Origin: Sphingomonas horti
Lineage (GTDB): Bacteria > Pseudomonadota > Alphaproteobacteria > Sphingomonadales > Sphingomonadaceae
DNA: 64,000 nucleotides
Direction: 5' to 3'
Assembly (NCBI RefSeq): GCF_009753715.1
Contig: NZ_WQMS01000007.1
Span: 134,001 to 198,000 of the forward strand
The translations under genes and the position numbers were made by a program. Position 1 is the stretch's first letter, and each line of letters starts with the position of its first letter. Under the pieces are notes generated by a model. That model was not told the DNA's origin, did not search any database, and saw only the letters and a list, made by a program, of their open reading frames with translations. Below, piece by piece: positions 1 through 64,000 of the stretch.

Positions 1-2628
1 GCGCCGGTCGGAGACCCGAACTGGCGCCTGCCGGTCTATGCGCGGCAGGTCGATCGGCTGTTCCTGATGGCCTATGACGAGCATGATCCGGACGGCGATC
101 CGGGGCCGATCGCGTCGCAGGCCTGGTTCGCGGCGACGCTCGCCCACGCGCTGAAAGGCCTGCCGCTCGACAGGGTCGTCGTCGCGATCGGGTCCTATGC
201 CTATGACTGGACGCCGGACCGCCCGGCCGACACGCCGTCGATCGAAGAGGCCATGCTGACCGCACACGATTCGGGCACCGTGCCCCGTTTCGATGCGGCC
301 AGCGGCAACCTGACCTTCTCCTACCGTGACGAAGGCGAGGACCACGAGCTGTGGATGCTCGACGCCGCCTCGTTCCACAACCAGATGATGGCGGCGCACG
401 CGCAAGGCGTCAGCGGCATCGCGCTGTGGCGGCTCGGCACCGAGGATCCGTCGGTCTGGCAGATCTTCGGCCGCCGCCACCGCGCGGCCACCGACGTGCG
501 CGCGATCGAGCGCATTCCGGCGGGCACCGATGTCGACATTGAAGGAACCGGCGAAGTGCTGCGGGTCGGGTCCACTCCGGTGCAGGGCCTGCGCCGGCTG
601 ACGCTGGACCCGAGCGGCCTCGTCACCGGTGAGACGTTCGTCCAGCTGCCCCTGCCCTTTTCGATCCAGCGCGCCGGCTATCGCCCCGGCCTGGTCGCGC
701 TGACGTTCGACGACGGCCCCGACCCGGACTGGACGCCCAAGATTCTCGACATCCTGAAGGCGAAGCACGTCCCCGCCACCTTCTTCATCGTCGGCGAGAA
801 CGCGCTCACCTGGCGCGACCTGCTGGAGCGGGAGGTGCGGGAAGGCCACGAAGTCGGCAACCACACCTACACCCATCCCAATCTCGGGCGGACCAGCGAT
901 GCCGTCACGCGCATCGAGCTCAACGCGGTGCAGCGGCTCGTCCAGGCCTTTACCGGCCACGCGATCCGGCTGTTCCGTGCGCCTTTCTTCGGCGACGCGG
1001 AGCCGACCACGGCCGACGAGATCGTGCCGGTCGAGGTCGGGCAGCGGCTCGGCTATCTGTCCGTCGGCCTGCACGTCGATCCGGGCGACTGGACCCGCCC
1101 TGGCGTGCAGGCGATCATCGACCGCACCATCGCCGGCGTGCTCGCTTCCAACCCGGAGCGGAGCGGCAATGTCGTGCTGCTCCACGACGCCGGCGGCAAC
1201 CGCGCCGAGACGGTCGCCGCGCTGCCCATCATCATCGACCGGCTGCGCGCGCGCGGCTACCGCTTCGTTCCCGTCTCGGAGCTGGTCGGCCTCAGCCGCG
1301 CCCAGGTGATGCCCGAGCTGACGCCGGAGGAGCAGCGCGCGGCGCGCACGGACCTTGCGCTGTTCACTGCGCTGGGCGCGCTGCAGACCGCGCTCAAATG
1401 GCTGTTCGCGATCGCGATCACGCTCGGCATTGCCCGCGCGCTGATCCTGTCCGGCCTGGCGCTGTGGCAGGCGCGGCGCGAGCAGAAGGAAACGCCGCCG
1501 GTCATCCGCCCGGACCGCTTCGTTTCCGTGCTGATCCCGGCCTTCAACGAAGCGCGGGTGATCGAATCCTCGGTGCGGCGCGTGCTCGCCAGCACCGCCG
1601 TCCAGCTCGAGGTGATCGTCATCGACGACGGGTCGAAGGATGCCACCGGCGACATCGTCGAGCATGCCTTCGGGGGCGAGCCGCGCGTCAAGCTGCTGCG
1701 GCTGGAAAATGGCGGCAAGGCGCGGGCGCTGAACCGCGGCCTCGCGATCGCCCGGGGCGAGTTCATCGTCGCGCTGGATGCCGACACGCAATTCCCGAAA
1801 AAGACGATTGCGCGGCTGGCCCGCTGGTTCGCCGACCCGACGATCGGCGCGGTCGCGGGCAATGCCAAGGTCGGCAACCGGGTGAACCTCGTCACGCGCT
1901 GGCAGGCGCTCGAATATATCACCGCGCAGAATCTCGAGCGCCGCGCGCTGGCCCGGCTCGATGCGATGACCGTCGTGCCCGGAGCCGTCGGCGCCTGGCG
2001 CGCTGAGGCGCTCAAGCAGGCCGGCGGCTATCCGCCCGATACGCTCGCCGAAGACCAGGACTTGACGATCGCGATCCAGCGCCAGGGCTGGAAAGTCCGC
2101 TACGACCAGGACGCGGTCGCCTTCACCGAGGCGCCGGAGACCTTCCGCGCCCTTGCCAAGCAGCGTTTCCGCTGGGCGTTCGGCACGCTGCAATGCCTGT
2201 GGAAGCACGGCGCGGTGCTCAGGACCGGCCGCCCGCGCGGCCTGGCGCTGGTCGGGCTGCCCCAGGCGATGCTGTTTCAGGTCGGCTTCGCGGCGATCTC
2301 GCCTGTGATCGATCTGGCGCTGATCTTCAGCATCGTCGGGACGGCGATGCGCGTGCAGGAACATGGCTGGGCGCAGACCCACACCGACCTGGTGATGATG
2401 GCGACCTACTGGATCGCGTTTACCGCGATCGATCTGCTCGCCGCCTCGATCGCGTTCGCGCTGTCGACGCGCGAGCGCTGGCGGCTGATGTGGCTGCTGA
2501 TCCCGCAGCGGATCGGCTATCGCCAAATCATGTATTATGTCGTGCTGAAAGCCCTCGCCGCCGCGATCCGCGGCCCGCGCGTCGGCTGGGGCAAGCTGGA
2601 ACGTAGCGGCCGCGTCAGCGCGTCCTAG
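1..2628 (+). CDS. GH18-like / polysaccharide deacetylase / GT2 fusion protein (5' end outside window)
   Basis: The frame is open from base 1, so the start lies upstream; the Met at 67 is internal. Numbering from that Met, residues 1-190 resemble the end of a GH18-type glycosidase (preceded by YARQVDRLFLMAYDEHDPDG). Residues about 210-415 are a CE4 NodB deacetylase with TFDDGP, the GNHTYTHPNL metal motif and RAPFF. A membrane segment follows (about 440-468), then a family 2 glycosyltransferase (about 485-720) with VIDDGS, ALDADT, EDQDL and QRFRW, and further C-terminal membrane helices. The order glycosidase, deacetylase, processive synthase suggests one membrane enzyme that makes and trims an amino-sugar polymer, comparable to PgaB plus PgaC. 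The polymer is unknown. Domain calls are strong; the role is inference. Confidence 0.9.
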   Translation, partial: APVGDPNWRLPVYARQVDRLFLMAYDEHDPDGDPGPIASQAWFAATLAHALKGLPLDRVVVAIGSYAYDWTPDRPADTPSIEEAMLTAHDSGTVPRFDAASGNLTFSYRDEGEDHELWMLDAASFHNQMMAAHAQGVSGIALWRLGTEDPSVWQIFGRRHRAATDVRAIERIPAGTDVDIEGTGEVLRVGSTPVQGLRRLTLDPSGLVTGETFVQLPLPFSIQRAGYRPGLVALTFDDGPDPDWTPKILDILKAKHVPATFFIVGENALTWRDLLEREVREGHEVGNHTYTHPNLGRTSDAVTRIELNAVQRLVQAFTGHAIRLFRAPFFGDAEPTTADEIVPVEVGQRLGYLSVGLHVDPGDWTRPGVQAIIDRTIAGVLASNPERSGNVVLLHDAGGNRAETVAALPIIIDRLRARGYRFVPVSELVGLSRAQVMPELTPEEQRAARTDLALFTALGALQTALKWLFAIAITLGIARALILSGLALWQARREQKETPPVIRPDRFVSVLIPAFNEARVIESSVRRVLASTAVQLEVIVIDDGSKDATGDIVEHAFGGEPRVKLLRLENGGKARALNRGLAIARGEFIVALDADTQFPKKTIARLARWFADPTIGAVAGNAKVGNRVNLVTRWQALEYITAQNLERRALARLDAMTVVPGAVGAWRAEALKQAGGYPPDTLAEDQDLTIAIQRQGWKVRYDQDAVAFTEAPETFRALAKQRFRWAFGTLQCLWKHGAVLRTGRPRGLALVGLPQAMLFQVGFAAISPVIDLALIFSIVGTAMRVQEHGWAQTHTDLVMMATYWIAFTAIDLLAASIAFALSTRERWRLMWLLIPQRIGYRQIMYYVVLKALAAAIRGPRVGWGKLERSGRVSAS

Positions 2629-2660
2629 GCGGAGATAAGCCCCTCCCCTTCGGGGGACTC

Positions 2661-4091
2661 TTACGCCGTCGCCGTCCCGCCGACCGTCAGCCCCTCGATC
2701 AGCAGGCTCGGCTGGCCGACGCCCGCCGGGACCGACTGCCCGCCCTTGCCGCACATGCCGACGCCTTCGTCCAGCGCGAAATCGTTGCCGATCGCGCGAA
2801 CCTTGGTCAGCACGCTGGGGCCGTCGCCGATCAGCGTCGCGCCCTTGATCGGCGTGCCCAGCCTGCCGTTCTCGATCCGATAGGCCTCGGTGCAGCTGAA
2901 CACGAATTTGCCCGACACGATATCGACCTGCCCGCCGCCGAAGCTCTTGGCGTAGATGCCGTTACCGGCGCGCGCGATCATCTCGTCGGGATCGTCGTTG
3001 CCCGCCTTCATGAAGGTGTTGGTCATGCGCGGCATCGGCGCATGGGCATAGGATTGGCGGCGGCCGTTGCCCGTCGGCGCGACGCCCATCAGCCGCGCGT
3101 TCAGCCGGTCCTGCATATAGCCCTTCAGGATGCCGTCCTCGATCAGCACCGTCTCGCGCGTCGGCGTGCCTTCGTCGTCGATGCTGAGCGACCCGCGCCG
3201 GTCCTGGATCGCGCCGTCGTCGACCACCGTCACGCCCGGCGCGGCGACGCGCTCGCCGATCCGCCCCGAGAAGGCCGAGGTGCCCTTGCGGTTGAAATCG
3301 CCTTCCAGGCCGTGGCCGATCGCTTCGTGCAGCAGCACGCCGGGCCAGCCTGGGCCGAGCACGACCGTCATCTCGCCCGCCGGCGCCGCGACCGAATCGA
3401 GGTTCACCAGTGCCTGGCCCAGCGCGATGTCGATACCGCGCTGCCAGGCCGATTCCTCGAACAGCCGGCCGTAAAGATAGCGCCCGCCCATTCCGTAGGA
3501 GCCGGTCTCGCGCCGCCCGTTCTGCTCTACGACAATGGAGATGTTGAGCCGCACCAGCGGCCGCACATCCTGCGCGACGAAGCCGTCCGGCCGGACGATC
3601 TCGACCACGCTCCACGACCCCGACAACCCGACCGAGACCTGCGCTACGCGCGAATCGCGGGCGCGGGCGGCGGCGTCGATCCGCTGGCAGAGCGCCACTT
3701 TCTCGGCGAACGGCACCAGGGTCAGCGGATCGTCGGCGGTGTAGAGATGGCGGTTGCTGCGCTGGGGTGGCGGCGCGGGCTGGCCCTTGGCCGGATCGAG
3801 CAGCGTCATCGTCTGCGCCGCGCGCCGGATCGCGGCCGCGCTGAGCTCGTTCGCATGCGCAAAGCCGGTCATCTCGCCCGACACGCCGCGCAGCCCGAAC
3901 CCGGCATTGGTGTTGTAATCGGCGGTCTTCAGCCGCCCGTCGTCGAAGCCGAAGCTCTCCGACGTCGAATATTGGAGATAGAGCTCGCCATCGTCACAGC
4001 CCTTCAGGACCTCCGAGGTCAAGCGGAGCGCGGTATCGGGGTCGAGGTCCGCCCGGTACAGCCAGGCGCGCGGATCGGCGGGGAGAGTCAT
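2661..4091 (-). CDS. tldD: TldD family metalloprotease
   Basis: 476 aa. TldD works with PmbA/TldE as a zinc protease that degrades unfolded peptides and matures microcin-like peptides. The zinc motif is visible as HEAIGHGLEGDF, and the family C-terminus with MCGKGGQSVPAGVGQPS is present. The ATG at 4091 was chosen because the protein then begins MTLPADPRAWLYRADLD, as in the family; the longer open frame upstream overlaps the next gene and looks non-coding. No pmbA is visible in the window. It probably forms a minus-strand unit with the small zinc-finger gene just upstream. Confidence 0.93.
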   Translation of the reverse strand: MTLPADPRAWLYRADLDPDTALRLTSEVLKGCDDGELYLQYSTSESFGFDDGRLKTADYNTNAGFGLRGVSGEMTGFAHANELSAAAIRRAAQTMTLLDPAKGQPAPPPQRSNRHLYTADDPLTLVPFAEKVALCQRIDAAARARDSRVAQVSVGLSGSWSVVEIVRPDGFVAQDVRPLVRLNISIVVEQNGRRETGSYGMGGRYLYGRLFEESAWQRGIDIALGQALVNLDSVAAPAGEMTVVLGPGWPGVLLHEAIGHGLEGDFNRKGTSAFSGRIGERVAAPGVTVVDDGAIQDRRGSLSIDDEGTPTRETVLIEDGILKGYMQDRLNARLMGVAPTGNGRRQSYAHAPMPRMTNTFMKAGNDDPDEMIARAGNGIYAKSFGGGQVDIVSGKFVFSCTEAYRIENGRLGTPIKGATLIGDGPSVLTKVRAIGNDFALDEGVGMCGKGGQSVPAGVGQPSLLIEGLTVGGTATA

Positions 4092-4107
4092 CCCCTCCGA
4101 TATAGAG

Positions 4108-4314
4108 CTAGTATGCGGCGACGGAAGGGTCGCTGTCCGCCGGCCCGCCCGACAGCACGAAGCGCCGGTCGCAATAGCCGCATTCGCCGAAGCCGCGCTC
4201 GTCGATCTCGATATAGATGCGCGGATGGCCGAGGGCAGGATCGATGCCGTGCCCGGAGCCGTCGCAGGCGACACGGCGGGAGGATACGCGGAAGGTCTCG
4301 GGCGGCGGGATCAT
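4108..4314 (-). CDS. CHCC-type zinc-finger domain protein
   Basis: 68 aa, 16 nt upstream of tldD on the same strand. Its Cys/His spacing (ACDGSGHG, then ECGYC about 25 residues later) and the HPRIYIEIDE strand match the small zf-CHCC family, related to the zinc-binding part of the NDUFS6 subunit of complex I. Family members are short stand-alone proteins in alphaproteobacteria, probably linked to respiratory-complex assembly. The exact role is not known. Confidence 0.85.
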   Translation of the reverse strand: MIPPPETFRVSSRRVACDGSGHGIDPALGHPRIYIEIDERGFGECGYCDRRFVLSGGPADSDPSVAAY

Positions 4315-4374
4315 GGCCGCGCGAATAGCAATGGTGCGTTGCCCTTTCCAGCCCTCTCCGGCTAACGCGGGTCC

Positions 4375-5292
4375 ATGACGGAAGCCGCGATTTCAATCCG
4401 GGCGCTCGCCAAGACCTACAAGGGCGGCAAGCGCGCATTGGACGGCGTGACGTTCGACGTGCCGCGCGGCCAGATATTCGGCCTGCTCGGCCCGAACGGC
4501 GCCGGCAAGTCGACCTTGATCAACATCCTCTCCGGCATGGTCATGAAGACCAGCGGCACCGCGTCGATCTGGGGCTTCGACATCGACGAACGCCCGAGGA
4601 ACGCCAAGGCCTCGATCGGCATCGTCCCGCAGGAGATCTTGTTCGATCCCTTCTTCACGCCCTATGAGACGCTGGAGCTGTTCGCCGGCTTGTACGGCGT
4701 GCCCAAGGCGCAGCGGAAATCGATGGAGCTGCTGCGCGCGGTGCATCTGGAGGACAAGGCCAACGCCTATTCGCGCACGCTTTCGGGCGGCATGAAGCGG
4801 CGGCTGCTGGTTGCCAAGGCGATGGTCCACTCGCCGCCCGTGCTGGTGCTCGACGAGCCGACCGCCGGCGTCGATATCGAGCTTCGCCAGCAGCTCTGGG
4901 CCTATGTCCGCGAGCTCAATGCTCAAGGCGTGACGGTGGTGCTGACCACCCATTATCTCGAAGAAGCGGAAGAGCTGTGCGACCGGATCGCGATCATCAA
5001 TCACGGGCGGCTGATCGCGAACGAGCCGACGCGTGACCTGGTCAACAAGGCGCAGGAGAAGCTGGTCCAGGTGACGGTCGACCGCGACCTCGACGCGCCG
5101 CCGGCCGCCCCCTGCTTCGAGAAGATCGTGCTGAAGGGCGAGCGGGTGCTTGAGATCACCTATTCCAAGGCCAAGGTGAACGCGGGCGAAGTGCTGGCCG
5201 CCGTCAGCGGCGCCGGCCTCGGCATCGTCGACGTGTCGACCAAGGAAGCGGACCTGGAGGACGTGTTCCTGTCGCTCACGCGGGCCGCTTGA
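4375..5292 (+). CDS. ABC transporter ATP-binding protein (ABC-2/NodI-CcmA type)
   Basis: 305 aa. It carries a full nucleotide-binding domain: Walker A GPNGAGKST, signature LSGGMKRR, Walker B VLVLDEP, and the switch histidine in TTHYLEEAEE. Residues after about 220 form the C-terminal extension seen in NodI/YadG-type exporters. Such proteins energise ABC-2 permeases, but no permease gene adjoins it, so the partner must lie elsewhere. The substrate cannot be predicted. The gene runs divergently from the zinc-finger gene with only 60 nt between the start codons. Confidence 0.93.
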   Translation: MTEAAISIRALAKTYKGGKRALDGVTFDVPRGQIFGLLGPNGAGKSTLINILSGMVMKTSGTASIWGFDIDERPRNAKASIGIVPQEILFDPFFTPYETLELFAGLYGVPKAQRKSMELLRAVHLEDKANAYSRTLSGGMKRRLLVAKAMVHSPPVLVLDEPTAGVDIELRQQLWAYVRELNAQGVTVVLTTHYLEEAEELCDRIAIINHGRLIANEPTRDLVNKAQEKLVQVTVDRDLDAPPAAPCFEKIVLKGERVLEITYSKAKVNAGEVLAAVSGAGLGIVDVSTKEADLEDVFLSLTRAA

Positions 5293-5300
5293 ACGACCGC

Positions 5301-5384
5301 GTCATCCCCGCGAAAGCGGGGACCCACCTTTCCTTTTCGACCCTGCTGTTCAAGAAGGTGGGTTCCCGCTTTCGCGGGAATGAC
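5301..5384. repeat. Palindromic intergenic repeat, family A copy 1
   Basis: The arms GTCATCCCCGCGAAAGCGGG and CCCGCTTTCGCGGGAATGAC are inverted, with nested CCCACC/GGTGGG and a short unpaired centre. The same design recurs at 31050-31133, 34575-34663 and 63148-63224. Here it lies between the ABC ATPase stop and nadB, and its right arm supplies an in-frame ATG ahead of the likely nadB start. Confidence 0.9.
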
Positions 5385-5400
5385 GAAATCAGAGGACGCG

Positions 5401-7005
5401 GTGACGGCTGACGTACATTCCTATGACATCGTCATCCTCGGCTCCGGCGCCGCGGGCCTGACCGCGGCGCTGAACCTCGCCGATCGCTTCAAGGTCGTCG
5501 TCCTCGCCAAAGGCGGGCTTTCCGAAGGCTCCACGGCCTGGGCGCAGGGCGGGATCGCCGCGGTGCTCGACGAAGGCGACACGTTCGAGAACCATATCGA
5601 AGACACGATGATCGCCGGCGGGGGCCTCAATGACCGCGAGACGGTCGAGTTCGTCGTCGAGAACGCGCCCGCTGCGATTGCCCGGCTCGCCGAGCTGGGC
5701 GTACCGTTCAACGAGGATGCGGGCGCGTGGCACCTGACCCGCGAAGGCGGCCACAGCCACCGCCGCATCGTCCATGTCGACGACGCGACCGGTTGGGCCG
5801 TGCAGCAGGCGCTGGAGCGTGCCGCGCACGCGCATCCGAACATCACGCTCGTGCCGGACCGGGTCGCGATCGACCTGGCGACCGGACGCCATGGCGTCAG
5901 ATATTCGGGCGACGGCCATGTCTGGGGCGTCTATGCGATCAACCGGCAGAGCGGCCATGTCGAGCTGTTCGCCGGCCGCGCGACCATCCTCGCGACCGGC
6001 GGCGCGGGCCGCACCTATCTCTATTCGACCGCGCCGGCCGGTGCGACCGGCGACGGCATCGCGATGGCATGGCGGGCCGGCTGCCGCATTTCCAACATGG
6101 AGTTCATGCAGTTCCACCCGACCTGCCTCTACAATCGCGAGGTCAAGAACTTCCTGATCACCGAGGCGGTGCGCGGCGAAGGCGGCATACTGAAGCTGCC
6201 GGGCGGAGTTGCGGGGGACGGCCACCGCTTCATGCCCGATTTCGACGAGCGGGCGGAGCTCGCCCCGCGCGATATCGTCGCTCGGGCGATCGATCATGAG
6301 ATCAAGCGGCTCGGCCTGGACTATGTCCATCTCGACATCAGCCACCAGCCCGCCGACTTCGTGAAGGGTCACTTCCCGACCATTCACGCAAAGCTGCTCG
6401 ACCTCGGCATCGACATCACGAAACAGCCGATCCCGGTGGTGCCCGCCCAGCACTATACCTGCGGCGGCGTGATGATCGACCTGCACGGCTGCACCGACCT
6501 GCCCGGCCTCTATGCGGCCGGCGAAGTCACCCAGTCCGGCCTGCACGGGGCCAATCGCCTCGCCTCAAATTCCCTGCTCGAATGCTTCGTGTTCGGCGAG
6601 GCGGCCGCGAAGCACATCGCCGCCAATTGGGAGGGGTTCGCCGAGGCGCCGCCGATCCGCCCCTGGGACGAAAGCCGCGTCACCGATTCGGACGAAGAGG
6701 TCATTGTCCAGCATAATTGGCGCGAGATCCGGCGCTTCATGTGGGACTATGTCGGCATCGTGCGGACGACCAAGCGTCTCGAACGCGCCCAGCACCGCAT
6801 CGCGCTGCTGCGCCAGGAAGTCGCCGACTATTACGGCAATTTCCGCGTCACCCCCGACCTGGTCGAGCTCCGCAACCTTGTCGAGACCGCCGACCTGATC
6901 GTCCGCTCAGCCCTGTCGCGGCACGAAAGCCGCGGCCTCCACTACACGCTCGATTATCCCGACCTGCTGCCCGAGGCGCGGGATACCATTCTCACGCCGC
7001 AATAA
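5401..7005 (+). CDS. nadB: L-aspartate oxidase
   Basis: 534 aa. NadB oxidises L-aspartate to iminoaspartate with FAD, the first step of de novo NAD synthesis. Visible are the FAD-binding ILGSGAAGLTAALNLAD, the substrate region EFMQFHPT, and the C-terminal GLYAAGEV...GLHGANRLASNSLLE flavoprotein signature. The frame also opens at ATG 5380, but that ATG is part of the palindromic repeat; AGAGGA at 5391-5396 fits the GTG at 5401 better, giving an N-terminus 7 residues shorter. No nadA or nadC is adjacent. Confidence 0.93.
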   Translation: MTADVHSYDIVILGSGAAGLTAALNLADRFKVVVLAKGGLSEGSTAWAQGGIAAVLDEGDTFENHIEDTMIAGGGLNDRETVEFVVENAPAAIARLAELGVPFNEDAGAWHLTREGGHSHRRIVHVDDATGWAVQQALERAAHAHPNITLVPDRVAIDLATGRHGVRYSGDGHVWGVYAINRQSGHVELFAGRATILATGGAGRTYLYSTAPAGATGDGIAMAWRAGCRISNMEFMQFHPTCLYNREVKNFLITEAVRGEGGILKLPGGVAGDGHRFMPDFDERAELAPRDIVARAIDHEIKRLGLDYVHLDISHQPADFVKGHFPTIHAKLLDLGIDITKQPIPVVPAQHYTCGGVMIDLHGCTDLPGLYAAGEVTQSGLHGANRLASNSLLECFVFGEAAAKHIAANWEGFAEAPPIRPWDESRVTDSDEEVIVQHNWREIRRFMWDYVGIVRTTKRLERAQHRIALLRQEVADYYGNFRVTPDLVELRNLVETADLIVRSALSRHESRGLHYTLDYPDLLPEARDTILTPQ

Positions 7006-7134
7006 ATTCCTGTCCTACACGGACCGGTCTGTGACATGCCTTATGCGTGATTAGCGCACGGCTCTTTCTCATCGACGGAATCGATCATTGTCCTTGCATT
7101 AATCGAGGGGATTTTTTCCCCGCGCGGAACCTTC

Positions 7135-7974
7135 CTAACCTTTGAGGAAATCGCGCACCTCCGCGTAGAATCGCTGGGGCCGGTCGTACATGATCATGTG
7201 GCCGCTGCCCGCCACACGCCGCAGCTTCGCGCCGTGCGCCGGGGCGTAGCCGATCCGGTACAGGCGATCGACGGCGACGGCGTCCGCCGGGATGTCCGGC
7301 ACTGCATAGACCACCGTCAGCGGCGCGGTGATCCTGGGCAGCTCGGGCGTCAGGTCCGTCCGCGCCAGTTCGTGCGTCGCGCGCGCGACCACGGCGGAAT
7401 CGCTGCGGCTGCTCGCCACGCCCGACCCGCCGAAGCCGCCGATCAGCGCGTCCAGTACGCTGCGCCCCTGCGGCGAGCCCATCAGCCCGTTGAACAGCGC
7501 GTCGGCGAGCGGAGCGACCTGCGTGCCGGCAAAGCCGAAACCGCTGGCCGGCGACGGCAGAATGTCCACGGCCATGACCTTGCCCACCCGCGCCGGATAG
7601 CGCGCCGCCACCATCATCGCGACGATGCCGCCCATCGAATGGCCGATCAGCGCGGGACGCCTCAGCCCCGCCTCGACGATGTAGCGGGCGATCTCGCCGG
7701 CCACGCCGGACACGATCGCTCCATCGGCATTGCCCCGCGCCGGCTCTCCGGCGAACCCGGCCACCTGCACCAGGTGGTAGCGATAGCCGGGCACCGCGCG
7801 CACCGTGCCGTCCCACACGTCGCGTCCGTTGGTCAGGCCCGGGATCAGGATCACGTCAGGGCCTTCGCCGCGCACCTGCACCGACACGCGACCGGAGCTG
7901 AAGGCGAGCGCCCGGCCGGCCGTGCCGAACAAGGCCGCCGCCGCGCAGCCTGAGAGGAATGTCCGCCTGTTCAT
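7135..7974 (-). CDS. Alpha/beta hydrolase with Tat-like signal
   Basis: 279 aa. The protein begins MNRRTFLSG followed by an alanine-rich hydrophobic stretch, a twin-arginine-like export signal, so it is probably periplasmic. The alpha/beta hydrolase fold is shown by VILIPGLTNGRDVW (oxyanion side), the nucleophile elbow GHSMGG, and a late catalytic His in GSGHMIM. The substrate is unknown. The ATG at 7974 was preferred to an upstream frame start because it opens directly on the signal peptide. It runs divergently from hisN. Confidence 0.88.
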   Translation of the reverse strand: MNRRTFLSGCAAAALFGTAGRALAFSSGRVSVQVRGEGPDVILIPGLTNGRDVWDGTVRAVPGYRYHLVQVAGFAGEPARGNADGAIVSGVAGEIARYIVEAGLRRPALIGHSMGGIVAMMVAARYPARVGKVMAVDILPSPASGFGFAGTQVAPLADALFNGLMGSPQGRSVLDALIGGFGGSGVASSRSDSAVVARATHELARTDLTPELPRITAPLTVVYAVPDIPADAVAVDRLYRIGYAPAHGAKLRRVAGSGHMIMYDRPQRFYAEVRDFLKG

Positions 7975-8062
7975 CGCCGTCGCTCTTTGCCGCGGATCGG
8001 TTGAACCTTCGCTGACGAAATCGTGTTTCCAGTCCCATGCTTCCCGACCTAGGCAGGATCCG

Positions 8063-8818
8063 ATGACTCTCGACGACGACATCGCCCTTGCCCACGCCCT
8101 GGCCGACGCCGCCGGCGCCGTGATCCGTCCCTATTTCCGCGCTCGCTTCGCACACGAGACCAAGGCGGATGCCTCGCCCGTAACCCAGGCGGACCGCGAA
8201 GCGGAAGCGGCGATCCGGGCGCTGATCGAGCAGCACCGGCCCGGCGACGGCATCATCGGCGAGGAATATGGCGCCGCGCGCGCCGATGCCGAACGGGTCT
8301 GGGTGCTCGATCCGATCGACGGCACGCGCGCCTTTATCGGCGGACGGCCGATCTTCGGGACGCTGATCGCGCTGATGGTCGACGGCCGGCCGCAGCTCGG
8401 GATCATCGATCAGCCGGTCGCCGGCGAGCGTTGGGTCGGCGCCACGGGCCGGCCGACTCTCTTCAATGGCGAGCCGGCGCACACCCGCGCCTGCTCCGAC
8501 CTGTCGAACGCTCTGTTCGCGACCACAGCTCCCTGGTTCTGCGGCGGCTTCGACGTCTTGAGGGGTGCGGCGGGCGACACGCTGCTAGGCGGAGATTGCT
8601 ACAATTACGCCCTGCTCGCCTCAGGGCATGCCGATCTGGTGGTGGAGGAAGGCCTGAAGCTCCACGACTGGGCGGCGCTGCTGCCCGTCGTCGAAGGCGC
8701 GGGCGGGCGGATGACGGATTGGGACGGACACGCCTTACGCAAGGGCAGCGACGGGCGCGTGGTCGCGGTCGGCGACCCGGCGCTGCTGCCGCAGGTGCTG
8801 CGGTTGCTGGAGGGCTGA
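8063..8818 (+). CDS. hisN: Histidinol-phosphatase, inositol-monophosphatase family
   Basis: 251 aa. It is an inositol-monophosphatase-fold Mg2+-dependent phosphatase with the metal motif IIGEEYG followed by WVLDPIDGTRAF and the late HDWAALLPVVEGAGG. This subfamily in alphaproteobacteria removes phosphate from L-histidinol phosphate. The start at 8063 fits the family N-terminus. Its TGA overlaps the ATG of the DNA ligase (TGATG), so the two are translationally coupled; the pairing is not an obvious pathway link. An inositol- or other sugar-phosphatase role is possible. Confidence 0.85.
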   Translation: MTLDDDIALAHALADAAGAVIRPYFRARFAHETKADASPVTQADREAEAAIRALIEQHRPGDGIIGEEYGAARADAERVWVLDPIDGTRAFIGGRPIFGTLIALMVDGRPQLGIIDQPVAGERWVGATGRPTLFNGEPAHTRACSDLSNALFATTAPWFCGGFDVLRGAAGDTLLGGDCYNYALLASGHADLVVEEGLKLHDWAALLPVVEGAGGRMTDWDGHALRKGSDGRVVAVGDPALLPQVLRLLEG

Positions 8819-10410
8819 TGCGCGCCTTCGCGGCCCTGCTGGAGCGGCTGGTCTATACCCGCTCGCGCAACGCGAAGCTGAAGCTGATCGGCGACTATCT
8901 GGTCGCCACGCGGGATCCGGATCGCGGCTGGGCGCTGGCCGCGCTGACCGGCGATCTCGACCTGCCGGCAGTCAAGCCCGCGCTGATCCGCGCCTTGGTC
9001 GAGCAACGGGTCGATCCGGTGCTGTTCCACCTCAGCCGCGACTATGTCGGCGACACGGCAGAGACCGTGTCGCTGATCTGGCCCCGCCCCGACCATGTGC
9101 CGGAGGCGCCGCCTGACCTGTCGCTTGGCGCGGTGGTCGAGCGTTTCCGTACCCTGTCCCGTTCGGAGGCGCCGGCCGTCCTCGCCGCGCACCTCGACGC
9201 GATGGAGCCGGAGGAACGCTTCGCGCTGCTGAAGATGGCGACCGGCGCGCTCAGGATCGGCGTCACCGCGCGACTGGCCAAGACCGCGCTGGCACAGGCG
9301 TTCGATCTCGATCTCGCCGCGGTCGAGGAAGTCTGGCACGGCATCCGCCCGCCCTACCCGACGCTGTTCGCCTGGGCCGAGGGCGCTGCCGGGCAGCCAG
9401 TCGCGGCCGAGCTACCCGTGTTCCGGCCGTTCATGCTCGCCCATGCGCTCGAAGACCTGCGCGTCGACATGGCCGAATTCGCGGCCGAATGGAAATGGGA
9501 CGGCATCCGCGTCCAGCTCGTCCATGCCGGCGGCGAGACCCGACTGTACAGCCGCGCCGGCGACGACATCACCCGCGGCTTCCCCGAGATCGCCGACGCG
9601 TTCCGCACGCCGGGCGTGCTCGACGGCGAGCTGATGGTGAAGGGCGAGGCGCAGGGCGCGGAGGAGCATGGCGGGGCGGCGGCCAGCTTCAACGCGCTGC
9701 AGCAGCGGCTCAATCGCAAGGCGGTGACCGCGAAGATGCTGGCGGACTACCCCGCCTTCGTTCGGCTGTACGACATACTGTTCGACGGCAAGGAGGATCT
9801 GCGCGAGCTGCCCTGGGACGCGCGGCGCCCGCGGCTCGAGGTGTTCGCGCGGTCGCTCGACCCCGGCCGGTTCGATGTTTCGGCCCTGATCGAGGCGGTC
9901 GACTTTACCACGCTCGAGTCGATCCGTGCCGGCGCCCGTGACGCCGCGATCGAAGGCGTGATGCTGAAGCGCCGCGACAGTCCCTATGTCGCGGGGCGGC
10001 GCGTCGGCCTTTGGTACAAGTGGAAACGCGATCCGCTGACGGCCGATTGCGTCGTCATGTACGCCCAGCGCGGCAACGGCCGCCGCTCATCCTATTATTC
10101 CGACTTCACCTTCGGCTGCTGGACCGAGGACGGCGAATTGCTGCCGGTCGGCAAGGCCTATTCCGGGATCACCGACGAGGAGCTGAAATGGCTCGACCGC
10201 TGGGTCCGCAACCACACGGTGCAGCGCTTCGGGCCGGTCCGCGAGGTCGAGAAAAGCCTGGTGTTCGAAGTCGCGTTCGATTCGATCCACGCGTCGGGGC
10301 GGCACAAATCGGGCGTGGCGATGCGCTTCCCGCGCATCGCCCGCATCCGGACCGACAAGCCGGCCGCCGAAGCGGACCGGCTCGCGACATTGAAACGGCT
10401 GGCGACCTGA
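8818..10410 (+). CDS. ATP-dependent DNA ligase (ligase-associated DNA damage response set)
   Basis: 530 aa. The nucleotidyltransferase motif I is EWKWDGIR, with the AMP-accepting Lys; other ligase motifs include YSRAGDDITRGFPEI, LDGEL, EGVMLKRRDSPYV and WYKWKRDP. An N-terminal DNA-binding domain (about 1-200) precedes it and an OB-fold domain follows. This is the ligase of the bacterial four-gene repair set with an Lhr-type helicase, an MBL-fold exonuclease and a PdeM phosphoesterase. All three partners are in this window at 28.9-36.3 kb, but separated from the ligase by the exopolysaccharide block. Its ATG overlaps the hisN stop. Confidence 0.92.
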   Translation: MRAFAALLERLVYTRSRNAKLKLIGDYLVATRDPDRGWALAALTGDLDLPAVKPALIRALVEQRVDPVLFHLSRDYVGDTAETVSLIWPRPDHVPEAPPDLSLGAVVERFRTLSRSEAPAVLAAHLDAMEPEERFALLKMATGALRIGVTARLAKTALAQAFDLDLAAVEEVWHGIRPPYPTLFAWAEGAAGQPVAAELPVFRPFMLAHALEDLRVDMAEFAAEWKWDGIRVQLVHAGGETRLYSRAGDDITRGFPEIADAFRTPGVLDGELMVKGEAQGAEEHGGAAASFNALQQRLNRKAVTAKMLADYPAFVRLYDILFDGKEDLRELPWDARRPRLEVFARSLDPGRFDVSALIEAVDFTTLESIRAGARDAAIEGVMLKRRDSPYVAGRRVGLWYKWKRDPLTADCVVMYAQRGNGRRSSYYSDFTFGCWTEDGELLPVGKAYSGITDEELKWLDRWVRNHTVQRFGPVREVEKSLVFEVAFDSIHASGRHKSGVAMRFPRIARIRTDKPAAEADRLATLKRLAT

Positions 10411-10413
10411 CGG

Positions 10414-11736
10414 TCAGGGCAATGCGACGAAATGATCCATGTGCACCTGGTACAGCGGCAGGCTGGGTGCGAAGTGCGCGGCCGTAGCGGTCGCCGGCGC
10501 CAGGCCGTGGTGCGCGGCCACAAGGAACACTTCCTCCATGGCCGGCAACACGCTGGTCGGCGACGCGATCGCAGTCTTCGTCACCTGCGCGCTGGTGGCG
10601 TTTGCGCTGCCGGAATCGACCATGCTGCCGATGCTCTGCCCCAGCACGGTCGCCACCGGCGCCGGACCGGGCTGGCCCGTTCCCGGCACATGGTAGCCAT
10701 AGTCGGCGATGATCAGGTCGTGCGCCGATTTCGGCGCATTGAGGTTCGGGATCAACGCGCGGATCCCGGCCATCTGCGCCAGGCTCGCATTGTGGCTCAT
10801 CGTCACGCCGGTTGCTTCCGGCTGCACCAGGATCGTGTCGGCCAGATTGTCCTTCACGGTGAAGTTGGTGCCGCTGTTCAGGTCGATCCACAGCATCTTG
10901 TGATCGGTCGATTTCGACAACAGCGTGTTGCCGATCACCTGCACGTTGCGGCCGCCGTTCACGAAGATGCCGTGATAGGCGTCGTTGACGTAGACCAGGT
11001 TGTTCTGGATCAGCACGTCCTTGTACTCGAAGGCCCTCTGGTCCGACAGGAAGATGCCCTGCATCCCGCCGCCGGTGCCCTGCATGATCACGTTGTTCGT
11101 GATCTTGATGTTGGACGATCCCTGCGACTGGTTGACCAGCCAGAACTGAATGGCGTCGGCGTGGTCGCCAGCCTGCGGGTGGAAATTCGTGAAGCTGTTC
11201 TTGTCGATGACCGCGCCTGTCACCGCGCCGAAGTTGAGACCGTCGCTGCGGATGTCCTGGAAGCTGTTCGACGCGACGGTGACGTCCGTCACTTTCTCGA
11301 TCGAGGCGCCGCGGTTGAGGTCCCGGAAGGACGAGCCGATCAGCTGAAAATTGTCGGCGCCGCTGACGACCAGGCCCATGCCGTCGTTGCGCGGGTTGTG
11401 GTCCGCCGACCCGTGGAAGGTGATGCCCACCATCTTGATGTTGTCGGATGCGCCCACGCGCGCATAGATCGTCGACGCGGAGTCGCGGCTGCTCGCCGAG
11501 TGGCCGATGTCCAGCCCTTCGAACCGCAGGTTGCTGGAGCCGGTGACCTGCAGGTTGTCGAAATGGGCGCGATTGTTGAGCGAGGCCGACTTGATGGTGA
11601 CGTTCGCGCTGAAGTCCTTGTTGCTGATCCAGCCCGAGCCATAATTGCCGCCGGCAAGCACGATCGTGTCGCCGCCGACCGCGCGGCCGAGCGCCGCCTG
11701 GAACTGGGCCGAATTCGAAACATTGATGATGGTCAT
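10414..11736 (-). CDS. Right-handed parallel beta-helix protein A
   Basis: 440 aa with no obvious signal peptide from the ATG at 11736; the longer upstream frame looks non-coding. About residues 1-330 are degenerate beta-helix coils (NxI/NxF steps such as VIGNTLLS, VIDKNSF). The block GDHADAIQFW, then GIFLSDQ, is shared with the second beta-helix protein at 26148-27224, so the two are paralogues. This fold is typical of polysaccharide lyases, epimerases and depolymerases, so an action on the locus polysaccharide is plausible but unproven. The C-terminal ~100 residues are Ala/Thr/Gly-rich and lack an exosortase-type sorting tail. Tail-to-tail with the ligase, 3 nt apart. Confidence 0.82.
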   Translation of the reverse strand: MTIINVSNSAQFQAALGRAVGGDTIVLAGGNYGSGWISNKDFSANVTIKSASLNNRAHFDNLQVTGSSNLRFEGLDIGHSASSRDSASTIYARVGASDNIKMVGITFHGSADHNPRNDGMGLVVSGADNFQLIGSSFRDLNRGASIEKVTDVTVASNSFQDIRSDGLNFGAVTGAVIDKNSFTNFHPQAGDHADAIQFWLVNQSQGSSNIKITNNVIMQGTGGGMQGIFLSDQRAFEYKDVLIQNNLVYVNDAYHGIFVNGGRNVQVIGNTLLSKSTDHKMLWIDLNSGTNFTVKDNLADTILVQPEATGVTMSHNASLAQMAGIRALIPNLNAPKSAHDLIIADYGYHVPGTGQPGPAPVATVLGQSIGSMVDSGSANATSAQVTKTAIASPTSVLPAMEEVFLVAAHHGLAPATATAAHFAPSLPLYQVHMDHFVALP

Positions 11737-12098
11737 GTTGATCCCCGGAAGGCCGGACCACACCGCGACCGCCCCCAGCCGCGTCCAGATCGGTCCAACC
11801 CCGCATTGATGATTGGAAGAAAAGCATCGTCGCTGTGCCAGACGGCTCCAGCGACACCCGCTCGATGAAGTCCCTAAAAAGATTTCCCCAGACGAAGGCC
11901 AAGCGAAGTCGGCGGCGGACGCGAGGTCCACCACAGATTTGACCAGTGCTTTCGATCTTGTTCTACGCTGCCCCGCACAGCGTTCGCCGTCCCGATTAGA
12001 GACAAGAGGGACACAGGGTTAGAGGCGTATCGACAGGGCGCTTACTTCGCGCGATGAGTTGTGATCTCGCGGGTCCCGCCGCCGGCGAGGCGACGAGC
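11737..12098. other. Intergenic leader upstream of the beta-helix gene A
   Basis: 362 nt between the minus-strand sugar transferase stop and the beta-helix start. It should hold the promoter of the beta-helix gene, since that gene is separated from the upstream operon. No convincing ORF, tRNA, repeat or terminator was seen. Confidence 0.6.
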
Positions 12099-13649
12099 TC
12101 AATAGGCCGTTTTCTGGAGAACCAGCGTGATCGCGGTGCGCGAGAGGATGTAGACGTCGAGCAGCACCGACCAATTCTCGATATAATAGAGGTCGTGCTC
12201 CAGCCGCTTGAGCAGCTTCTCTTCGGTGTCGGTTTCGCCACGCCAGCCATGAACCTGGGCCCAACCCGTCATGCCGGGCTTGACCTTGTGGCGCGCGGCA
12301 TAATGCGAGACCACGTCGGAGAACAGGCGATCGCCGGCCTTGGTCGAGGGTGCGTGCGGGCGCGGCCCGACCAGCGACATCTCTCCCGCCAGAACATTGA
12401 ACAGCTGCGGCAGCTCGTCGATGCTGGTGCGGCGCAGGATCCGGCCGACGCGGGTAATCCGGTCGTCGTCCTTGCGGGCCTGGGTGATGCCGTCCGGCTC
12501 GCAGCGATCGCTGCGCATCGAACGGAACTTCCAGATCCGGAACCGCTGGTTGTTGAAGCCCTCGCGTTCCTGCCGGAAGAAGACGGGGCCGGGGCTGTCG
12601 AGCTTGACCGCGATCGCGACGACGAGGAGCAGGGGCGAGAGCAAGATAGTCGCCAGCGCCCCGACGACGATATCCTCGATCCGCTTGATGATCTGGTCGA
12701 AGCCGGAGATCGGCCGCTCGAACAGAGTCATGACGGGCAGATCGCCGAGCAGCACCACCGGCCGCTGCGAGAACGCAAACGTGGCAAGATCGGGCGCGAG
12801 GCGAATACGTACCGGCGTGATCGCCAGTTCGGCCACTACTTCCTGCAGCCGCTTCTCGGCCGACCAGGGCAGCGCCACGATCACCTGATCGACCAGCCCC
12901 TCGCGAATCCGGCCGATCAGGTCACCGAGATTACCGTAGAGCGGCAGCAGCACCTCGCGGTCCGGCAGGCGCTCGGGCAGGCGATCGTCGAAGAAGCCGA
13001 CCAGGTCGATGGTCAGCTTCTCGTTGCCCAGAATATATTTGGCGAGGCGGTCGCCCTGTGAACCGGCGCCGAAGATCGCGACGCGGTGATTGAACACGCC
13101 GCGCTTCTTCAGTCGCCGCATCCAGGCCGTGCCGCCGGCGCGAATGGCGAGCAGGACGCAGCCGCCCATCGCGAACCAGGCCAGCGCCCAGCCGCGTGAG
13201 AAGTCGCCCGAGACCTTGAGCAGGAAGCCCAGCGTCATCAGGAACATGCCGGTCGACAGCCAGGCGGTCATGACACGCGCCCAGCCGGTGCGGACCGAGA
13301 AGCGGGTATCGATATCGTAGCACCCCGTCACCTCGGCCAGCGCGGCGTAGAACAGGCAGGCGATCAGAGCTGCATTGCTGTACGCGCGGGCAAGGCCGGC
13401 GGGCATGTAGTCGAGCGCCACCGCGGCCGATATCCAGGCGGTCACGGCGACGCTGATCATCTCCAGCCCGCGCAGCAGCAGGATGCCCACGTCAAGCAGG
13501 ACGGGCGAGCGTGAGGCTCCCCCATGCGCGGCGGCGGCGTGTGCGCTGACCGGCGTGTCGGCCCTGGCGGTGGTTTCCTGCAGCAGCGCGTTCCTGTCGG
13601 AACCGCCGGATCCGGTGCCCGGCCGATCGTCTCTCGCCGCGACGTCCAT
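12099..13649 (-). CDS. Polyprenyl-phosphate sugar-1-phosphate transferase (exopolysaccharide initiation)
   Basis: 516 aa. The N-terminal half has several membrane segments and a nucleotide-binding-like region (VAIFGAGSQGDRLAKYI). The C-terminal third is a bacterial sugar transferase domain: FFRQEREGFNNQRFRIWKF, RRTSIDELPQLFNVL, SLVGPRPHAP, KPGMTGWAQVHGWRGETD. The architecture matches WcaJ/GelB-type enzymes that put the first sugar, often glucose-1-phosphate, on undecaprenyl phosphate. Its ATG overlaps the stop of the EpsI gene (TGATG). It is the last gene of the minus-strand operon starting at 19469. Confidence 0.92.
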   Translation of the reverse strand: MDVAARDDRPGTGSGGSDRNALLQETTARADTPVSAHAAAAHGGASRSPVLLDVGILLLRGLEMISVAVTAWISAAVALDYMPAGLARAYSNAALIACLFYAALAEVTGCYDIDTRFSVRTGWARVMTAWLSTGMFLMTLGFLLKVSGDFSRGWALAWFAMGGCVLLAIRAGGTAWMRRLKKRGVFNHRVAIFGAGSQGDRLAKYILGNEKLTIDLVGFFDDRLPERLPDREVLLPLYGNLGDLIGRIREGLVDQVIVALPWSAEKRLQEVVAELAITPVRIRLAPDLATFAFSQRPVVLLGDLPVMTLFERPISGFDQIIKRIEDIVVGALATILLSPLLLVVAIAVKLDSPGPVFFRQEREGFNNQRFRIWKFRSMRSDRCEPDGITQARKDDDRITRVGRILRRTSIDELPQLFNVLAGEMSLVGPRPHAPSTKAGDRLFSDVVSHYAARHKVKPGMTGWAQVHGWRGETDTEEKLLKRLEHDLYYIENWSVLLDVYILSRTAITLVLQKTAY

Positions 13650-14350
13650 CAGACCGCCGTGGCCGACATCCGCCGCGCGAGATCGCTCGTGATCAGCGCC
13701 GGTCGCACCGCCGGCGTGACCGCCTTGAGCAGGTCCGCCGCGAAACGCTCGTTCAAGCCGAAGCCTTCCGCATCCTCGGTGCGCATGTTCGAGATTCGCA
13801 CGAGCACTCCATCCGGAATGACTCCGGACAAGGCGATCCGGAATTTCATTTGGCGCTGCTCGCTGTTGCTGGTCGGCAGATACTCACCGATTCGCGTCCA
13901 GTAGCTGATCCGTTCCTCGCGGCCCGGCGAAGTTGCGACCAGATTCCGTCCGGGCACGACCGCTCCGTGCCCGAGATCGAACTCGGCCGGCCGGTTTTCC
14001 GCGATCGTGAAGCCGAAGGCGGGGTAGCATACTTCCGGCCGATGCAGCTGAAGCGTGTCGCTCTGGGTGTTCCCATAGGCGATCAACAGCATCACCAGGC
14101 CGTTGTCCGGCCCCGCATAAATGCGGCCCACCGACTGATTGTAGAGGCGGGCGGCCAGGCTGTCCTCGCTCTCCGGCGTGACGATTCCGTCCGCCTCGCG
14201 CGCCTGCCAGCGGCCGAAGGATTTCGGGATCAGCGTCTCGAGCTGCCGGTCGCCGAGGAGCGTCACACGCCGATGCGGCCGCAGCCCCTCGGCGGCGGCG
14301 GCGGTGGCGAGGCATGCGCCGCCGATCAGCAGGTCGCGTCGATTGATCAT
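13649..14350 (-). CDS. EpsI-like exosortase-associated protein
   Basis: 233 aa, starting MINRRDLLIGGACLATAAAA, a twin-arginine-like or Sec signal. The body has the family features of EpsI/exosortase C-terminal-associated proteins: IPKSFGRWQ, YNQSVGRIYAG, LLIAYG, LQLHRPEVCYPA and a conserved Cys. In other species this domain is fused to exosortase; here it is a separate exported protein encoded just downstream of the exosortase, with a 4-nt ATGA overlap. It presumably acts at the outer face of the inner membrane in polymer export; its biochemistry is not established. Confidence 0.87.
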   Translation of the reverse strand: MINRRDLLIGGACLATAAAAEGLRPHRRVTLLGDRQLETLIPKSFGRWQAREADGIVTPESEDSLAARLYNQSVGRIYAGPDNGLVMLLIAYGNTQSDTLQLHRPEVCYPAFGFTIAENRPAEFDLGHGAVVPGRNLVATSPGREERISYWTRIGEYLPTSNSEQRQMKFRIALSGVIPDGVLVRISNMRTEDAEGFGLNERFAADLLKAVTPAVRPALITSDLARRMSATAV

Positions 14351-15231
14351 GCCGCAGTCCTTGTCAGCATCCGGCGGATCGGGCTCATCAGCCCGTCGAC
14401 CAGGAAGATGCCCAGCAGCGCCGTTGCGAACATCACCAGTCCCGCGGTGGAATGAAGGAAGCCCTGCGCCGCCGCATTCCCGAAATGATAGGTGATCAGC
14501 ACGAGGATGATCACGCGGACCAGGTTGGCGAGCAGCGCGACGGGCACGATCCACAGCATCAGGAACAGCGCGTAGCGCCACGAGGCATTGTGGAGGATGT
14601 AGATGTAGAACAGGCTGATCGCGGTCAGGCTGATCAGTGAGTTGAGGCCCGCGCAGGCGTCCTCCACCAGCAGCTGATATTGCGCGACATAGAGAGTCAC
14701 GCCTTCGCGCACGATCGGATAGCCGGCGTGCGACAGCAGCCAGGTCGCCGTGTAGGAGACATATTCCTTCATCGGCGCAGTCAGCGTGGTGATCACCCAA
14801 TTGGGCAGCGGTACGACGAAGCCCAGATAGAGGATCGGGAACCACATGCGCCGCAGGGCCTCCGCGCCGAACGACGCGTAGAAGACCGCGATGCATACGC
14901 CCAGGAACGCGAGCGCCTGGAAAACCAGGAAATCGAAGGCGCGCCCGAAGATGTAAAGCAGCAGCGACGGAACCAGGACCGCCAGCATGATGCCGGTCCG
15001 GCCGGGATGCTGGATACCCAGCAATTCCTTCCACCGACGCGCGAACAGCCAGATGCCCGTGGCCAGCACGATCGGCCCGTGCACGCCGGCCTCTCCGGTC
15101 CAGGATCCGGTCGCGACCGCGTACAGCGTCGGAAAGGCCAGGACCGCAAGGCCCAGCAGCAGCGGCCAGTGCCGGGCGAGCAGCTGGGACGCGGGCGGGT
15201 GCGCCCGAACCGGGCGAGTGGCCATGTTCAT
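14347..15231 (-). CDS. xrtV: Exosortase, V-type
   Basis: 294 aa, mostly membrane helices. The catalytic triad typical of exosortases is visible: Cys in VEDACAGLNSL, Arg in NLVRVIIL, and His in FLHSTAGLVMF. Exosortases are intramembrane transpeptidase-like enzymes; the V type is found in sphingomonad exopolysaccharide loci. It is one nt from the kinase-like gene upstream and overlaps the EpsI gene downstream. No protein in the window carries a recognisable C-terminal sorting signal, so its substrate is elsewhere or is not a classical one. The subtype call rests on context and recall of the family. Confidence 0.85.
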   Translation of the reverse strand: MNMATRPVRAHPPASQLLARHWPLLLGLAVLAFPTLYAVATGSWTGEAGVHGPIVLATGIWLFARRWKELLGIQHPGRTGIMLAVLVPSLLLYIFGRAFDFLVFQALAFLGVCIAVFYASFGAEALRRMWFPILYLGFVVPLPNWVITTLTAPMKEYVSYTATWLLSHAGYPIVREGVTLYVAQYQLLVEDACAGLNSLISLTAISLFYIYILHNASWRYALFLMLWIVPVALLANLVRVIILVLITYHFGNAAAQGFLHSTAGLVMFATALLGIFLVDGLMSPIRRMLTRTAA

Positions 15232-15232
15232 C

Positions 15233-15955
15233 CTAGAAGCTGTTCAAGATCGAGCCGACGACCACGGAGCGGTCGGCGCGCAGTTGCTTGGCAAGCGTCT
15301 TCATGTCCTCGAAATAGGTCTGGTGCTTGCGCGACACGATCAGGCTGAAGCCGGCCATCGTCGCGACGCGCAGGCCGTCGGAACAGATCTTGGCCGGCGC
15401 CGTATCGAAGATCGTCAGGTCATATTCGCGCAGCAACTGGTCGACCAGGCCGCGGAACCGCGCGCCCGAGAGGAGCTCCTGAGGATTGGGCGGCGCCTCT
15501 CCGCCGCCGATCACGGCCAGGTTCGGCATCAGCTCGGTATCGACGACGTCCGCCATCGCGATCGAATCGCCGGCCAGATATTCCGACAGGCCCGGCATCG
15601 ACAGCGGCAGCCCGCATAGATCGGCGATCATCGGGTCGCGCAGATTGGCGTCCACCAGCGCGGTCCTGACTCCCGCCTGGGCCATCGCGACCGCCAGGTT
15701 AAGGGCGATATAGGTGCAACCCGATTCCGCGGCGGCCGCGCAGACCGCAATCGAGCGGCGGCCTTCGCGCAGATGCTGCGCCGCCAGTCGGGTCCTGAGC
15801 GCGCGGATCGCCTCCGCCTCGATCGAATGGGGATCGTTGACCATCACCGATTCGATCGGCGTCGGCTCGATCGTGCTCAGTTCGTGGCGGTTGCGCGCCA
15901 GGGCTGGCCCGGCATCCTGCTGCTCCATTTCCTGGAGCGCCGACTTCATGCTCAT
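15233..15955 (-). CDS. CpsD/Wzc-type tyrosine-kinase-like protein with degenerate P-loop
   Basis: 240 aa in the BY-kinase position, next to the chain-length protein. The fold markers are present: IEAEAIRALRTRL, then AAAAESGCTYIALNLAVAMA, the Walker A' region TALVDANLRDP and a Walker B-like LTIFDTAP. The Walker A lysine is absent: the G-K-S/T core reads G-C-T. Normal ATP hydrolysis or autophosphorylation is therefore doubtful, and the C-terminus has no tyrosine cluster. It may be a scaffold for the chain-length protein, as suggested by its intact operon position. A sequencing error is unlikely because more than one base would be needed to turn TGC into a Lys codon. Confidence 0.85.
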   Translation of the reverse strand: MSMKSALQEMEQQDAGPALARNRHELSTIEPTPIESVMVNDPHSIEAEAIRALRTRLAAQHLREGRRSIAVCAAAAESGCTYIALNLAVAMAQAGVRTALVDANLRDPMIADLCGLPLSMPGLSEYLAGDSIAMADVVDTELMPNLAVIGGGEAPPNPQELLSGARFRGLVDQLLREYDLTIFDTAPAKICSDGLRVATMAGFSLIVSRKHQTYFEDMKTLAKQLRADRSVVVGSILNSF

Positions 15956-15960
15956 TGCTC

Positions 15961-17289
15961 TCAGGCCTCCGCCAAAGAACCGTCGGGGCGCGCGCCCCTG
16001 CGGTCGATCAGTCGCAAAATGCGCGACGTCAGGCCGGTTTCGGGTCGCGGCTGGCCGACAACGGCCAGCACCGGCGCGCCGGTCGCGAACTCGAGATCGT
16101 CCTCGCTCCTGACCCGCCGTGCGAACAGCTCGACCAGCAGCGCCAGCAGCACGCCGAGCACGAGCCCGAGCGCGATCGAGGCGGCGATGATCATCGGCTT
16201 GTTCGGCCAGACCGGCTCGTCCGGCAGGTTGGTGTTGCCCAGCGGCTCCATGTTGGTGTCGCTCGCCTGCGCGATCGATTTCATCTCTGCCGCCTTGGCC
16301 GCCAGCTTCTGATACTGGTCGCGCTTGACGGCGATGTCTGCCTCCATCTGGTTCAGCCGGTCCATCTTGTCGGCCTGCGCCATGACGCGCGCCTTCTGCG
16401 CCTGGTACGCGCTTTCGATCTCGGCGCGGGACGTGCCGCCGATCACGGTGCTGCCGCGGCTGCCGCCCTGGGCCTCCATCGCCGCGAGCTGCCGCTTGAG
16501 CGCCTGCATCGTCGGGTGATTGGGGCCAAGCGTCTCCTGGGCCTGCGCGATCTGCTGCTTCAGCATCGCCACCGGCGAGTTGCCCTGCGCCCCGACCACT
16601 TGCCCCGGGGTCGGAACGGTGGAGGCGCTCGACAATGCGCTCAGCTTTGCGCTTTCCAGGTCGACCGCGCCCGGCTGATAGACGATGCCGTTTTCCTTCG
16701 CGAACTGGGTGCGCTGCTCCTCGGCGGTCGAAAGCGTCGCCTGCGCGCGCTGCGCCTGCTCCTGAAACATCGCGAAGCTGCGCTGCGCCGTGGTGATGCG
16801 CTGTTCACGATTGAGCTTCAGGAATGCTTCGCGGATCGCCTGGGCAAGGCCCTGCGCCTGCGCCGGATCGGTGCCGCGATAGCTGATCTCCATGATGTTC
16901 GGCGAATCGGCGAACCGCGCCTTTGTATTGTCGACGATGCGCTGGGCCAGCCAGTCGCGGATATCGCCGCCGGGCCGGCCCGCCGCCTCGAAGGCGGCCT
17001 GGTTGGCCGGATCGACCGCCCAGCCCAGATCGTCGACGACCAGACCGGCGGTCTGGACGTCGGTGATCAGATTCATCTGAGTGCCCAGATAGGCATTCAT
17101 CATCTGCTGCGACATCTGGCCGGTCAGGGGATCGGGCTTGGTGATGTCCACCCGAACGCGGTTGTGAGCTTCATAGCGCGGCGGCAGCAGGAAAACCGTG
17201 ACCGTCGCCGCGAAGAAGCAGGCAAGCAGGGTGACGAGGATGATCGCCTTGCGCGCCGCGAGAATGCGAAGAAACTGAACGAGACTCAT
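15961..17289 (-). CDS. Wzz/GumC-type chain-length determinant protein
   Basis: 442 aa. A membrane helix at about residues 15-35, a long periplasmic helical region (about 180-350, coiled-coil-like, with EEQRTQFAKENGIVYQ), and a second helix at about 375-395 preceded by PNKP, the typical proline-rich motif of polysaccharide co-polymerases. A short cytoplasmic tail follows. The kinase domain is encoded separately by the next gene, 5 nt away. It controls polymer length and bridges the inner membrane to the export channel. Confidence 0.92.
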   Translation of the reverse strand: MSLVQFLRILAARKAIILVTLLACFFAATVTVFLLPPRYEAHNRVRVDITKPDPLTGQMSQQMMNAYLGTQMNLITDVQTAGLVVDDLGWAVDPANQAAFEAAGRPGGDIRDWLAQRIVDNTKARFADSPNIMEISYRGTDPAQAQGLAQAIREAFLKLNREQRITTAQRSFAMFQEQAQRAQATLSTAEEQRTQFAKENGIVYQPGAVDLESAKLSALSSASTVPTPGQVVGAQGNSPVAMLKQQIAQAQETLGPNHPTMQALKRQLAAMEAQGGSRGSTVIGGTSRAEIESAYQAQKARVMAQADKMDRLNQMEADIAVKRDQYQKLAAKAAEMKSIAQASDTNMEPLGNTNLPDEPVWPNKPMIIAASIALGLVLGVLLALLVELFARRVRSEDDLEFATGAPVLAVVGQPRPETGLTSRILRLIDRRGARPDGSLAEA

Positions 17290-17300
17290 GTCGCGCCTTC

Positions 17301-18161
17301 CTAGAAGAACCGCTCGCCGACCGTGAACACGTCGCCGGCCTGCACCTTCATGTCGAGATCGACCTTCTGTTCCTGCCCGTTGCGATACAGCTTGATGCGC
17401 TTGATCGAACCCGATGGCGACACGCCGCCGCTGCGGGCGATCACGTTGCGCACGGTCATCTCGCCCTTGATCGGGAACTGGCCCGGCTGGTTGATCGCGC
17501 CGTAGATATAATAAAGGTCGGCCTCCGGCACGTAGATCTTGTCGCCCGGGTGGACGAGCGGATCGTCCTCGGGGCCGCCCGCGGCGAGCTTTTCGAAATC
17601 ATAGTCGTGCTGCTCGCCATTGGCACGGGTCAGCGTCACATAGTCGGCGCCATCGGCGCGGATGCCGCCGGCGCGGGCGATCACTTCCGAAAGGTGATAG
17701 TCGCGATCGACCGGCTGAAGGCCGGTCTGGCCAACCGCGCCGAGCAGGGTCACGTAGCGGCTGGCGAAGCTCGATATCTCGACGTTGACGACCGGCTTCG
17801 CGTAATAGCCGCCGGCGCGCAGCAACTCGGACAGCTTGGCGGCGAGGGTGAGGGCGGTCTCGCCCTCGACCTTCTGCTCGCCGATGAACGGCAACTGGAT
17901 CGTTCCGTTCGCCTTGATCCGGGCGCGGGTCGCGAACTCGGGCTGGCCGAGCACGGTGACTTCGACGACGTCGTCGGGGCCCAGGACATAGCCCGCGGCC
18001 AGATCCTTTTCAGCCTGGGTCTGGCCGGCCGCCGGACGGGTCGGCTGCGCCTGCGTCTGCGCCGCTGTTGCAGCGGGCGGAGCGCCGGCCGGCGGCTGCG
18101 CACCCGCCGCGGCAGCGGCAAGGACAAGAATCGAGCCAAGCAAAGTCTTCACGAACTTCAT
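17301..18161 (-). CDS. Wza-type polysaccharide export protein
   Basis: 286 aa with a signal peptide (MKFVKTLLGSILVLAAAAAG) and no clear lipobox. An Ala/Pro/Gln-rich linker precedes the Poly_export domain (YVLGPDDVVEVTVLGQPEF, about 55-140) and two SLBB domains (about 145-280; VTLLGAVGQTG and YIYGAINQPGQFPI). It forms the outer-membrane/periplasmic export channel for the polymer. Its place between the outer-membrane barrel gene and the chain-length gene matches sphingan-type loci. Confidence 0.92.
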   Translation of the reverse strand: MKFVKTLLGSILVLAAAAAGAQPPAGAPPAATAAQTQAQPTRPAAGQTQAEKDLAAGYVLGPDDVVEVTVLGQPEFATRARIKANGTIQLPFIGEQKVEGETALTLAAKLSELLRAGGYYAKPVVNVEISSFASRYVTLLGAVGQTGLQPVDRDYHLSEVIARAGGIRADGADYVTLTRANGEQHDYDFEKLAAGGPEDDPLVHPGDKIYVPEADLYYIYGAINQPGQFPIKGEMTVRNVIARSGGVSPSGSIKRIKLYRNGQEQKVDLDMKVQAGDVFTVGERFF

Positions 18162-18176
18162 ATCACCTCATCCCGC

Positions 18177-19469
18177 TCAGCGGCCCAGCGACAGGCTCAC
18201 GCCCAGCGTCGCCGTGGTATTGTTATAGCGGAACAGCGGGTTGTCCGCCTGCCGCCTTTGCTGACTGACTAACCCGTTCAGCCTTATCCGTCGATTAAGA
18301 TTATAGGCGAAGCCGCCATAGGCGCGGGTAAACTTGTCTTCGGTCAGGAATGCAGCCTGGTCCACGGTGGAGGCGCTTTGGCGATAATTGCGCTTCTGCT
18401 GCGACACGCCGAAATTCGCGCTCAGCCGGTCGTTGACTTTGTAGGTGCCGTTCAGCGCGTAAAGATTCGTCACTGAATAGGATGCGAAGACGGTATTCGA
18501 AAGCTGAGCGGAACGCGAAGCGACCAGGTCGAGGCTCATCCGATTTGTCGGGATGATATTGACCTGGAGAGAATAGGTCGTGCCGCGGAATTTCTGCGAG
18601 AAGATGTTCTTGGGATCGACCCAGCTGAAACCGAACGAGGCCGAGCCTGAGAGCCGCGTACCGATGCTGCGCTCGAACCGAGCCCCTGCCGAATAGCTGG
18701 TCACGCCATCGGCAGGGATGCCCGGGATCGTCGCAGGCAGGCCCAGCACATTGCGGTTCGGATATTCGCCCTTGCTGTAATTGCCGTAGATGGACACCCG
18801 GCCGAGCGACGGGCGCTGGTAGCCGATGCTGGCGTCGACCGTGTCCTGGTTGGAATCGTTGAACGCGTAGAAGGCAGAGCTGTTGCGGGTTTCGGAATGG
18901 GTGTAGCCAATGCTTGGCGAGATGCCGATCGCACCGGCGCATTGCCCCCGCACGCCAACCGACCTGAATTCCACGGTGTTGCCAAGACGGACAAGCGCGC
19001 CGTCCAAGACCGCGAAAACGTCCCCGGCATTGGATCGCGACCGCGTGTAGTTGAGGTCCGTTCCGGCCGTGCAGCTGTTCGTCACCTGGACATTGCCACC
19101 CATGCCGAGGCTGATATTGAGGCGGTTCAGCCGGCTGTTGCTGGCGTAGAGGTCGTACGCGACCGTTCCGCGCGCATAGACGGATTGGCGCCCGAACGGC
19201 AGGAACAGGTCCGTGCTGAGCGACGGCGAGAGCGAGAAATCGTCCTTTGACCGGTTGCCCAAGGCGCCGCGCTCGATCAGCGGATCGCTGAGGCCGAACA
19301 CGTTGCTGTCATAGCTTGCGTCCATGGCAGCGCGGATGGTGATGTGCCGCGTCGGGGTCGCAGGTCGCCCCGCGGAGCCCACGACCGGCGGCCTGGGAGC
19401 CGTGGTTTGCGCGATTGCTGCTTCTGCGCACCCGATCAGGAGCAGCGTCGCCCAGCCGTTCTTGTTCAA
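18177..19469 (-). CDS. Outer-membrane beta-barrel protein of the exopolysaccharide operon
   Basis: 430 aa with a signal peptide (MNKNGWATLLLIGCAEAAIAQ). The mature part has alternating aromatic/polar strands and many Tyr/Ser/Asn residues in the style of a porin-like barrel, such as SASFGFSWVDPKN and GGFAYNLNRRIRLNG, and it ends LGVSLSLGR, a possible barrel C-terminal strand. Proteins of this type are encoded first in sphingomonad exopolysaccharide operons and probably assist passage through the outer membrane. First gene of the minus-strand unit; the 272-nt gap upstream to 19742 is a divergent promoter region. Confidence 0.82.
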   Translation of the reverse strand: MNKNGWATLLLIGCAEAAIAQTTAPRPPVVGSAGRPATPTRHITIRAAMDASYDSNVFGLSDPLIERGALGNRSKDDFSLSPSLSTDLFLPFGRQSVYARGTVAYDLYASNSRLNRLNISLGMGGNVQVTNSCTAGTDLNYTRSRSNAGDVFAVLDGALVRLGNTVEFRSVGVRGQCAGAIGISPSIGYTHSETRNSSAFYAFNDSNQDTVDASIGYQRPSLGRVSIYGNYSKGEYPNRNVLGLPATIPGIPADGVTSYSAGARFERSIGTRLSGSASFGFSWVDPKNIFSQKFRGTTYSLQVNIIPTNRMSLDLVASRSAQLSNTVFASYSVTNLYALNGTYKVNDRLSANFGVSQQKRNYRQSASTVDQAAFLTEDKFTRAYGGFAYNLNRRIRLNGLVSQQRRQADNPLFRYNNTTATLGVSLSLGR

Positions 19470-19741
19470 ACCCTTTTCCCTCTCGTTCTGCGCTTCGAGA
19501 CTCGGTTTGGAGCTCTCGGCTATCCCCCGGCTGGCGCAGCCGCAATGTTTCCCCCTGAACGCACGAGCGGATTATCGGTGCCTGTGGCGATTCAGCGACA
19601 CTGTTCTGCTAAGTACGAAGCCGTTTATATCATCTAAACCTTGTCGGGCGCAGGTGTCTGCGCCGAAAAGACGGACAGCGGACGCTTTGTCATCGGCGCC
19701 GTTCGATGTTAGCGGAGCGGCTTGTTCGCACGGGTGGTGGC

Positions 19742-20008
19742 ATGCAGACGATTTATGATTGGGTGACGGTCGCGATTTTTGCCGGGCTGATCGTCGTTTT
19801 CCTGCAACGCTCGGTCGGAGAAGGCGAGCCGCAGGATTCGATCCTGAGCTATCTGCCGCCGGCGATCGGGTGCGCGGTCTCGAACTGGTTCGGCAACAAG
19901 GGGGTCGAAGAAGGCGACATGGTCTATCAGGCCATTGCGGCGTTGGGCATCCTGGCCGTGCTGGCCTACACCTACTACGTCATCAAGCCGTTCCAGAAGC
20001 ACGGGTGA
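19742..20008 (+). CDS. Small membrane protein, probable XrtV-system accessory protein
   Basis: 88 aa with two membrane helices: DWVTVAIFAGLIVVFLQRS near the N-terminus and AIAALGILAVLAYTYYVI near the C-terminus. A conserved-looking centre (YLPPAIGCAVSNWFGN) lies between. Small proteins of this shape accompany exosortase V in sphingomonads, and it sits divergent from the operon that carries the exosortase. ATG 19742 was preferred because a longer upstream frame adds a basic, unrelated stretch. The family assignment is from recall and context. Confidence 0.72.
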   Translation: MQTIYDWVTVAIFAGLIVVFLQRSVGEGEPQDSILSYLPPAIGCAVSNWFGNKGVEEGDMVYQAIAALGILAVLAYTYYVIKPFQKHG

Positions 20009-20049
20009 GGGCGGCGCGGCGCCGTTCGGAAAAGTTGTGAGGTTGGACA

Positions 20050-21453
20050 GTGGCGTTTTGGAACAGGATTTTCGGCTGGTTCCGCGGCAGGCCATCCGCG
20101 GCGGAGCAGAGCCGTCCGAGCCGGGCAGACCTGCTTGAGCGGCGGCGCGCGCGCCAGGCGGCGCTCGACGCCACGCGCGAGGCTGAGGAAGCACCGGCCG
20201 CGCGTTCTGACTTTCCCGCGTTCCGCTCCTCCGCGATCGACCGTACCGCCGCCAGAGGCGAAGCATCGCGCCTGACCAAGGCGCGCATGACGCTGCGCGA
20301 CGTCTTCACGCCGGCGCAGCCGGTGACGGAGCGCAGCAAATTCGCCGGCCGCCTGGGCGTGCTCGCGCGCCTGATCGAAATCCTCGAGGAACAGCGCAGC
20401 CATGTCGTCATCTATGGCGAACGCGGCATCGGCAAGACCTCGCTGGTCCACATCCTCGCCGACATCGCCCGCGAGTCACGCTACAATGTCGTCTATGCCT
20501 CCTGCGGCGCCTTCTCCAATTTCGAGGACATCTTCCGAGCGGTGCTTCGCGACATCCCGCAGCTCTACCTGCGCGACATCGATCCGACCGCGGTCGGCGA
20601 GCACCAGGGCACGCTCGCCGACCGGCTGCCCGACAGCTTCGACGCGCGCCAGCTGGGCGAGCTGCTGGCGCAGGTGACGGGCACCCGCGTCATCATCGTG
20701 CTCGACGAATATGACCGCGCCGAAAGCGACCAGTTCCGGCAGAGCGTGGCCGAGCTGATCAAGAACCTGTCGGACCGCGCCGCGCGTGTGCAGTTGGTGC
20801 TGGCCGGCGTCGCGTCCAACCTGCAGCAGCTGATCGGCTATATTCCCTCGATCCGGCGCAACATCATCGGCTTGCCGATGCCGCGCCTGTCGAGCGACGA
20901 AGTGCGTGCGCTGATCCGCATCGGCGAGAAGACAGCCGGCGTCGAGTTCGACGAAGATGCGGCAAAGGCGATCGAGCAGCTCTCCAACGGCTCGCCCTAT
21001 CTGGTGCGGCTGGTCAGCCATCACAGCTCGATGATCGCGCTCGACGCGGAGCGGCTGCGCATCGAGTTGGGCGACGTCTGGGGCGCGCTCGACAAGGTCG
21101 TCGAGGAAGCGGCGGGCCGGATCGATCCGCGCCTGATCGCGGCCGTCGAGCCCTATCTGGATCTCCAGCACGGGCCGATGGTCTATGCGGCGGCACGCGC
21201 GGCGAGCACGCCGGACGGCTGGTTCACGCCCGAGGATGCGATCTCGCTGTGCGAGAATTGCCCGCCTGACCGCATGATCAAGGACCTGAACGAGCTGACC
21301 CTGGCCGGCGTGCTGGAGCGTGCCGCCGACGGCGAAGCCGCACGCTACCGGTTTCGCGAGGAACCGCTGCCGACCTATCTGTGGATGCGGGTGGCACGCG
21401 ACCGGCTCGACGCCAGCCCGATCAGCGCGACCAGTCGCTCAGTCGCGTCCTGA
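20050..21453 (+). CDS. AAA/STAND-type ATPase of the exopolysaccharide locus
   Basis: 467 aa from a GTG. An amphipathic or weakly membrane-binding N-terminus (MAFWNRIFGWFRGR) is followed by a basic/Ala-rich region to about 75, then a P-loop domain: Walker A GERGIGKTSL at about 120 and Walker B VIIVLDEYD at about 220, with the motif SNGSPYLVRLVSHH typical of archaeal-type/STAND ATPases. Its function is not known; the place 41 nt after the small accessory gene suggests a co-transcribed helper, possibly an assembly or regulatory ATPase. Its last 32 nt overlap the convergent glycosyltransferase gene. Confidence 0.8.
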   Translation: MAFWNRIFGWFRGRPSAAEQSRPSRADLLERRRARQAALDATREAEEAPAARSDFPAFRSSAIDRTAARGEASRLTKARMTLRDVFTPAQPVTERSKFAGRLGVLARLIEILEEQRSHVVIYGERGIGKTSLVHILADIARESRYNVVYASCGAFSNFEDIFRAVLRDIPQLYLRDIDPTAVGEHQGTLADRLPDSFDARQLGELLAQVTGTRVIIVLDEYDRAESDQFRQSVAELIKNLSDRAARVQLVLAGVASNLQQLIGYIPSIRRNIIGLPMPRLSSDEVRALIRIGEKTAGVEFDEDAAKAIEQLSNGSPYLVRLVSHHSSMIALDAERLRIELGDVWGALDKVVEEAAGRIDPRLIAAVEPYLDLQHGPMVYAAARAASTPDGWFTPEDAISLCENCPPDRMIKDLNELTLAGVLERAADGEAARYRFREEPLPTYLWMRVARDRLDASPISATSRSVAS

Positions 21454-22435
21454 GATAGTCGATCAGCGCCTGCGGGTCGGTGGTCGCCATCACCGGAGCG
21501 CGCGCGCGGGCGCGCTCGATGCAGGCGCCCAGGTCGTCGGTCTCCAGCGCAACCTCGACCAGTCCGCGCGCGGCGAATGCGGCGGTGATCTCCTCCTGAT
21601 GGTCGTCATAATGCTCGCCGAGCGAGAACCGTCGCGGCATCGCCACCGTGCGGCAGCCGGCGCGGAGCGCGGTGATCAGCGATCCGGTGCCGCCGTGGCA
21701 GACGACGAAGGCGGCATCGCGCAGGATTGCCTGCACCTCGTCGAACGGAATCGCCTGTCGCACCTCGACGCCTTCGGGCACGTCGCGCGGCGGACCGACA
21801 TCGCCGATCTGCAGGATCACGCGCTCGGGAAGCCGGCCGCTTGCCTTCAGCTCGAGGACGGTGTCGACGAGCCGCGGAAAACCCAGCGTGGCGCCGACCG
21901 TCGCGAAGAACAACGGCTTCTTGGGCGGCGGCGTGCCGTCAATGATTTTGAGCGGATCGAACAGCTTCGCTTCCGGCCAATGCTGCTTCAGCGCGGCCGA
22001 CTGCACGATCGTTTCGGTCGCGAACGGCTTCAGGCCGCGCGCGAATTTGGACGGCGCATCGAAGCGGGCGAAGGAATCGATCAGCACCACCTTGGCGCCC
22101 AGCGCCCGCGCGCTCATCGCGGTCCAATAGACCGCGCCCGCCCCGGTGGTGATCACGACGTCCGGCCGCTCCTGCCGCACGATCCGCAACGACTGGACGA
22201 GATTGGCGGCCGCGCCCTTCAGCATCGCGGCCGTGCGTCCCAGCCGCGCCTGCCCCAGCGCATAATGGGAAACAAACCGGACGGGATGGTCCCTGGCCAG
22301 GCTGCGGCCGAGCGCGGTGTCTTCGGTAACGAAGAAATAGTCCTCGGATTCCCAGAGCGGCTGCAAGTCCAACAACTGACGGATATGACCGCCCCCCGAT
22401 GCCGCCAGGCACAATTTCAGTCGTTTCCGCGTCAC
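21422..22435 (-). CDS. PssD/PssE (Alg14/Alg13)-type glycosyltransferase fusion
   Basis: 337 aa. The N-terminal half is Alg14/PssD-like (LCLAASGGGHIRQLLDL, VITTGAGAVYWT) and the C-terminal half Alg13/PssE-like (PLFFATVGATLGFPRL, VVCHGGTGSLITALRAG, PRRFSLGEHYDDHQ). In rhizobia the two halves are separate proteins and act as a glucuronosyl transferase; fused versions such as GelK/SpsK in sphingan loci transfer glucuronic acid to lipid-linked glucose. A glucuronosyl transferase role is therefore the best guess. It overlaps the ATPase gene tail to tail. Confidence 0.85.
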   Translation of the reverse strand: MTRKRLKLCLAASGGGHIRQLLDLQPLWESEDYFFVTEDTALGRSLARDHPVRFVSHYALGQARLGRTAAMLKGAAANLVQSLRIVRQERPDVVITTGAGAVYWTAMSARALGAKVVLIDSFARFDAPSKFARGLKPFATETIVQSAALKQHWPEAKLFDPLKIIDGTPPPKKPLFFATVGATLGFPRLVDTVLELKASGRLPERVILQIGDVGPPRDVPEGVEVRQAIPFDEVQAILRDAAFVVCHGGTGSLITALRAGCRTVAMPRRFSLGEHYDDHQEEITAAFAARGLVEVALETDDLGACIERARARAPVMATTDPQALIDYLRTRLSDWSR

Positions 22436-22559
22436 GCCGCCTCCGAAAACTAGTTACCGGCCCCGTCCTAGCGACATTTTCGGTTCCGCGCGCCCAATTG
22501 CCTGCTAAGAACGCACCGCAACGGAACGACCGCCCGGGGGCGGCGCGTGGGAGTGAATT

Positions 22560-23432
22560 ATGACGAGGAAAGTTTCGGCGGCGTTGCTGCTGGGGACCGC
22601 GCTGCTGCTTGCCGGATGCGGCAAAAAGGGCGAGGGGGAGCTGGAGAAGGGCCAGGTCGTCGCGACCGTCGACGGCAAGGACATCACCATCCACGAGCTG
22701 AACGCGGAGCTTCAGGGCGCGCAGATTCCGCCGAACATTTCGCCCGAGCAGAAGAAGCAGCTCGAGCAGGCGGCGCTGCAGCAGGTCGTCAACCGCCGCA
22801 TCCTCTCCGACATCGCGCGCGAGCGCGGTCTCGACAAGACCCCGATGTTCCTGCTCCAGGAGCGCCGCGCGGAAGAGAATATCCTCGTCCAGATGCTGCA
22901 GCGCCAGATGAGCGGCGCGATCAAGCAGCCGACCCAGACCGAGATCGACACCTTCATCGCGCAGAATCCGGACCTGTTCGCCGAGCGGAAGATCTTCACG
23001 ATCGACCAGATCCAGTTCCAGGCGCCGCGCGACCCGGCCGTGCTGCGCAAATACCAGCCGCTGACCACGATGGACCAGGTCGAGGCCATGCTGAAGCAGG
23101 ACGGGCTGGAATATAAGCGCGCGCCCAGCAAGCTCGACGTTGCGACCGCCAACCCGCAGCTGGTCGAGCAGGTGCTGAAGATGCCGAAGGACGACATCTT
23201 CCTGATCCCGGCCGGCCGCGTGATGGTCGCCAACAAGATCACCGGCACCGAGGTCCAGCCGCTGACCGGCGACCAGGCCAATCAGCTGGCGACGGCGATG
23301 CTTCAGCAGCGCAAGTTCCAGGACCTGCTGAAGCGGGATCTCGAGCCCAAGGTGAAGAAGGCCGAGAGCGAAGTGAAATATCAGGCCGGCTTCGGGCCGG
23401 CCAAGAAGCCCGCGGCCCCGGTCGAGAAGTAG
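22560..23432 (+). CDS. EpsD-type peptidyl-prolyl isomerase lipoprotein
   Basis: 290 aa lipoprotein: MTRKVSAALLLGTALLLAGC has a clear lipobox (LAGC). The body is a SurA/PrsA-like N-terminal helical domain (VVATVDGKDITIHELNAEL, QQVVNRRILSDIARERGLD) followed by a parvulin-like region that looks poorly conserved, so isomerase activity is uncertain. EpsD-type proteins occur in exosortase-linked exopolysaccharide loci and probably chaperone outer-membrane parts of the machinery. Divergent from the glycosyltransferase at 21422-22435. Confidence 0.82.
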   Translation: MTRKVSAALLLGTALLLAGCGKKGEGELEKGQVVATVDGKDITIHELNAELQGAQIPPNISPEQKKQLEQAALQQVVNRRILSDIARERGLDKTPMFLLQERRAEENILVQMLQRQMSGAIKQPTQTEIDTFIAQNPDLFAERKIFTIDQIQFQAPRDPAVLRKYQPLTTMDQVEAMLKQDGLEYKRAPSKLDVATANPQLVEQVLKMPKDDIFLIPAGRVMVANKITGTEVQPLTGDQANQLATAMLQQRKFQDLLKRDLEPKVKKAESEVKYQAGFGPAKKPAAPVEK

Positions 23433-23444
23433 GGGCACCGTTTC

Positions 23445-23485
23445 TTTCGGGCGAAGCCGGACCGAGCTTCCGGCTTCGCCCGAAA
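23445..23485. terminator. Bidirectional hairpin terminator
   Basis: A perfect 17-bp inverted repeat (TTTCGGGCGAAGCCGGA and its complement, 7-nt loop) lies between the convergent EpsD-type gene and the GT2 gene, with A/T bases at both ends of the stem. It can end transcription from both sides. Confidence 0.85.
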
Positions 23486-23500
23486 TCTATCCGGCCCGCC

Positions 23501-24409
23501 TCATCCGCCGTACGGCCGGTGCTGCCAGAGCCTCCACCAGAGCAATTTGCCCAAGCCGCCGCTCGCGCGCACAGCAGCACCGCGCCAGCCCGGCTTGCCG
23601 ATCGCCCTCAGCGCCAGCGCCTTGCCGCCATGCAGCGCCACCTGCGCGGCGCCGACGCCCATCCAGAGCCCCGCCTTGGCCCAGCCCCTGGCGCCGCCGG
23701 CGCCGCGCATCATCACGATCCGCTGCTGGCCATGGCGGAATTTGCGCTCGCGGACATAGTCGAGCGTCGAACGGTCGGGCGGGATCTGCTCCTCGACCAC
23801 GGCCGCCGGGTTCCAGTGAATGGGGATGCCGCGCTCGACCAGCGAGCGGACCAGCCACACATCCTCGCCGCCGGTGCCGTTCAGATGCGCCGAGAAGGGG
23901 TCCGGACCGGTGAAGCAGGCCTGCTTGTCGAACAGCGAATTGCCGGTGCCGACATGAATCCACTTGTCCGAAACGTCGGCGTCCGCGGGCCGCGCCAGGT
24001 CCCGCGTGTAGAGGTCGTCGAGCAGCGCGCGCAGCCCCGGCGCCACCGGCCCCAGATAGCGCGGCACGACCATGCCGAAGCTCGCCGGCAGCCCCAGTCC
24101 GGCATGGCGCACCAGCGCCGCGATCCAGCCCGGCCGCGCGACTTCGTCGTCGTCGATGAAGCCCAGATAGCGTCCGGCCGAATCCGCCACCGCGCGGTTG
24201 CGCGCCTGAACGACGCCCGGCCGTGATTCGTGGGCATAACGCAGGCGCGGGTCGGCGTAGCCCTCGACCAACGCCCGCGCGCTCGCTGCCGGATCGTTGT
24301 CGATCACCAGCAGCTCGACGCTGTCCTCCAGCTGCGGCAGCAGCGAATCGAGGCATTCGGCCAGCATCTCCGGCCGCCGGAAGGTCGGGATCGCAACCGT
24401 CAGCAGCAT
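23501..24409 (-). CDS. Family 2 glycosyltransferase
   Basis: 302 aa. GT-A fold: LLTVAIPTFRRPEML, LLVIDNDP, the metal site GFIDDDEVARPGW, and an acceptor-side region GTGGEDVWLVRSL. The C-terminal portion (after about 230) has hydrophobic stretches but no clear membrane helices. It probably adds one sugar to the lipid-linked repeat unit. The ATG at 24409 overlaps the stop of the acetyltransferase gene (TGATG), so the longer frame upstream is not used. Confidence 0.9.
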   Translation of the reverse strand: MLLTVAIPTFRRPEMLAECLDSLLPQLEDSVELLVIDNDPAASARALVEGYADPRLRYAHESRPGVVQARNRAVADSAGRYLGFIDDDEVARPGWIAALVRHAGLGLPASFGMVVPRYLGPVAPGLRALLDDLYTRDLARPADADVSDKWIHVGTGNSLFDKQACFTGPDPFSAHLNGTGGEDVWLVRSLVERGIPIHWNPAAVVEEQIPPDRSTLDYVRERKFRHGQQRIVMMRGAGGARGWAKAGLWMGVGAAQVALHGGKALALRAIGKPGWRGAAVRASGGLGKLLWWRLWQHRPYGG

Positions 24410-25014
24410 CAGATCTCGCCGGCTTCGACCGCCGCGATGAAGCGCTCGATGTCGGGGCTCTGCATCAGGCCCGCGGCGCGCCGGATGCGCTCGTCCGGCC
24501 AGTCCCACCAGCGGATCGCAAGCAGCTTGCCGACGATTTCCGGCGCGAAGCGCTGGCGGACGTTGCGTGCCGGATTGCCGACCGCGATCGTATAGGCGGG
24601 CACGTCGCGCGCGATCACGGAGCCGGCGCCGATCACGGCGCCGTCTCCGATCGTCACGCCCGACATGATCATCGCGCCGCGGCCGATCCATACGTCGTTG
24701 CCGATCACCACGTCGCCGCGGCTGGCCGGCTGCTCGGGATGGTCGTGCTCGCGCCACATCGCGCCGAACGGATAGGTCGACACCCATTCCGGGTGATGGT
24801 TGCCGCCCAGGAAGATGCCGACGTCGGACGCGATCGAGGTGAACGCGCCGATCTTCAGCCGCGCATCGTGCGGATAGCGGAAGATGCGGGGCACGCCGTA
24901 GGTGCCGCGGCCGATCTCATAGTCCGGATAGGCCTCGGCGGTGTAGTTGAGCGGCGGCTCGGTGCCGCGCAGCCGGGACAGGCGCAGCCGGATCGCCCGT
25001 TCGAGCCGGTTCAC
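24409..25014 (-). CDS. Hexapeptide-repeat acetyltransferase (CatB/LbH type)
   Basis: 201 aa from a GTG that follows GGAAGG; the ORF extends further upstream but codes an Arg/Gly-rich stretch unlike protein. Left-handed beta-helix hexapeptides are visible at about 65-155 (VVIGNDVWIGRGAMIMSG, VTIGDGAVIGAGSVI), with the active-site His region GGNHHPEWVSTYPF. It belongs to the xenobiotic/sugar O-acetyltransferase group and likely acetylates the exopolysaccharide or its precursor. Forms a two-gene minus-strand unit with the GT2. Confidence 0.88.
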   Translation of the reverse strand: MNRLERAIRLRLSRLRGTEPPLNYTAEAYPDYEIGRGTYGVPRIFRYPHDARLKIGAFTSIASDVGIFLGGNHHPEWVSTYPFGAMWREHDHPEQPASRGDVVIGNDVWIGRGAMIMSGVTIGDGAVIGAGSVIARDVPAYTIAVGNPARNVRQRFAPEIVGKLLAIRWWDWPDERIRRAAGLMQSPDIERFIAAVEAGEI

Positions 25015-25221
25015 CGGGCCCGCCCTTCCGCGCCATTGCCATGGCCGGCCTTCACCACAGCCACCGCGCACGCGGCGTCGCGTTCCCGGACGATAAAGAC
25101 AACACGATCGATCACCCGCACCCCCTAGAGTTCCCTTCTTATGCAGAGCCTGCGCCAAATGTCAGCGGGGTTCGTAAAATCTAAACGCAGATTGCAATTT
25201 TGAATTAACACAAGCTAAGGA

Positions 25222-25240
25222 GTCCCCGTAACGGGGGGAC
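25222..25240 (+). promoter_or_regulatory. Hairpin at the ribosome-binding site of the SGNH esterase gene
   Basis: GTCCCC (25222-25227) pairs with GGGGAC (25235-25240), ending two bases before the ATG at 25243. A good Shine-Dalgarno (AAGGAG, 25217-25222) lies upstream of the stem and the alternative G-run lies inside it, so the fold could control translation. Seen in sequence; the regulatory role is inference. Confidence 0.45.
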
Positions 25241-25242
25241 AG

Positions 25243-26136
25243 ATGAGATTCAAAGTTGGGGGCGGCGCGGGCTGGCGCGCAACCCTTTCGAAATCATTGA
25301 CGTTCATACTTGCCACTACGGCGGCGGCCTTCGCGGGAGATCGGTACCATATCGCGCAGAAGGCGATGGCCCGCCTTCCTATTGGCGAGTTCGCAGAAAT
25401 CGCGAAGGACGAGCGAGCCGCGGCTCGCGATGATTTTCAAGATTCCGCTCGCGTTGTCCCGTGCCCGAATCAGACGTCCCGGACGATGGTCGTGGCCCTC
25501 CTCGGTCAATCGAACGCAGCGAACTATGCCGAACACAGGTCCGCTGCGGTTGATCCGCGAATCTCGGTCTTCTACCATGGCAAGTGCTACGAGGCTCGCG
25601 ACCCGCTGCTAGGAGCTACCGGCTTTCGAGGATCCGTTTGGCCTACGTTCGCCAAAACAATAGTGAAATCCGGAAAATTTGACCAAGTCGTGTTAGTCCC
25701 GGCAGCTATAGGCGGCACTCCGTTGGTCAGTTGGGCTCCGGGGGGCATATATTGGGACCGAGTCGTAAGCCGGATATCAGGTTTGCGGCGAGCTGGCCTA
25801 AAGGTAACCCACTTCCTTATAGGACAGGGCGAACGAGAGGCTAATAGCGGCGAGGATGGCGTCGTGTACAAGCAGCATGCGGTCAGGCTCTTGCTCGCGC
25901 TCAGAGCGACGGGGGCGGAAGTCTATTTTGCCACCACCGGACAGTGCAGCGGAGCTCAGAACAATCGGATCAGATTCGCGCAAGAAAGCGCTCGCTTGGA
26001 GACGGGCACATTTGCAGGCCCAGACATGGACTTGGTTGGTCCTGAACACCGGGTTCGAGGGTGCCACCTCGATGATTTCGGCACACGGATGGTCGCGTTA
26101 GGCTGGGCCAACGCGGTTATCAATCCGTCGGGCTAG
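25243..26136 (+). CDS. SGNH/sialate O-acetylesterase-like protein
   Basis: 297 aa with an N-terminal hydrophobic segment (SLTFILATTAAAFAG), so it is probably exported. SASA-type SGNH hydrolase motifs: LLGQSNAANYAEH holds the nucleophile Ser, FLIGQGEREA the oxyanion block, and GCHLDDFGTRM the Asp/His region. It may remove acetyl groups from a glycan, which fits its place beside an acetyltransferase. Its base composition is clearly poorer in G+C than the neighbours, a sign of transfer. It likely forms a two-gene unit with the next gene, 11 nt away. Confidence 0.82.
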   Translation: MRFKVGGGAGWRATLSKSLTFILATTAAAFAGDRYHIAQKAMARLPIGEFAEIAKDERAAARDDFQDSARVVPCPNQTSRTMVVALLGQSNAANYAEHRSAAVDPRISVFYHGKCYEARDPLLGATGFRGSVWPTFAKTIVKSGKFDQVVLVPAAIGGTPLVSWAPGGIYWDRVVSRISGLRRAGLKVTHFLIGQGEREANSGEDGVVYKQHAVRLLLALRATGAEVYFATTGQCSGAQNNRIRFAQESARLETGTFAGPDMDLVGPEHRVRGCHLDDFGTRMVALGWANAVINPSG

Positions 26137-26147
26137 AAGCTCAAGCC

Positions 26148-27224
26148 GTGTCCATATCAACCAGATTGTCTGCAGCCCTATGCTTATTGGGTCTGGTCCT
26201 TTCTAGCTCGTCTGTCGCTGCCACCAAACCACTGCCTGTTTCGCAATCGGAATGGCTCTCAATGCTCGCCGCCGCAAATGCGGGTGGAGTAATCGAGCTT
26301 GATAAGAGGCCGGTCGCTTTCGTGAGGCACAAGTTTCGGCCGGCGGGTCACGTTGTCATTCGAGGCGGGGTGTTTGGTCCGATCATCTTGGACCAATGGT
26401 CGAATGTCACATTTGAGGGGTCTAGGTTCAAAGCGCCTGTTGGCGCCCCCGCTCATCAGGCTCTTGTCGACGCGTTCCAACCCCAAAATCTGGAACTTAG
26501 TAACTGCTATTTTGTCGGGTACGAGGGGGAGGGGGGAGAGCTTCGAACGAGAGGGCTTCTGATACGAGGTGGGCTGAACATATCGGTTCGCCATTCTACG
26601 TTTGAAATCATGGCAGGCTCAAACAGCTTCATTCTCTCTAATGGCGTACAATTTATTGCAAACAGAATGACGAGGGTTCGGGAGGGCGTTCAATTTAAGG
26701 GCGGAGGCAATATTCTAATTGAGAGCAACCGATTCGATAATTTTCAGCCATTTTTAGGCGACCACCCGGACGCGATCCAATTTTTCACAGCAGGCTTAAC
26801 GAATCCAACCGACTTGGCCTCCCATGATGTTCTCATTTCCGGCAATCTGATTATTGCTGCCGACCAATCTCAAGGAATCTTCCTGGCTGACCAAAATAGT
26901 CTCCAATCCTCGGGACGTGGATACAAAAGGATAGCAATTCGCAGAAATATAATTGTCGGAGCCGTATGGCATGGCATTACGGCTGCGCCCGTCGACAGCT
27001 TAACTATAGTCGGAAATCGAGCGATCAGACAATCCGGCCGGGATGTGCGTGGGAATCGTATCACTGCGGCTGGTCGCGAAGTCATTCTTGAGGACAATGA
27101 AGCGAGCGAGTTCAAGATTGCGCAATCGGTTCGCAACCACGGCAACCGCACGCTCGGCCCCCTATCAGCACAGCGCATCAACGCGGTCATCGCTGAGTGG
27201 ACACAGGCGAACCACGTGCAATAA
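26148..27224 (+). CDS. Right-handed parallel beta-helix protein B (exported)
   Basis: 358 aa from a GTG, with signal peptide MSISTRLSAALCLLGLVLSSS. Beta-helix coils fill most of the protein (ILIESNRFDNF, VLISGNLII, LTIVGNRAIRQS). The block GDHPDAIQFF followed by QGIFLADQ matches GDHADAIQFW/QGIFLSDQ in protein A (10414-11736), so they are paralogues, but B has a signal peptide and lower GC. A lyase, epimerase or glycoside hydrolase acting on the polymer is plausible; no catalytic residues can be assigned by eye. Confidence 0.82.
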   Translation: MSISTRLSAALCLLGLVLSSSSVAATKPLPVSQSEWLSMLAAANAGGVIELDKRPVAFVRHKFRPAGHVVIRGGVFGPIILDQWSNVTFEGSRFKAPVGAPAHQALVDAFQPQNLELSNCYFVGYEGEGGELRTRGLLIRGGLNISVRHSTFEIMAGSNSFILSNGVQFIANRMTRVREGVQFKGGGNILIESNRFDNFQPFLGDHPDAIQFFTAGLTNPTDLASHDVLISGNLIIAADQSQGIFLADQNSLQSSGRGYKRIAIRRNIIVGAVWHGITAAPVDSLTIVGNRAIRQSGRDVRGNRITAAGREVILEDNEASEFKIAQSVRNHGNRTLGPLSAQRINAVIAEWTQANHVQ

Positions 27225-27283
27225 ATACGGCATGAGCGCGGCGAGTTGCACACTCGGCCCCTTTGGATCGGGAGTGTGAGTTA

Positions 27284-28912
27284 ATGGATTTGGCTACCTG
27301 GGCCACGAGGATCGCTACGCCTGCGGCCGCGCTGCCAAGCTATCGCCAGGACCCGTCGCCGCTGAGGCGGTTCGTTACCAAGGCGATGTTCTACGTCTTT
27401 GTCGTTGCCGTCGGGCTGTTCTACGGCCTCAGCGTGGTTGTGCTCCCTCCGATCCTGCTGCTCTACATCAGCTTTCCGGTCCTGCTGCTGATCGCCCTGA
27501 TCCTGTGGGCGATGCCGGACAGCGGCGAGGGCCCGTTGGCGCTGGTGACGTTGGGCTTTTTCGGCTTCAGCCTCACGGTTCTGCTGTGGCCGGACTATGT
27601 GGCGATGCAGGTGCCGGACTTCGCTCGAATTTCGTTCCGGCGGCTCTGGTCCTGGGAGCTGGCGGCATGCCTGCTCCTGTGCCTTTCCATGTCGAGCGCG
27701 GTGCGCAACCGGCTGCGCGACCGGATGGCGGTGACCCGGCCGTTCTGGATCATGGCAGGGCTGTATTTCGCCGGGCAGTGGCTCACGGTGCCGTTCAGCA
27801 CCGCGCCGTTCGCGTCGATCAATATCTCGCTGAACCTGTTTTTCGTGTGCGGCATTCCGCTGCTGGCGGCGACCTATCTGTGCGATAGTGCCAAATCCCT
27901 GCGGCGATGGGAGATTCTGATCCTGCTCGCCGCGCTCGGCAATTGCCTCATCGCAGCGATCGAGGTCCGCAACGGAGAGGTGCCCTGGGCCAATCACATC
28001 CCGAGCTTCCTGTCCGTGGACGCGGAGACGCTTCAGGGGATTTTGGCAGGCAATGTGCGCGACGGCAAATACCGGGCCGCCTCGGTCTTCACCGTCTCGT
28101 TGTGCCTGGCCGAGTTCCTGTCCGTCGCCGCGCCCTTCGCGCTCGGGCGCGCGCTTGCGACGAACCGCCTCGCCTCGATCGCGCTCTGGATCGCCGTCGA
28201 CCTGATCCTGCTGGGGGCGATCGCGCTGACCCGGTCCCGGCTCGGCATCATCGGCTGGCTGGTCAGCCACGCCGTGTTCGTCCTGCTGTGGGGCTGGAAG
28301 CGGTGGTCGGGCAAGGCGCGCGACCTGGTCGGACCCGCGGTCAGCCTCGCTTTCCCGCTTGGGGCAAGCGCCTTGCTGGTGGCGATGTTCACCGTGCCGG
28401 CCGTCCGCAACCGCACGATCGCCGGCGGCTCGACCGGACTAAGCGACATGGCCCGACGGGACCAATTCGAGCTGTTCTGGCCTAAATTCATAAGTAACCC
28501 GATCGGCCATGGCAGCGGCCAGAGCGGCGTCATCCTCGACTATCACCAGCCGGGCGGAAAGCTGTCGGTCGACAGCTATTTCATCACCACCGGCATCGAT
28601 TACGGCGTGATCGGCCTGATCTGCTTCTTCGGCATGTTCCTGTACACCTTCTACCTGATGGGAACGGCCTATCTGTCGTCGGACAGCGAGGAGACCGACA
28701 TCGCGCTGCCGATCGCGTGCGCGATCGCGGTGCTGTTCATCGTCCGCATGGTGCTGAGCCAGGGAGACAATCTCCCGCTGATCTTCATGGTCTGGGGAAC
28801 CGCCATCGCCGTTTACGCGCGGCTGGTCGGCCTGCCCAGGCGCGCCGCGGTCCAGGCTCGGCCGGAACCGGCGGACGCGTCCGACACGCCACGGCTCGCG
28901 CCCGCCGAATAG
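27284..28912 (+). CDS. O-antigen polymerase/ligase-like membrane protein
   Basis: 542 aa with roughly 10-12 membrane helices and a long periplasmic loop. The Wzy/WaaL signature region ALTRSRLGIIGWLVSH precedes the loop, and the later helices (DYGVIGLICFFGMFLYTFYL) resemble Wzy C-termini. It probably polymerises the lipid-linked repeat units at the periplasmic face. The ATG at 27284 has GGGAG upstream. GC is normal again after the low-GC pair. It is the last gene of the exopolysaccharide block, ending 3 nt from the convergent phosphoesterase. No flippase was recognised in the window. Confidence 0.87.
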   Translation: MDLATWATRIATPAAALPSYRQDPSPLRRFVTKAMFYVFVVAVGLFYGLSVVVLPPILLLYISFPVLLLIALILWAMPDSGEGPLALVTLGFFGFSLTVLLWPDYVAMQVPDFARISFRRLWSWELAACLLLCLSMSSAVRNRLRDRMAVTRPFWIMAGLYFAGQWLTVPFSTAPFASINISLNLFFVCGIPLLAATYLCDSAKSLRRWEILILLAALGNCLIAAIEVRNGEVPWANHIPSFLSVDAETLQGILAGNVRDGKYRAASVFTVSLCLAEFLSVAAPFALGRALATNRLASIALWIAVDLILLGAIALTRSRLGIIGWLVSHAVFVLLWGWKRWSGKARDLVGPAVSLAFPLGASALLVAMFTVPAVRNRTIAGGSTGLSDMARRDQFELFWPKFISNPIGHGSGQSGVILDYHQPGGKLSVDSYFITTGIDYGVIGLICFFGMFLYTFYLMGTAYLSSDSEETDIALPIACAIAVLFIVRMVLSQGDNLPLIFMVWGTAIAVYARLVGLPRRAAVQARPEPADASDTPRLAPAE

Positions 28913-28915
28913 GCC

Positions 28916-29578
28916 TCAGGCGACCAGCGGAAAGCGCAACAGCCGGTCCGCCAGCGGCACCAGCGCCTCGGCGCGCGGGCCAACGGCGCGGGCGATCTCC
29001 GGATGACGGGCGTCGAGCCCGCCGGTCAGTGCGCCGAAGGCGGGCAGGATCAGCTTGCTCCCCGTCACCACGAAACAGCGCCGCGCGACATTGCGCCCGC
29101 GCTGCGTGATCCGCAGCTTGGGATGAAAATGGCCGGAGAGTTCGGGCCGCGTCTCGCCCGCTTCGGCTTCGTGGCGCAGCACCAGCCCGTCCACCTCTGC
29201 CTCGAGCATGATCGTGCCGCCGCAGTGATCGATCAGCGCGGAATCGTGATTGCCGGTGATCCAGACCCAGCGCAGCGACCCCGTTAGCGCCATCAGCAGT
29301 CGCCGCGCTTCGTCAGGCAATCGTTCGCAGCCCGCGCTGTCATGGAAGCTGTCGCCCAGGCACCAGAGCTCGCCGGCGCCGGTGCTGCGGACGAGCGCCG
29401 CCAGATCGGCCAGCGTCGCCTGAGAATCATAAGGCGGCAGCATCTGGCCGCCCTTCGCGAACCAGCTCGCCTTTTCCAGATGCAGGTCGGCGACGATCAG
29501 CGCCCGGCGCGCCGGCCAGTACAGCGCACCCTGCGGCAGCGCGGCCAGCTCATGCCCGGCGAACGAAAAGGGAACCAT
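28916..29578 (-). CDS. pdeM: PdeM-type metallophosphoesterase (ligase-associated DNA damage response endonuclease)
   Basis: 220 aa calcineurin-like phosphoesterase with all metal motifs: VADLHLEKASW, CLGDSFHD, WITGNHDSAL and LSGHFHPKL. This branch is known as the MPE/PdeM member of the bacterial four-gene repair set with the ligase, DEXH helicase and MBL exonuclease, where it acts as a phosphodiesterase/nuclease. Here it is the first of the set after the exopolysaccharide block, tail to tail with the polymerase gene. Confidence 0.9.
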   Translation of the reverse strand: MVPFSFAGHELAALPQGALYWPARRALIVADLHLEKASWFAKGGQMLPPYDSQATLADLAALVRSTGAGELWCLGDSFHDSAGCERLPDEARRLLMALTGSLRWVWITGNHDSALIDHCGGTIMLEAEVDGLVLRHEAEAGETRPELSGHFHPKLRITQRGRNVARRCFVVTGSKLILPAFGALTGGLDARHPEIARAVGPRAEALVPLADRLLRFPLVA

Positions 29579-29628
29579 GCGGGCCGCTTAGGCGGCCGGC
29601 AGCCGAGTCGCAATGCCGACGAGCCGCC

Positions 29629-31035
29629 TCAGCCCTGGTTCGCGTAAACCTTGACCAGGTCGTACAGATAGTCGCGCCCCTCATAGAGCGACCGCACCCG
29701 CATCCGCTCGTTCAAGCCATGCGCGCCGTTCAGGTCGGATTCGAAGAAGATGCCGGGCACGCCATAGACCGGGATGCCGATCGCCTCCAGGAAGATGCCG
29801 TCGGTCGCGCCAGTGGACATGATCGGCAGCAACGGCACGCCCGGGAAGTGCTTTGCCGCGACCGTCTTGATCGGGCCCAGGATTTTCGGGTCGAGCGCCG
29901 GCGAGATGGCGGTCGGCCGGATCGGCGCGTTGGCGCTGACCTTCACTTTCGGGCCGGCAAGCGTCCTTAGCTGCGCCAGCGTTCCTTGCACGGTCTCGCC
30001 GGGGAAGATGCGGCAATTGACGTTCGCGGTTGCCCGCTGCGGCAACGCGTTCTCCGCATGGCCGGCCTTGAGCAGCGTCGCCACGCAGGTGGTACGAAGC
30101 GTCGAATGGAAGGTCTTGTCCCTCGACACGATCGCGTCGGCAGCTTTATCCCCCGGATCGGCGAGCAGGGCTTTGATCGCCGCGCCCATTTCGCCGCCGA
30201 CCGCAGCCGAGGTTCCGGTGAAGAAAGCGCGCGTCGTCTCGTTGAACCGGACCGGGAATTCGTAGCCGCGGATCGCCTCGATCGCGTCCGCAAGCTCGTA
30301 GATCGCATTGTCGGGAACCGGCTGCGAGCTGTGGCCGCCGGGGTTGGTCGTCTCCAGCGTGTAATTCTGCGCGGCCTTTTCGCCGACCTGGATCGCAAGC
30401 ACCTGGCGATTGCCCTGCGCATCAAGCCGGCCTCCGCCGCCTTCATTCAGCGCGAACTCGGCTGCCACCAGCTCCGGCCTGTTCTTCGCCAGCCAGTCGG
30501 CGCCGTTGAACGCGTAGGTGGTCTCCTCGCCGCAGGTCAGCGCCATCTTGATCGTGCGCTTCGGCCGGAAGCCTTCCTGGTTGTAGCGGATCAGCGAATC
30601 GGTCCAGATCGCCGCCATCGACTTGTCGTCGGCCGAGCCGCGCGCGTAGAAAAAGCCGTTCTCCTCGACCAGCTTGAATGGATCGCGGCTCCAATCCTCG
30701 GGCTTCGCCTCGACCACATCGAGATGGGCGAGCAGCAGCATCGGCTTCGCCTTCGCGTCGCTGCCTTTCAGCACCGCGACGAGCCCGCCTTCCTTCGGAT
30801 GCTCCGGCACCGAGAACAGGGTCAGTTCCTGGTCGGAATAGCCGGCCGCCTTCAGCCGCGCCGCCATCTTCTCCGCGGCCGCGGTGCAGCTGCCGGCGGA
30901 CAGGGTGGTGTTGGTCTCGACCAGCTCCTGATAGAGTTCCCGGAACTTGGCCTGGTCCGGCCTCAGGGTCTGCGCGGCCAAGGGCTGGGCGAGCAAGACC
31001 GCAGCGCTTGCGGCGCTCAGGAATGATTTGATCAA
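29629..31035 (-). CDS. M20 family metallopeptidase, exported
   Basis: 468 aa from a TTG. The protein then begins LIKSFLSAASAAVLLAQPLAAQ, a clean signal peptide, with GGGGAGAG at good distance upstream. The frame continues to 31077, but that part is translated from the palindromic repeat and has the telltale MWAPAFAGV. Family M20 motifs: LLAHLDVVEA, GSADDKS, ALTCGEETT, NEGGGG, NPGGHSSQP with the inserted dimerisation domain, and STGATDGIF. It is a periplasmic di-zinc aminoacylase/carboxypeptidase-like enzyme; the substrate is unknown. Confidence 0.9.
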   Translation of the reverse strand: MIKSFLSAASAAVLLAQPLAAQTLRPDQAKFRELYQELVETNTTLSAGSCTAAAEKMAARLKAAGYSDQELTLFSVPEHPKEGGLVAVLKGSDAKAKPMLLLAHLDVVEAKPEDWSRDPFKLVEENGFFYARGSADDKSMAAIWTDSLIRYNQEGFRPKRTIKMALTCGEETTYAFNGADWLAKNRPELVAAEFALNEGGGGRLDAQGNRQVLAIQVGEKAAQNYTLETTNPGGHSSQPVPDNAIYELADAIEAIRGYEFPVRFNETTRAFFTGTSAAVGGEMGAAIKALLADPGDKAADAIVSRDKTFHSTLRTTCVATLLKAGHAENALPQRATANVNCRIFPGETVQGTLAQLRTLAGPKVKVSANAPIRPTAISPALDPKILGPIKTVAAKHFPGVPLLPIMSTGATDGIFLEAIGIPVYGVPGIFFESDLNGAHGLNERMRVRSLYEGRDYLYDLVKVYANQG

Positions 31036-31049
31036 GTCTCGCTCTCCCC

Positions 31050-31133
31050 TCACCCCGGCAAAGGCCGGGGCCCACATTCTTCTTTAACTTGGTTCAAAAT
31101 GGAAGGTGGGTCCCGGGTCAAGCCCGGGATGAC
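31050..31133. repeat. Palindromic intergenic repeat, family A copy 2
   Basis: Arms TCACCCCGGCAAAGGCCGGG and GTCCCGGGTCAAGCCCGGGATGAC with nested CCCAC/GTGGG. Arms are diverged from copy 1 but keep the outer GTCAYCCC/GGGATGAC and the inner CCCACC motifs. It lies between two minus-strand genes and extends the open frame of the M20 peptidase artificially. Confidence 0.85.
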
Positions 31134-31142
31134 GAAATCAGC

Positions 31143-32057
31143 TCAGCGAAGCGCCACCAGCATCCGCCGTTCGACGGCGGACTGGTCGGGCAGGATGAAG
31201 CGGACCTGCTTGTTGGCGAAGTCCACCGACACGCGGTCGAACAGCCTGAGCGCATCCATGCCCAGCAGCAGCGCGGGCTTGTTGGCGAGGCCGAACCGCT
31301 TGAACGGCTCGGCATCGGCGAACGCGACCGGGATGTTGTTCATGTCGACGCCGCCGATCTGCATCCGGTCGATCTGCGCGAATTGGGCCGGCATCTGCCC
31401 GCCGGTCACGCTGGTGATCATGACCGGGACGAGCGACGGCAGCTTCTTGTGCCGCTCAAGCTTCCTGAGCAGCGCGAGATTGCCGATGCTGGTTTCCGCG
31501 CCGGTATCGACGATCACCTGCACGCGTTCGCCGAGCAGCCGCGAGTTGACGAGGATCAACTGGCCGTAGCGATTGCGCGCGGTGACGACGATCGTGTCGG
31601 GATCGGTGTCCTCGACGTGGCGCGCGGCCGTGACCTTCATCTCGTTCTTCTTGAAATCGAGCGTGACCCGCCGGCTTTGCAGGCTGTCGAGGCCCAGCAT
31701 GCCCTGCGCGCCGATATGTGCCTGATCGAGGGCGGGCGCCTCGATGTCCTTGACTCTGGTGCCCGACAGCTCGAGCGACGGGACCAGGACCGTCTTGACC
31801 AGGCCGGAACCGGTCACGGTGATCAGGTTCAGCGTTGGGCCGGCCTCGAGATTCAGCCGCGTCGCAAGCTGCCGCGAAATCACCGTGCGCTCGGCGCCGG
31901 TGTCGATCACGAACGGCATTGCTTCCGATTCGCCGATCCGGACCGGCACGGTCATCCGATCCGAGCGATCCGCCCCCAGCGCGACAGAGGCGATTTCGGG
32001 CGGCGCCGGCGCGTCGGTTGCCGGAACCGTGGCGAGGACGAGCAGCATCGCAACCAT
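31143..32057 (-). CDS. Tandem retropepsin-like aspartic protease, exported
   Basis: 304 aa with a short hydrophobic N-terminus (MVAMLLVLATVPA), a likely signal. Two retropepsin-like halves are visible: PFVIDTGAERTVIS at about 48 and VQVIVDTGAETSIG at about 178, each with the catalytic DTGA, and LGLDSLQ / LLLGMDALRLF as the later flap/psi-loop elements. A single-chain protein thus carries both half sites. Periplasmic aspartic proteases of this kind are common in sphingomonads; no substrate is known. Confidence 0.88.
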   Translation of the reverse strand: MVAMLLVLATVPATDAPAPPEIASVALGADRSDRMTVPVRIGESEAMPFVIDTGAERTVISRQLATRLNLEAGPTLNLITVTGSGLVKTVLVPSLELSGTRVKDIEAPALDQAHIGAQGMLGLDSLQSRRVTLDFKKNEMKVTAARHVEDTDPDTIVVTARNRYGQLILVNSRLLGERVQVIVDTGAETSIGNLALLRKLERHKKLPSLVPVMITSVTGGQMPAQFAQIDRMQIGGVDMNNIPVAFADAEPFKRFGLANKPALLLGMDALRLFDRVSVDFANKQVRFILPDQSAVERRMLVALR

Positions 32058-32156
32058 GTCATTCTCCCAACCACCGAAGCGAGCCTACACCCTGAACGCA
32101 CGTTCGGGAACGCTCGCGCGGGCGAACGTCGCTTTCAGGCCTGTGGACGTAATCGG

Positions 32157-34571
32157 TCAGTCGGTCGCCATCGCTTCGGCGACGAGCGCTTCCGCTTCGA
32201 TCAACAGCAAGTCATCCACCGTGCCCTGCGCCACCCGCTCGCGGCCGATCAGCACCAGCACCGGGACCGCGAGCGGGCTGACGCGCGGCAGGTCGACGTG
32301 CAGCATCGTGTCGTTCGCGCGGTCGAGCAGATGCGCGAGTCGCCCGACATCGGTCATCTTCGCCCGCGCATCGTCCCAGGCGGCGCGGAGCAGCAGATGA
32401 TCGGGCTCGTAGCGGCGCAGCACGTCGTAGATCAGGTCGGTCGAAAAGCTGACCTGCTTGCCGGTCTTGCGCTTGCCGGGATGCTGGCGCTCGACCAGAC
32501 CGCCGATCACGGCGACTTCACGAAAGGCGCGCTTCAGCAGGCTGGATTGCTGCACCCAGTCGACGAACTCGTGCTCCAGTATGTCCGGCGAAAACAGCGG
32601 CCGCGGGTCCGCGACCGGCTCCAGGCTGTAGGTCGCGATCGCATAGTCGCTAGCGACGAACCCCAGGGGTTTCAGCCCCAGCGTCTCCATCCGCCGGGTG
32701 ACCAGCATCCCCAGAGACTGGTGCGCGTTCCAGCCTTCGAAGCTGTACACGACCATATAGTGCCGGCCTTCGCGCGGGAACGTCTCGACCAGTAATTGCT
32801 CGGGGCCGGGCAAGGCCGATCGCCGCGCCTGCATGGCCAGCCAGTCGCGCACGTCATCGGGAAAGCGCGGCCATTCCCCGGGCGAGGCGAGGAACGCGCG
32901 CACCCGGTCGGCCAGATGGGTCGAGATCGGCATCCGCGCACCGCCATAGGTCGGGATGCGCGCCGGTTTCGACGTCGCGCGAACGATCACGTCCTCGATG
33001 TCGATCCGCTCCACTTCCAGCACCAAGCCGGCAAAGAAGAAAGTGTCACGGGGGCTGAGGGTGGCGGCGAAGCTTTCTTCGATCCGGCCGATCGAGCGGC
33101 CGTTCCTGAACCTGACGTTGAGCATCGTCGCCTCGACGATGATGCCGGCGTTGAGGCGGTGCTGGGTGACGAAATTCGGATGGCTGACGCGCCAGCGGCC
33201 ATCGGGATCGCGCGTCAGCCGCTTGAACCGGTCATAGGCCTTCAAGGCATAGCCGCCCGATTCGATGTAGCTCAGCACCTGCGCGAACAGCGCGTCGGCC
33301 AGCGCCGAATAAGGGAGCGCGCCGCGCACCTCGTCGAGCATGTCCGCTTCGTCGAACGGTGCCGCGCAGGCGCAGGCCATGATGTGCTGCGCGAGCACGT
33401 CGAGCCCGCCCCGCCGGAACATGTCGGCGTCCAACTCGCCGTCGGTCACTGCGTCGAGGGCGGCCCGGGCCTCCAGATATTCGAAACGGTTGCCGGGGAC
33501 GAGGATCGCCTCGGATGGTTCGTCGAGCCGGTGATTGGCGCGACCGACCCGTTGCAGCAGCCGCGACGCGCCCTTCGGCGCGCCCATCTGGATCACGCAA
33601 TCGACATCGCCCCAGTCGACGCCCAGATCGAGCGATGCGGTCGCGACCAGCGCGCGCAGCCGTCCCTCCGCCATGGCCAGCTCCACCTTGCGCCGCGCTT
33701 CCCGGCTGAGGCTGCCGTGATGGATGCCGATCGGTAGCTTCAGCTCATTGACCGCCCACAGATCCTGGAAGATCAGTTCGGCCAGGCTGCGCGTGTTGCA
33801 GAAGACAATCGTCGTGCGGTGCGTCTCGATCTCCGCCATCACCTGCGGCGCCGCATAGCGCCCCGAATGGCCCGCCCAGGGGATGACGCCCTCCGGGATC
33901 AGGATCGAGATTTGGGGCTCCGCGCCCGGATCGCCGCGCACCAGCGTGACCGTATCGATGTCGCCATCGGGCGCTAGCCAGGCGCGATAGCCGTCGGGAT
34001 CGGCGATGGTCGCCGAAAGAGAGACGCGGCGGAGCTGCGGCGCGATCCGTTGCAGCCGCGCCATCGACAGCGCGAGCAGGTCGCCGCGCTTGCCTGTGGC
34101 GAAGGCGTGCACCTCATCGACGACGATCGTCTTCAGCTCCGCGAACAGCGTGAAACTCTCAGGGTATGACAAAAGCAGGCTGAGCGACTCAGGCGTGGTC
34201 AGCAGCATCTGCGGCGGGCGCATCCGCTGCCGCGCCTTGCGGTCCGAGGGCGTGTCGCCGCTGCGCGTCTCGACCCGGATATCGAGGCCCATTTCCGCGA
34301 TCGGCCCGAGCAGGTTGCGCTGCACGTCGACCGCGAGCGCCTTCAGCGGCGAGACGTACAGCGTGTGGAGCGTGCCGGTCGGCTTCTCGATCAGTTCGAC
34401 AAGGCTGGGGAGGAAGCCGGCCAGTGTCTTTCCCGACCCGGTCGGTGCGACCAGCAGCGCATGCTCCCCGCGCCGGGCGGCGCCCAGCATCTCCAGCTGG
34501 TGCCGGCGGGGCTGCCAGCCTTTCGCGGCGAACCAGTCGGCAAGTTGGGCGGGAATGGGATTCAACAGCAC
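32157..34571 (-). CDS. Lhr-type DEXH-box helicase (ligase-associated DNA damage response)
   Basis: 804 aa from a GTG at 34571. Helicase motifs: motif I VAPTGSGKTLAG, Ia YVSPLKALAVD, II VVDEVHAF, III SLSATIAD, and the second RecA domain with VFCNTRSLAE, ASLDLGVDWGDVDCVIQ and RVGRANHR, followed by the Lhr-core winged helix and beta-barrel. The open frame starts at 34622, but the first residues (RRWAPDQVRGDE) are translated palindromic repeat, so the start is placed after it. In this set the helicase unwinds 3'-5' and works with the phosphoesterase, MBL exonuclease and ligase. Confidence 0.9.
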   Translation of the reverse strand: MLLNPIPAQLADWFAAKGWQPRRHQLEMLGAARRGEHALLVAPTGSGKTLAGFLPSLVELIEKPTGTLHTLYVSPLKALAVDVQRNLLGPIAEMGLDIRVETRSGDTPSDRKARQRMRPPQMLLTTPESLSLLLSYPESFTLFAELKTIVVDEVHAFATGKRGDLLALSMARLQRIAPQLRRVSLSATIADPDGYRAWLAPDGDIDTVTLVRGDPGAEPQISILIPEGVIPWAGHSGRYAAPQVMAEIETHRTTIVFCNTRSLAELIFQDLWAVNELKLPIGIHHGSLSREARRKVELAMAEGRLRALVATASLDLGVDWGDVDCVIQMGAPKGASRLLQRVGRANHRLDEPSEAILVPGNRFEYLEARAALDAVTDGELDADMFRRGGLDVLAQHIMACACAAPFDEADMLDEVRGALPYSALADALFAQVLSYIESGGYALKAYDRFKRLTRDPDGRWRVSHPNFVTQHRLNAGIIVEATMLNVRFRNGRSIGRIEESFAATLSPRDTFFFAGLVLEVERIDIEDVIVRATSKPARIPTYGGARMPISTHLADRVRAFLASPGEWPRFPDDVRDWLAMQARRSALPGPEQLLVETFPREGRHYMVVYSFEGWNAHQSLGMLVTRRMETLGLKPLGFVASDYAIATYSLEPVADPRPLFSPDILEHEFVDWVQQSSLLKRAFREVAVIGGLVERQHPGKRKTGKQVSFSTDLIYDVLRRYEPDHLLLRAAWDDARAKMTDVGRLAHLLDRANDTMLHVDLPRVSPLAVPVLVLIGRERVAQGTVDDLLLIEAEALVAEAMATD

Positions 34572-34574
34572 CTC

Positions 34575-34663
34575 GTCACCCCGGACTTGATCCGGGGCCC
34601 ACCTTCTTCTTGCGTCGGGCACTGAAAAGGCAAGATCGGTCCCGGCTCACGGCCGCGATGACG
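34575..34663. repeat. Palindromic intergenic repeat, family A copy 3
   Basis: GTCACCCCGGACTTGATCCG pairs imperfectly with the arm ending GGCCGCGATGAC; inner CCCACCTT is kept. It overlaps the 5' side of the helicase frame and separates it from the 31-codon gene. Confidence 0.75.
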
Positions 34664-34668
34664 AGGAT

Positions 34669-34764
34669 TTACCGCTGCACCCGGTTCTCCGGCGGGTTGT
34701 CGAGCAGGACAGCCACGAACGCGATGATGCCGAGCAGCAGAAGGATCATCGAAGCGATGTTCAT
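34669..34764 (-). CDS. 31-residue single-helix membrane protein
   Basis: ATG at 34764, TAA at 34669. The first half is one hydrophobic helix (MNIASMILLLLGIIAFVAVL), and the tail is polar (DNPPENRVQR). A near-perfect Shine-Dalgarno (GGAGGAG) precedes it at suitable distance, which is the main evidence that it is real, together with codon third-position GC like the neighbours. Function unknown; the size and shape resemble small stress or assembly membrane peptides. Possibly co-transcribed with the downstream helicase, though a repeat lies between. Confidence 0.65.
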   Translation of the reverse strand: MNIASMILLLLGIIAFVAVLLDNPPENRVQR

Positions 34765-34843
34765 ATGTCACTCCTCCGACCGTGCCGTTGGCCAACGAAG
34801 CGGAACGGTTTGCGATCCGGAGCAGTTGCGCTAGCCACGCACC

Positions 34844-35278
34844 ATGACCCAGCTTCTTCCACGCGCCCTCGTCGCCATTCTGCTGGCCCTGTTGGGCGTC
34901 TCGATCATGAGCCTTGTCGTCATCGTCGCGCTCGTCGGCTTTCCGAGCGATCCCGCGAAGCTTGCCACGTTCCAGATGCGCGCGGCGCCGTTTACGCCGC
35001 AAGTCGATCTGATCATCGGCGGGCTCGTCCTGCTTGCGTGCGGGTGGTGGGCCGGGCGGCCCTTCGCCCGCCCGCTGGCCCTCCGTGCCGGCCTGGCCGT
35101 CGGCCTCGGCTATATCGCCGTCGAAGTGGCGATCGCCGTGCTTCGCTCAGGCCTGGTCGCGATCGACTGGCAGCCGACGCTGATCTCCTTTACCGTGAAG
35201 ATCGTGGCCGCGCTGGCCGGCGGGTGGCTGGCGGGCGGGCCGGCGGCGCCCGATCCGGTTCCGCTCGACCCGGAATGA
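34844..35278 (+). CDS. Four-helix inner-membrane protein, unknown
   Basis: 144 aa with four hydrophobic helices (about 8-32, 56-72, 82-100 and 110-128) and a short Pro-rich tail. No known family recognised. Its stop overlaps the start of the MBL exonuclease (ATGA), so the two are translationally coupled and in one operon with thiL. Divergent from the 31-codon gene. Confidence 0.8.
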   Translation: MTQLLPRALVAILLALLGVSIMSLVVIVALVGFPSDPAKLATFQMRAAPFTPQVDLIIGGLVLLACGWWAGRPFARPLALRAGLAVGLGYIAVEVAIAVLRSGLVAIDWQPTLISFTVKIVAALAGGWLAGGPAAPDPVPLDPE

Positions 35279-36273
35279 CGCCGCTCGGCGCCTGGATCGA
35301 GCCGTACCCCGAAGGCATCTATGTGCCCGCCGCCGATGCCTGGATCGACCCATCGCAGCCAAAGCCGCGCGCGCTCGTCACCCACGGCCATAGCGACCAT
35401 GCGCGGGGCGGACACGGCGCCGTCTGGGCGACGCCGGAGACGCTGGCGATCATGGACGCGCGCTACGGCGCGCAGGCGGCGCATCCCGTCGCCTATGGCG
35501 AGACGTTGCGGATGGGCGAGGTGCAGGTGACGTTCGTGCCCGCCGGCCATGTGCTCGGCTCCGCGCAGATCGTGCTGGAGCATGCGGGCGAGCGGGGCGT
35601 CGTCTCCGGCGACTATAAGCGCCGGCCGGACCCGACCTGCCCGCCGTTCGAGCCGCAGGCGTGCGACATCTTCATCACCGAGGCGACGTTCGGCCTGCCG
35701 GTGTTCCGCCATCCGAAGACGGGGGACGAGATCGACAAATTGCTGGCGGCGCTGCACGCCAATCCCGATCGCTGCGTGCTTGTCGGCGCCTATCCGCTGG
35801 GCAAGGCGCAGCGGGTGATCGCCGAGCTCAGGCAGCGCGGCCATGACGACCCGATCTATCTCCACGGCGCGATGCAGCGCCTCTGCGACCTCTATGTCGA
35901 GCATGGCGTGACGCTTGGCGAGCTCCGCCTCGCGACCGGCGTGCCCAAGGCCGAGATCGCCGGCCGCATCGTCCTTGCCCCGCCCGGCGCGCTCAACGAC
36001 CGCTGGAGCCGGCGCCTGCCCGACCCGATCACCGCGATGGCCTCCGGCTGGATGCGCATCCGCCAGCGCGCGGTGCAGCGCAACGTCGAGCTGCCGCTGA
36101 TCCTCTCCGACCATGCCGACTGGGACGAGCTGACCGAGACGATCCTGGAGATCGCGCCGAAGGAAGTGTGGGTGACGCACGGCCGCGAGGACGCGCTGGT
36201 GCATTGGTGCATGACCCGCCAGATCAAGGCCCGCGCGCTCGACCTCACCGGCTATGAGGACGAGGACGATTGA
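35275..36273 (+). CDS. MBL-fold DNA exonuclease (ligase-associated DNA damage response)
   Basis: 332 aa metallo-beta-lactamase/beta-CASP protein: metal motif LVTHGHSDHARGG, then PAGHVLGSAQIVL and VVSGDYKRR, with a later SDHADWDEL and the C-terminal WVTHGRED. This is the exonuclease of the four-gene set with the ligase, helicase and phosphoesterase. The ATG is coupled to the upstream membrane protein by a 4-nt overlap; thiL follows by a TTG overlap. Confidence 0.9.
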   Translation: MTPLGAWIEPYPEGIYVPAADAWIDPSQPKPRALVTHGHSDHARGGHGAVWATPETLAIMDARYGAQAAHPVAYGETLRMGEVQVTFVPAGHVLGSAQIVLEHAGERGVVSGDYKRRPDPTCPPFEPQACDIFITEATFGLPVFRHPKTGDEIDKLLAALHANPDRCVLVGAYPLGKAQRVIAELRQRGHDDPIYLHGAMQRLCDLYVEHGVTLGELRLATGVPKAEIAGRIVLAPPGALNDRWSRRLPDPITAMASGWMRIRQRAVQRNVELPLILSDHADWDELTETILEIAPKEVWVTHGREDALVHWCMTRQIKARALDLTGYEDEDD

Positions 36274-37124
36274 ACGAGACCGAGTTCCTCGCCGCGATCC
36301 GGTGCCTCGCGACCGACCCGGCGGCGCGCGGGTTCGCAGACGATGCGGCGGTGCTGGGCGATCTCGTGCTCACTCACGACATGATTGTCGAGGGCGTGCA
36401 TTTCCTGCCGGACGATCCGCCCGAGGACGTGGCCTGGAAGCTGGCCGCCGTGAACCTGTCGGACCTTGCCGCGAAGGGCGCGGAACCGGTCGGCTGCCTG
36501 CTCGGCTACACGCTGGGCGCGGCGGCGTGGAATGCGCGCTTCGTCGCCGGCCTGAGGGAGGTGCTGGCGCGCCATGCGATGCCGCTGCTCGGCGGCGACA
36601 CGGTGCGAGCGAACGGCCCGCGCAGCTTTGGCCTGACCGCGATCGGCCGCGCCGCCCGCGCGCCATCGCGTGACGGCGCGCGCGCCGGCGATGCGCTCTA
36701 CGTCACCGGCACCATCGGTCGTGCCGGCATCGGCCTGCAGCTTTTGAAGGACGGGAACGCCGGGCCCGAGATCGACGCCTATCGCCGCCCGCAGCCGCGG
36801 CTGGCCGAGGGCCGTGCGCTGGCGCCGCTCGTCCACGCGATGATGGACGTCTCCGACGGGTTGCTGATCGATGCGAAGCGCATGGCCGATGCGAGCGGGC
36901 TCGCGGTCAGCATCGACCTTGCCGCGGTTCCGGTTTCCGGCGATCCGCTCGATGCCGTCGTCGCGGGCGACGACTATGAGCTGCTTTTCGCGGTACCCAC
37001 GGATGCGACGCTGCCGGTGCCCTCCACCCGGATCGGTCATTTCGAGGAGGGGCTGGGACTGAGCCTCACAAAGGCGGGGATTGCCGTCCCGCTGCCCCCC
37101 TCGCTGGGCTGGCTGCACGGCTAG
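36270..37124 (+). CDS. thiL: Thiamine-monophosphate kinase
   Basis: 284 aa from a TTG overlapping the exonuclease stop. ThiL phosphorylates thiamine monophosphate to the pyrophosphate. Motifs: GFADDAAVLGDLVLTHDMIV, the metal-binding VNLSDLAAKGAEP, LLGGDTV, and MDVSDGLLIDAKRMA, then AGDDYELLFAVP. It ends slightly shorter than many ThiL proteins. No thiamine riboswitch was seen upstream. Confidence 0.93.
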   Translation: MNETEFLAAIRCLATDPAARGFADDAAVLGDLVLTHDMIVEGVHFLPDDPPEDVAWKLAAVNLSDLAAKGAEPVGCLLGYTLGAAAWNARFVAGLREVLARHAMPLLGGDTVRANGPRSFGLTAIGRAARAPSRDGARAGDALYVTGTIGRAGIGLQLLKDGNAGPEIDAYRRPQPRLAEGRALAPLVHAMMDVSDGLLIDAKRMADASGLAVSIDLAAVPVSGDPLDAVVAGDDYELLFAVPTDATLPVPSTRIGHFEEGLGLSLTKAGIAVPLPPSLGWLHG

Positions 37125-37222
37125 CTGTTTCGCTTGCTCTCCCCCCAATCCCGCTTCATACCTCCGCCGCGAACGAGCGGCCGGGGTGACAAGAGCCGCA
37201 AACAGATGGGGAAAGGGTTTCG

Positions 37223-39391
37223 ATGAACGTTGTTCTGATCGCCATCGCCTGCGGCCTTCTGGCCGTGGTCTATGGCTTTTTCACGAGCGCGCAGGTGCTG
37301 AAGCAATCGGCCGGCAACGCGCGCATGCAGGAAATCGCCGGCGCGATCCAGGAAGGGGCGCAAGCCTATCTCGGCCGCCAATACACGACGATCGCGATCG
37401 TCGGCGTCGTGGTCGCCGTGCTGGTCGCGGTATTCCTGGGGCTGATCCCCGCGGTCTCCTTCGTTATCGGCGCAGTGCTGTCGGGCGTTGCCGGCTATAT
37501 CGGCATGAACATCTCGGTACGGGCGAATGTGCGCACTGCGGAGGCGGCACGCCACAGTCTGCAGGGTGGCTTGACGACCGCTTTCCGCTCCGGCGCGATC
37601 ACGGGCATGCTCGTGGCCGGCCTGGGGCTGCTCTCGTTGGCGGTGCTGTTCTGGTACCTGACGGGACCCGGCGACTATACCCCCAAGGGTGAAGACCGTA
37701 CCATCATCACGGCCTTGACCGCGCTTGCGTTCGGCGCGTCGCTGATCTCGATCTTTGCGCGCTTGGGCGGCGGCATCTTCACCAAGGCTGCCGACGTCGG
37801 CGCCGACCTGGTCGGCAAGGTCGAGGCGGGAATCCCGGAAGACGATCCCCGCAACCCGGCCGTGATCGCCGACAATGTGGGCGACAATGTCGGCGACTGC
37901 GCGGGCATGGCCGCCGACCTGTTCGAAACCTATGTCGTGACCTTGGGCGTGACGATGGTGTCGGTCGCGCTGCTCATCCAGGCGTCGACCGAAGAACTGG
38001 TCAAATTGATGTCGTTGCCGCTGATCGTCGGCGGCGTTTGCATCATCACCTCCATCATCGGCACCTATTTCGTTCGGCTCGGGGCGAAACAGTCGATCAT
38101 GGGCGCGCTCTACAAGGGCTTCTGGGCCACGGTCATACTGTCGATACCGGCGATCTACGGCGTGACCGCGTGGACGCTCGGCGACATGCACGCGACGATC
38201 GGCGCCGCGGGCATGTTCGATGCTTCTACCGACCCGATGGGCGCCTTGCCGGTCGATTCTGCGATGGGCCAAAGCTTTACCGGCATGGACTTGTTCTGGT
38301 GCATGATGATCGGCCTCGCCGTCACCGGGCTGCTGGTCTGGATCACCGAATATTATACGGGCACCAACTACCGTCCGGTGAAGTCAATCGCGCGCGCATC
38401 GGAGACAGGGCACGGCACCAACGTGATCCAGGGCCTCGCGATCAGTCTTGAATCGACGGCGCTCCCCACTCTTGTGATCGTCATCGCCGTCATCCTTGCC
38501 TACCAGCTGGCGGGCGTGATCGGGATCGCGTTCGGGGCGACCTCGATGCTGGCGCTGGCTGGCATGGTCGTCGCGCTCGACGCCTATGGCCCGGTCACCG
38601 ACAATGCCGGCGGCATCGCCGAGATGGCCGGCCTTGAGGGCGAAGTCCGCAACCGCACCGATGCGCTCGATGCGGTCGGCAACACCACCAAGGCTGTCAC
38701 CAAAGGCTATGCGATCGGATCGGCGGGGCTTGCGGCGCTGGTGCTGTTCGGCGCCTATACGACCGACCTGAAGGAGTTCTTCGGCGGCCTGACCGTCGAT
38801 TTCTCGCTGTCCAACCCGTATGTGATCGTCGGCCTGCTGCTGGGGGCGCTGCTTCCCTATCTGTTCGGCGCGATGGGCATGACCGCGGTCGGCAGGGCTG
38901 CCGGATCGGTGGTCGAGGAAGTGCGCAGCCAGTTCCGCGACAACAAGGGCATCATGGAAGGCACCAGCCGGCCGAATTACGCCCGCACCGTCGACCTAGT
39001 CACCAAGGCGGCGATCAAGGAGATGATCGTCCCCAGCCTGTTGCCGGTGCTGGCGCCGATCGTCGTCTATTTCGTGATCAGCTGGGTGGCCGGCCGCGAG
39101 AACGGCTTTGCCGCGCTCGGTGCCCTGCTGCTCGGCGTGATCGTGTCGGGCCTGTTCGTCGCCATCTCGATGACCTCGGGCGGCGGCGCCTGGGACAATG
39201 CGAAAAAATATATCGAGGACGGCAATTACGGCGGCAAGGGTTCCGAAGCCCACAAGGCCGCGGTGACCGGCGACACGGTCGGCGATCCCTACAAGGACAC
39301 CGCCGGCCCGGCCGTGAACCCGATGATCAAGATCACAAACATCGTCGCGTTGCTGCTGCTCGCGGCGCTAGCCGGACACATGGCCGGCTGA
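37223..39391 (+). CDS. hppA: Membrane proton-translocating pyrophosphatase
   Basis: 722 aa with about 16 membrane helices. It couples pyrophosphate hydrolysis to H+ pumping. The PPi-binding motifs [11 protein letters not shown], the acidic [13 protein letters not shown] and DNAGGIAEM are all present. The residue after GNTT is Lys ([15 protein letters not shown]), the marker of the K+-independent subclass, so this should be an H+-PPase that does not need potassium. A strong terminator follows. Confidence 0.95.
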
Positions 39392-39415
39392 TCTTCGGCC
39401 ATCTTGAATGCAAAT

Positions 39416-39449
39416 GGCCCGCCCGGAGCTGATCCGGGCGGGCCTTTTT
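39416..39449 (+). terminator. Rho-independent terminator of hppA
   Basis: Stem GGCCCGCCCGGA / TCCGGGCGGGCC (12 bp) with a 5-nt loop, followed by five T residues; 25 nt after the hppA stop. Confidence 0.93.
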
Positions 39450-39451
39450 CG

Positions 39452-39838
39452 TCAGAGACCTTCGACGTATTTGAGCGACCGGCCGGGGACCAGCACCGGC
39501 TTCACATAGTCGGGCGTCGTCTCGCCCGTTCCGACCGGCTTGATCGCCTGTTCCGGCCTGATCGGCCGCGCGAAGTGGATGCCGTACCAATGGGTTCGGC
39601 GCCAGACGACCTCACCCTTCACCCGCCCGACGCCACGCAGCTCCGCATAGACGATATCGCCGCGCCGCATCGGCGGCTGCGGCACCGCATCCAGCTCGAT
39701 CTTCATGCCTTCGGCCGAAAGGTCACGCAGCCGGCCCGCATGGCTTGCGCCGGACTCCGGACCGATGGTGGCGCGGATCATGAAATTCTGGCGCTTGAAC
39801 GCGCGCCTGCTGTCCTGCACGGGTATGGCCTTGATCAT
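39452..39838 (-). CDS. PilZ-domain protein
   Basis: 128 aa, a single PilZ domain: the basic motif RRAFKR at about 11-16 and the later LSAEGMKIELD, with strands such as VKGEVVWRRTHWYGIHFARP. PilZ domains bind cyclic di-GMP through the Arg-rich motif and D/NxSxxG; here the second motif reads D-L-S-A-E-G. It likely links cyclic di-GMP to motility, attachment or polymer output. The target is unknown. Confidence 0.88.
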   Translation of the reverse strand: MIKAIPVQDSRRAFKRQNFMIRATIGPESGASHAGRLRDLSAEGMKIELDAVPQPPMRRGDIVYAELRGVGRVKGEVVWRRTHWYGIHFARPIRPEQAIKPVGTGETTPDYVKPVLVPGRSLKYVEGL

Positions 39839-39976
39839 CGATGGGCTCCCTTGAGCGCGCCAGGCTAGCCGCCAATGGTTGCCAGCCCGTTAGCCGCTTC
39901 CAACCGGTCGCTTCCCTTTTTGCCCGCCGTTCGTTATGGCGGCGCGATTTTTTCACCCCGAACCGAAGGCAGCTGC

Positions 39977-40222
39977 TTGGCCAAGGAAGAACTTCTCGAA
40001 ATGCGGGGGCAGGTCGTCGAACTGCTCCCCAACGCAATGTTCCGCGTGCGCCTGGAGAATGACCACGAGATTCTCGGCCACACCGCCGGCAAGATGCGCA
40101 AGAACCGCATCCGCGTGCTGGTCGGCGACGAAGTGCTCGTCGAACTGACGCCCTACGACCTGACCAAGGGCCGCATCACCTATCGCTTCATGCCCGGCCG
40201 CGGCGGCCCCGGGCCGTCCTGA
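39977..40222 (+). CDS. infA: Translation initiation factor IF-1
   Basis: 81 aa, OB-fold: [19 protein letters not shown], then [20 protein letters not shown] and [14 protein letters not shown] are classic IF-1. The start is TTG (TTGGCCAAGGAAG) with GAAGG at good spacing upstream; earlier in-frame codons give non-IF-1 sequence. The C-terminus has a short Gly/Pro tail (PGRGGPGPS) beyond the usual end. Followed by maf. Confidence 0.93.
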
Positions 40223-40239
40223 CCGCAGGCGGCGCGCGC

Positions 40240-40806
40240 GTGCCGCTGATCCTGGCGTCCGCAAGCCCCAGGCGGCTCGACCTGCTGGTGCGCATCGGCG
40301 TGGTGCCGGACGCGGTGATGCCGGCCGATATCGACGAATCGGTGCTGAAAGGCGAGCTGCCCGCGCATCATGCCGCGCGGCTGGCCGCGGAGAAAGCGGC
40401 GGCGGTCGCGAAGCCGGGCGCGCTGGTGCTGGCCGCGGATACCGTTGTGGCCGCGGGCCGGCGTATCCTGCCCAAGGTCGAGGACGAGTCGACCGCGCGC
40501 CGCTGCCTTGAGCTCCTGTCCGGCCGCCGTCACCGCGTGCACAGCGCCGTCACGCTGGTCGATGCCGAGGGCAAGGCGCGGCACCGGCTTTCGACCAGCA
40601 TCGTCACATTCAAGCGGCTGACCCGCGACGAGATCGATGCCTACCTCGCCAGCGGCGAATGGCACGGCAAGGCCGGGGGCTATGCGATCCAGGGGCATGC
40701 CGAGGCATTCGTGCGCTTCCTGTCCGGCAGCCATTCCGGTGTCGTCGGTCTCCCCCTGTTCGAGACGCGCGCGCTGCTGGTGGCGGCGGGACACTCGCTT
40801 GGCTGA
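40240..40806 (+). CDS. maf: Maf-type nucleotide pyrophosphatase
   Basis: 188 aa from a GTG, 17 nt after infA. Motifs: LILASASPRRLDLLVRIG, ALVLAADTVV, GRRHRVHSAVTLV, and YAIQGHAEAFV, as in Maf/YhdE proteins that hydrolyse non-canonical or canonical dNTPs and have been linked to septum formation. The usual Gly/Ser sorting residues are present. It overlaps the next gene by 8 nt. Confidence 0.9.
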   Translation: MPLILASASPRRLDLLVRIGVVPDAVMPADIDESVLKGELPAHHAARLAAEKAAAVAKPGALVLAADTVVAAGRRILPKVEDESTARRCLELLSGRRHRVHSAVTLVDAEGKARHRLSTSIVTFKRLTRDEIDAYLASGEWHGKAGGYAIQGHAEAFVRFLSGSHSGVVGLPLFETRALLVAAGHSLG

Positions 40807-41749
40807 ATGGCTTTACGAGGCCGGCATCGGCGAGGACCGGGCCGTGCTGGTCGAGGGCGGCGTGATCATCGAAGCGCGGATCGACCGCGCCGACCACCGG
40901 CCCAGAGCCGGCGATGTTCTCGCGGCAAGACTGAAGCGCAAGGCCGGGCCTGCCGGTCGCGGCGAAGTCGAGCTGGCGAGCGGCACGGTTGCGCTGCTGG
41001 CGCCGATCCCGCCCGGGCTCACCGAAGGCGCGCCGCTCACGGTCGAGATCGTGCGCGAAGCGATCCCGGAGCGCCGCAACCCCAAGCTTCCGCTCGCCCG
41101 CCCGACGGATGCGCCGCCCCAGGCCGCGCCGACGCTGCTGGACGTACTTGAGGAGAGCGGCATCCCGATCCGGGCCGTGCCGCCGCAAGGCCCCGACCTG
41201 CTCGAGGAGGCCGGCTGGTCGGAGCTGCTGGAGCAGGCTGAAACAGGACTCGTGCCGTTTCCGGGCGGGCTGCTGCGAATCGCGCTGACGCCGGCGATGA
41301 CGGTGATCGACGTCGACGGGGAGGTGGCGCCGCCCGAGCTGGCGCTGCGCGGCGCGGCGGCGGCAGCGCAGGCGATCCGGCGGTGCGATATCGGCGGCTC
41401 GATCGGTATCGACCTGCCGACCCTTCCCGACAAACGCGCGCGGCAGGCCGCAGCCGAGGCCCTCGATGCCGCGTTGCCCCAGCCGTTCGAGCGGACGGCG
41501 GTCAATGGCTTCGGCCTTCTCCAGATCGTCCGCCGCCGGGTGCGGCCGTCGCTGATGGAATTGCTGCAATCGGATCCCGTCCGGGCGTCCGCGCTGGCCC
41601 TGCTGCGCCGGCTGGAACGCGAGCCGCTTCCCGGCCCGGACCGCGTGACCGCGCCGGCCGCCGTTGCTCGCCTGATCGCCTCGCGCCCGGACTGGACCGC
41701 CGAGCTGGCACGCCGCCGCGGACGGGCCATTCGGATCGAGCCTTTCTGA
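40799..41749 (+). CDS. Short ribonuclease E/G-like protein
   Basis: 316 aa from a TTG that overlaps the maf stop. It shows the RNase E/G catalytic-domain pattern in reduced form: an N-terminal S1-like strand set (GEDRAVLVEGGVIIEARI), a mid-region PPQGPDLLEEAGW, and the end FGLLQIVRRRVRPSLME, which resembles the RNase E/G LQMTRKR..PSL motif. It lacks the Cys-x-x-Cys zinc link and the long C-terminal scaffold of RNase E. The infA-maf-RNase G-like gene order is common in alphaproteobacteria. Confidence 0.8.
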   Translation: MAEWLYEAGIGEDRAVLVEGGVIIEARIDRADHRPRAGDVLAARLKRKAGPAGRGEVELASGTVALLAPIPPGLTEGAPLTVEIVREAIPERRNPKLPLARPTDAPPQAAPTLLDVLEESGIPIRAVPPQGPDLLEEAGWSELLEQAETGLVPFPGGLLRIALTPAMTVIDVDGEVAPPELALRGAAAAAQAIRRCDIGGSIGIDLPTLPDKRARQAAAEALDAALPQPFERTAVNGFGLLQIVRRRVRPSLMELLQSDPVRASALALLRRLEREPLPGPDRVTAPAAVARLIASRPDWTAELARRRGRAIRIEPF

Positions 41750-41777
41750 TCGGCGCTGCAACGGATAAAGCAGGCGC

Positions 41778-42986
41778 ATGGATACCGACTTCTACCGCAT
41801 CCGCCGGCTGCCGCCCTATGTCATCGCCGAAGTGAATGCGATGCGCGCGGCAGCACGCGCGGCGGGCGAAGACATTATCGACCTGGGCATGGGCAACCCG
41901 GACCTGCCGCCGCCGCCGCACGTGATCGAGAAACTCTGCGAGGTCGCGAAGAAGCCCGATGCGCACGGCTATTCCGCCTCGAAAGGAATTCCTGGCCTGC
42001 GCAAGGCCCAGGCCGGCTATTATGCCCGCCGCTTCGGCGTCGAGCTCGATCCCGAGCGCGAGGTCGTGGTGACGTTGGGTTCCAAGGAAGGGCTGGCGAA
42101 CCTCGCCCAGGCGATCACCGCGCCCGGCGACGTGGTGCTGGCGCCGAACCCGTCCTATCCGATCCATACGTTCGGGTTCATCATCGCCGGCGCGACGATC
42201 CGGTCCGTCCCGACCACGCCCAACGAGCGCTATTTCGAGAGCCTGGAGCGCGCGGTAAAATTCACCGTGCCCAAGCCCTCGGTGCTGGTGATGGGCTATC
42301 CGTCCAACCCCACCGCCGAAGTGGTCGACCTCGCCTTCTACGAGCGTGTCGTTGCCTTCGCGAAGGAGCATGGGCTCTGGATCCTGTCGGACCTCGCCTA
42401 TTCCGAGATCTACTTCGACGATTGCCCGACGCCCTCGATCCTGCAGGCCCCCGGAGCCAAGGACGTGGCGGTCGAGTTCACGTCGATGTCGAAGACCTAT
42501 TCGATGGCCGGCTGGCGGATGGGCTTCGCAGTCGGCAACCCGGTGCTGATCGCGGCGCTGACGCGCGTGAAATCCTATCTCGACTATGGCGCGTTCACGC
42601 CGATCCAGGCGGCCGCCTGCGCCGCGATCAACGGGCCGCAGGACATCGTCGAGTCCAACCGCCAGCTCTACAAGCGCCGGCGCGACGTGCTGGTCGAAAG
42701 CTTCGGCCGCGCCGGCTGGGACATTCCGCCGCCGCGCGCGTCGATGTTCGCCTGGGCGCCGCTGCCGTCGGCGCTCGCGCACCTGGGCAGCCTTGAGTTC
42801 TCCAAGCAATTGCTGACCCATGCCGGTGTCGCCGTCGCGCCCGGCGTCGGCTATGGCGAGGAAGGGGAAGGGTTCGTCCGCATCGCCATGGTGGAGAATG
42901 AGCAACGCATCCGCCAGGCGGCGCGCAACGTGAAGCGATACCTTGCCAGCATGGGCGTGAACACGCCCGCGCAGACCACCGCCTGA
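41778..42986 (+). CDS. alaC: PLP-dependent aminotransferase (AlaC-type)
   Basis: 402 aa fold-type I enzyme. PLP-Lys region SMSKTYSMAGWRMGFAVG, the PLP-phosphate motif TLGSKEGLANLAQA, and GYPSNPTAEVVD with SDLAYSEIYFDD are visible. The N-terminus RIRRLPPYVIAEVNAMR is characteristic of the AlaC (glutamate-pyruvate) subgroup, close to LL-diaminopimelate aminotransferase. Which of these two activities it has cannot be decided by eye. Confidence 0.87.
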   Translation: MDTDFYRIRRLPPYVIAEVNAMRAAARAAGEDIIDLGMGNPDLPPPPHVIEKLCEVAKKPDAHGYSASKGIPGLRKAQAGYYARRFGVELDPEREVVVTLGSKEGLANLAQAITAPGDVVLAPNPSYPIHTFGFIIAGATIRSVPTTPNERYFESLERAVKFTVPKPSVLVMGYPSNPTAEVVDLAFYERVVAFAKEHGLWILSDLAYSEIYFDDCPTPSILQAPGAKDVAVEFTSMSKTYSMAGWRMGFAVGNPVLIAALTRVKSYLDYGAFTPIQAAACAAINGPQDIVESNRQLYKRRRDVLVESFGRAGWDIPPPRASMFAWAPLPSALAHLGSLEFSKQLLTHAGVAVAPGVGYGEEGEGFVRIAMVENEQRIRQAARNVKRYLASMGVNTPAQTTA

Positions 42987-43007
42987 GCAACGGGCGGCGG
43001 CGCGCCC

Positions 43008-43781
43008 ATGATCGAGCCGCTCTATTCGGTCGCGGGCGTGCTGGTCGGGCTGCTGGTCGGCATGACCGGTGTCGGCGGCGGGTCGCTGATGACGCCGATC
43101 CTGGTGCTGGTGTTCGCTTTCCATCCGGCGACCGCGGTCGGCACCGACCTGCTCTATGCCTCTGCGACCAAGCTGGCCGGCACTGGCGTGCACGGCCTGC
43201 GCGGCACGGTCGACTGGCGGGTCGTACGGCGGCTGGCGACCGGCAGCGTGCCCGCGACGCTGCTGACGCTCGCCGCCTTGAGCATCGCCCGGATGCGCGC
43301 CGAGGACACCGGGCGCGTTATCACCGACATTCTGGGCGTCGCGCTGATCCTGACCGGCATCGCGACGCTCTATCGCAAGCGCATCGTCGAGCGCCTGAGC
43401 GGTGCCTTCGGGCGGCTGGAGGACCGGCGCATCATGTGGCTGACGATCGGCCTCGGCGCCCTGCTCGGCTCGCTGGTGACGCTGACGTCGGTCGGCGCCG
43501 GCGCGCTCGGCATGACCGCGCTGCTGGTGCTCTATCCCCGTGCCCCGGTCGCGCGGCTGATCGGATCGGACATCGCGCACGCGGTGCCGCTGACGCTGAT
43601 CGCGGGGCTTGGCCATTTCGCGATGGGATCGGTCGATGTCGGGCTGCTATTGTCGCTGCTGATCGGCTCCATCCCCGGCATCGTTGTCGGCAGCCTGATC
43701 GCGAGCCGCATGCCGGACCGCGTGCTGACGCCGATGCTGGCGGTCACGCTGGCTTTGGTCGGCGCGAAACTGGTGCTCTGA
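43008..43781 (+). CDS. TauE/SafE-family permease
   Basis: 257 aa with about eight membrane helices in two similar halves. The half motifs VGMTGVGGGSLMTPIL and TLTSVGAGALGMTALL are typical of TauE/SafE sulfite or organosulfonate exporters. Substrate unknown. It begins 21 nt after alaC and may be co-transcribed with it, although no functional link is known. Confidence 0.88.
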   Translation: MIEPLYSVAGVLVGLLVGMTGVGGGSLMTPILVLVFAFHPATAVGTDLLYASATKLAGTGVHGLRGTVDWRVVRRLATGSVPATLLTLAALSIARMRAEDTGRVITDILGVALILTGIATLYRKRIVERLSGAFGRLEDRRIMWLTIGLGALLGSLVTLTSVGAGALGMTALLVLYPRAPVARLIGSDIAHAVPLTLIAGLGHFAMGSVDVGLLLSLLIGSIPGIVVGSLIASRMPDRVLTPMLAVTLALVGAKLVL

Positions 43782-43880
43782 AAGGCATCGACGAACGGCC
43801 GATCCGTGTCGATAGACCGGACTTGAGCCGAATCCGAAACAGGCAGAATGTCCGCGCTCCACATCTTGGGGGACGAACCC

Positions 43881-44624
43881 ATGCGCCTGCCTCTTCTCCT
43901 CGCCTCGATCGCGCTTGCTGCCGCTTCGGCCGCGAGCGCCAAGCCCGCCGACTACCAGCCCGCCATCGACTTCAGCGGCCGCCCCGCCGACGCCCGCGCG
44001 ATGGATGCCGGACGGCACCCCGCCGAAGTGCTCGACTTCATGGGCCTGAAAAAAGGCATGGCCACGATCGATGTGCTGACCGGCACCGGCTATTATGCCG
44101 AGATCATGGCGCAGGCCGTCGGGCCGAACGGCAGCGTGGTCGCGTTCGAGCCGGCCAATTTCTATGAAATGGGCAAGGCCAAGATCGACGCGATGACCGC
44201 GCGCGAGCCCAATGTGAAGCTGGTCACCGGCTTCCGCGCCGCGATGACGCCCAACACCTATGACTTCGCGATGATCCACCTGAATTATCACGATTTCTAT
44301 TGGGAGAGCGAGAAGTACAAGGTGCCCCGCACCGATCCCAACCAGGTGCTCGCCGCGCTCTATGCGGCGATGAAGCCGGGTGGCATAGTCGCCGTCGTCG
44401 ATCATGTCGGTCCCGCGGGCGACACGCGCGCGATCGTCGACAAGCTTCACCGGATCGATCCGGACACGGTCAAGGCCGATTTCCAGCGCGCCGGCTTCGT
44501 GCTCGACGGCCAGAGCGACATGCTGCGCGTCAGCACGGACGATCATACCAAGAACGTGTTCGATCCGGCCGTGCGTGGGAAGACCGACCGCTTTGTAATG
44601 CGGTTCAAGAAACCGGCGGCCTGA
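43881..44624 (+). CDS. Exported SAM-methyltransferase-like protein
   Basis: 247 aa from the ATG at 43881, after GGGGGA; it starts MRLPLLLASIALAAASAASA, a signal peptide. The mature part has a Rossmann-type methyltransferase core (MATIDVLTGTGYYAEIMAQAVGPNG, AMKPGGIVAVVDHVG), yet motif I reads LTGTGYY rather than the usual GxGxG. Predicted methyltransferases with signal peptides recur in sphingomonads; whether they bind SAM in the periplasm is doubtful, and another role is possible. Confidence 0.8.
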   Translation: MRLPLLLASIALAAASAASAKPADYQPAIDFSGRPADARAMDAGRHPAEVLDFMGLKKGMATIDVLTGTGYYAEIMAQAVGPNGSVVAFEPANFYEMGKAKIDAMTAREPNVKLVTGFRAAMTPNTYDFAMIHLNYHDFYWESEKYKVPRTDPNQVLAALYAAMKPGGIVAVVDHVGPAGDTRAIVDKLHRIDPDTVKADFQRAGFVLDGQSDMLRVSTDDHTKNVFDPAVRGKTDRFVMRFKKPAA

Positions 44625-44671
44625 CCCTGCACGCTTGACCGGATCGGCGTCCTCGCGCCAATCCGGTCCGC

Positions 44672-45157
44672 ATGTTCGACCTGCCCGCCGTCTCCACGAT
44701 CGCGCAGACAATCCAGCTGGCGATCGCGCCGGTCTTCCTGCTGGCGGGGATCGGGGCGATCCTGAACGTGCTCGCCGGCCGGCTGTCGCGAGTGGTCGAC
44801 CGCTCGCGCGTGCTGGAGCAATTGCACGCGAACAGCGAAGGCGAGGAGCATCAGCGCTATGTGCGCGAGCTCCGGATCGTCGACCGGCGCATGCGCCTCG
44901 CCAATGCCGCGATCGCACTGATCGTCGCGAGCGCGATCGTCGTCTGCTCGCTGGTCGCCTTGCTGTTCATCACCCAGCTCGCCGGCCTCGCCTTCCGCGT
45001 GGCGGTGGCGGTCGCGTTCGTGCTCGGCATGGTGCTGCTGGTCGCCGGGTTGGTGCTGTTCCTGATCGAGATCAATCTGGCGCTCAGCTACCTCTACGTC
45101 CGCGAAGAGCTGCTGGAGCGCGAGGAACGGAACTGGCGGCGCACGCACCCCAAATGA
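44672..45157 (+). CDS. DUF2721 membrane protein
   Basis: 161 aa with three membrane helices (about 12-36, 75-97 and 100-130) and conserved basic loops (RLSRVVDRSRVLE, RELRIVDRRMRL). DUF2721 is widespread in proteobacteria with no known function. Its stop overlaps the T-run of a minus-strand terminator. Confidence 0.88.
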   Translation: MFDLPAVSTIAQTIQLAIAPVFLLAGIGAILNVLAGRLSRVVDRSRVLEQLHANSEGEEHQRYVRELRIVDRRMRLANAAIALIVASAIVVCSLVALLFITQLAGLAFRVAVAVAFVLGMVLLVAGLVLFLIEINLALSYLYVREELLEREERNWRRTHPK

Positions 45158-45190
45158 AAAAGGTTGCCGGGCCTGAAAGACCCGGCAACC
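45157..45190 (-). terminator. Rho-independent terminator on the minus strand
   Basis: Stem GGTTGCCGGG / CCCGGCAACC (10 bp, 9-nt loop) followed on the minus strand by five T residues. No T-run follows on the plus strand, so it serves minus-strand transcription and ends on the last base of the DUF2721 gene. Confidence 0.9.
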
Positions 45191-45244
45191 CCTTACATGG
45201 TCAGCGGCCGGAAGGCCGCCCGGAAGCCTATAGGCTGCAGCCCT

Positions 45245-45301
45245 TCAGGCGCGCAGCTCCCGAACGGACTTGACCGACCTCTCTGCTGAACCATGAGACA
45301 T
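45245..45301 (-). CDS. 18-residue ORF behind an extended Shine-Dalgarno
   Basis: Reads MSHGSAERSVKSVRELRA. The leader AAAGGAGGTGATCC (45303-45316) complements 14 consecutive nt of the 16S rRNA 3' end and sits 7 nt from the ATG (measured from GGAGG). Such full complementarity is rare. The peptide could be a short functional or leader peptide, or the site could act mainly in binding the 30S subunit. Only the signal, not the coding sequence, supports it. Confidence 0.5.
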   Translation of the reverse strand: MSHGSAERSVKSVRELRA

Positions 45302-45448
45302 CGGATCACCTCCTTTCGCTGTTGAAGCCAATGTGCACCGGCTGGTGCACGAGAGGAATGTGAATCGCGGCGAATCGCCGATCAAGACTTGAAAAGAAAA
45401 ATTAATTGCGCGAGTCTGGTTGGGTTGCGCTGCTTCGCCGCCGAAGCA

Positions 45449-45958
45449 TCAACGGCAATCCTCGATCACGCGCGAGACTTCGGGCCAGGCCGGCACGATC
45501 GCCCACTGCCCGCCCGCCACCAGCATGAAGCGCCCGCGGCTGAAGGCCATCTGGTCGAGCAGCGGGTCGCGCGTCGCGAAATCGACCTCCAGCCCCGCCT
45601 CGCTGCGCCCCGCCGCGCGCGGCGTGGCGGCATCGGTGGTGCGGATCGTGAGCGGCCCGGCGGCGGCGGTCGCCCAGATCAGGCGCACGCGCTGCGCCGC
45701 ATGGTCGCAACGCATGACCAGCACCGGCTTCATGCCGGCCTCGCCATAAGCCGCTTCGGTGTGGGTGCCCGCCCGGCGATAGCTCCAGTCACCCGGCGTC
45801 AGCGGCGCGTCGCGCCAGGCATCGCCCTGCGGAACGGGCGGCGGCGCCGGAGCGGGCGTGCGCGGAGGCGTCGGAACCGGCTCGGGCGGTGGCGCCGGAC
45901 GGTTCGGCGCCACGCACGCGGAAAGCATCAGAAGTGAAAAGCCGATCGCCCGCCGCAT
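45449..45958 (-). CDS. Putative lipoprotein
   Basis: 169 aa. Signal and lipobox MRRAIGFSLLMLSAC with Cys at 15, then a Pro-rich spacer (about 16-45). The globular part has GDWSYRRAGTHTEAAYG and a C-terminal VSRVIEDCR. It resembles small sphingomonad lipoproteins with no known function. The stretch upstream of the start is short and shows nothing special. Confidence 0.78.
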   Translation of the reverse strand: MRRAIGFSLLMLSACVAPNRPAPPPEPVPTPPRTPAPAPPPVPQGDAWRDAPLTPGDWSYRRAGTHTEAAYGEAGMKPVLVMRCDHAAQRVRLIWATAAAGPLTIRTTDAATPRAAGRSEAGLEVDFATRDPLLDQMAFSRGRFMLVAGGQWAIVPAWPEVSRVIEDCR

Positions 45959-46040
45959 GCGCTCTCCTGCCGTTGCCTGGATCAGCGCATGGCCGGAGCG
46001 GCCGCGCGTTGCAACCCGCCGGCACGACGGTGCGAGCGGC

Positions 46041-46766
46041 TCAGCCGATGAGCATGTGCGCGAAGTGCTGCCAGGCGGCGCTCTGGCTGACGAGCACGCG
46101 CAGCGGCTCCGATGCCAGGAACAGGCCGCCGCCCAGCATCGTGGCCGGATGCAGCCTGCCCCGCCGTCTCAGGTCGAACGCGACCAGCGCGATCAGGAAC
46201 AGGTTGGCGATCAGCATGCCGCCGACCGGCGGGATCACCGGCCAGTGCAGCATCCTGGAAAGCCGGGCCATCGGCGTCACGCACAGCGACAGGGTCGCGA
46301 GCAGCATCAGTCTCTTGTGATGCTGCGCCATGTTCCGCCGCAAAAGCGCGAGACTGAACAACCAGGCGAACATGCCGATGCTGACGAACGGGAAGATCAG
46401 GAACGCGGCCGGGTCGCGACCCGGCGGAGGCGTGCCGTTGCGGCCGCGCTCGATCGCGACCACCACGCCCAGCAGGAAGACGACCAGTGCCAACACGACC
46501 GCGAAGCCGCCGACCGTGCGGTGCAGCCTGATCTGGCCGGCGCCGATCAGCGCGGTCTGGCCGATATAGGTCAACACCCAGGCCGTGAAGACGAGGCCGT
46601 GGACGTGCAGGATCGGCGGCACGGCGGGACGGGCGAAATAATCGTGGAGGTAATAAGTGGGCGCGAAGCCGATGAAGGTGGCGAGGCCAAGCGCCACCGC
46701 GATCGATCCGAAGAAGATCCGATCGGCAGTCCAGGCCGGGCGGACAGGCGCGACAATCGTGGCCAT
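46041..46766 (-). CDS. Seven-helix membrane protein, DUF2306-like
   Basis: 241 aa with about six to seven membrane helices. Conserved-looking His residues sit at helix ends (ILHVHGLVFTAW, IRLHRTVGGFAVV, QHHKRLMLLATL), which resembles haem-binding cytochrome b561-like or DUF2306 membrane proteins. No biochemical role can be assigned. Confidence 0.7.
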   Translation of the reverse strand: MATIVAPVRPAWTADRIFFGSIAVALGLATFIGFAPTYYLHDYFARPAVPPILHVHGLVFTAWVLTYIGQTALIGAGQIRLHRTVGGFAVVLALVVFLLGVVVAIERGRNGTPPPGRDPAAFLIFPFVSIGMFAWLFSLALLRRNMAQHHKRLMLLATLSLCVTPMARLSRMLHWPVIPPVGGMLIANLFLIALVAFDLRRRGRLHPATMLGGGLFLASEPLRVLVSQSAAWQHFAHMLIG

Positions 46767-46854
46767 CGACTCGCTCCCGCTGAAGGAATGAGATCAGGCG
46801 ACCCGTGCGGCCTTCATAGCGAAGCCGTGCGCGGCCGATAGCATGGAAGCGACC

Positions 46855-47541
46855 TCATGTCGCGTCGTGGAAAATGATGCCCAGCGTGAAGCGCAATCCG
46901 CTGCGGACGCGGCTGACGCCGTGCCGCATCTGCACGCGATAGTCGCCGCGGCTTCCTCGGACCGGCCGTTCGCGGACGGGAAACACGACCGCGTCGCCAT
47001 GGGCGAGCGGCACCACCTCGGCACGCGACTGCATCCGCGGCCGCTGCTCGGTCAGCACGAACTCCCCGCCCTCGAAATCTCGTCCCGGGGCCGACAACAG
47101 CACCGCGACCTGCAGCGGAAACACATGGTCGCCGTAAACATCCTGGTGGAGCGCGTTCCAGTCGCCTGCCTGGTAGCGCAGGATCAACGGCGTCGGCCGC
47201 CCCTGCCCCGCCGCATGGCATTCCGTCAGAAACGCGGCATGCGACTCCGGAAACCGCCGGTCCTGCCCCAGCCGCTCCGCCCAGCGGTTCGCGATCGCGG
47301 CCAGCGAGGGATAAAGCTGCTCACGCAGCTTGGCGACCCGATCGGGCAATGGATAGGCGAAGTAGCGATACTCCCCCTGCCCGAAGCCATGCCGCGCCAT
47401 GTCGACGCGGCTGCGGAACAGGCTCTCTTCGGTCCACCATTTCCGCGCTTCGGCACAGGCTTCGCGCGAAAGAAGCTCCGGCAGAACCGCGCAGCCCTGC
47501 GCGTTCAGTTCGGTTTCCAGAGAAGGTCCGGTCGCATCCAT
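46855..47541 (-). CDS. 2OG-Fe(II) oxygenase
   Basis: 228 aa from the ATG at 47541; an in-frame TTG at 47568 would add nine residues. The iron-binding facial triad is visible as LHQDVYGDH (HxD) and the late MRHGVSRV, with Arg in VRSGLRFTLGIIF for 2-oxoglutarate. The fold is prolyl-hydroxylase-like (P4Hc). Substrate unknown; related proteins act on proteins, nucleic acids or small molecules. Confidence 0.85.
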   Translation of the reverse strand: MDATGPSLETELNAQGCAVLPELLSREACAEARKWWTEESLFRSRVDMARHGFGQGEYRYFAYPLPDRVAKLREQLYPSLAAIANRWAERLGQDRRFPESHAAFLTECHAAGQGRPTPLILRYQAGDWNALHQDVYGDHVFPLQVAVLLSAPGRDFEGGEFVLTEQRPRMQSRAEVVPLAHGDAVVFPVRERPVRGSRGDYRVQMRHGVSRVRSGLRFTLGIIFHDAT

Positions 47542-47590
47542 TGCTGGCGAGTAGAACTCCAGGTGCAACCGAACGTCCCGTGACTTGCCT

Positions 47591-48612
47591 TCAAACCGGC
47601 GCGACCGCCGATGTCGGCAAAAAGAGCAGCGGAGCCTCCGTCTCGGCCCGCACCTCTTCGAGCCAGGCGCGGCCGCTGATTCCCTGCCGTCCTAGCTCTT
47701 CGAGCGTGAGCGCGGACCCAACCGCGGCGGCTTCCCGTGCTCGCGTCCCGGCAACGCTGTCCCGAAGCGCCTTGGCCCGTGCATCGAGTGCATTGGACCA
47801 GTCCTGCGTGCCGACAGGCGCGTCAGCCTGCAAAGCGTCCGCCACGGCTGCCTGTCCGAGACGCAGCCGGTCCCCGGCACGCACCAACGCCAGAGCGCCG
47901 TCCTCGGCCGCCTTGCGCGCGACCGCGTCTTCGCCACTGGCGAGCCGCGCCTGCACCCGCGCCGACGAAGCAAAGGCGAGGGCCTCCAGAAACGGCTCGG
48001 CCGCGATCGGGTCGGGATTGCCGTCCAGCAGCTCGAGCGCGCGCCGCTCGAACTGGTTGGATAGGAAGATCGCCTCCTCTGCCACATGTCGCCACTGCGG
48101 GAGCGGGTCGGTGAGCAGCCAGGCTTCGTCCAGCATCTGCGCGGTAGTCCGCAGTCGCGTGAAATCCTCGGCGATGCGGTCGCGCTTCAGGAATTCAACG
48201 CCGCGCGCGATCGCGTCGAGCCGATCGCCCAGCGCATCGACCTTGGCCTCCACCCTGCCGATCTTCGCCGCCAGCACGGCGAAGCCGGCCACCGACACGC
48301 CGATCCCGGCGGCGTAGACCGCCAGATTGGCGATCTGCAGGTTCTGGACGACGTTCACCGCCGCCTTGATCTGCTCGTTCTGCACATAGCTGACCGTGTG
48401 GCCGACCAGGTCGACGGCGGTGCCGAAGCCCGGGGCACCGCCGGACAGGACTTTGCCGGCCAGGTTGGCCAGCCCGGAAGTCTCCTGGAGATGCCCAACG
48501 ATCCGCCCTTCGCGACCGAGCGGATGATCGAGCCATAGACTTTGTACTCGCCGGAACCGACGCCAGCGGTCAGCAACTCGGGTATTTGGCGCAAAAACAG
48601 GGTCGTGATCAC
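47591..48612 (-). pseudogene. Unknown gene B of a coupled pair, with a one-base frameshift
   Basis: The gene should start at GTG 48612, which overlaps the stop of gene A (TGGTGA). Frame 1 gives VITTLFLRQIPELLTAGVGS and continues to about 48510, then breaks; the downstream frame continues with LQETSGLANLAGKVLSGGAP and a hydrophobic segment (YAAGIGVSVAGFAVLAA) to the stop at 47591. The frames join if one G is added to the GGG run at 48506-48508, giving SVAKGRIVGHLQ. The restored protein is about 340 aa, with one likely membrane hairpin and a helical C-terminal part. Function unknown. A homopolymer sequencing error is possible. Confidence 0.75.
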
Positions 48613-49301
48613 CAGAGCCTCCGCGCATTGTCCGCGGCTTCGGTGTAGCGGGCGGCGAGTTGGTCGAGGATCGACGGGTGCTTGGGCGTGCCGCGGATCA
48701 GCATCACGCCAACGTGATCCGCGACCTTGCGCCACAGCCGCGCCTCGGTCTTATCCCAGATCCGCGCCGAGTTGATCAGGCCGGTGGAGACGGCGACGGC
48801 GGCGGCGGTTCCACCGACCACGATCACCGGCCAATGGACCACTGTGGTCGCGAACAAGCCGGTGCCGAGCAGTCCGCCTGTGGTAGTCACCGCGAAAGAT
48901 GGGATGGCGGCTGCAATCGCCGCCCCGCCGACGATCGGTGCCACGCCGCTCGCCACGTCCTGCCAACCTTCGAAGCCGTCCGCCGCGCCCGCAGACGCGC
49001 CTGGATCGCGACTCCAGATCGCCTGATGATCGACGATGTCTGCAAGTGCGCGGTTCGCTTCCTCGACCAGCTGGTTCGCGATCGGCTCCGCGACCTCGAT
49101 GACCTTCGGCTCAACCACGCGTCGGATGTACGATCCTTGCCCGATCAGCCCGTCCTTCCAGGACGCACCCTTCAGCGTGTCGGCAAGGCCGGCGATCAGG
49201 TCGGCCGCGGCCTGGTTAAGTACCCGCGCGGCGATCAGAACCTGCTCGTCACGCCACTCGTCCAGCTCGTGGCGCGCGAGGAAGCCGTTCAGATTGAGCA
49301 T
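48609..49301 (-). CDS. Unknown gene A of a coupled pair; source of the flanking direct repeats
   Basis: 230 aa. The first half is helical and acidic/basic mixed (ARHELDEWRDEQVLIAARVLN); the second half has hydrophobic stretches that look like two membrane segments (VAPIVGGAAIAAAIPSFAV; PVIVVGGTAAAVAVSTGL). AAGGGGGAAAG precedes the ATG. Translationally coupled to gene B. Its leader and first ~24 codons are duplicated at 55416-55531. No family recognised; the pair could be a membrane-acting two-component system but nothing shows this. Confidence 0.75.
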   Translation of the reverse strand: MLNLNGFLARHELDEWRDEQVLIAARVLNQAAADLIAGLADTLKGASWKDGLIGQGSYIRRVVEPKVIEVAEPIANQLVEEANRALADIVDHQAIWSRDPGASAGAADGFEGWQDVASGVAPIVGGAAIAAAIPSFAVTTTGGLLGTGLFATTVVHWPVIVVGGTAAAVAVSTGLINSARIWDKTEARLWRKVADHVGVMLIRGTPKHPSILDQLAARYTEAADNARRLW

Positions 49302-49349
49302 CTTTCCCCCTTGGGCGGCATATCAGCACGCGGGCAACGCCGGCGCAAG
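49231..49349. repeat. Left direct repeat of the accessory island
   Basis: 119 nt that match 55416-55531 in the same orientation, with a 3-nt difference (CCC absent in the right copy) and a few substitutions. It covers the 5' end and Shine-Dalgarno region of gene A. Confidence 0.92.
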
Positions 49350-49361
49350 ATCGGTTGGCAC

Positions 49362-49517
49362 TCACAGGAAGATGATCGCGCCCCAGAGCGCGACGCTGAG
49401 GATCAGCAGCACCTTCTCCCAACGCTTCCAGAAGCGCCGTCCCTGCTCGATGTCGGCCGGACCAGCGACAGCCATGCAGTAGAGGAGGAAGAGGCCGAGC
49501 AGGACGAATATTGGCAT
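49362..49517 (-). CDS. 51-residue two-helix membrane protein
   Basis: ATG 49517, TGA 49362. Two hydrophobic helices (MPIFVLLGLFLLYCMAVAG and VLLILSVALWGAIIFL) flank a basic turn (GRRFWKRWEK). It lies just inside the left repeat. No strong Shine-Dalgarno. Function unknown. Confidence 0.55.
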   Translation of the reverse strand: MPIFVLLGLFLLYCMAVAGPADIEQGRRFWKRWEKVLLILSVALWGAIIFL

Positions 49518-49580
49518 GCACCCGCCATGATCGACGCTTGCGACAGGAATGGTCGTGCATCATGACGACGTGTAGATTGA

Positions 49581-49613
49581 ATATCCCTTAGGAAGTGATA
49601 TCTTATGGGATAT
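49581..49613 (+). promoter_or_regulatory. Inverted-repeat operator at the PIN toxin start
   Basis: ATATCCC (49581-49587) and GGGATAT (49607-49613) form an inverted repeat with GATATC at its centre, and the right arm contains the start codon of the PIN gene. Likely autoregulatory site for the toxin-antitoxin pair. Confidence 0.7.
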
Positions 49614-50037
49614 GCTGAAGATCGTCCTTGATACGGATATCATTGTCACGGCGCTCAGGAGCGCGACCGGCGGCAGCAACGCTGTCCTGCGTGAGGCGGC
49701 GCTTGGACGCGTGACGCCGCTGGTTACCCCGGCATTGTTCCTCGAATATGAGGCGGTGCTGAAGCGGCCCGAACAGCGGCTCGCCCATGCACTGGGACTG
49801 ACGGAAATAGATCGGTTCCTGGCCGCCTTGGCGAGCGCCTGCGAGCCGGTGGAGGTGAGTTTTCAATGGCGGCCGCAGCTCTCGGACCCGAATGATGAGA
49901 TGGTCCTGGAAGCGGCGGTCAATGGCCGGGCCGATGCTCTGATCACGCACAATGTGCGCGATTTCGCCAGAGGCGCGGAGCGGTTCGGTCTGAGAGTGCT
50001 GAAACCGGGTGAATTGTTGAAGGAGTTACCGTCATGA
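49612..50037 (+). CDS. PIN-domain toxin
   Basis: 141 aa. PIN nuclease acidic residues: KIVLDTDIIV (first Asp), FLEYEAVL, DPNDEMVLEAAV and ITHNVRDF. This group of PIN proteins is usually paired with a DNA-binding antitoxin and degrades RNA. The antitoxin gene follows with a 4-nt ATGA overlap, toxin first, which is the reverse of the usual VapBC order. Confidence 0.85.
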   Translation: MLKIVLDTDIIVTALRSATGGSNAVLREAALGRVTPLVTPALFLEYEAVLKRPEQRLAHALGLTEIDRFLAALASACEPVEVSFQWRPQLSDPNDEMVLEAAVNGRADALITHNVRDFARGAERFGLRVLKPGELLKELPS

Positions 50038-50279
50038 GCAAGGCCTCCTATCCGCTCAAGCTGCCGGCATCGGTCAAGCAAGCGGCCGCGCGGCTGGCCA
50101 AGGAAGACGGCGTGTCCCTAAATCAGTGGATTGCGGTTGCCATCGCCCAGAAGATCGGCGTGGTCGAAACGGCATCCGATTTCCTGAAGCGGCGCGCGGG
50201 CAAGGCAGGCGCTGCGGACATGCTGCCGTTTCTCGACGGGGCGAAGCGCGAGGCGCCGCCAGCCGGCGATGAATTATAA
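50034..50279 (+). CDS. HicB/RHH-type antitoxin
   Basis: 81 aa. LKLPASVKQAAARLAKEDGVSLNQWIAVAIA is a ribbon-helix-helix HicB-type domain (about 6-42), and the C-terminal part (AADMLPFLDGAK) is expected to wrap the toxin. Together with the PIN protein it forms a self-regulated pair that reads the operator at 49581-49613. Confidence 0.85.
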   Translation: MSKASYPLKLPASVKQAAARLAKEDGVSLNQWIAVAIAQKIGVVETASDFLKRRAGKAGAADMLPFLDGAKREAPPAGDEL

Positions 50280-50327
50280 CGGCCATGCGTTGATCGCACC
50301 GCCAGTCGCTGCTGCCGTCGGTTCAGC

Positions 50328-51326
50328 CTAGCGCCGCGCCGCGACGAGCCCGTTTGCCAGTTCCAGCCGTTCCCGCATCGCCGCCTTCAGCGCTCCGGGT
50401 TCCTCGATCACCAGATCGCCCGCCCAGGTGAAGAGGTGCTCGGCCATTTCGCGCAGTCCGCCGGCGGCGAAGCGGATGCGCAGGGAGCCGTCCTCGAGCG
50501 GCTCGACCGTCTGGCTCCGATGGAAGCGCCAGGCGCGGGCGCGCGGCGTGGCGTGGGGGAGGATGCGCAGCGTGACCTCGTGGGTGCCGTCGCGCCAGAC
50601 GCCGAAACTCTGCGACAGCCACGCGTCCAGGTCGAAGTCATCGGGCGCGCAGCCGGGCGTGTCGCTCAGCCGCACGTCCAGCATCCGGTCAAGGCGGAAC
50701 AGCACTGGGTCCAGCTCTGGCTTGCCGTCGCGCGGCGGCAGCTTGCCGACCAGATAGGTCAGGGGGCCGAAGGCGACGCCGTACGGGATAACGCGCCGCC
50801 ACTGCGGCTCGCCGTCCTCGCGCGCATAGTCGAACTCGACGCAGGCGCCCGCCAGAATTGCGTGCTGGATGGTGGTGAGCGTCGCCGGATCGGCTTCCGC
50901 GGCAGGGCCGGCGGCCACCATCTTGCGGTTGGCGCGTGCCAGCAACTCCAGGTCCGGGTCGAGCCGCCGCTTCTCGCGGTCATCCAGCGCGCCCTTCACT
51001 TTGGCGAGCAGGCTGGCGAGCAAGGCCGCGCGAGGCGAGTCCTCGATCAGCCGCGCATCCGCCTCGGCCTGCAGAGCGGCCAGCTCCTCGGGCGTCGGTC
51101 GGGTATAAACGCGGCGCAGGGAACCCAGGATCCGGAAGCGCTTGCGTGCCCCGTCCGCCTGCTCATCGAGGTCAAAATGCAGCGCGATCACGTCGCGCAT
51201 CCGCTCGGCCGTGCGGCGATTGACGCCGACTGCCTCAGCCATGTCGTCAAGCGTCAGCCCCTCCGCGCTCTCGCTGAGCGCGTGCACCAGCGACAGCAGC
51301 CGATCCAGCTTGGCCATTCGCGTCAT
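50328..51326 (-). CDS. WYL-domain transcriptional regulator
   Basis: 332 aa. An N-terminal winged helix-turn-helix (LDRLLSLVHALSESAEGLTLDDMAEAV) precedes a WYL domain (about 140-215: AILAGACVEFDYARE, VIPYGVAFGPLTYLVGK). It is a YafY/PafBC-like regulator that often controls defence or DNA-damage genes. AAGGGGG upstream supports ATG 51326. Targets unknown. Confidence 0.88.
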   Translation of the reverse strand: MTRMAKLDRLLSLVHALSESAEGLTLDDMAEAVGVNRRTAERMRDVIALHFDLDEQADGARKRFRILGSLRRVYTRPTPEELAALQAEADARLIEDSPRAALLASLLAKVKGALDDREKRRLDPDLELLARANRKMVAAGPAAEADPATLTTIQHAILAGACVEFDYAREDGEPQWRRVIPYGVAFGPLTYLVGKLPPRDGKPELDPVLFRLDRMLDVRLSDTPGCAPDDFDLDAWLSQSFGVWRDGTHEVTLRILPHATPRARAWRFHRSQTVEPLEDGSLRIRFAAGGLREMAEHLFTWAGDLVIEEPGALKAAMRERLELANGLVAARR

Positions 51327-51358
51327 GCGGCAATCCCCCTTGCCGCTTAGTCGGACAA

Positions 51359-51766
51359 TCAGGCCTGGTTTGTGAAGGGGTTTCGGATGCAGAGCCCACC
51401 CTCAATCTCCATCCCGTTCTGCATATCTTCTGAATAGAGCAGGTCGCACCGCGCTTGCAGCGCCGCGGCGACGATCAAGGCGTCATAGACGGAAAGGCCG
51501 TACCGCTCCGCCAGCCACAGCGCATGTGTGTGGGTTTTCAGGTCGACCGGGTGGATCGCGCGCGCCAGAGCGCGGATGGAGGCCAGCCCATCCCTGACCT
51601 GCCGCCAGTCGAAGCCGAGCTTGCGCCGCGCCACATTGGCAAACTCGTTCAGGACCTGCACGCTGACGTCGTTGCCCTCGGCCAGCAGCCGTTCGGCAAC
51701 CGTGGCGCGCGGATCGTCGGCGAACGCATAAACGAGGACGTTGGTATCGAGGAACGCCCGCGCCAT
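51359..51766 (-). CDS. VapC-type PIN toxin
   Basis: 135 aa PIN nuclease: FLDTNVLVYAF, the central NEFANVARRKL, YGLSVYDALIVAAA and LLYSEDMQNG carry the expected acidic residues. RNase toxin. It starts directly after the AbrB-type antitoxin stop with no gap. Confidence 0.9.
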   Translation of the reverse strand: MARAFLDTNVLVYAFADDPRATVAERLLAEGNDVSVQVLNEFANVARRKLGFDWRQVRDGLASIRALARAIHPVDLKTHTHALWLAERYGLSVYDALIVAAALQARCDLLYSEDMQNGMEIEGGLCIRNPFTNQA

Positions 51767-52000
51767 TCAGCGGCGCTCGTTCGCCTCGTCGCGATCGAAG
51801 CTCCACCCGGGAGGGAGCGGCCGCCGCAGCTTCCGGATCGTCTCCAGCGCGCGCAGCCGCACCTGGTCGCGATCAACCACGAACGAACCATCGCCGGCGA
51901 CGCGCACCTGTATGTCGTCGCCTTCCTTCAGCGCTAGTGCCTCAACGACAGCGGCGGGAAGGCGGATCGCAAGGCTGTTTCCCCATCGCGCGACCTGCAT
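51767..52000 (-). CDS. AbrB/MazE-type antitoxin
   Basis: 77 aa, SpoVT/AbrB fold: MQVARWGNSLAIRLPAAVVE then LKEGDDIQVRVAGDGSFVV. It pairs with the VapC-type toxin just downstream. The ATG at 52000 was chosen because the family begins there; a longer frame runs through the operator. Confidence 0.9.
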   Translation of the reverse strand: MQVARWGNSLAIRLPAAVVEALALKEGDDIQVRVAGDGSFVVDRDQVRLRALETIRKLRRPLPPGWSFDRDEANERR

Positions 52001-52012
52001 GAAACGGCTCCT

Positions 52013-52035
52013 GATATACATGATCAATGTATATC
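52013..52035 (-). promoter_or_regulatory. Inverted-repeat operator of the AbrB/PIN pair
   Basis: GATATACA and TGTATATC form a perfect 8-bp inverted repeat around a 7-nt centre, 12 nt upstream of the antitoxin start, in an AT-rich patch. Confidence 0.75.
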
Positions 52036-52068
52036 TTTCACGGTGTCGAGTCAAGTTGGGGCCGGGCT

Positions 52069-52395
52069 TCACACCTCCACCGCGTCTAGCACTGTCCGTC
52101 CGAGGACGAGCTTGCCGTCCGCGTACACCATCGTCACTTCCGGGCCGTCGAGCCGGGGCGCCAATGCGTGCAGCACGGCGCCGGGAACGCGGATCGGGGA
52201 TGGCCAGCTCCCTCTGGCCGACACGTCGTAGGCGGCATCGGCGGAACGGAACGCCAGGCCATCCGGACCGGCCGTGATGATCAGCGGAAATGCCTTCAGG
52301 TCACTGCGTCGCTTTCGCCAGGTGGAGATTTTGCGCGCGCCATCGATCGCTTCGATCAGATCGGTCTTAGCGATGGTCATTTGCCAGATCTGCAT
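52069..52395 (-). CDS. Unknown protein downstream of the McrC fragment
   Basis: 108 aa with AAAGGAGA at good spacing. Alternating strands such as AFPLIITAGPDGLAFRSADAAYDVS and VTMVYADGKLVLGRTVLDA recall a beta-clamp-like module, but this is only an impression; no family is recognised. It sits 19 nt after the McrC stop and may have belonged to that restriction locus. Confidence 0.6.
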   Translation of the reverse strand: MQIWQMTIAKTDLIEAIDGARKISTWRKRRSDLKAFPLIITAGPDGLAFRSADAAYDVSARGSWPSPIRVPGAVLHALAPRLDGPEVTMVYADGKLVLGRTVLDAVEV

Positions 52396-52414
52396 GCCGT
52401 CTCCTTTCAGCTGC

Positions 52415-52640
52415 TCACGCCGCGCTCGCGGTCATCGCCGGACAGAGCGGGCGGAGGAGATTGCCAAGCGCCGCTGTGCAGTCTCTGCGGGAAGCGCTGA
52501 TGTCCACCGTCGCCACCTCCAGCCGCGCGCCGCTGGGTACGGCGATACGATGCAGCCCGAGCGAGCCCGGGGCGGCAAGGGCACGGTGATGCGGGTAGAG
52601 CAGCATCAGCCGGTCGACGCGGTAGAGCTGGGCGTAGCCC
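52415..52640 (-). pseudogene. McrC C-terminal fragment
   Basis: About 75 codons in the frame YAQLYRVDRLMLLYPHH, then ISASRRDCTAALGNLLRPL, which is the end of McrC, the nuclease partner of the modified-cytosine restriction GTPase McrB. The N-terminal ~80% and mcrB are absent. It joins the Cas9 fragment at about 52641. Confidence 0.72.
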
Positions 52641-53040
52641 CGGATTTGAAGCCGCGGCGCTTTGCGATATGGCCGAGGGCGACGGCGAACTCCGCAGGGA
52701 CCAAAAGCTTGTCGAGCCCGCGCGCGCGGAGATCCCAGGGATCGAGACCGGCCCGTTTCAGTGCGTCGGGCTCGTGCCCAGCCAACAATCCATGCTGGTG
52801 GAATAGGCGGCGCACGTCGGCCATTCGCTTGGCGCGGCGTCGGATGACGCGACGCAGCAGGCGGTTGCCGCGTCGAATCTGGTTGGTTGGCGTGCGTTCC
52901 TTGTCCGTCTCCGGAACATCGAACATCCAACTGCCCAACGCGACGACTTCTCCGGCGTCACCTTCGCGCAGGGGATGGCGCAGCACCGCCCATCCGCAAG
53001 ACGCGATGCCAAGATCGATACCAAAGACGAGCCCGCTCAT
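52641..53040 (-). pseudogene. cas9: Cas9 N-terminal fragment (type II, probably II-C)
   Basis: The first 133 codons of a Cas9: RuvC-I FGIDLGIASCGWAVL with catalytic Asp at 9, the Arg-rich bridge helix IRRGNRLLRRVIRRRAKRMA at 55-74, and the start of the recognition lobe DPWDLRARGLDKLL up to HIAKRRGFKS. Homology stops there. AAGGGGGAAACG precedes the ATG, so the start is intact. The remaining ~900 residues, including HNH, are missing, and no cas1, cas2 or array is seen. The open frame runs 11 more codons, out of register, through the McrC fragment. It cannot be active. Confidence 0.88.
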
Positions 53041-53084
53041 CGTTTCCCCCTTGCGTGCAAAAAAGCGCCTTGACCGGCGTACGT

Positions 53085-53259
53085 CAATCGGCGAGCGTGG
53101 CTGTGGCAAATCGGTAGGGAAGCCACGGTAACAGTTTGACTTCGCTGAGAAGGATGCCTTCGGGCCTGAATCCCTTACGGGAGATTCCTGAAAAGAAGTC
53201 CACTGATACAGAGGTTTCTCTGTTCATAGGCCCCCATCGGGAGACCGGTGGGGGCTTTT
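53085..53259 (+). ncRNA. Structured intergenic RNA next to the cas9 remnant (tracrRNA candidate)
   Basis: The plus strand, divergent from the cas9 start, can form several stems: CGTGGCT/AGCCACG, GAAGG/CCTTC, GAATC/GATTC and AGAG/CTCT, then a terminator at 53230-53259. Type II-C tracrRNAs often lie here and end this way. The anti-repeat cannot be confirmed without an array. The call is inference. Confidence 0.4.
53230..53259 (+). terminator. Rho-independent terminator
   Basis: GCCCCCATCGG / CCGGTGGGGGC (11 bp with one G-U pair), GAGA tetraloop, then TTTT. Only the plus strand has the T-run. Confidence 0.9.
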
Positions 53260-53361
53260 GCGTGGCCGCAAAGTCTTCGTTTGTGCTACTAAAACTGGCC
53301 GAACTAACCGGCATGCGCAAATCTCGCTACGTGCTATAGGGCCTGAAAATCCGTCCTTTTC

Positions 53362-53397
53362 AACCGGCACGGAAACCGGCACAAGAACCGGCATGGA
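53362..53397 (+). repeat. Three 12-nt tandem repeats at the Fic start
   Basis: AACCGGCA recurs every 12 nt (53362, 53374, 53386), and the third unit contains the fic ATG. A further AACCGGCAT is at 53306-53314. They may be regulator-binding iterons, or coding repeats (TGTE/TGTR) if translation starts upstream. Confidence 0.7.
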
Positions 53398-54613
53398 TGT
53401 CAGCGCGATGGAGCCGATGCTGCCCGAGGAGGCGGAGCGCAGCCTGGATGATCTGACGTTCGAGCTGATCCGGGAAGCGAGCATGCTTGCGGGTCGCCTC
53501 AACCCGACCGTTCAAGGCGGTATAGGCGCGCTCGTGCGGTCGATGAACTGCTATTATTCGAACCTGATCGAAGGCCATGACACGCATCCGCGCGATATCG
53601 ACCGGGCGCTGGCGCAGGATTTTTCGGCCGAGCCGACGAAGCGCGCGCTACAGCTCGAGGCCGTCGCGCATATCGAGGTGCAGCGCCGGATCGACGAGGG
53701 GGGCGACCCGCCTGACTGGCCGGCGAGCGGCGCCTATGCGCAATGGCTGCACCGCAGCTTCTGCGCGCGGCTTCCCGAAGAATTGCTATGGGTCGAGAAC
53801 CCCGACACCGCGGAGCGGCTTCGGGTCGTGCCGGGCGAACTCCGCAGGCGCGGTGTCGCTGTCGGCCGTCACATCCCGCCCGACGCGGACGAGCTGCCGC
53901 GCTTCATGGCCCGCTTTGATCAAGCCTATGATCCGAAACGGCTCAACCAGGTCCGGCAGGTCCAATCGGTGGGGGCGGTTCACCATCGGCTGCTGTGGAT
54001 TCATCCGTTCCTCGACGGCAATGGCCGCGTCGCCCGGCTGATGAGCCACGCCTTGTTCAAGCGTGTCGGGATCGGCTCCAGCCTGTGGTCGGTCTCGCGC
54101 GGCCTCGCGCGCAATGCCGAACGCTACAAGGCGCTGCTGCAAGCGGCCGATGGGCCGAGGCGGGGCGACCGCGACGGCCGCGGTAACCTGACCCAGGCCG
54201 GGCTGGTCGCATTCTGCGGCTTCTTCCTCGAGGCCTGCCTTGACCAGGTTCGTTACATGACGTCGGTGTTGGAGCCGCAGCAGCTCCTGCGCCGCATCGA
54301 GATCTACACCGAGGACGAAGCGCGGGCCGGACGCCTGCCCAAGGGCGCGTATCCGATCCTGCGCGAAGCCCTGCTGGCAGGCGAGCTGTCGCGTGGCGAA
54401 GCGGGCCGGCTCAGCGGTTATCAGGAGCGCAAAGGTCGCGAAGTGGTGTCCACACTCCTCAAGCACGGCCTGCTCGTCGCAACCGACGCCAGCCACAAGT
54501 CGGCCGTCCGGCTCGGCTTTCCGATCGACGTGGTCGAGCGCTGGTTCCCGCGTCTGTACCCGGCCGGGTTGGCGTCACGTGAACAGCCTGGCTGTCCGGT
54601 CATTGCCCACTGA
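53393..54613 (+). CDS. Fic-domain protein, probable AMP-transferase
   Basis: 406 aa from ATG 53393. The Fic active-site loop is complete, HPFLDGNGRVAR (about residue 204), and the N-terminal inhibitory-like region DLTFELIREASMLAGRLN and YYSNLIEGHDTHPRDID are of the Fic/DOC type with an N-terminal Fic_N domain. A C-terminal winged helix (LLAGELSRGEAGRLSGYQERKGREVV) follows. Such proteins AMPylate or otherwise modify targets and may act as toxins. No separate antitoxin is seen. The reading frame is open back to TTG 53258, so the N-terminus is uncertain. Confidence 0.85.
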   Translation: MDVSAMEPMLPEEAERSLDDLTFELIREASMLAGRLNPTVQGGIGALVRSMNCYYSNLIEGHDTHPRDIDRALAQDFSAEPTKRALQLEAVAHIEVQRRIDEGGDPPDWPASGAYAQWLHRSFCARLPEELLWVENPDTAERLRVVPGELRRRGVAVGRHIPPDADELPRFMARFDQAYDPKRLNQVRQVQSVGAVHHRLLWIHPFLDGNGRVARLMSHALFKRVGIGSSLWSVSRGLARNAERYKALLQAADGPRRGDRDGRGNLTQAGLVAFCGFFLEACLDQVRYMTSVLEPQQLLRRIEIYTEDEARAGRLPKGAYPILREALLAGELSRGEAGRLSGYQERKGREVVSTLLKHGLLVATDASHKSAVRLGFPIDVVERWFPRLYPAGLASREQPGCPVIAH

Positions 54614-55247
54614 TCGTAATGCCGGGGGTCACGATCAGGAACCCGCGCGAGAACCGCTTCGCGTTCGGATGGCGGACCGCATTAACCGTCTGCCACGCGA
54701 TCAGCATCGCCATGACGGTCGTCTTGCCCGCGCCCGTCGCGAGCTTCAGCGCCATGCGCAGCAGCTCCAGGTTCGAGGCGGCGTTGGCTGCTTCCAGGTG
54801 TGTCCAGAAGCGCCGGCCTTGGGCCGAGGATTTGGGCGCGACTTCGGTCAGCCAGATGACCGTCTCGACCGCCTCCACCTGGCAGAAGAACGGGCGTTGG
54901 TTCGCGAAGGGATGATTGCGCCAGTGGCGCAACAACCGAGCGGTGGAGGGCGTCACCTGCCACTGGCTCTCAGGCAGGTGTCGCCAGCTCTCGACCGCGG
55001 AGCGGATGCCGTTGATGACTTCGGTCGGGTTATATTCCTGACCCAGCTCGTCGGCGAGGAAGTCCGGTTGCGCCGCCGCCTTGCCCTTGATCTTCTTCGG
55101 CTTCGGAATGGGCGACACAAGCGCGCTGGGACGACGGTTCGGCTTGACGACCGCGGTTGGCTGCCCGCTTGCGTCCAGCTCCCAATGCTGCGTCGGCTCC
55201 TCGTAAGGCGAGTTGAGGATCGGCGAGTCGAAGAAGGCGCTACTCAT
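54600..55247 (-). pseudogene. N-terminal fragment of a type III-like restriction helicase (Res)
   Basis: 215 codons. The start MSSAFFDSPILNSPYEEP and the helicase motif I LATGAGKTTVMAMLI are typical of the large DEAD/DEAH-type restriction subunits; the text stops just after LIVTPGITI, where several hundred residues more are expected. The end overlaps the 3' end of fic, so the break lies at the fic junction. No methyltransferase gene is present. Inactive remnant. Confidence 0.82.
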
Positions 55248-55393
55248 CGCAGGCCTCGCCGAATACGCGTCCGCAAGCGGATGGACGCCAAAAAGCCCCG
55301 CCGTCTCATGTGTTTGCCTCCCGGGCGATGTCTTATCGCGACGTGGTAGACGAGGCGAGCGACAAATTTGGTCGCAAGATTGGGGCACGCCTT

Positions 55394-55486
55394 CTATTTG
55401 CCTGGACTTCGCGTGGCGATCAGAGCCTGCTCGTCACGCCACTCGTCCAGCTCGTGGCGCGCGAGGAAGCCGTTCAGATCGAGCAT
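55394..55486 (-). pseudogene. Duplicated 5' end of gene A
   Basis: A 30-codon frame, MLDLNGFLARHELDEWRDEQ then AL, nearly identical to the start of gene A (N3D and V22A differ) and preceded by the same AAGGAAAG leader. It is cut off at 55416 and runs into unrelated sequence and a stop. Confidence 0.85.
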
Positions 55487-55531
55487 CTTTCCTTGGGCGG
55501 CAGATCAGCACGCGGGCGACGCCGGCGCAAG
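55416..55531. repeat. Right direct repeat of the accessory island
   Basis: 116 nt matching 49231-49349 in direct orientation. It ends 26 nt from the uvrB stop, so the original layout was probably uvrB followed by genes A and B. Confidence 0.92.
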
Positions 55532-55557
55532 CTCTGAGCATTGCGCTAGATAGCTGC

Positions 55558-57747
<2,190 letters not shown>

Positions 57748-57812
57748 GGCTTGTCGATATGGTCCCGGCGAGCCGCCATCGCAACGACAGGCGGGACAAG
57801 GGGGATTGCCTG

Positions 57813-58364
57813 ATGAGGATGACGATCGCGCTCGCGCTGCTGGCGCTCGCCGCGTGCAACAAGGAGCCGGAGCTGAAGCTCAAGAACGCGACGGCGGAAG
57901 AAGTCGCCGCCAAGGCAAAGGCAGCGGGCGCAGGCGAGATGCGGCCGGAGCCGGGCCAGTGGAAAGTCGTGACGACGATGAAGCTGCTGGAGGTCGAAGG
58001 CGTTCCCGAAGCCGCCGCGGCGCAGATGAAGGGCGCGCTCGCCCGCACCGCGACCAACCTGAAATGCCTGACCCCGGAGGACTTGCAGAAGCCGAACGTC
58101 TTCGCGGGCCGCGAGAACAGCCGCTGTAAGTATGACGAGTTCGACATGAAGGGCGGCAAGATCAAGGCGACGATGCACTGCCCCGGCCAGTCGGGCGGCG
58201 AGATGGGGATGACGCTGGACGGCGCCTACACGCCGCAATCCTATAACGTGCTCGCGACGATGGACATGCAGATGCCGACTGCGGGCCAGAGCATGAAGAT
58301 GACGATGCAGGCGAACGGCACGCGGATCGGCGAATGCCCTGCCGAGCCGGCGAAGGGCGGCTGA
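57813..58364 (+). CDS. DUF3617 lipoprotein
   Basis: 183 aa from the ATG at 57813, after AAGGGGG. Signal and lipobox [14 protein letters not shown], then a charged helix and a DUF3617 domain ([44 protein letters not shown]) with paired Cys. Periplasmic/outer-membrane protein of unknown role, widespread in sphingomonads. Confidence 0.87.
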
Positions 58365-58371
58365 CCGTGCG

Positions 58372-59367
58372 CTAGCCTGCCGTCAATGCCGCCTGGGCGA
58401 TCCGCTCGAAGCTGGGCGTGATCGCCTCCAGCCGGTCCTCGCGTGTGTTGCCGAGGCGGACGAGCACGACCGAATGGCCGTCCTTGGCACCGGTGAACAC
58501 GAACTGTCCCAGATGCCCGCGCATCGAGACCAGGCCGTTCGGCGACAGCCAGACATGGCCGCCATAGCGCGGGTTGGTCGGCGCGGGCGTCTTCAGAAAG
58601 GCGAGCCAGTCCGGCGCGACGATCTGCTTGCCGTTCGGGCCCTTGCCGTCGACCAGCAGCCGCCCCAGCCGTCCCCAATCGTCGAGGCTCATATGGATGA
58701 TCGAGCCGCCGATCTGCGTGCCCGATCCGTCGAACTCCAGAAAGGCTGACGCGACGCCCGCGGGCCGGAACAGCCGTTCCTCGGCAAAATCGCGATAGGC
58801 TCGCGCGCGTATGCGCGGATCGCGGCTGTCGGTCAGGGTGCGGGTGACGATCTCGGCCAGGATGATGCTGGTCAGCGAATCATAATTGAAATGCGTGCCG
58901 GGCTTGAACGCCAGCGGCCGCGCGATCGCCCGGGCCGCCATGCCGCCCGTGCCGGACACGAACAGCACCTGGTTGGTGTCGCTGTTCTCGATCGGCTGCC
59001 CGACCTCGATGTGCCTGAGGCCCGAGGACATGCGCAGCAGCTGCCTGAGCGTGATCCGCGCCCGCCCGTCGTTCCGCCATTCCGCGATCGGCGCAGGCGC
59101 GTCGAGCTGCAGCTTGCCGTCGGCGACCAGCGCACCGACCAGCAGGGCCGTGACGCTCTTCGCCATCGACCAGCTGATGAACCGGTTCGCGTCGGAATAG
59201 CCGGCCGCATAACGCTTCGCGACGGGCCGTCCGTCCACGAGCAGCAGCACCGCGCGCGTGTCTCCCATGTCGGGCGCGAACAGCGGCGCGATCGGGTCTG
59301 GCGGCGCGGCCGCCGAGCCCGGCACGGCGAGTGCCAGGGCGGAAGCAAGAAGCGGGTAGATTTTCAT
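58372..59367 (-). CDS. Serine hydrolase, class C beta-lactamase family
   Basis: 331 aa. Signal MKIYPLLASALALAVPGSAA. Active-site SxxK is SMAK in RFISWSMAKSVTALLVG; the second motif reads YDS (usual YxN) in NYDSLTS; the third region is GHLGQFVF rather than KTG. The set suggests an esterase or peptidase-like member rather than a true beta-lactamase. The ATG at 59367 was chosen because the frame upstream is derived from a repeat. Confidence 0.87.
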   Translation of the reverse strand: MKIYPLLASALALAVPGSAAAPPDPIAPLFAPDMGDTRAVLLLVDGRPVAKRYAAGYSDANRFISWSMAKSVTALLVGALVADGKLQLDAPAPIAEWRNDGRARITLRQLLRMSSGLRHIEVGQPIENSDTNQVLFVSGTGGMAARAIARPLAFKPGTHFNYDSLTSIILAEIVTRTLTDSRDPRIRARAYRDFAEERLFRPAGVASAFLEFDGSGTQIGGSIIHMSLDDWGRLGRLLVDGKGPNGKQIVAPDWLAFLKTPAPTNPRYGGHVWLSPNGLVSMRGHLGQFVFTGAKDGHSVVLVRLGNTREDRLEAITPSFERIAQAALTAG

Positions 59368-59410
59368 ACCCGCCAGCCTATCGCAGCACAGCGGAGCCGA
59401 AACCCCAAAA

Positions 59411-59503
59411 ACCGTTCGGGTTGAGCTTGTCGAAGTCCTCCCTTTCTGTTCACTAAAAGCCAACGGGAAGGAAGGGAGGGCTTCGACAGGCTCAGCCCGA
59501 ATG
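59411..59503. repeat. Palindromic intergenic repeat, family B copy 1
   Basis: CCGTTCGGGTTGAGCTTGTC pairs with GGCTTCGACAGGCTCAGCCC, with inner CCTCCCTT/AAGGGAGG. The second copy is at 63865-63953. Confidence 0.88.
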
Positions 59504-59519
59504 GAGCGGGGGGTGACCG

Positions 59520-59867
59520 ATGCGTAGCGGCAAACGACGAATGGTGTGGTCGGCCACCATCATCCTCGCCGCCCTGTTCATCGCTGCCGCACTCTACGCC
59601 GGCGCGATGCGTCCGCAGCTGGAGCTCGGCACCGGCTATGCTGCCCGCGTCGCCTGCGCGTGCCGCTATATCGGCAACCGGCCGCTTGCCCAATGCTACA
59701 AGGATTTCGAACCCGGCATGGAGATGATCCGCCTGAGCGAAGACCCGGCGAAGAAGAGCGTCACCGCCAACGTCCCGCTGCTCGCCCGCCGCACCGCGCG
59801 CTTCGATCCGCTGCTGGGCTGCCAACCGGAGCCGCTTCAAGGGCGGGAGTATCAGATCAGGCGCTGA
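59520..59867 (+). CDS. Small exported/membrane-anchored protein
   Basis: 115 aa. A single N-terminal membrane segment (MVWSATIILAALFIAAALYAG) is followed by a short periplasmic part with several Cys (VACACRYIG, QCYKDFE, LLGCQPE), which could form disulfides. No family recognised. GGGGGTG precedes the ATG. Divergent from the serine hydrolase; a similar pairing with serine hydrolases is likely in sphingomonads but not shown here. Confidence 0.72.
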   Translation: MRSGKRRMVWSATIILAALFIAAALYAGAMRPQLELGTGYAARVACACRYIGNRPLAQCYKDFEPGMEMIRLSEDPAKKSVTANVPLLARRTARFDPLLGCQPEPLQGREYQIRR

Positions 59868-59900
59868 CCGGATGTCGGCTGAGGGTGGTTTGCGGACCAA

Positions 59901-60038
59901 TCACCTCTCCCCTAGGGAGAGGTCGAGTCAGCGCTTGCGCTGACCGGGTGAGGGGTTGGACCTCTCCACGAAGTCCTGATCCCCTCACCCCGCTCGCGGC
60001 GATGCCGCGAGTCGCCCTCTCCCCATGGGAGAGGGGCC
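59901..60038. repeat. Palindromic repeat, family C
   Basis: Arms CCTCTCCCCTAGGGAGAGG and CCCTCTCCCCATGGGAGAGGG with a centre that includes GTCAGCGCTTGCGCTGAC and CTCGCGGCGATGCCGCGAG. A compound hairpin element in the 290-nt gap between the small exported protein and the next minus-strand gene; no gene was seen in the rest of the gap. Confidence 0.85.
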
Positions 60039-60157
60039 GCTATGGGTCGCGATCTGACCTCGGCGCCGGCGCCTTAACGATGTCCGCTTTGCGAGTAAGA
60101 AGCCGGCATTCCCAGCGGCCCCAGGCCGATCGTCACGTGCGGGTGGGTTGCGGACAT

Positions 60158-60430
60158 TTATAAGCGGCTGAACGCGATGGTTTCGCTAGCCTCGAAAGGC
60201 GGCTGTCCGACGCGGGAGAACCAATCAGCCTGGAAGCCGGAGAGTTGCTCCAGATGGGAAAGGAGGGCGTCCCAGCCCATCATTTCCTCATTGAAGGTCC
60301 AAACCTGCCCGCTAGCTTCCACGTCGCAGCAGATCAGATCAGTAGTGAGTTCGTCACGTTTGTAGAAGGTGACCTGCTGAATGTCGGATAGTGGGATGCT
60401 CCGCAGCAGATTGGCATCAACATCATTCAT
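60158..60430 (-). CDS. Unknown 90-residue protein
   Basis: MNDVDANLLRSIPLSDIQQV, then strands with FYKRDELTTDLICCDVEASG, and a C-terminal EASETIAFSRL. Acidic, cytoplasmic, with no family recognised. It lies 51 nt downstream of another unknown minus-strand gene, possibly one unit. Confidence 0.65.
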   Translation of the reverse strand: MNDVDANLLRSIPLSDIQQVTFYKRDELTTDLICCDVEASGQVWTFNEEMMGWDALLSHLEQLSGFQADWFSRVGQPPFEASETIAFSRL

Positions 60431-60481
60431 ACGAGCAGGTTGGCGCGGCACGGCTATGTCCGCAAGGGCTGGAAACTGGAC

Positions 60482-60736
60482 TTAAGGTCGATACTCTTCG
60501 CCCGCAGCGTAGCGGGGCAAATCCGTGGCCGCTTCGGCCAATGCCGTTCTGATTTCCGTAAGGCCGAAGCGCCGATCCCATAGCTCCGTCGCCAAGGTGT
60601 TGATTGCTTGTCCAAGGACGGGATTTTCGGGCCATGGGTTCGTGTCGTTCAACTCGCGCAGCGACACGCTGAAGCGGTAGGCAGCTTCGTATAGCTGCGT
60701 CTGCCATTCATCTCCCTCGTCCAGCTGATGAGTCAT
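60482..60736 (-). CDS. Unknown 84-residue protein
   Basis: MTHQLDEGDEWQTQLYEAAY, predicted helical, with NTLATELWDRRFGLTEIRTA. No family recognised. Upstream partner of the 90-residue gene; Met at 60736 was chosen because the frame further upstream looks non-coding. Confidence 0.65.
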   Translation of the reverse strand: MTHQLDEGDEWQTQLYEAAYRFSVSLRELNDTNPWPENPVLGQAINTLATELWDRRFGLTEIRTALAEAATDLPRYAAGEEYRP

Positions 60737-60805
60737 GCGCTGAAGACTAGCTCGACTCTGAACGTCCGCAACGGGTCGCATTCGGACGCTCGAAAATTCT
60801 GCTGA

Positions 60806-61915
60806 TCAGGCCGCCACCGCGACGTCCGCCGCCTCCGTTTCCTCGATCCAGCCGCCGCCGAGCACGCGGTCGCCCGCGTAGAGCACGGCCGCCTGGCCAG
60901 GGCTGACGCCGTATTCGCCCTGCGGGAAGGCCAAGCGGTCGCCGTCGAGCACGGCGGGGATGGGCTTGGCGAGGGAGCGTACCTTGGCGGCGATCGGCCC
61001 TGCATAGCTGCCGCCGATCCAGTTGATCTCGCTCAGGCGCGCCGCCCCGACGGCGAGGGCGCGTCTGGGGCCGACGATCACGCGCTGCGCGGCCGCGTCC
61101 AGACGGATCACGTACAGCGGCTCGGGCTGGCCGCCCAGCTCCAGGCCTTTCCGCTGGCCGACGGTGAAGTGGATCAGCCCCTTATGCCGCCCGAGCACAC
61201 GGCCGGTGAGGTCGACGATCTCGCCTTCCGTCTCCGCTTCCGGCCGCAGCTTTTTCACCAGTCGGGCATAGTCTCCATCGGGCACGAAGCAGATGTCCTG
61301 GCTGTCCGGCTTGGCAGCGACGCCCAATCCCAGCTCTGCCGCGATCGCCCGCACCTCGGGCTTCGGCATGCCCCCCAGCGGGAAACGCAGGAAGTCGAGC
61401 TGATCGCGCGTGGTCGCGAACAGGAAATAGCTCTGGTCGCGCGCGGGATCGGCGGCGCGGTGGAGCTCCGGCCCTTCCGGCCCTTCCATGCGACGGACAT
61501 AATGGCCGGTCGCCAGCGCATCGGCGCCCAAATCCCTCGCGAGCGCGAACAGATCGGTGAACTTCACGCCCATGTTGCAGCGCACGCACGGGATCGGCGT
61601 GCGGCCGGCCAGATACTCGTCGGCGAACTGGGCGATGACGCTGTCGCGGAACCGGCTTTCGTGGTCGAAAACGTAATGGGCGATGCCGAGCTTGTCGCAG
61701 ACGGCGCGGGCGTCGCGAATGTCCTGCCCGGCGCAGCAGCTTCCCGTCCGCCCGACGGCGGCGCCGTGATCGTAAAGCTGCAGCGTGACTCCGATCGTCT
61801 CCGCGCCCGAGCGGGCGGCCAATGCAGCCACGACGGACGAGTCGACGCCGCCCGACATGGCGACGACGATCCGCTTGCCCCAAAGGTCGGCCCCGAGCTG
61901 GAAATCCGCGTGCAT
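60806..61915 (-). CDS. mnmA: tRNA 2-thiouridine(34) synthase
   Basis: 369 aa. MnmA activates U34 of certain tRNAs with ATP and transfers sulfur. PP-loop [15 protein letters not shown], the catalytic Cys region [11 protein letters not shown], and the C-terminal [12 protein letters not shown], with [12 protein letters not shown], match the family. Cysteines are complete. Confidence 0.95.
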
Positions 61916-62057
61916 TGCGCGGCCATATAGGGGCCGCGGGCCGCCGCGTCACGGGCGGCAAGCCTTTGCCTCCCTGTGGCGAAAATACCGCACCCGCCTT
62001 TACCGGCGGTTCAACACCTGCCGCTAGACGAGGTGCAAGACATTCCGGGGGAAGGCT

Positions 62058-62318
62058 TTGTACCACGACCGTCAACTGGCAGACTGGACGCCGAGCGCGC
62101 AGCCGGTGCGCCCCAATTTCGCGACCCTGGTCGCGGTTGCGGTCGCTCGCCAGGCCGCCAGCCAGACGGCCCAGGTGATCGCCGGCGCTGAAGCCGGGCC
62201 GATTTCGGCCGTATCTCTTGTCGAGCTGTTCGGGGAACGACGCCGCAAGGGCGGCGTCTCCGGAGCCAGCTTCAACAGCGGCGTGGCGGCCCTGCTAACG
62301 CCGGAGAAGGGAACATGA
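62058..62318 (+). CDS. Unknown small protein upstream of sciP
   Basis: 86 aa from TTG, preceded by GGGGGAAGG. Ala/Val-rich helix (FATLVAVAVARQAASQTAQ) and a basic stretch (GERRRKGG). No family recognised. It is 105 nt before sciP and may be co-transcribed. Confidence 0.6.
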   Translation: MYHDRQLADWTPSAQPVRPNFATLVAVAVARQAASQTAQVIAGAEAGPISAVSLVELFGERRRKGGVSGASFNSGVAALLTPEKGT

Positions 62319-62423
62319 GGCGGATGTTTACCGATCGGGTTCAGGGTTTCTGAACCAGGAATCGCTAGCACCGGTGTCGCGTATCGAGGCTCTCCCGAGG
62401 AGCCGTTGTTGCTTGAGGAAAGA

Positions 62424-62723
62424 ATGATCGAAAACCAGAAAATCCGCCCCGCCCAGGTGATCGGCCCGCTCGGCGAGCTGCTGACGCTGGACACACTGCC
62501 GCCGCCGAACACCAGCCGCTGGGTGGTGCGCCGCAAGGCGGAAGTGGTCGCCGCGGTCAATGGCGGATTGCTGACCGTCGACGAGGTGTGCGAGCGCTAC
62601 AACCTGACGGTCGAGGAATTCGCCGCCTGGCAGCGCGCGGTCGATCGTTCGGGGATGCCGGGCCTGCGGGTCACCCGCATCCAGCACTATAAATCGCTGT
62701 ACGAGCGCCAGCAGAAATATTGA
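62424..62723 (+). CDS. sciP: SciP-type CtrA inhibitor (DUF1153)
   Basis: 99 aa from the ATG at 62424, just after GAGGAAAG. SciP blocks the cell-cycle regulator CtrA from activating its promoters. The helix-turn-helix TVDEVCERYNLTVEEFAAWQRAVD and the preceding RWVVRRKAEVVAAVNGGLLT match DUF1153/SciP of Caulobacter. A terminator follows. Confidence 0.9.
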   Translation: MIENQKIRPAQVIGPLGELLTLDTLPPPNTSRWVVRRKAEVVAAVNGGLLTVDEVCERYNLTVEEFAAWQRAVDRSGMPGLRVTRIQHYKSLYERQQKY

Positions 62724-62762
62724 CGGGCGCGCCGCCCCCGCGAAAGCGGGCATCAGCCAAAC

Positions 62763-62789
62763 AGCCCCGCCCCACCGGCGGGGCTTTTT
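62763..62789 (+). terminator. Rho-independent terminator of sciP
   Basis: AGCCCCGCC / GGCGGGGCT (9 bp, 5-nt loop) followed by TTTTT. Confidence 0.93.
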
Positions 62790-62933
62790 GCTTGTCGACT
62801 CGGCAGACGAAGTGTAGAGGGCGCGCAACGGCGCAGGCCCTGTCTGCGACGAACCATTAGCTATTGTTCGGCGTTTCCGGGTTGATGCATCGCCCGACAA
62901 GCGCTGCTTGAAGACACGGAGACTGACGGCCTT

Positions 62934-63140
62934 ATGCAAATTCTCGTCCGCGACAACAATGTCGACCAGGCGCTGCGCGCGCTCAAGAAGAAGCTGCAGC
63001 GCGAAGGCGTCTATCGCGAGATGAAGCTGCGCCGTCATTACGAGAAGCCGTCCGAGAAGCGCGCCCGCGAGCGCGCCGCCGCGATCCGTCGCGCGCGCAA
63101 GCTCGAGCGCAAGCGCGCCGAGCGCGACGGCGTCAAGTAA
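62934..63140 (+). CDS. rpsU: 30S ribosomal protein S21
   Basis: 68 aa: [31 protein letters not shown] is the S21 signature and the Lys/Arg-rich C-terminus is typical. S21 is a small-subunit protein near the anti-Shine-Dalgarno end of 16S rRNA. Confidence 0.95.
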
Positions 63141-63147
63141 GCCGGCC

Positions 63148-63224
63148 GTCATCCCGGGCTCGACCCGGGACCCACCTGCCTTGCTGCCTTGAAGAAGCGG
63201 GATTCCCGCTTTCGCGGGAATGAC
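63148..63224. repeat. Palindromic intergenic repeat, family A copy 4
   Basis: Left part GTCATCCCGGGCTCGACCCG, right part ending TTTCGCGGGAATGAC, in the rpsU-FKBP gap. A shorter related piece (CCCGCGAAAGCGGGCATCAG) sits at 62738-62757. Confidence 0.85.
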
Positions 63225-63259
63225 GTAAAGGGGCGGCCTCAATCTAGGGGAACCCGCCC

Positions 63260-63838
63260 ATGTCCGTGACCGCCGTGCTGATTCCGCCGACCTCGCGCCG
63301 CGTGCTCGGCATATTATGGGCGGGCGTTGCCGTCGTGCTCGCCGCGGCGATCGCGCTGGCCTGGTTCGGCACCTCGGCCGCGGTCGCGCAGACCGGCACC
63401 AACGAGCAATTCCTCGCCTGGAACGCCCGTCAGCCGGGCGTGCAGACCACCGCCTCCGGGCTGCAGTACAAGGTGCTGAAGGCCGGCGAAGGCGCGCACC
63501 CGACCGACGCCGATGTCGCGCTGATCAAGTACAAGGGCAGCTTGCGCGACGGCACCGTGTTCGACGAGAATGAGCGCGCGCCGCTGCCGGTCGCGCAGGT
63601 CGTCCCCGGCTTTTCGGAAGGCCTGAAGCTGATGCAGAAGGGCGGCAAATACCGCCTCTGGATCAAGCCCGAGCTCGGCTATGGCGACCGCGACACCGGC
63701 GGCACGATCCCGCCCAATTCCGTGCTGACGTTCGACGTCGAGCTGCTCGAATTCATCCCGATGGCCGTGCTGCAGCAGATGCAGATGCAGCAGATGATGC
63801 GCGGCCAGGGCGCCCCGGGAGCGCCGGGCGGGCGGTAA
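63260..63838 (+). CDS. FKBP-type peptidyl-prolyl isomerase
   Basis: 192 aa. An N-terminal membrane segment (ILWAGVAVVLAAAIALAWFG) anchors or exports it, then an FKBP domain (about 60-170): VLKAGEGAHPTDADVALIKY, GTVFDENERAPLPVAQVVPG, KPELGYGDRDTGGTIPPNS. The tail is Gln/Met-rich (VLQQMQMQQMMRGQG). It speeds proline isomerisation of envelope proteins. Confidence 0.92.
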   Translation: MSVTAVLIPPTSRRVLGILWAGVAVVLAAAIALAWFGTSAAVAQTGTNEQFLAWNARQPGVQTTASGLQYKVLKAGEGAHPTDADVALIKYKGSLRDGTVFDENERAPLPVAQVVPGFSEGLKLMQKGGKYRLWIKPELGYGDRDTGGTIPPNSVLTFDVELLEFIPMAVLQQMQMQQMMRGQGAPGAPGGR

Positions 63839-63864
63839 CACCTTCCAGCCGATGCTCTAAACAC

Positions 63865-63953
63865 CGTTCGGCCTGCGCTTGTCGAAAGCCTTCCTTCTTC
63901 TTCGGCGACTCGGGGAAAGAAAAGGGAGGGCTTCGCCAAGCTCCGCCCGAACG
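63865..63953. repeat. Palindromic intergenic repeat, family B copy 2
   Basis: CCGTTCGGCCTGCGCTTGTC pairs imperfectly with the right arm at 63928-63953, which holds GGCTTCGCCAAGCTC and GCCCGAACGG, just downstream of the FKBP gene; same layout as 59411-59503. Confidence 0.85.
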
Positions 63954-64000
63954 GGCTTCCCAGCTCCGGTCCCTACCCCGCTTCCGCCGCTTTCTCCTCC

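Follow-up and report, generated by a model that had tools for sequence, protein, structure and literature searches.

Organization of the locus

The window analysed here is a stretch of 64,000 nt from a contig of Sphingomonas horti, and the element under study lies on its minus strand, between a lipoprotein-like gene upstream on the same strand and a gene for a DUF2721 protein that converges on it. Its parts and neighbors, in window coordinates, are the following.

45449-45958, minus strand: lipoprotein-like gene, upstream neighbor on the same strand, outside the RNA
45380-45385, minus strand: possible -35 hexamer TTGATC, 17 nt 5' of CACATT
45357-45362, minus strand: possible -10 hexamer CACATT; GATTCACATT in four of five genus sequences
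45350-45157, minus strand: whole element, 194 nt, with hairpin, Shine-Dalgarno (SD) sequence, ATG, 18 codons, TGA, GC-rich hairpins and terminator
45333-45350, minus strand: 5' hairpin GTGCACCAGCCGGTGCAC (GTGCACC-AGCC-GGTGCAC), found in the genus only
45303-45316, minus strand: extended SD AAAGGAGGTGATCC, a 15-nt complement of the 16S tail if the G at 45317 is included
45301-45299, minus strand: ATG start, 1 nt after the 14-mer
45245-45301, minus strand: 18-codon ORF MSHGSAERSVKSVRELRA with TGA stop at 45247-45245; length kept in relatives
45285-45295, minus strand: 5' arm of helix P1, CATGGTTCAGC, covering codons 3-6
45234-45257, minus strand: weak stop-codon hairpin, GCTGC/GCAGC, 5 pairs; longer in many relatives
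45242-45205 (within), minus strand: GC-rich palindromic repeats, read from the sequence
45205-45218, minus strand: P3 hairpin CGGCCTTCCGGCCG, read from the sequence and coincident with a stem of Rfam family RF01867
45196-45205, minus strand: 3' arm of P1, GCTGACCATG, directly 5' of the terminator
45157-45192, minus strand: intrinsic terminator with U-run at 45161-45157, from a hairpin-plus-T scan and the fold
44672-45157, plus strand: DUF2721 gene, convergent neighbor (PF11026, E 6.3e-34)

Re-reading of the sequence bore out both the positions and the nature of the hairpin, the 14-nt 16S complement, the 18-codon ORF, the palindromes and the terminator that a preliminary description of this DNA had named. 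The DUF2721 gene ends exactly where the terminator U-run ends (45157), and the lipoprotein-like gene, which returned no Pfam match, ends at 45449. A simple promoter/terminator scan of the window listed no site at the locus. At the putative -35 position, TTGATC recurs in the relatives' loci L002 and L004, and L003 carries TTGTTT. A set of 104 relatives was drawn from 149 loci with distinct cores, excluding ORFs longer than 40 codons, short stretches and near-duplicates (>90% identity). In this set, a terminator-like hairpin is present in 98 sequences, and -10-like hexamers peak at -28 to -26 from the SD (25 sites at the three positions), with a second peak of 10 sites at -8 that may only reflect the AACAAT-like leader; the candidate -10 of the window, at -46, lies upstream of the main peak.

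By tblastn, 47 of 149 loci have the lipoprotein-like gene upstream (a few places were counted twice), which would fit the view that the element is merely the 3' end or terminator of that gene's transcript. However, the remaining loci gave no match to the gene, though their flanks are short, and the -10-like peak just upstream of the SD holds across the class, so that we regard this view as highly improbable. DUF2721 is found beside the RNA, among the 149 loci, just in the own genome (twice) and in the genus relative L003; L002, L004 and L005 stood outside that set. In some relatives, tmRNA or small SRP RNA genes lie nearby (L122:2877-3186, L110:1703-1799 and L055:1193-1289). An origin from a mobile element was considered and rejected, as a distant-mode search of 72,556 plasmid records gave no match and the exact core pattern occurred in none of the viral contigs searched. 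The putative mini-mRNA is a chromosomal gene, ordinary but little understood.

Distribution among genomes

The preliminary description had made its case depend on conservation outside this strain, and such conservation was found. A nucleotide search matched in 20 of 40 genomes, the own one included. Of 149 genomes surveyed in the window's family, 131 carry the core pattern and none the reversed one. The description's reading of the element as a mini-mRNA gains support from the same surveys, given that some 90% of the family genomes sampled have the RNA, with an NTG start, an ORF of nearly fixed length and a terminator. The covariance model R1 retrieved 123 of 197 genomes in a draw from the order; counted from the listing, these comprise 122 of the 136 members of the window's family (among them the own genome, and G436 only at E 8e-4) and one weak match (E 0.004) among the 61 genomes of other families. 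None of the order's other families carried the RNA at a convincing score, in contrast to most genomes of the window's family.

In the class draw R1 matched 106 of 387 genomes, and in the phylum draw 75 of 299, all within the class. According to a pattern search under identical draw settings, the phylum draw holds 113 genomes inside the class and 186 outside, which gives 75/113 against 0/186 for R1; the core pattern itself occurred in 48 of the 299, again all in the class, and the reversed pattern in two. Misses in these large scans do not prove absence, because stricter filters were used. One pattern, derived jointly from the window and a Bradyrhizobium-type locus, yielded 51 named records, 43 from Bradyrhizobium and eight from sphingomonads (Sphingosinicella, Sphingomonas, Croceibacterium and others). 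The core of Sphingomonas changbaiensis (L237) equals that of G005, a genome of the window's genus; this genus probably includes the species.

Two forms of the RNA, of the CATGG and the CATTG type, were observed side by side within at least seven genomes of the family (G016, G051, G456, G927, G975, G410 and G417), which suggests duplication and divergence.

The extended Shine-Dalgarno sequence

The 14-mer AAAGGAGGTGATCC is the sole site in the window at up to two mismatches (expected mean 0.21, with at least one site in 18 of 100 shuffles), and in the own genome one exact copy, at this locus, was found together with one single-mismatch site elsewhere. As near-identical cores occur in other genera, the SD and core are not a product of chance. 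The 16S rRNA of a genome of the same family (L061) ends in GGCTGGATCACCTCCTTTCT, and inclusion of the G at 45317 therefore lengthens the match to 15 nt. In the own assembly (G000), the 16S 3' end GGATCACCTCCTT was not found apart from the mini-mRNA locus, so that the tail of the family relative was used; the own rRNA 3' end seems to be absent from the assembly or not displayed. Judged by this complementarity, the mini-mRNA could grip the ribosome unusually tightly.

The full length of the complement is not indispensable, since L083, L093 and L019 carry a 1-nt deletion within the SD extension (GATCC to GACC), with the 18-codon frame kept as far as can be judged by eye; the same deletion explains why these three loci escaped the pattern searches.

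Masking of the SD by the ORF (a helix 'P2', GAUCC:GGAUC) was evaluated and rejected as a general feature, because the predicted ensemble gives the SD, its extension and the AUG no more pairing than shuffled downstream sequence does. A 7-nt complement of the own SD end, G-U pairs allowed, occurs in 21 of 104 ORFs against 7.9 expected with swapped ends, and GGAGGTGATCC against the ORF fell within the best 5% of shuffles for 21% of the 104 sequences. A GATCCAG subgroup, in which such masking may occur, supplies most of the complements (12 of 28 against 1.4 expected). In members of this subgroup such as L048, L051 and L125, a CTGGATC in the ORF matches a portion of the 16S 3' end exactly and is complementary to the SD end.

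An RNA with a 15-nt complement of the 16S tail might also act as a decoy that binds small subunits and withholds them, and co-sedimentation with 30S subunits is reported for the Bradyrhizobium RNA rreB discussed below. A decoy, however, would have no need of an ORF of set length, and a single gene copy would have to yield very much RNA; from the sequence features we judge this role decidedly unlikely.

Conserved helices

The single-sequence fold of the window RNA exceeded shuffles in stability by a wide margin (z -6.15), much of it contributed, by eye, by the terminator, and P1 appeared in neither the minimum-energy nor the centroid fold of this RNA alone. In five genus sequences, the 5' hairpin is paired in 34 of 35 cells, with two-sided changes at three of its seven pairs, compared with at most 46% pairing in slid versions.

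P1 emerged from comparison. Alignment A2, which also underlies model R1, retained 30 of 43 sequences (L029 with its long ORF, 11 further loci and L020 were dropped). RNAalifold on this MAFFT alignment returned P1, with 93% of the cells in its seven pairs paired and two-sided changes in five of the seven, figures that lean toward P1 because some of the dropped rows had a weak P1. Alignment-free tests were made on the 104 sequences, independently of the 30-row selection. After exclusion of the six without a terminator-like hairpin, 72 of 98 carried, beside the terminator, five nucleotides able to pair with their own codon-3 region, where 11.8 were expected with arms of other types and 1000 permutations gave a mean of 26.2 and a maximum of 37. 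At least six contiguous Watson-Crick pairs were possible in 60 of 104 sequences against 13.9 expected. The sole Bradyrhizobium-type sequence of the set, L127, has no P1 of the usual kind.

In sphingomonads, the stop-codon hairpin reaches at least five contiguous pairs in 32 of 53 sequences (11.9 expected with swapped arms) and at least seven in 14 of 53 (1.2 expected), and it is weak in the window's own genus. Both P1 and the stop-codon hairpin covary in relatives. P1 is confirmed and extended here rather than discovered, as the consensus of RF01867 already holds it.

The open reading frame

Among the 19 distinct cores from the first nucleotide search, 17 had an ORF of 18 codons, one of 19 and one of 23; the first core pattern missed L019 and L020. 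Sphingomonad ORFs of the GATGTCTCATGG type, 52 of them distinct in the loci retrieved, comprised 18 codons in 43 cases, 19 in seven, 20 in one and 15 in one, and stops in the other reading frames are scattered. Pairwise counts of silent to replacement changes, uncorrected for tree or stem constraints, were 846:2419 in frame versus 1107:2164 and 1418:1828 in the shifted frames; replacements exceed silent changes in all three frames, and only the ratio differs. Within codons 6-18 of the 43 ORFs with 18 codons, variation is greatest at second positions and smallest at third positions, and the conserved codons are in many cases ones that lie in stems.

As the length is nearly set while the share of replacements exceeds that of the shifted frames, selection seems to act on the length of the ORF and not on its peptide. 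Of the peptide conservation that the preliminary description had proposed to check, the length is retained and the amino acids drift, and its suggestion that the SD drives strong expression of a short peptide is left unsupported, the peptide sequence bearing no sign of purifying selection and rreB (see below) being reportedly translated only weakly. A frame that keeps its length and drifts in sequence speaks against a functional peptide and would be easier to reconcile with translation as the event that counts.

That the 18-residue peptide is nevertheless the functional product appears quite unlikely to us. Its start, stop and length are conserved, and an N-terminal MSHGS and a C-terminal HYR recur in many relatives; yet codons 2-5 coincide with P1 and show almost no variation, wobble positions included, the last codons track the covarying stop hairpin, the share of replacements stands above that of shifted frames, and the peptides of other lineages look unlike by eye.

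In two class relatives, the ORF directly behind the extended SD runs to 58 codons (L029) and 56 codons (L138), compared with the usual 14-32, and its start resembles a signal peptide. In L141-L144, L180, L182 (25-26 codons) and L184 (30 codons), the ORFs have an EQPS/EQPL motif in common, and its DNA (like GGAGCAGCCTTC) is possibly an internal anti-SD.

Matches to Rfam families

The first Rfam scan, at gathering scores, returned no match. At an open threshold, positions 1-159 of the RF01867 (CC2171) model align at 45324-45161 with 45.7 bits (E-value 1.3e-8 on 351 nt and 2.9e-8 in the genome), the second-best place in the own genome scoring 29.3 bits, so the earlier statement that no matching family was known gives way to a full-length match, albeit one below the gathering score of 75 bits. 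By Rfam's own cut-off rule the window RNA is not a listed member of RF01867, and with its score under that limit it represents a divergent branch. The cut-off was passed by seven of 18 relatives' loci scanned, including L021 from a genome of the same family, and L039 also lies above it. L127 of the Bradyrhizobium type (44.5 bits) and L177 of family f29 (44.7 bits) align with the model over its length and below the cut-off. In 14 named control genomes, matches were found in Caulobacter vibrioides and Deinobacterium chartae, one of the two over the cut-off. Other candidates were dismissed: ftsZ-DE (25.8 of 72.2 bits) and two ctRNA families in the window are far below their cut-offs, and BjrC1505 on L039 is at chance level (24 bits, E 0.51).

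Rfam types CC2171 as 'Gene; sRNA', and the window RNA has a terminator of its own, both of which favor a base-pairing sRNA that would act on other mRNAs, with the ORF as a side feature or a second function. Against this stand the SD-start block as the most conserved stretch and the conserved length of the ORF, and on these sequence grounds such an sRNA seems unlikely.

Zymomonas is presumably a relative of the sphingomonads. In the parts of two papers on Zymomonas sRNAs that were available (PMC6970203, PMC7064620), no mention of CC2171 was found; the former places its Rfam hits in the supplement. Elsewhere, the Rfam 15 paper (PMC11701678) counts CC2171 among the families to whose structure one covarying pair was added, and a further paper (PMC5596092) tabulates CC2171 for an sRNA candidate from Mesorhizobium huakuii.

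A proposed mode of action

We propose that the locus may encode a stand-alone mini-mRNA, which represents the CC2171 and rreB/rreR kind as its branch in sphingomonads, and that this RNA is locked by its structure and gated by the ribosome, and in which translation matters and not the product; from the sequence evidence, we hold this reading to be about evenly poised between right and wrong. A transcript of about 190 nt would end at its own terminator. Base pairing between the extended SD and the single-stranded 16S tail could keep a 30S subunit bound, as is said to happen with rreB. P1, whose covariation was observed, would lock codons 3-6 to the stretch before the terminator, starting at +7, a position within the mRNA channel of the initiating ribosome, and in many relatives the stop codon also lies within a covarying hairpin. 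A fully paired SD extension that ends 1 nt before the AUG should moreover slow settling in the P site. The AUG could then enter the held 30S subunit only once the SD duplex and P1 had partly melted, and translation would open both. The initiating ribosome would read the set number of codons and open the helices on its way, and selection may favor not the peptide but this passage through an ORF of set length, in other words a change in the RNA's shape or lifetime that the ribosome gates.

It is tempting to go one step further and to see in this mini-mRNA a class-wide gauge of initiation-competent 30S subunits, in which each round of translation would reset the shape and lifetime of the RNA and thereby report or buffer the availability of ribosomes. 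This sensor reading is speculative, and we consider it doubtful. If it were true, it would unite the Rfam 'sRNA' CC2171 with the rreB/rreR mRNAs, and would bring together an SD of maximal strength, start-proximal codons and a stop closed by covarying helices, and an ORF selected for its length and not for its sequence.

Comparison with known systems

In leader-peptide attenuators such as trpL, a terminator follows a short ORF that has an SD, and the window RNA is alike in this order of parts. The next gene downstream, in contrast, is the convergent DUF2721 gene and not a gene on the same strand, for which reason the attenuator or leader-peptide reading was rejected: a regulated same-strand gene directly downstream, as a transcription attenuator would require, is lacking.

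The likeness to CC2171 extends over the full-length alignment, the SD block, the UGUCUCAU start region, P1, the inner hairpins and the terminator. P1, which joins the start region to the pre-terminator stretch in RF01867, is present in the window RNA by alignment and differs in sequence, with CAUGGUUCAGC/GCUGACCAUG and a bulge as opposed to CAUUGUC/GACAAUG in the Rfam family. CC2171 is, as far as seen, described by Rfam without an ORF, whereas the window RNA has one of 18 codons. Common descent is favored by the same succession of parts, by the covariation of P1 and by the finding that at least seven genomes of the family contain both forms, and the relationship of the window RNA to CC2171 is close to certain.

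Hahn et al. are said to have described in 2017 (RNA Biol) the Bradyrhizobium rreB as an mRNA of 165 nt that has an SD of 17 nt and a GTG-started ORF of 14 residues, weakly translated and bound to the 30S subunit as judged by co-sedimentation, as well as rreR of the Rhodobacter lineage with 18 residues. The start codon reportedly affects the stability of these RNAs, which are said to have been searched for by at least 16 nt of complementarity to the 16S 3' end. The window RNA falls short of that length with 15 nt, measured with the 16S tail of a family relative, and shares the extended SD, the short ORF directly behind it (ATG 1 nt past the 14-mer) and a short transcript, predicted in our case. 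Loci of the Bradyrhizobium type show the features described for rreB: L187 has a 17-nt SD complement, measured against a sphingomonad 16S tail, and a GTG ORF of 14 codons, and L191 (Bradyrhizobium, by eye), L127 and L146 are like it. They differ from the window in the 17 nt and GTG instead of 15 nt and ATG, in 14 instead of 18 residues and, for L127, in the missing usual P1. GTG ORFs of 18 codons were read in all five loci of family f29 (L129, L130 and L177-L179), which at a guess belongs to the Rhodobacter lineage. A literature search found no paper that combines three of the terms CC2171, rreB, rreR, Bradyrhizobium and Caulobacter crescentus, which is weak evidence, Hahn et al. 2017 not being covered by it.

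The window RNA is likely related to rreB/rreR. L127, with the ORF type of L187, and L177 both align with RF01867 over its length. We infer that CC2171 and rreB/rreR are of one kind. Some 90% of the genomes sampled from the family, and more than a quarter of those sampled from the class, retain this RNA, which has no assigned role as far as seen. Viewing an Rfam sRNA and rreB/rreR together, with a constraint that seems to fall on length and not on peptide, raises a question that can be put to the test: does translation itself serve as the signal?
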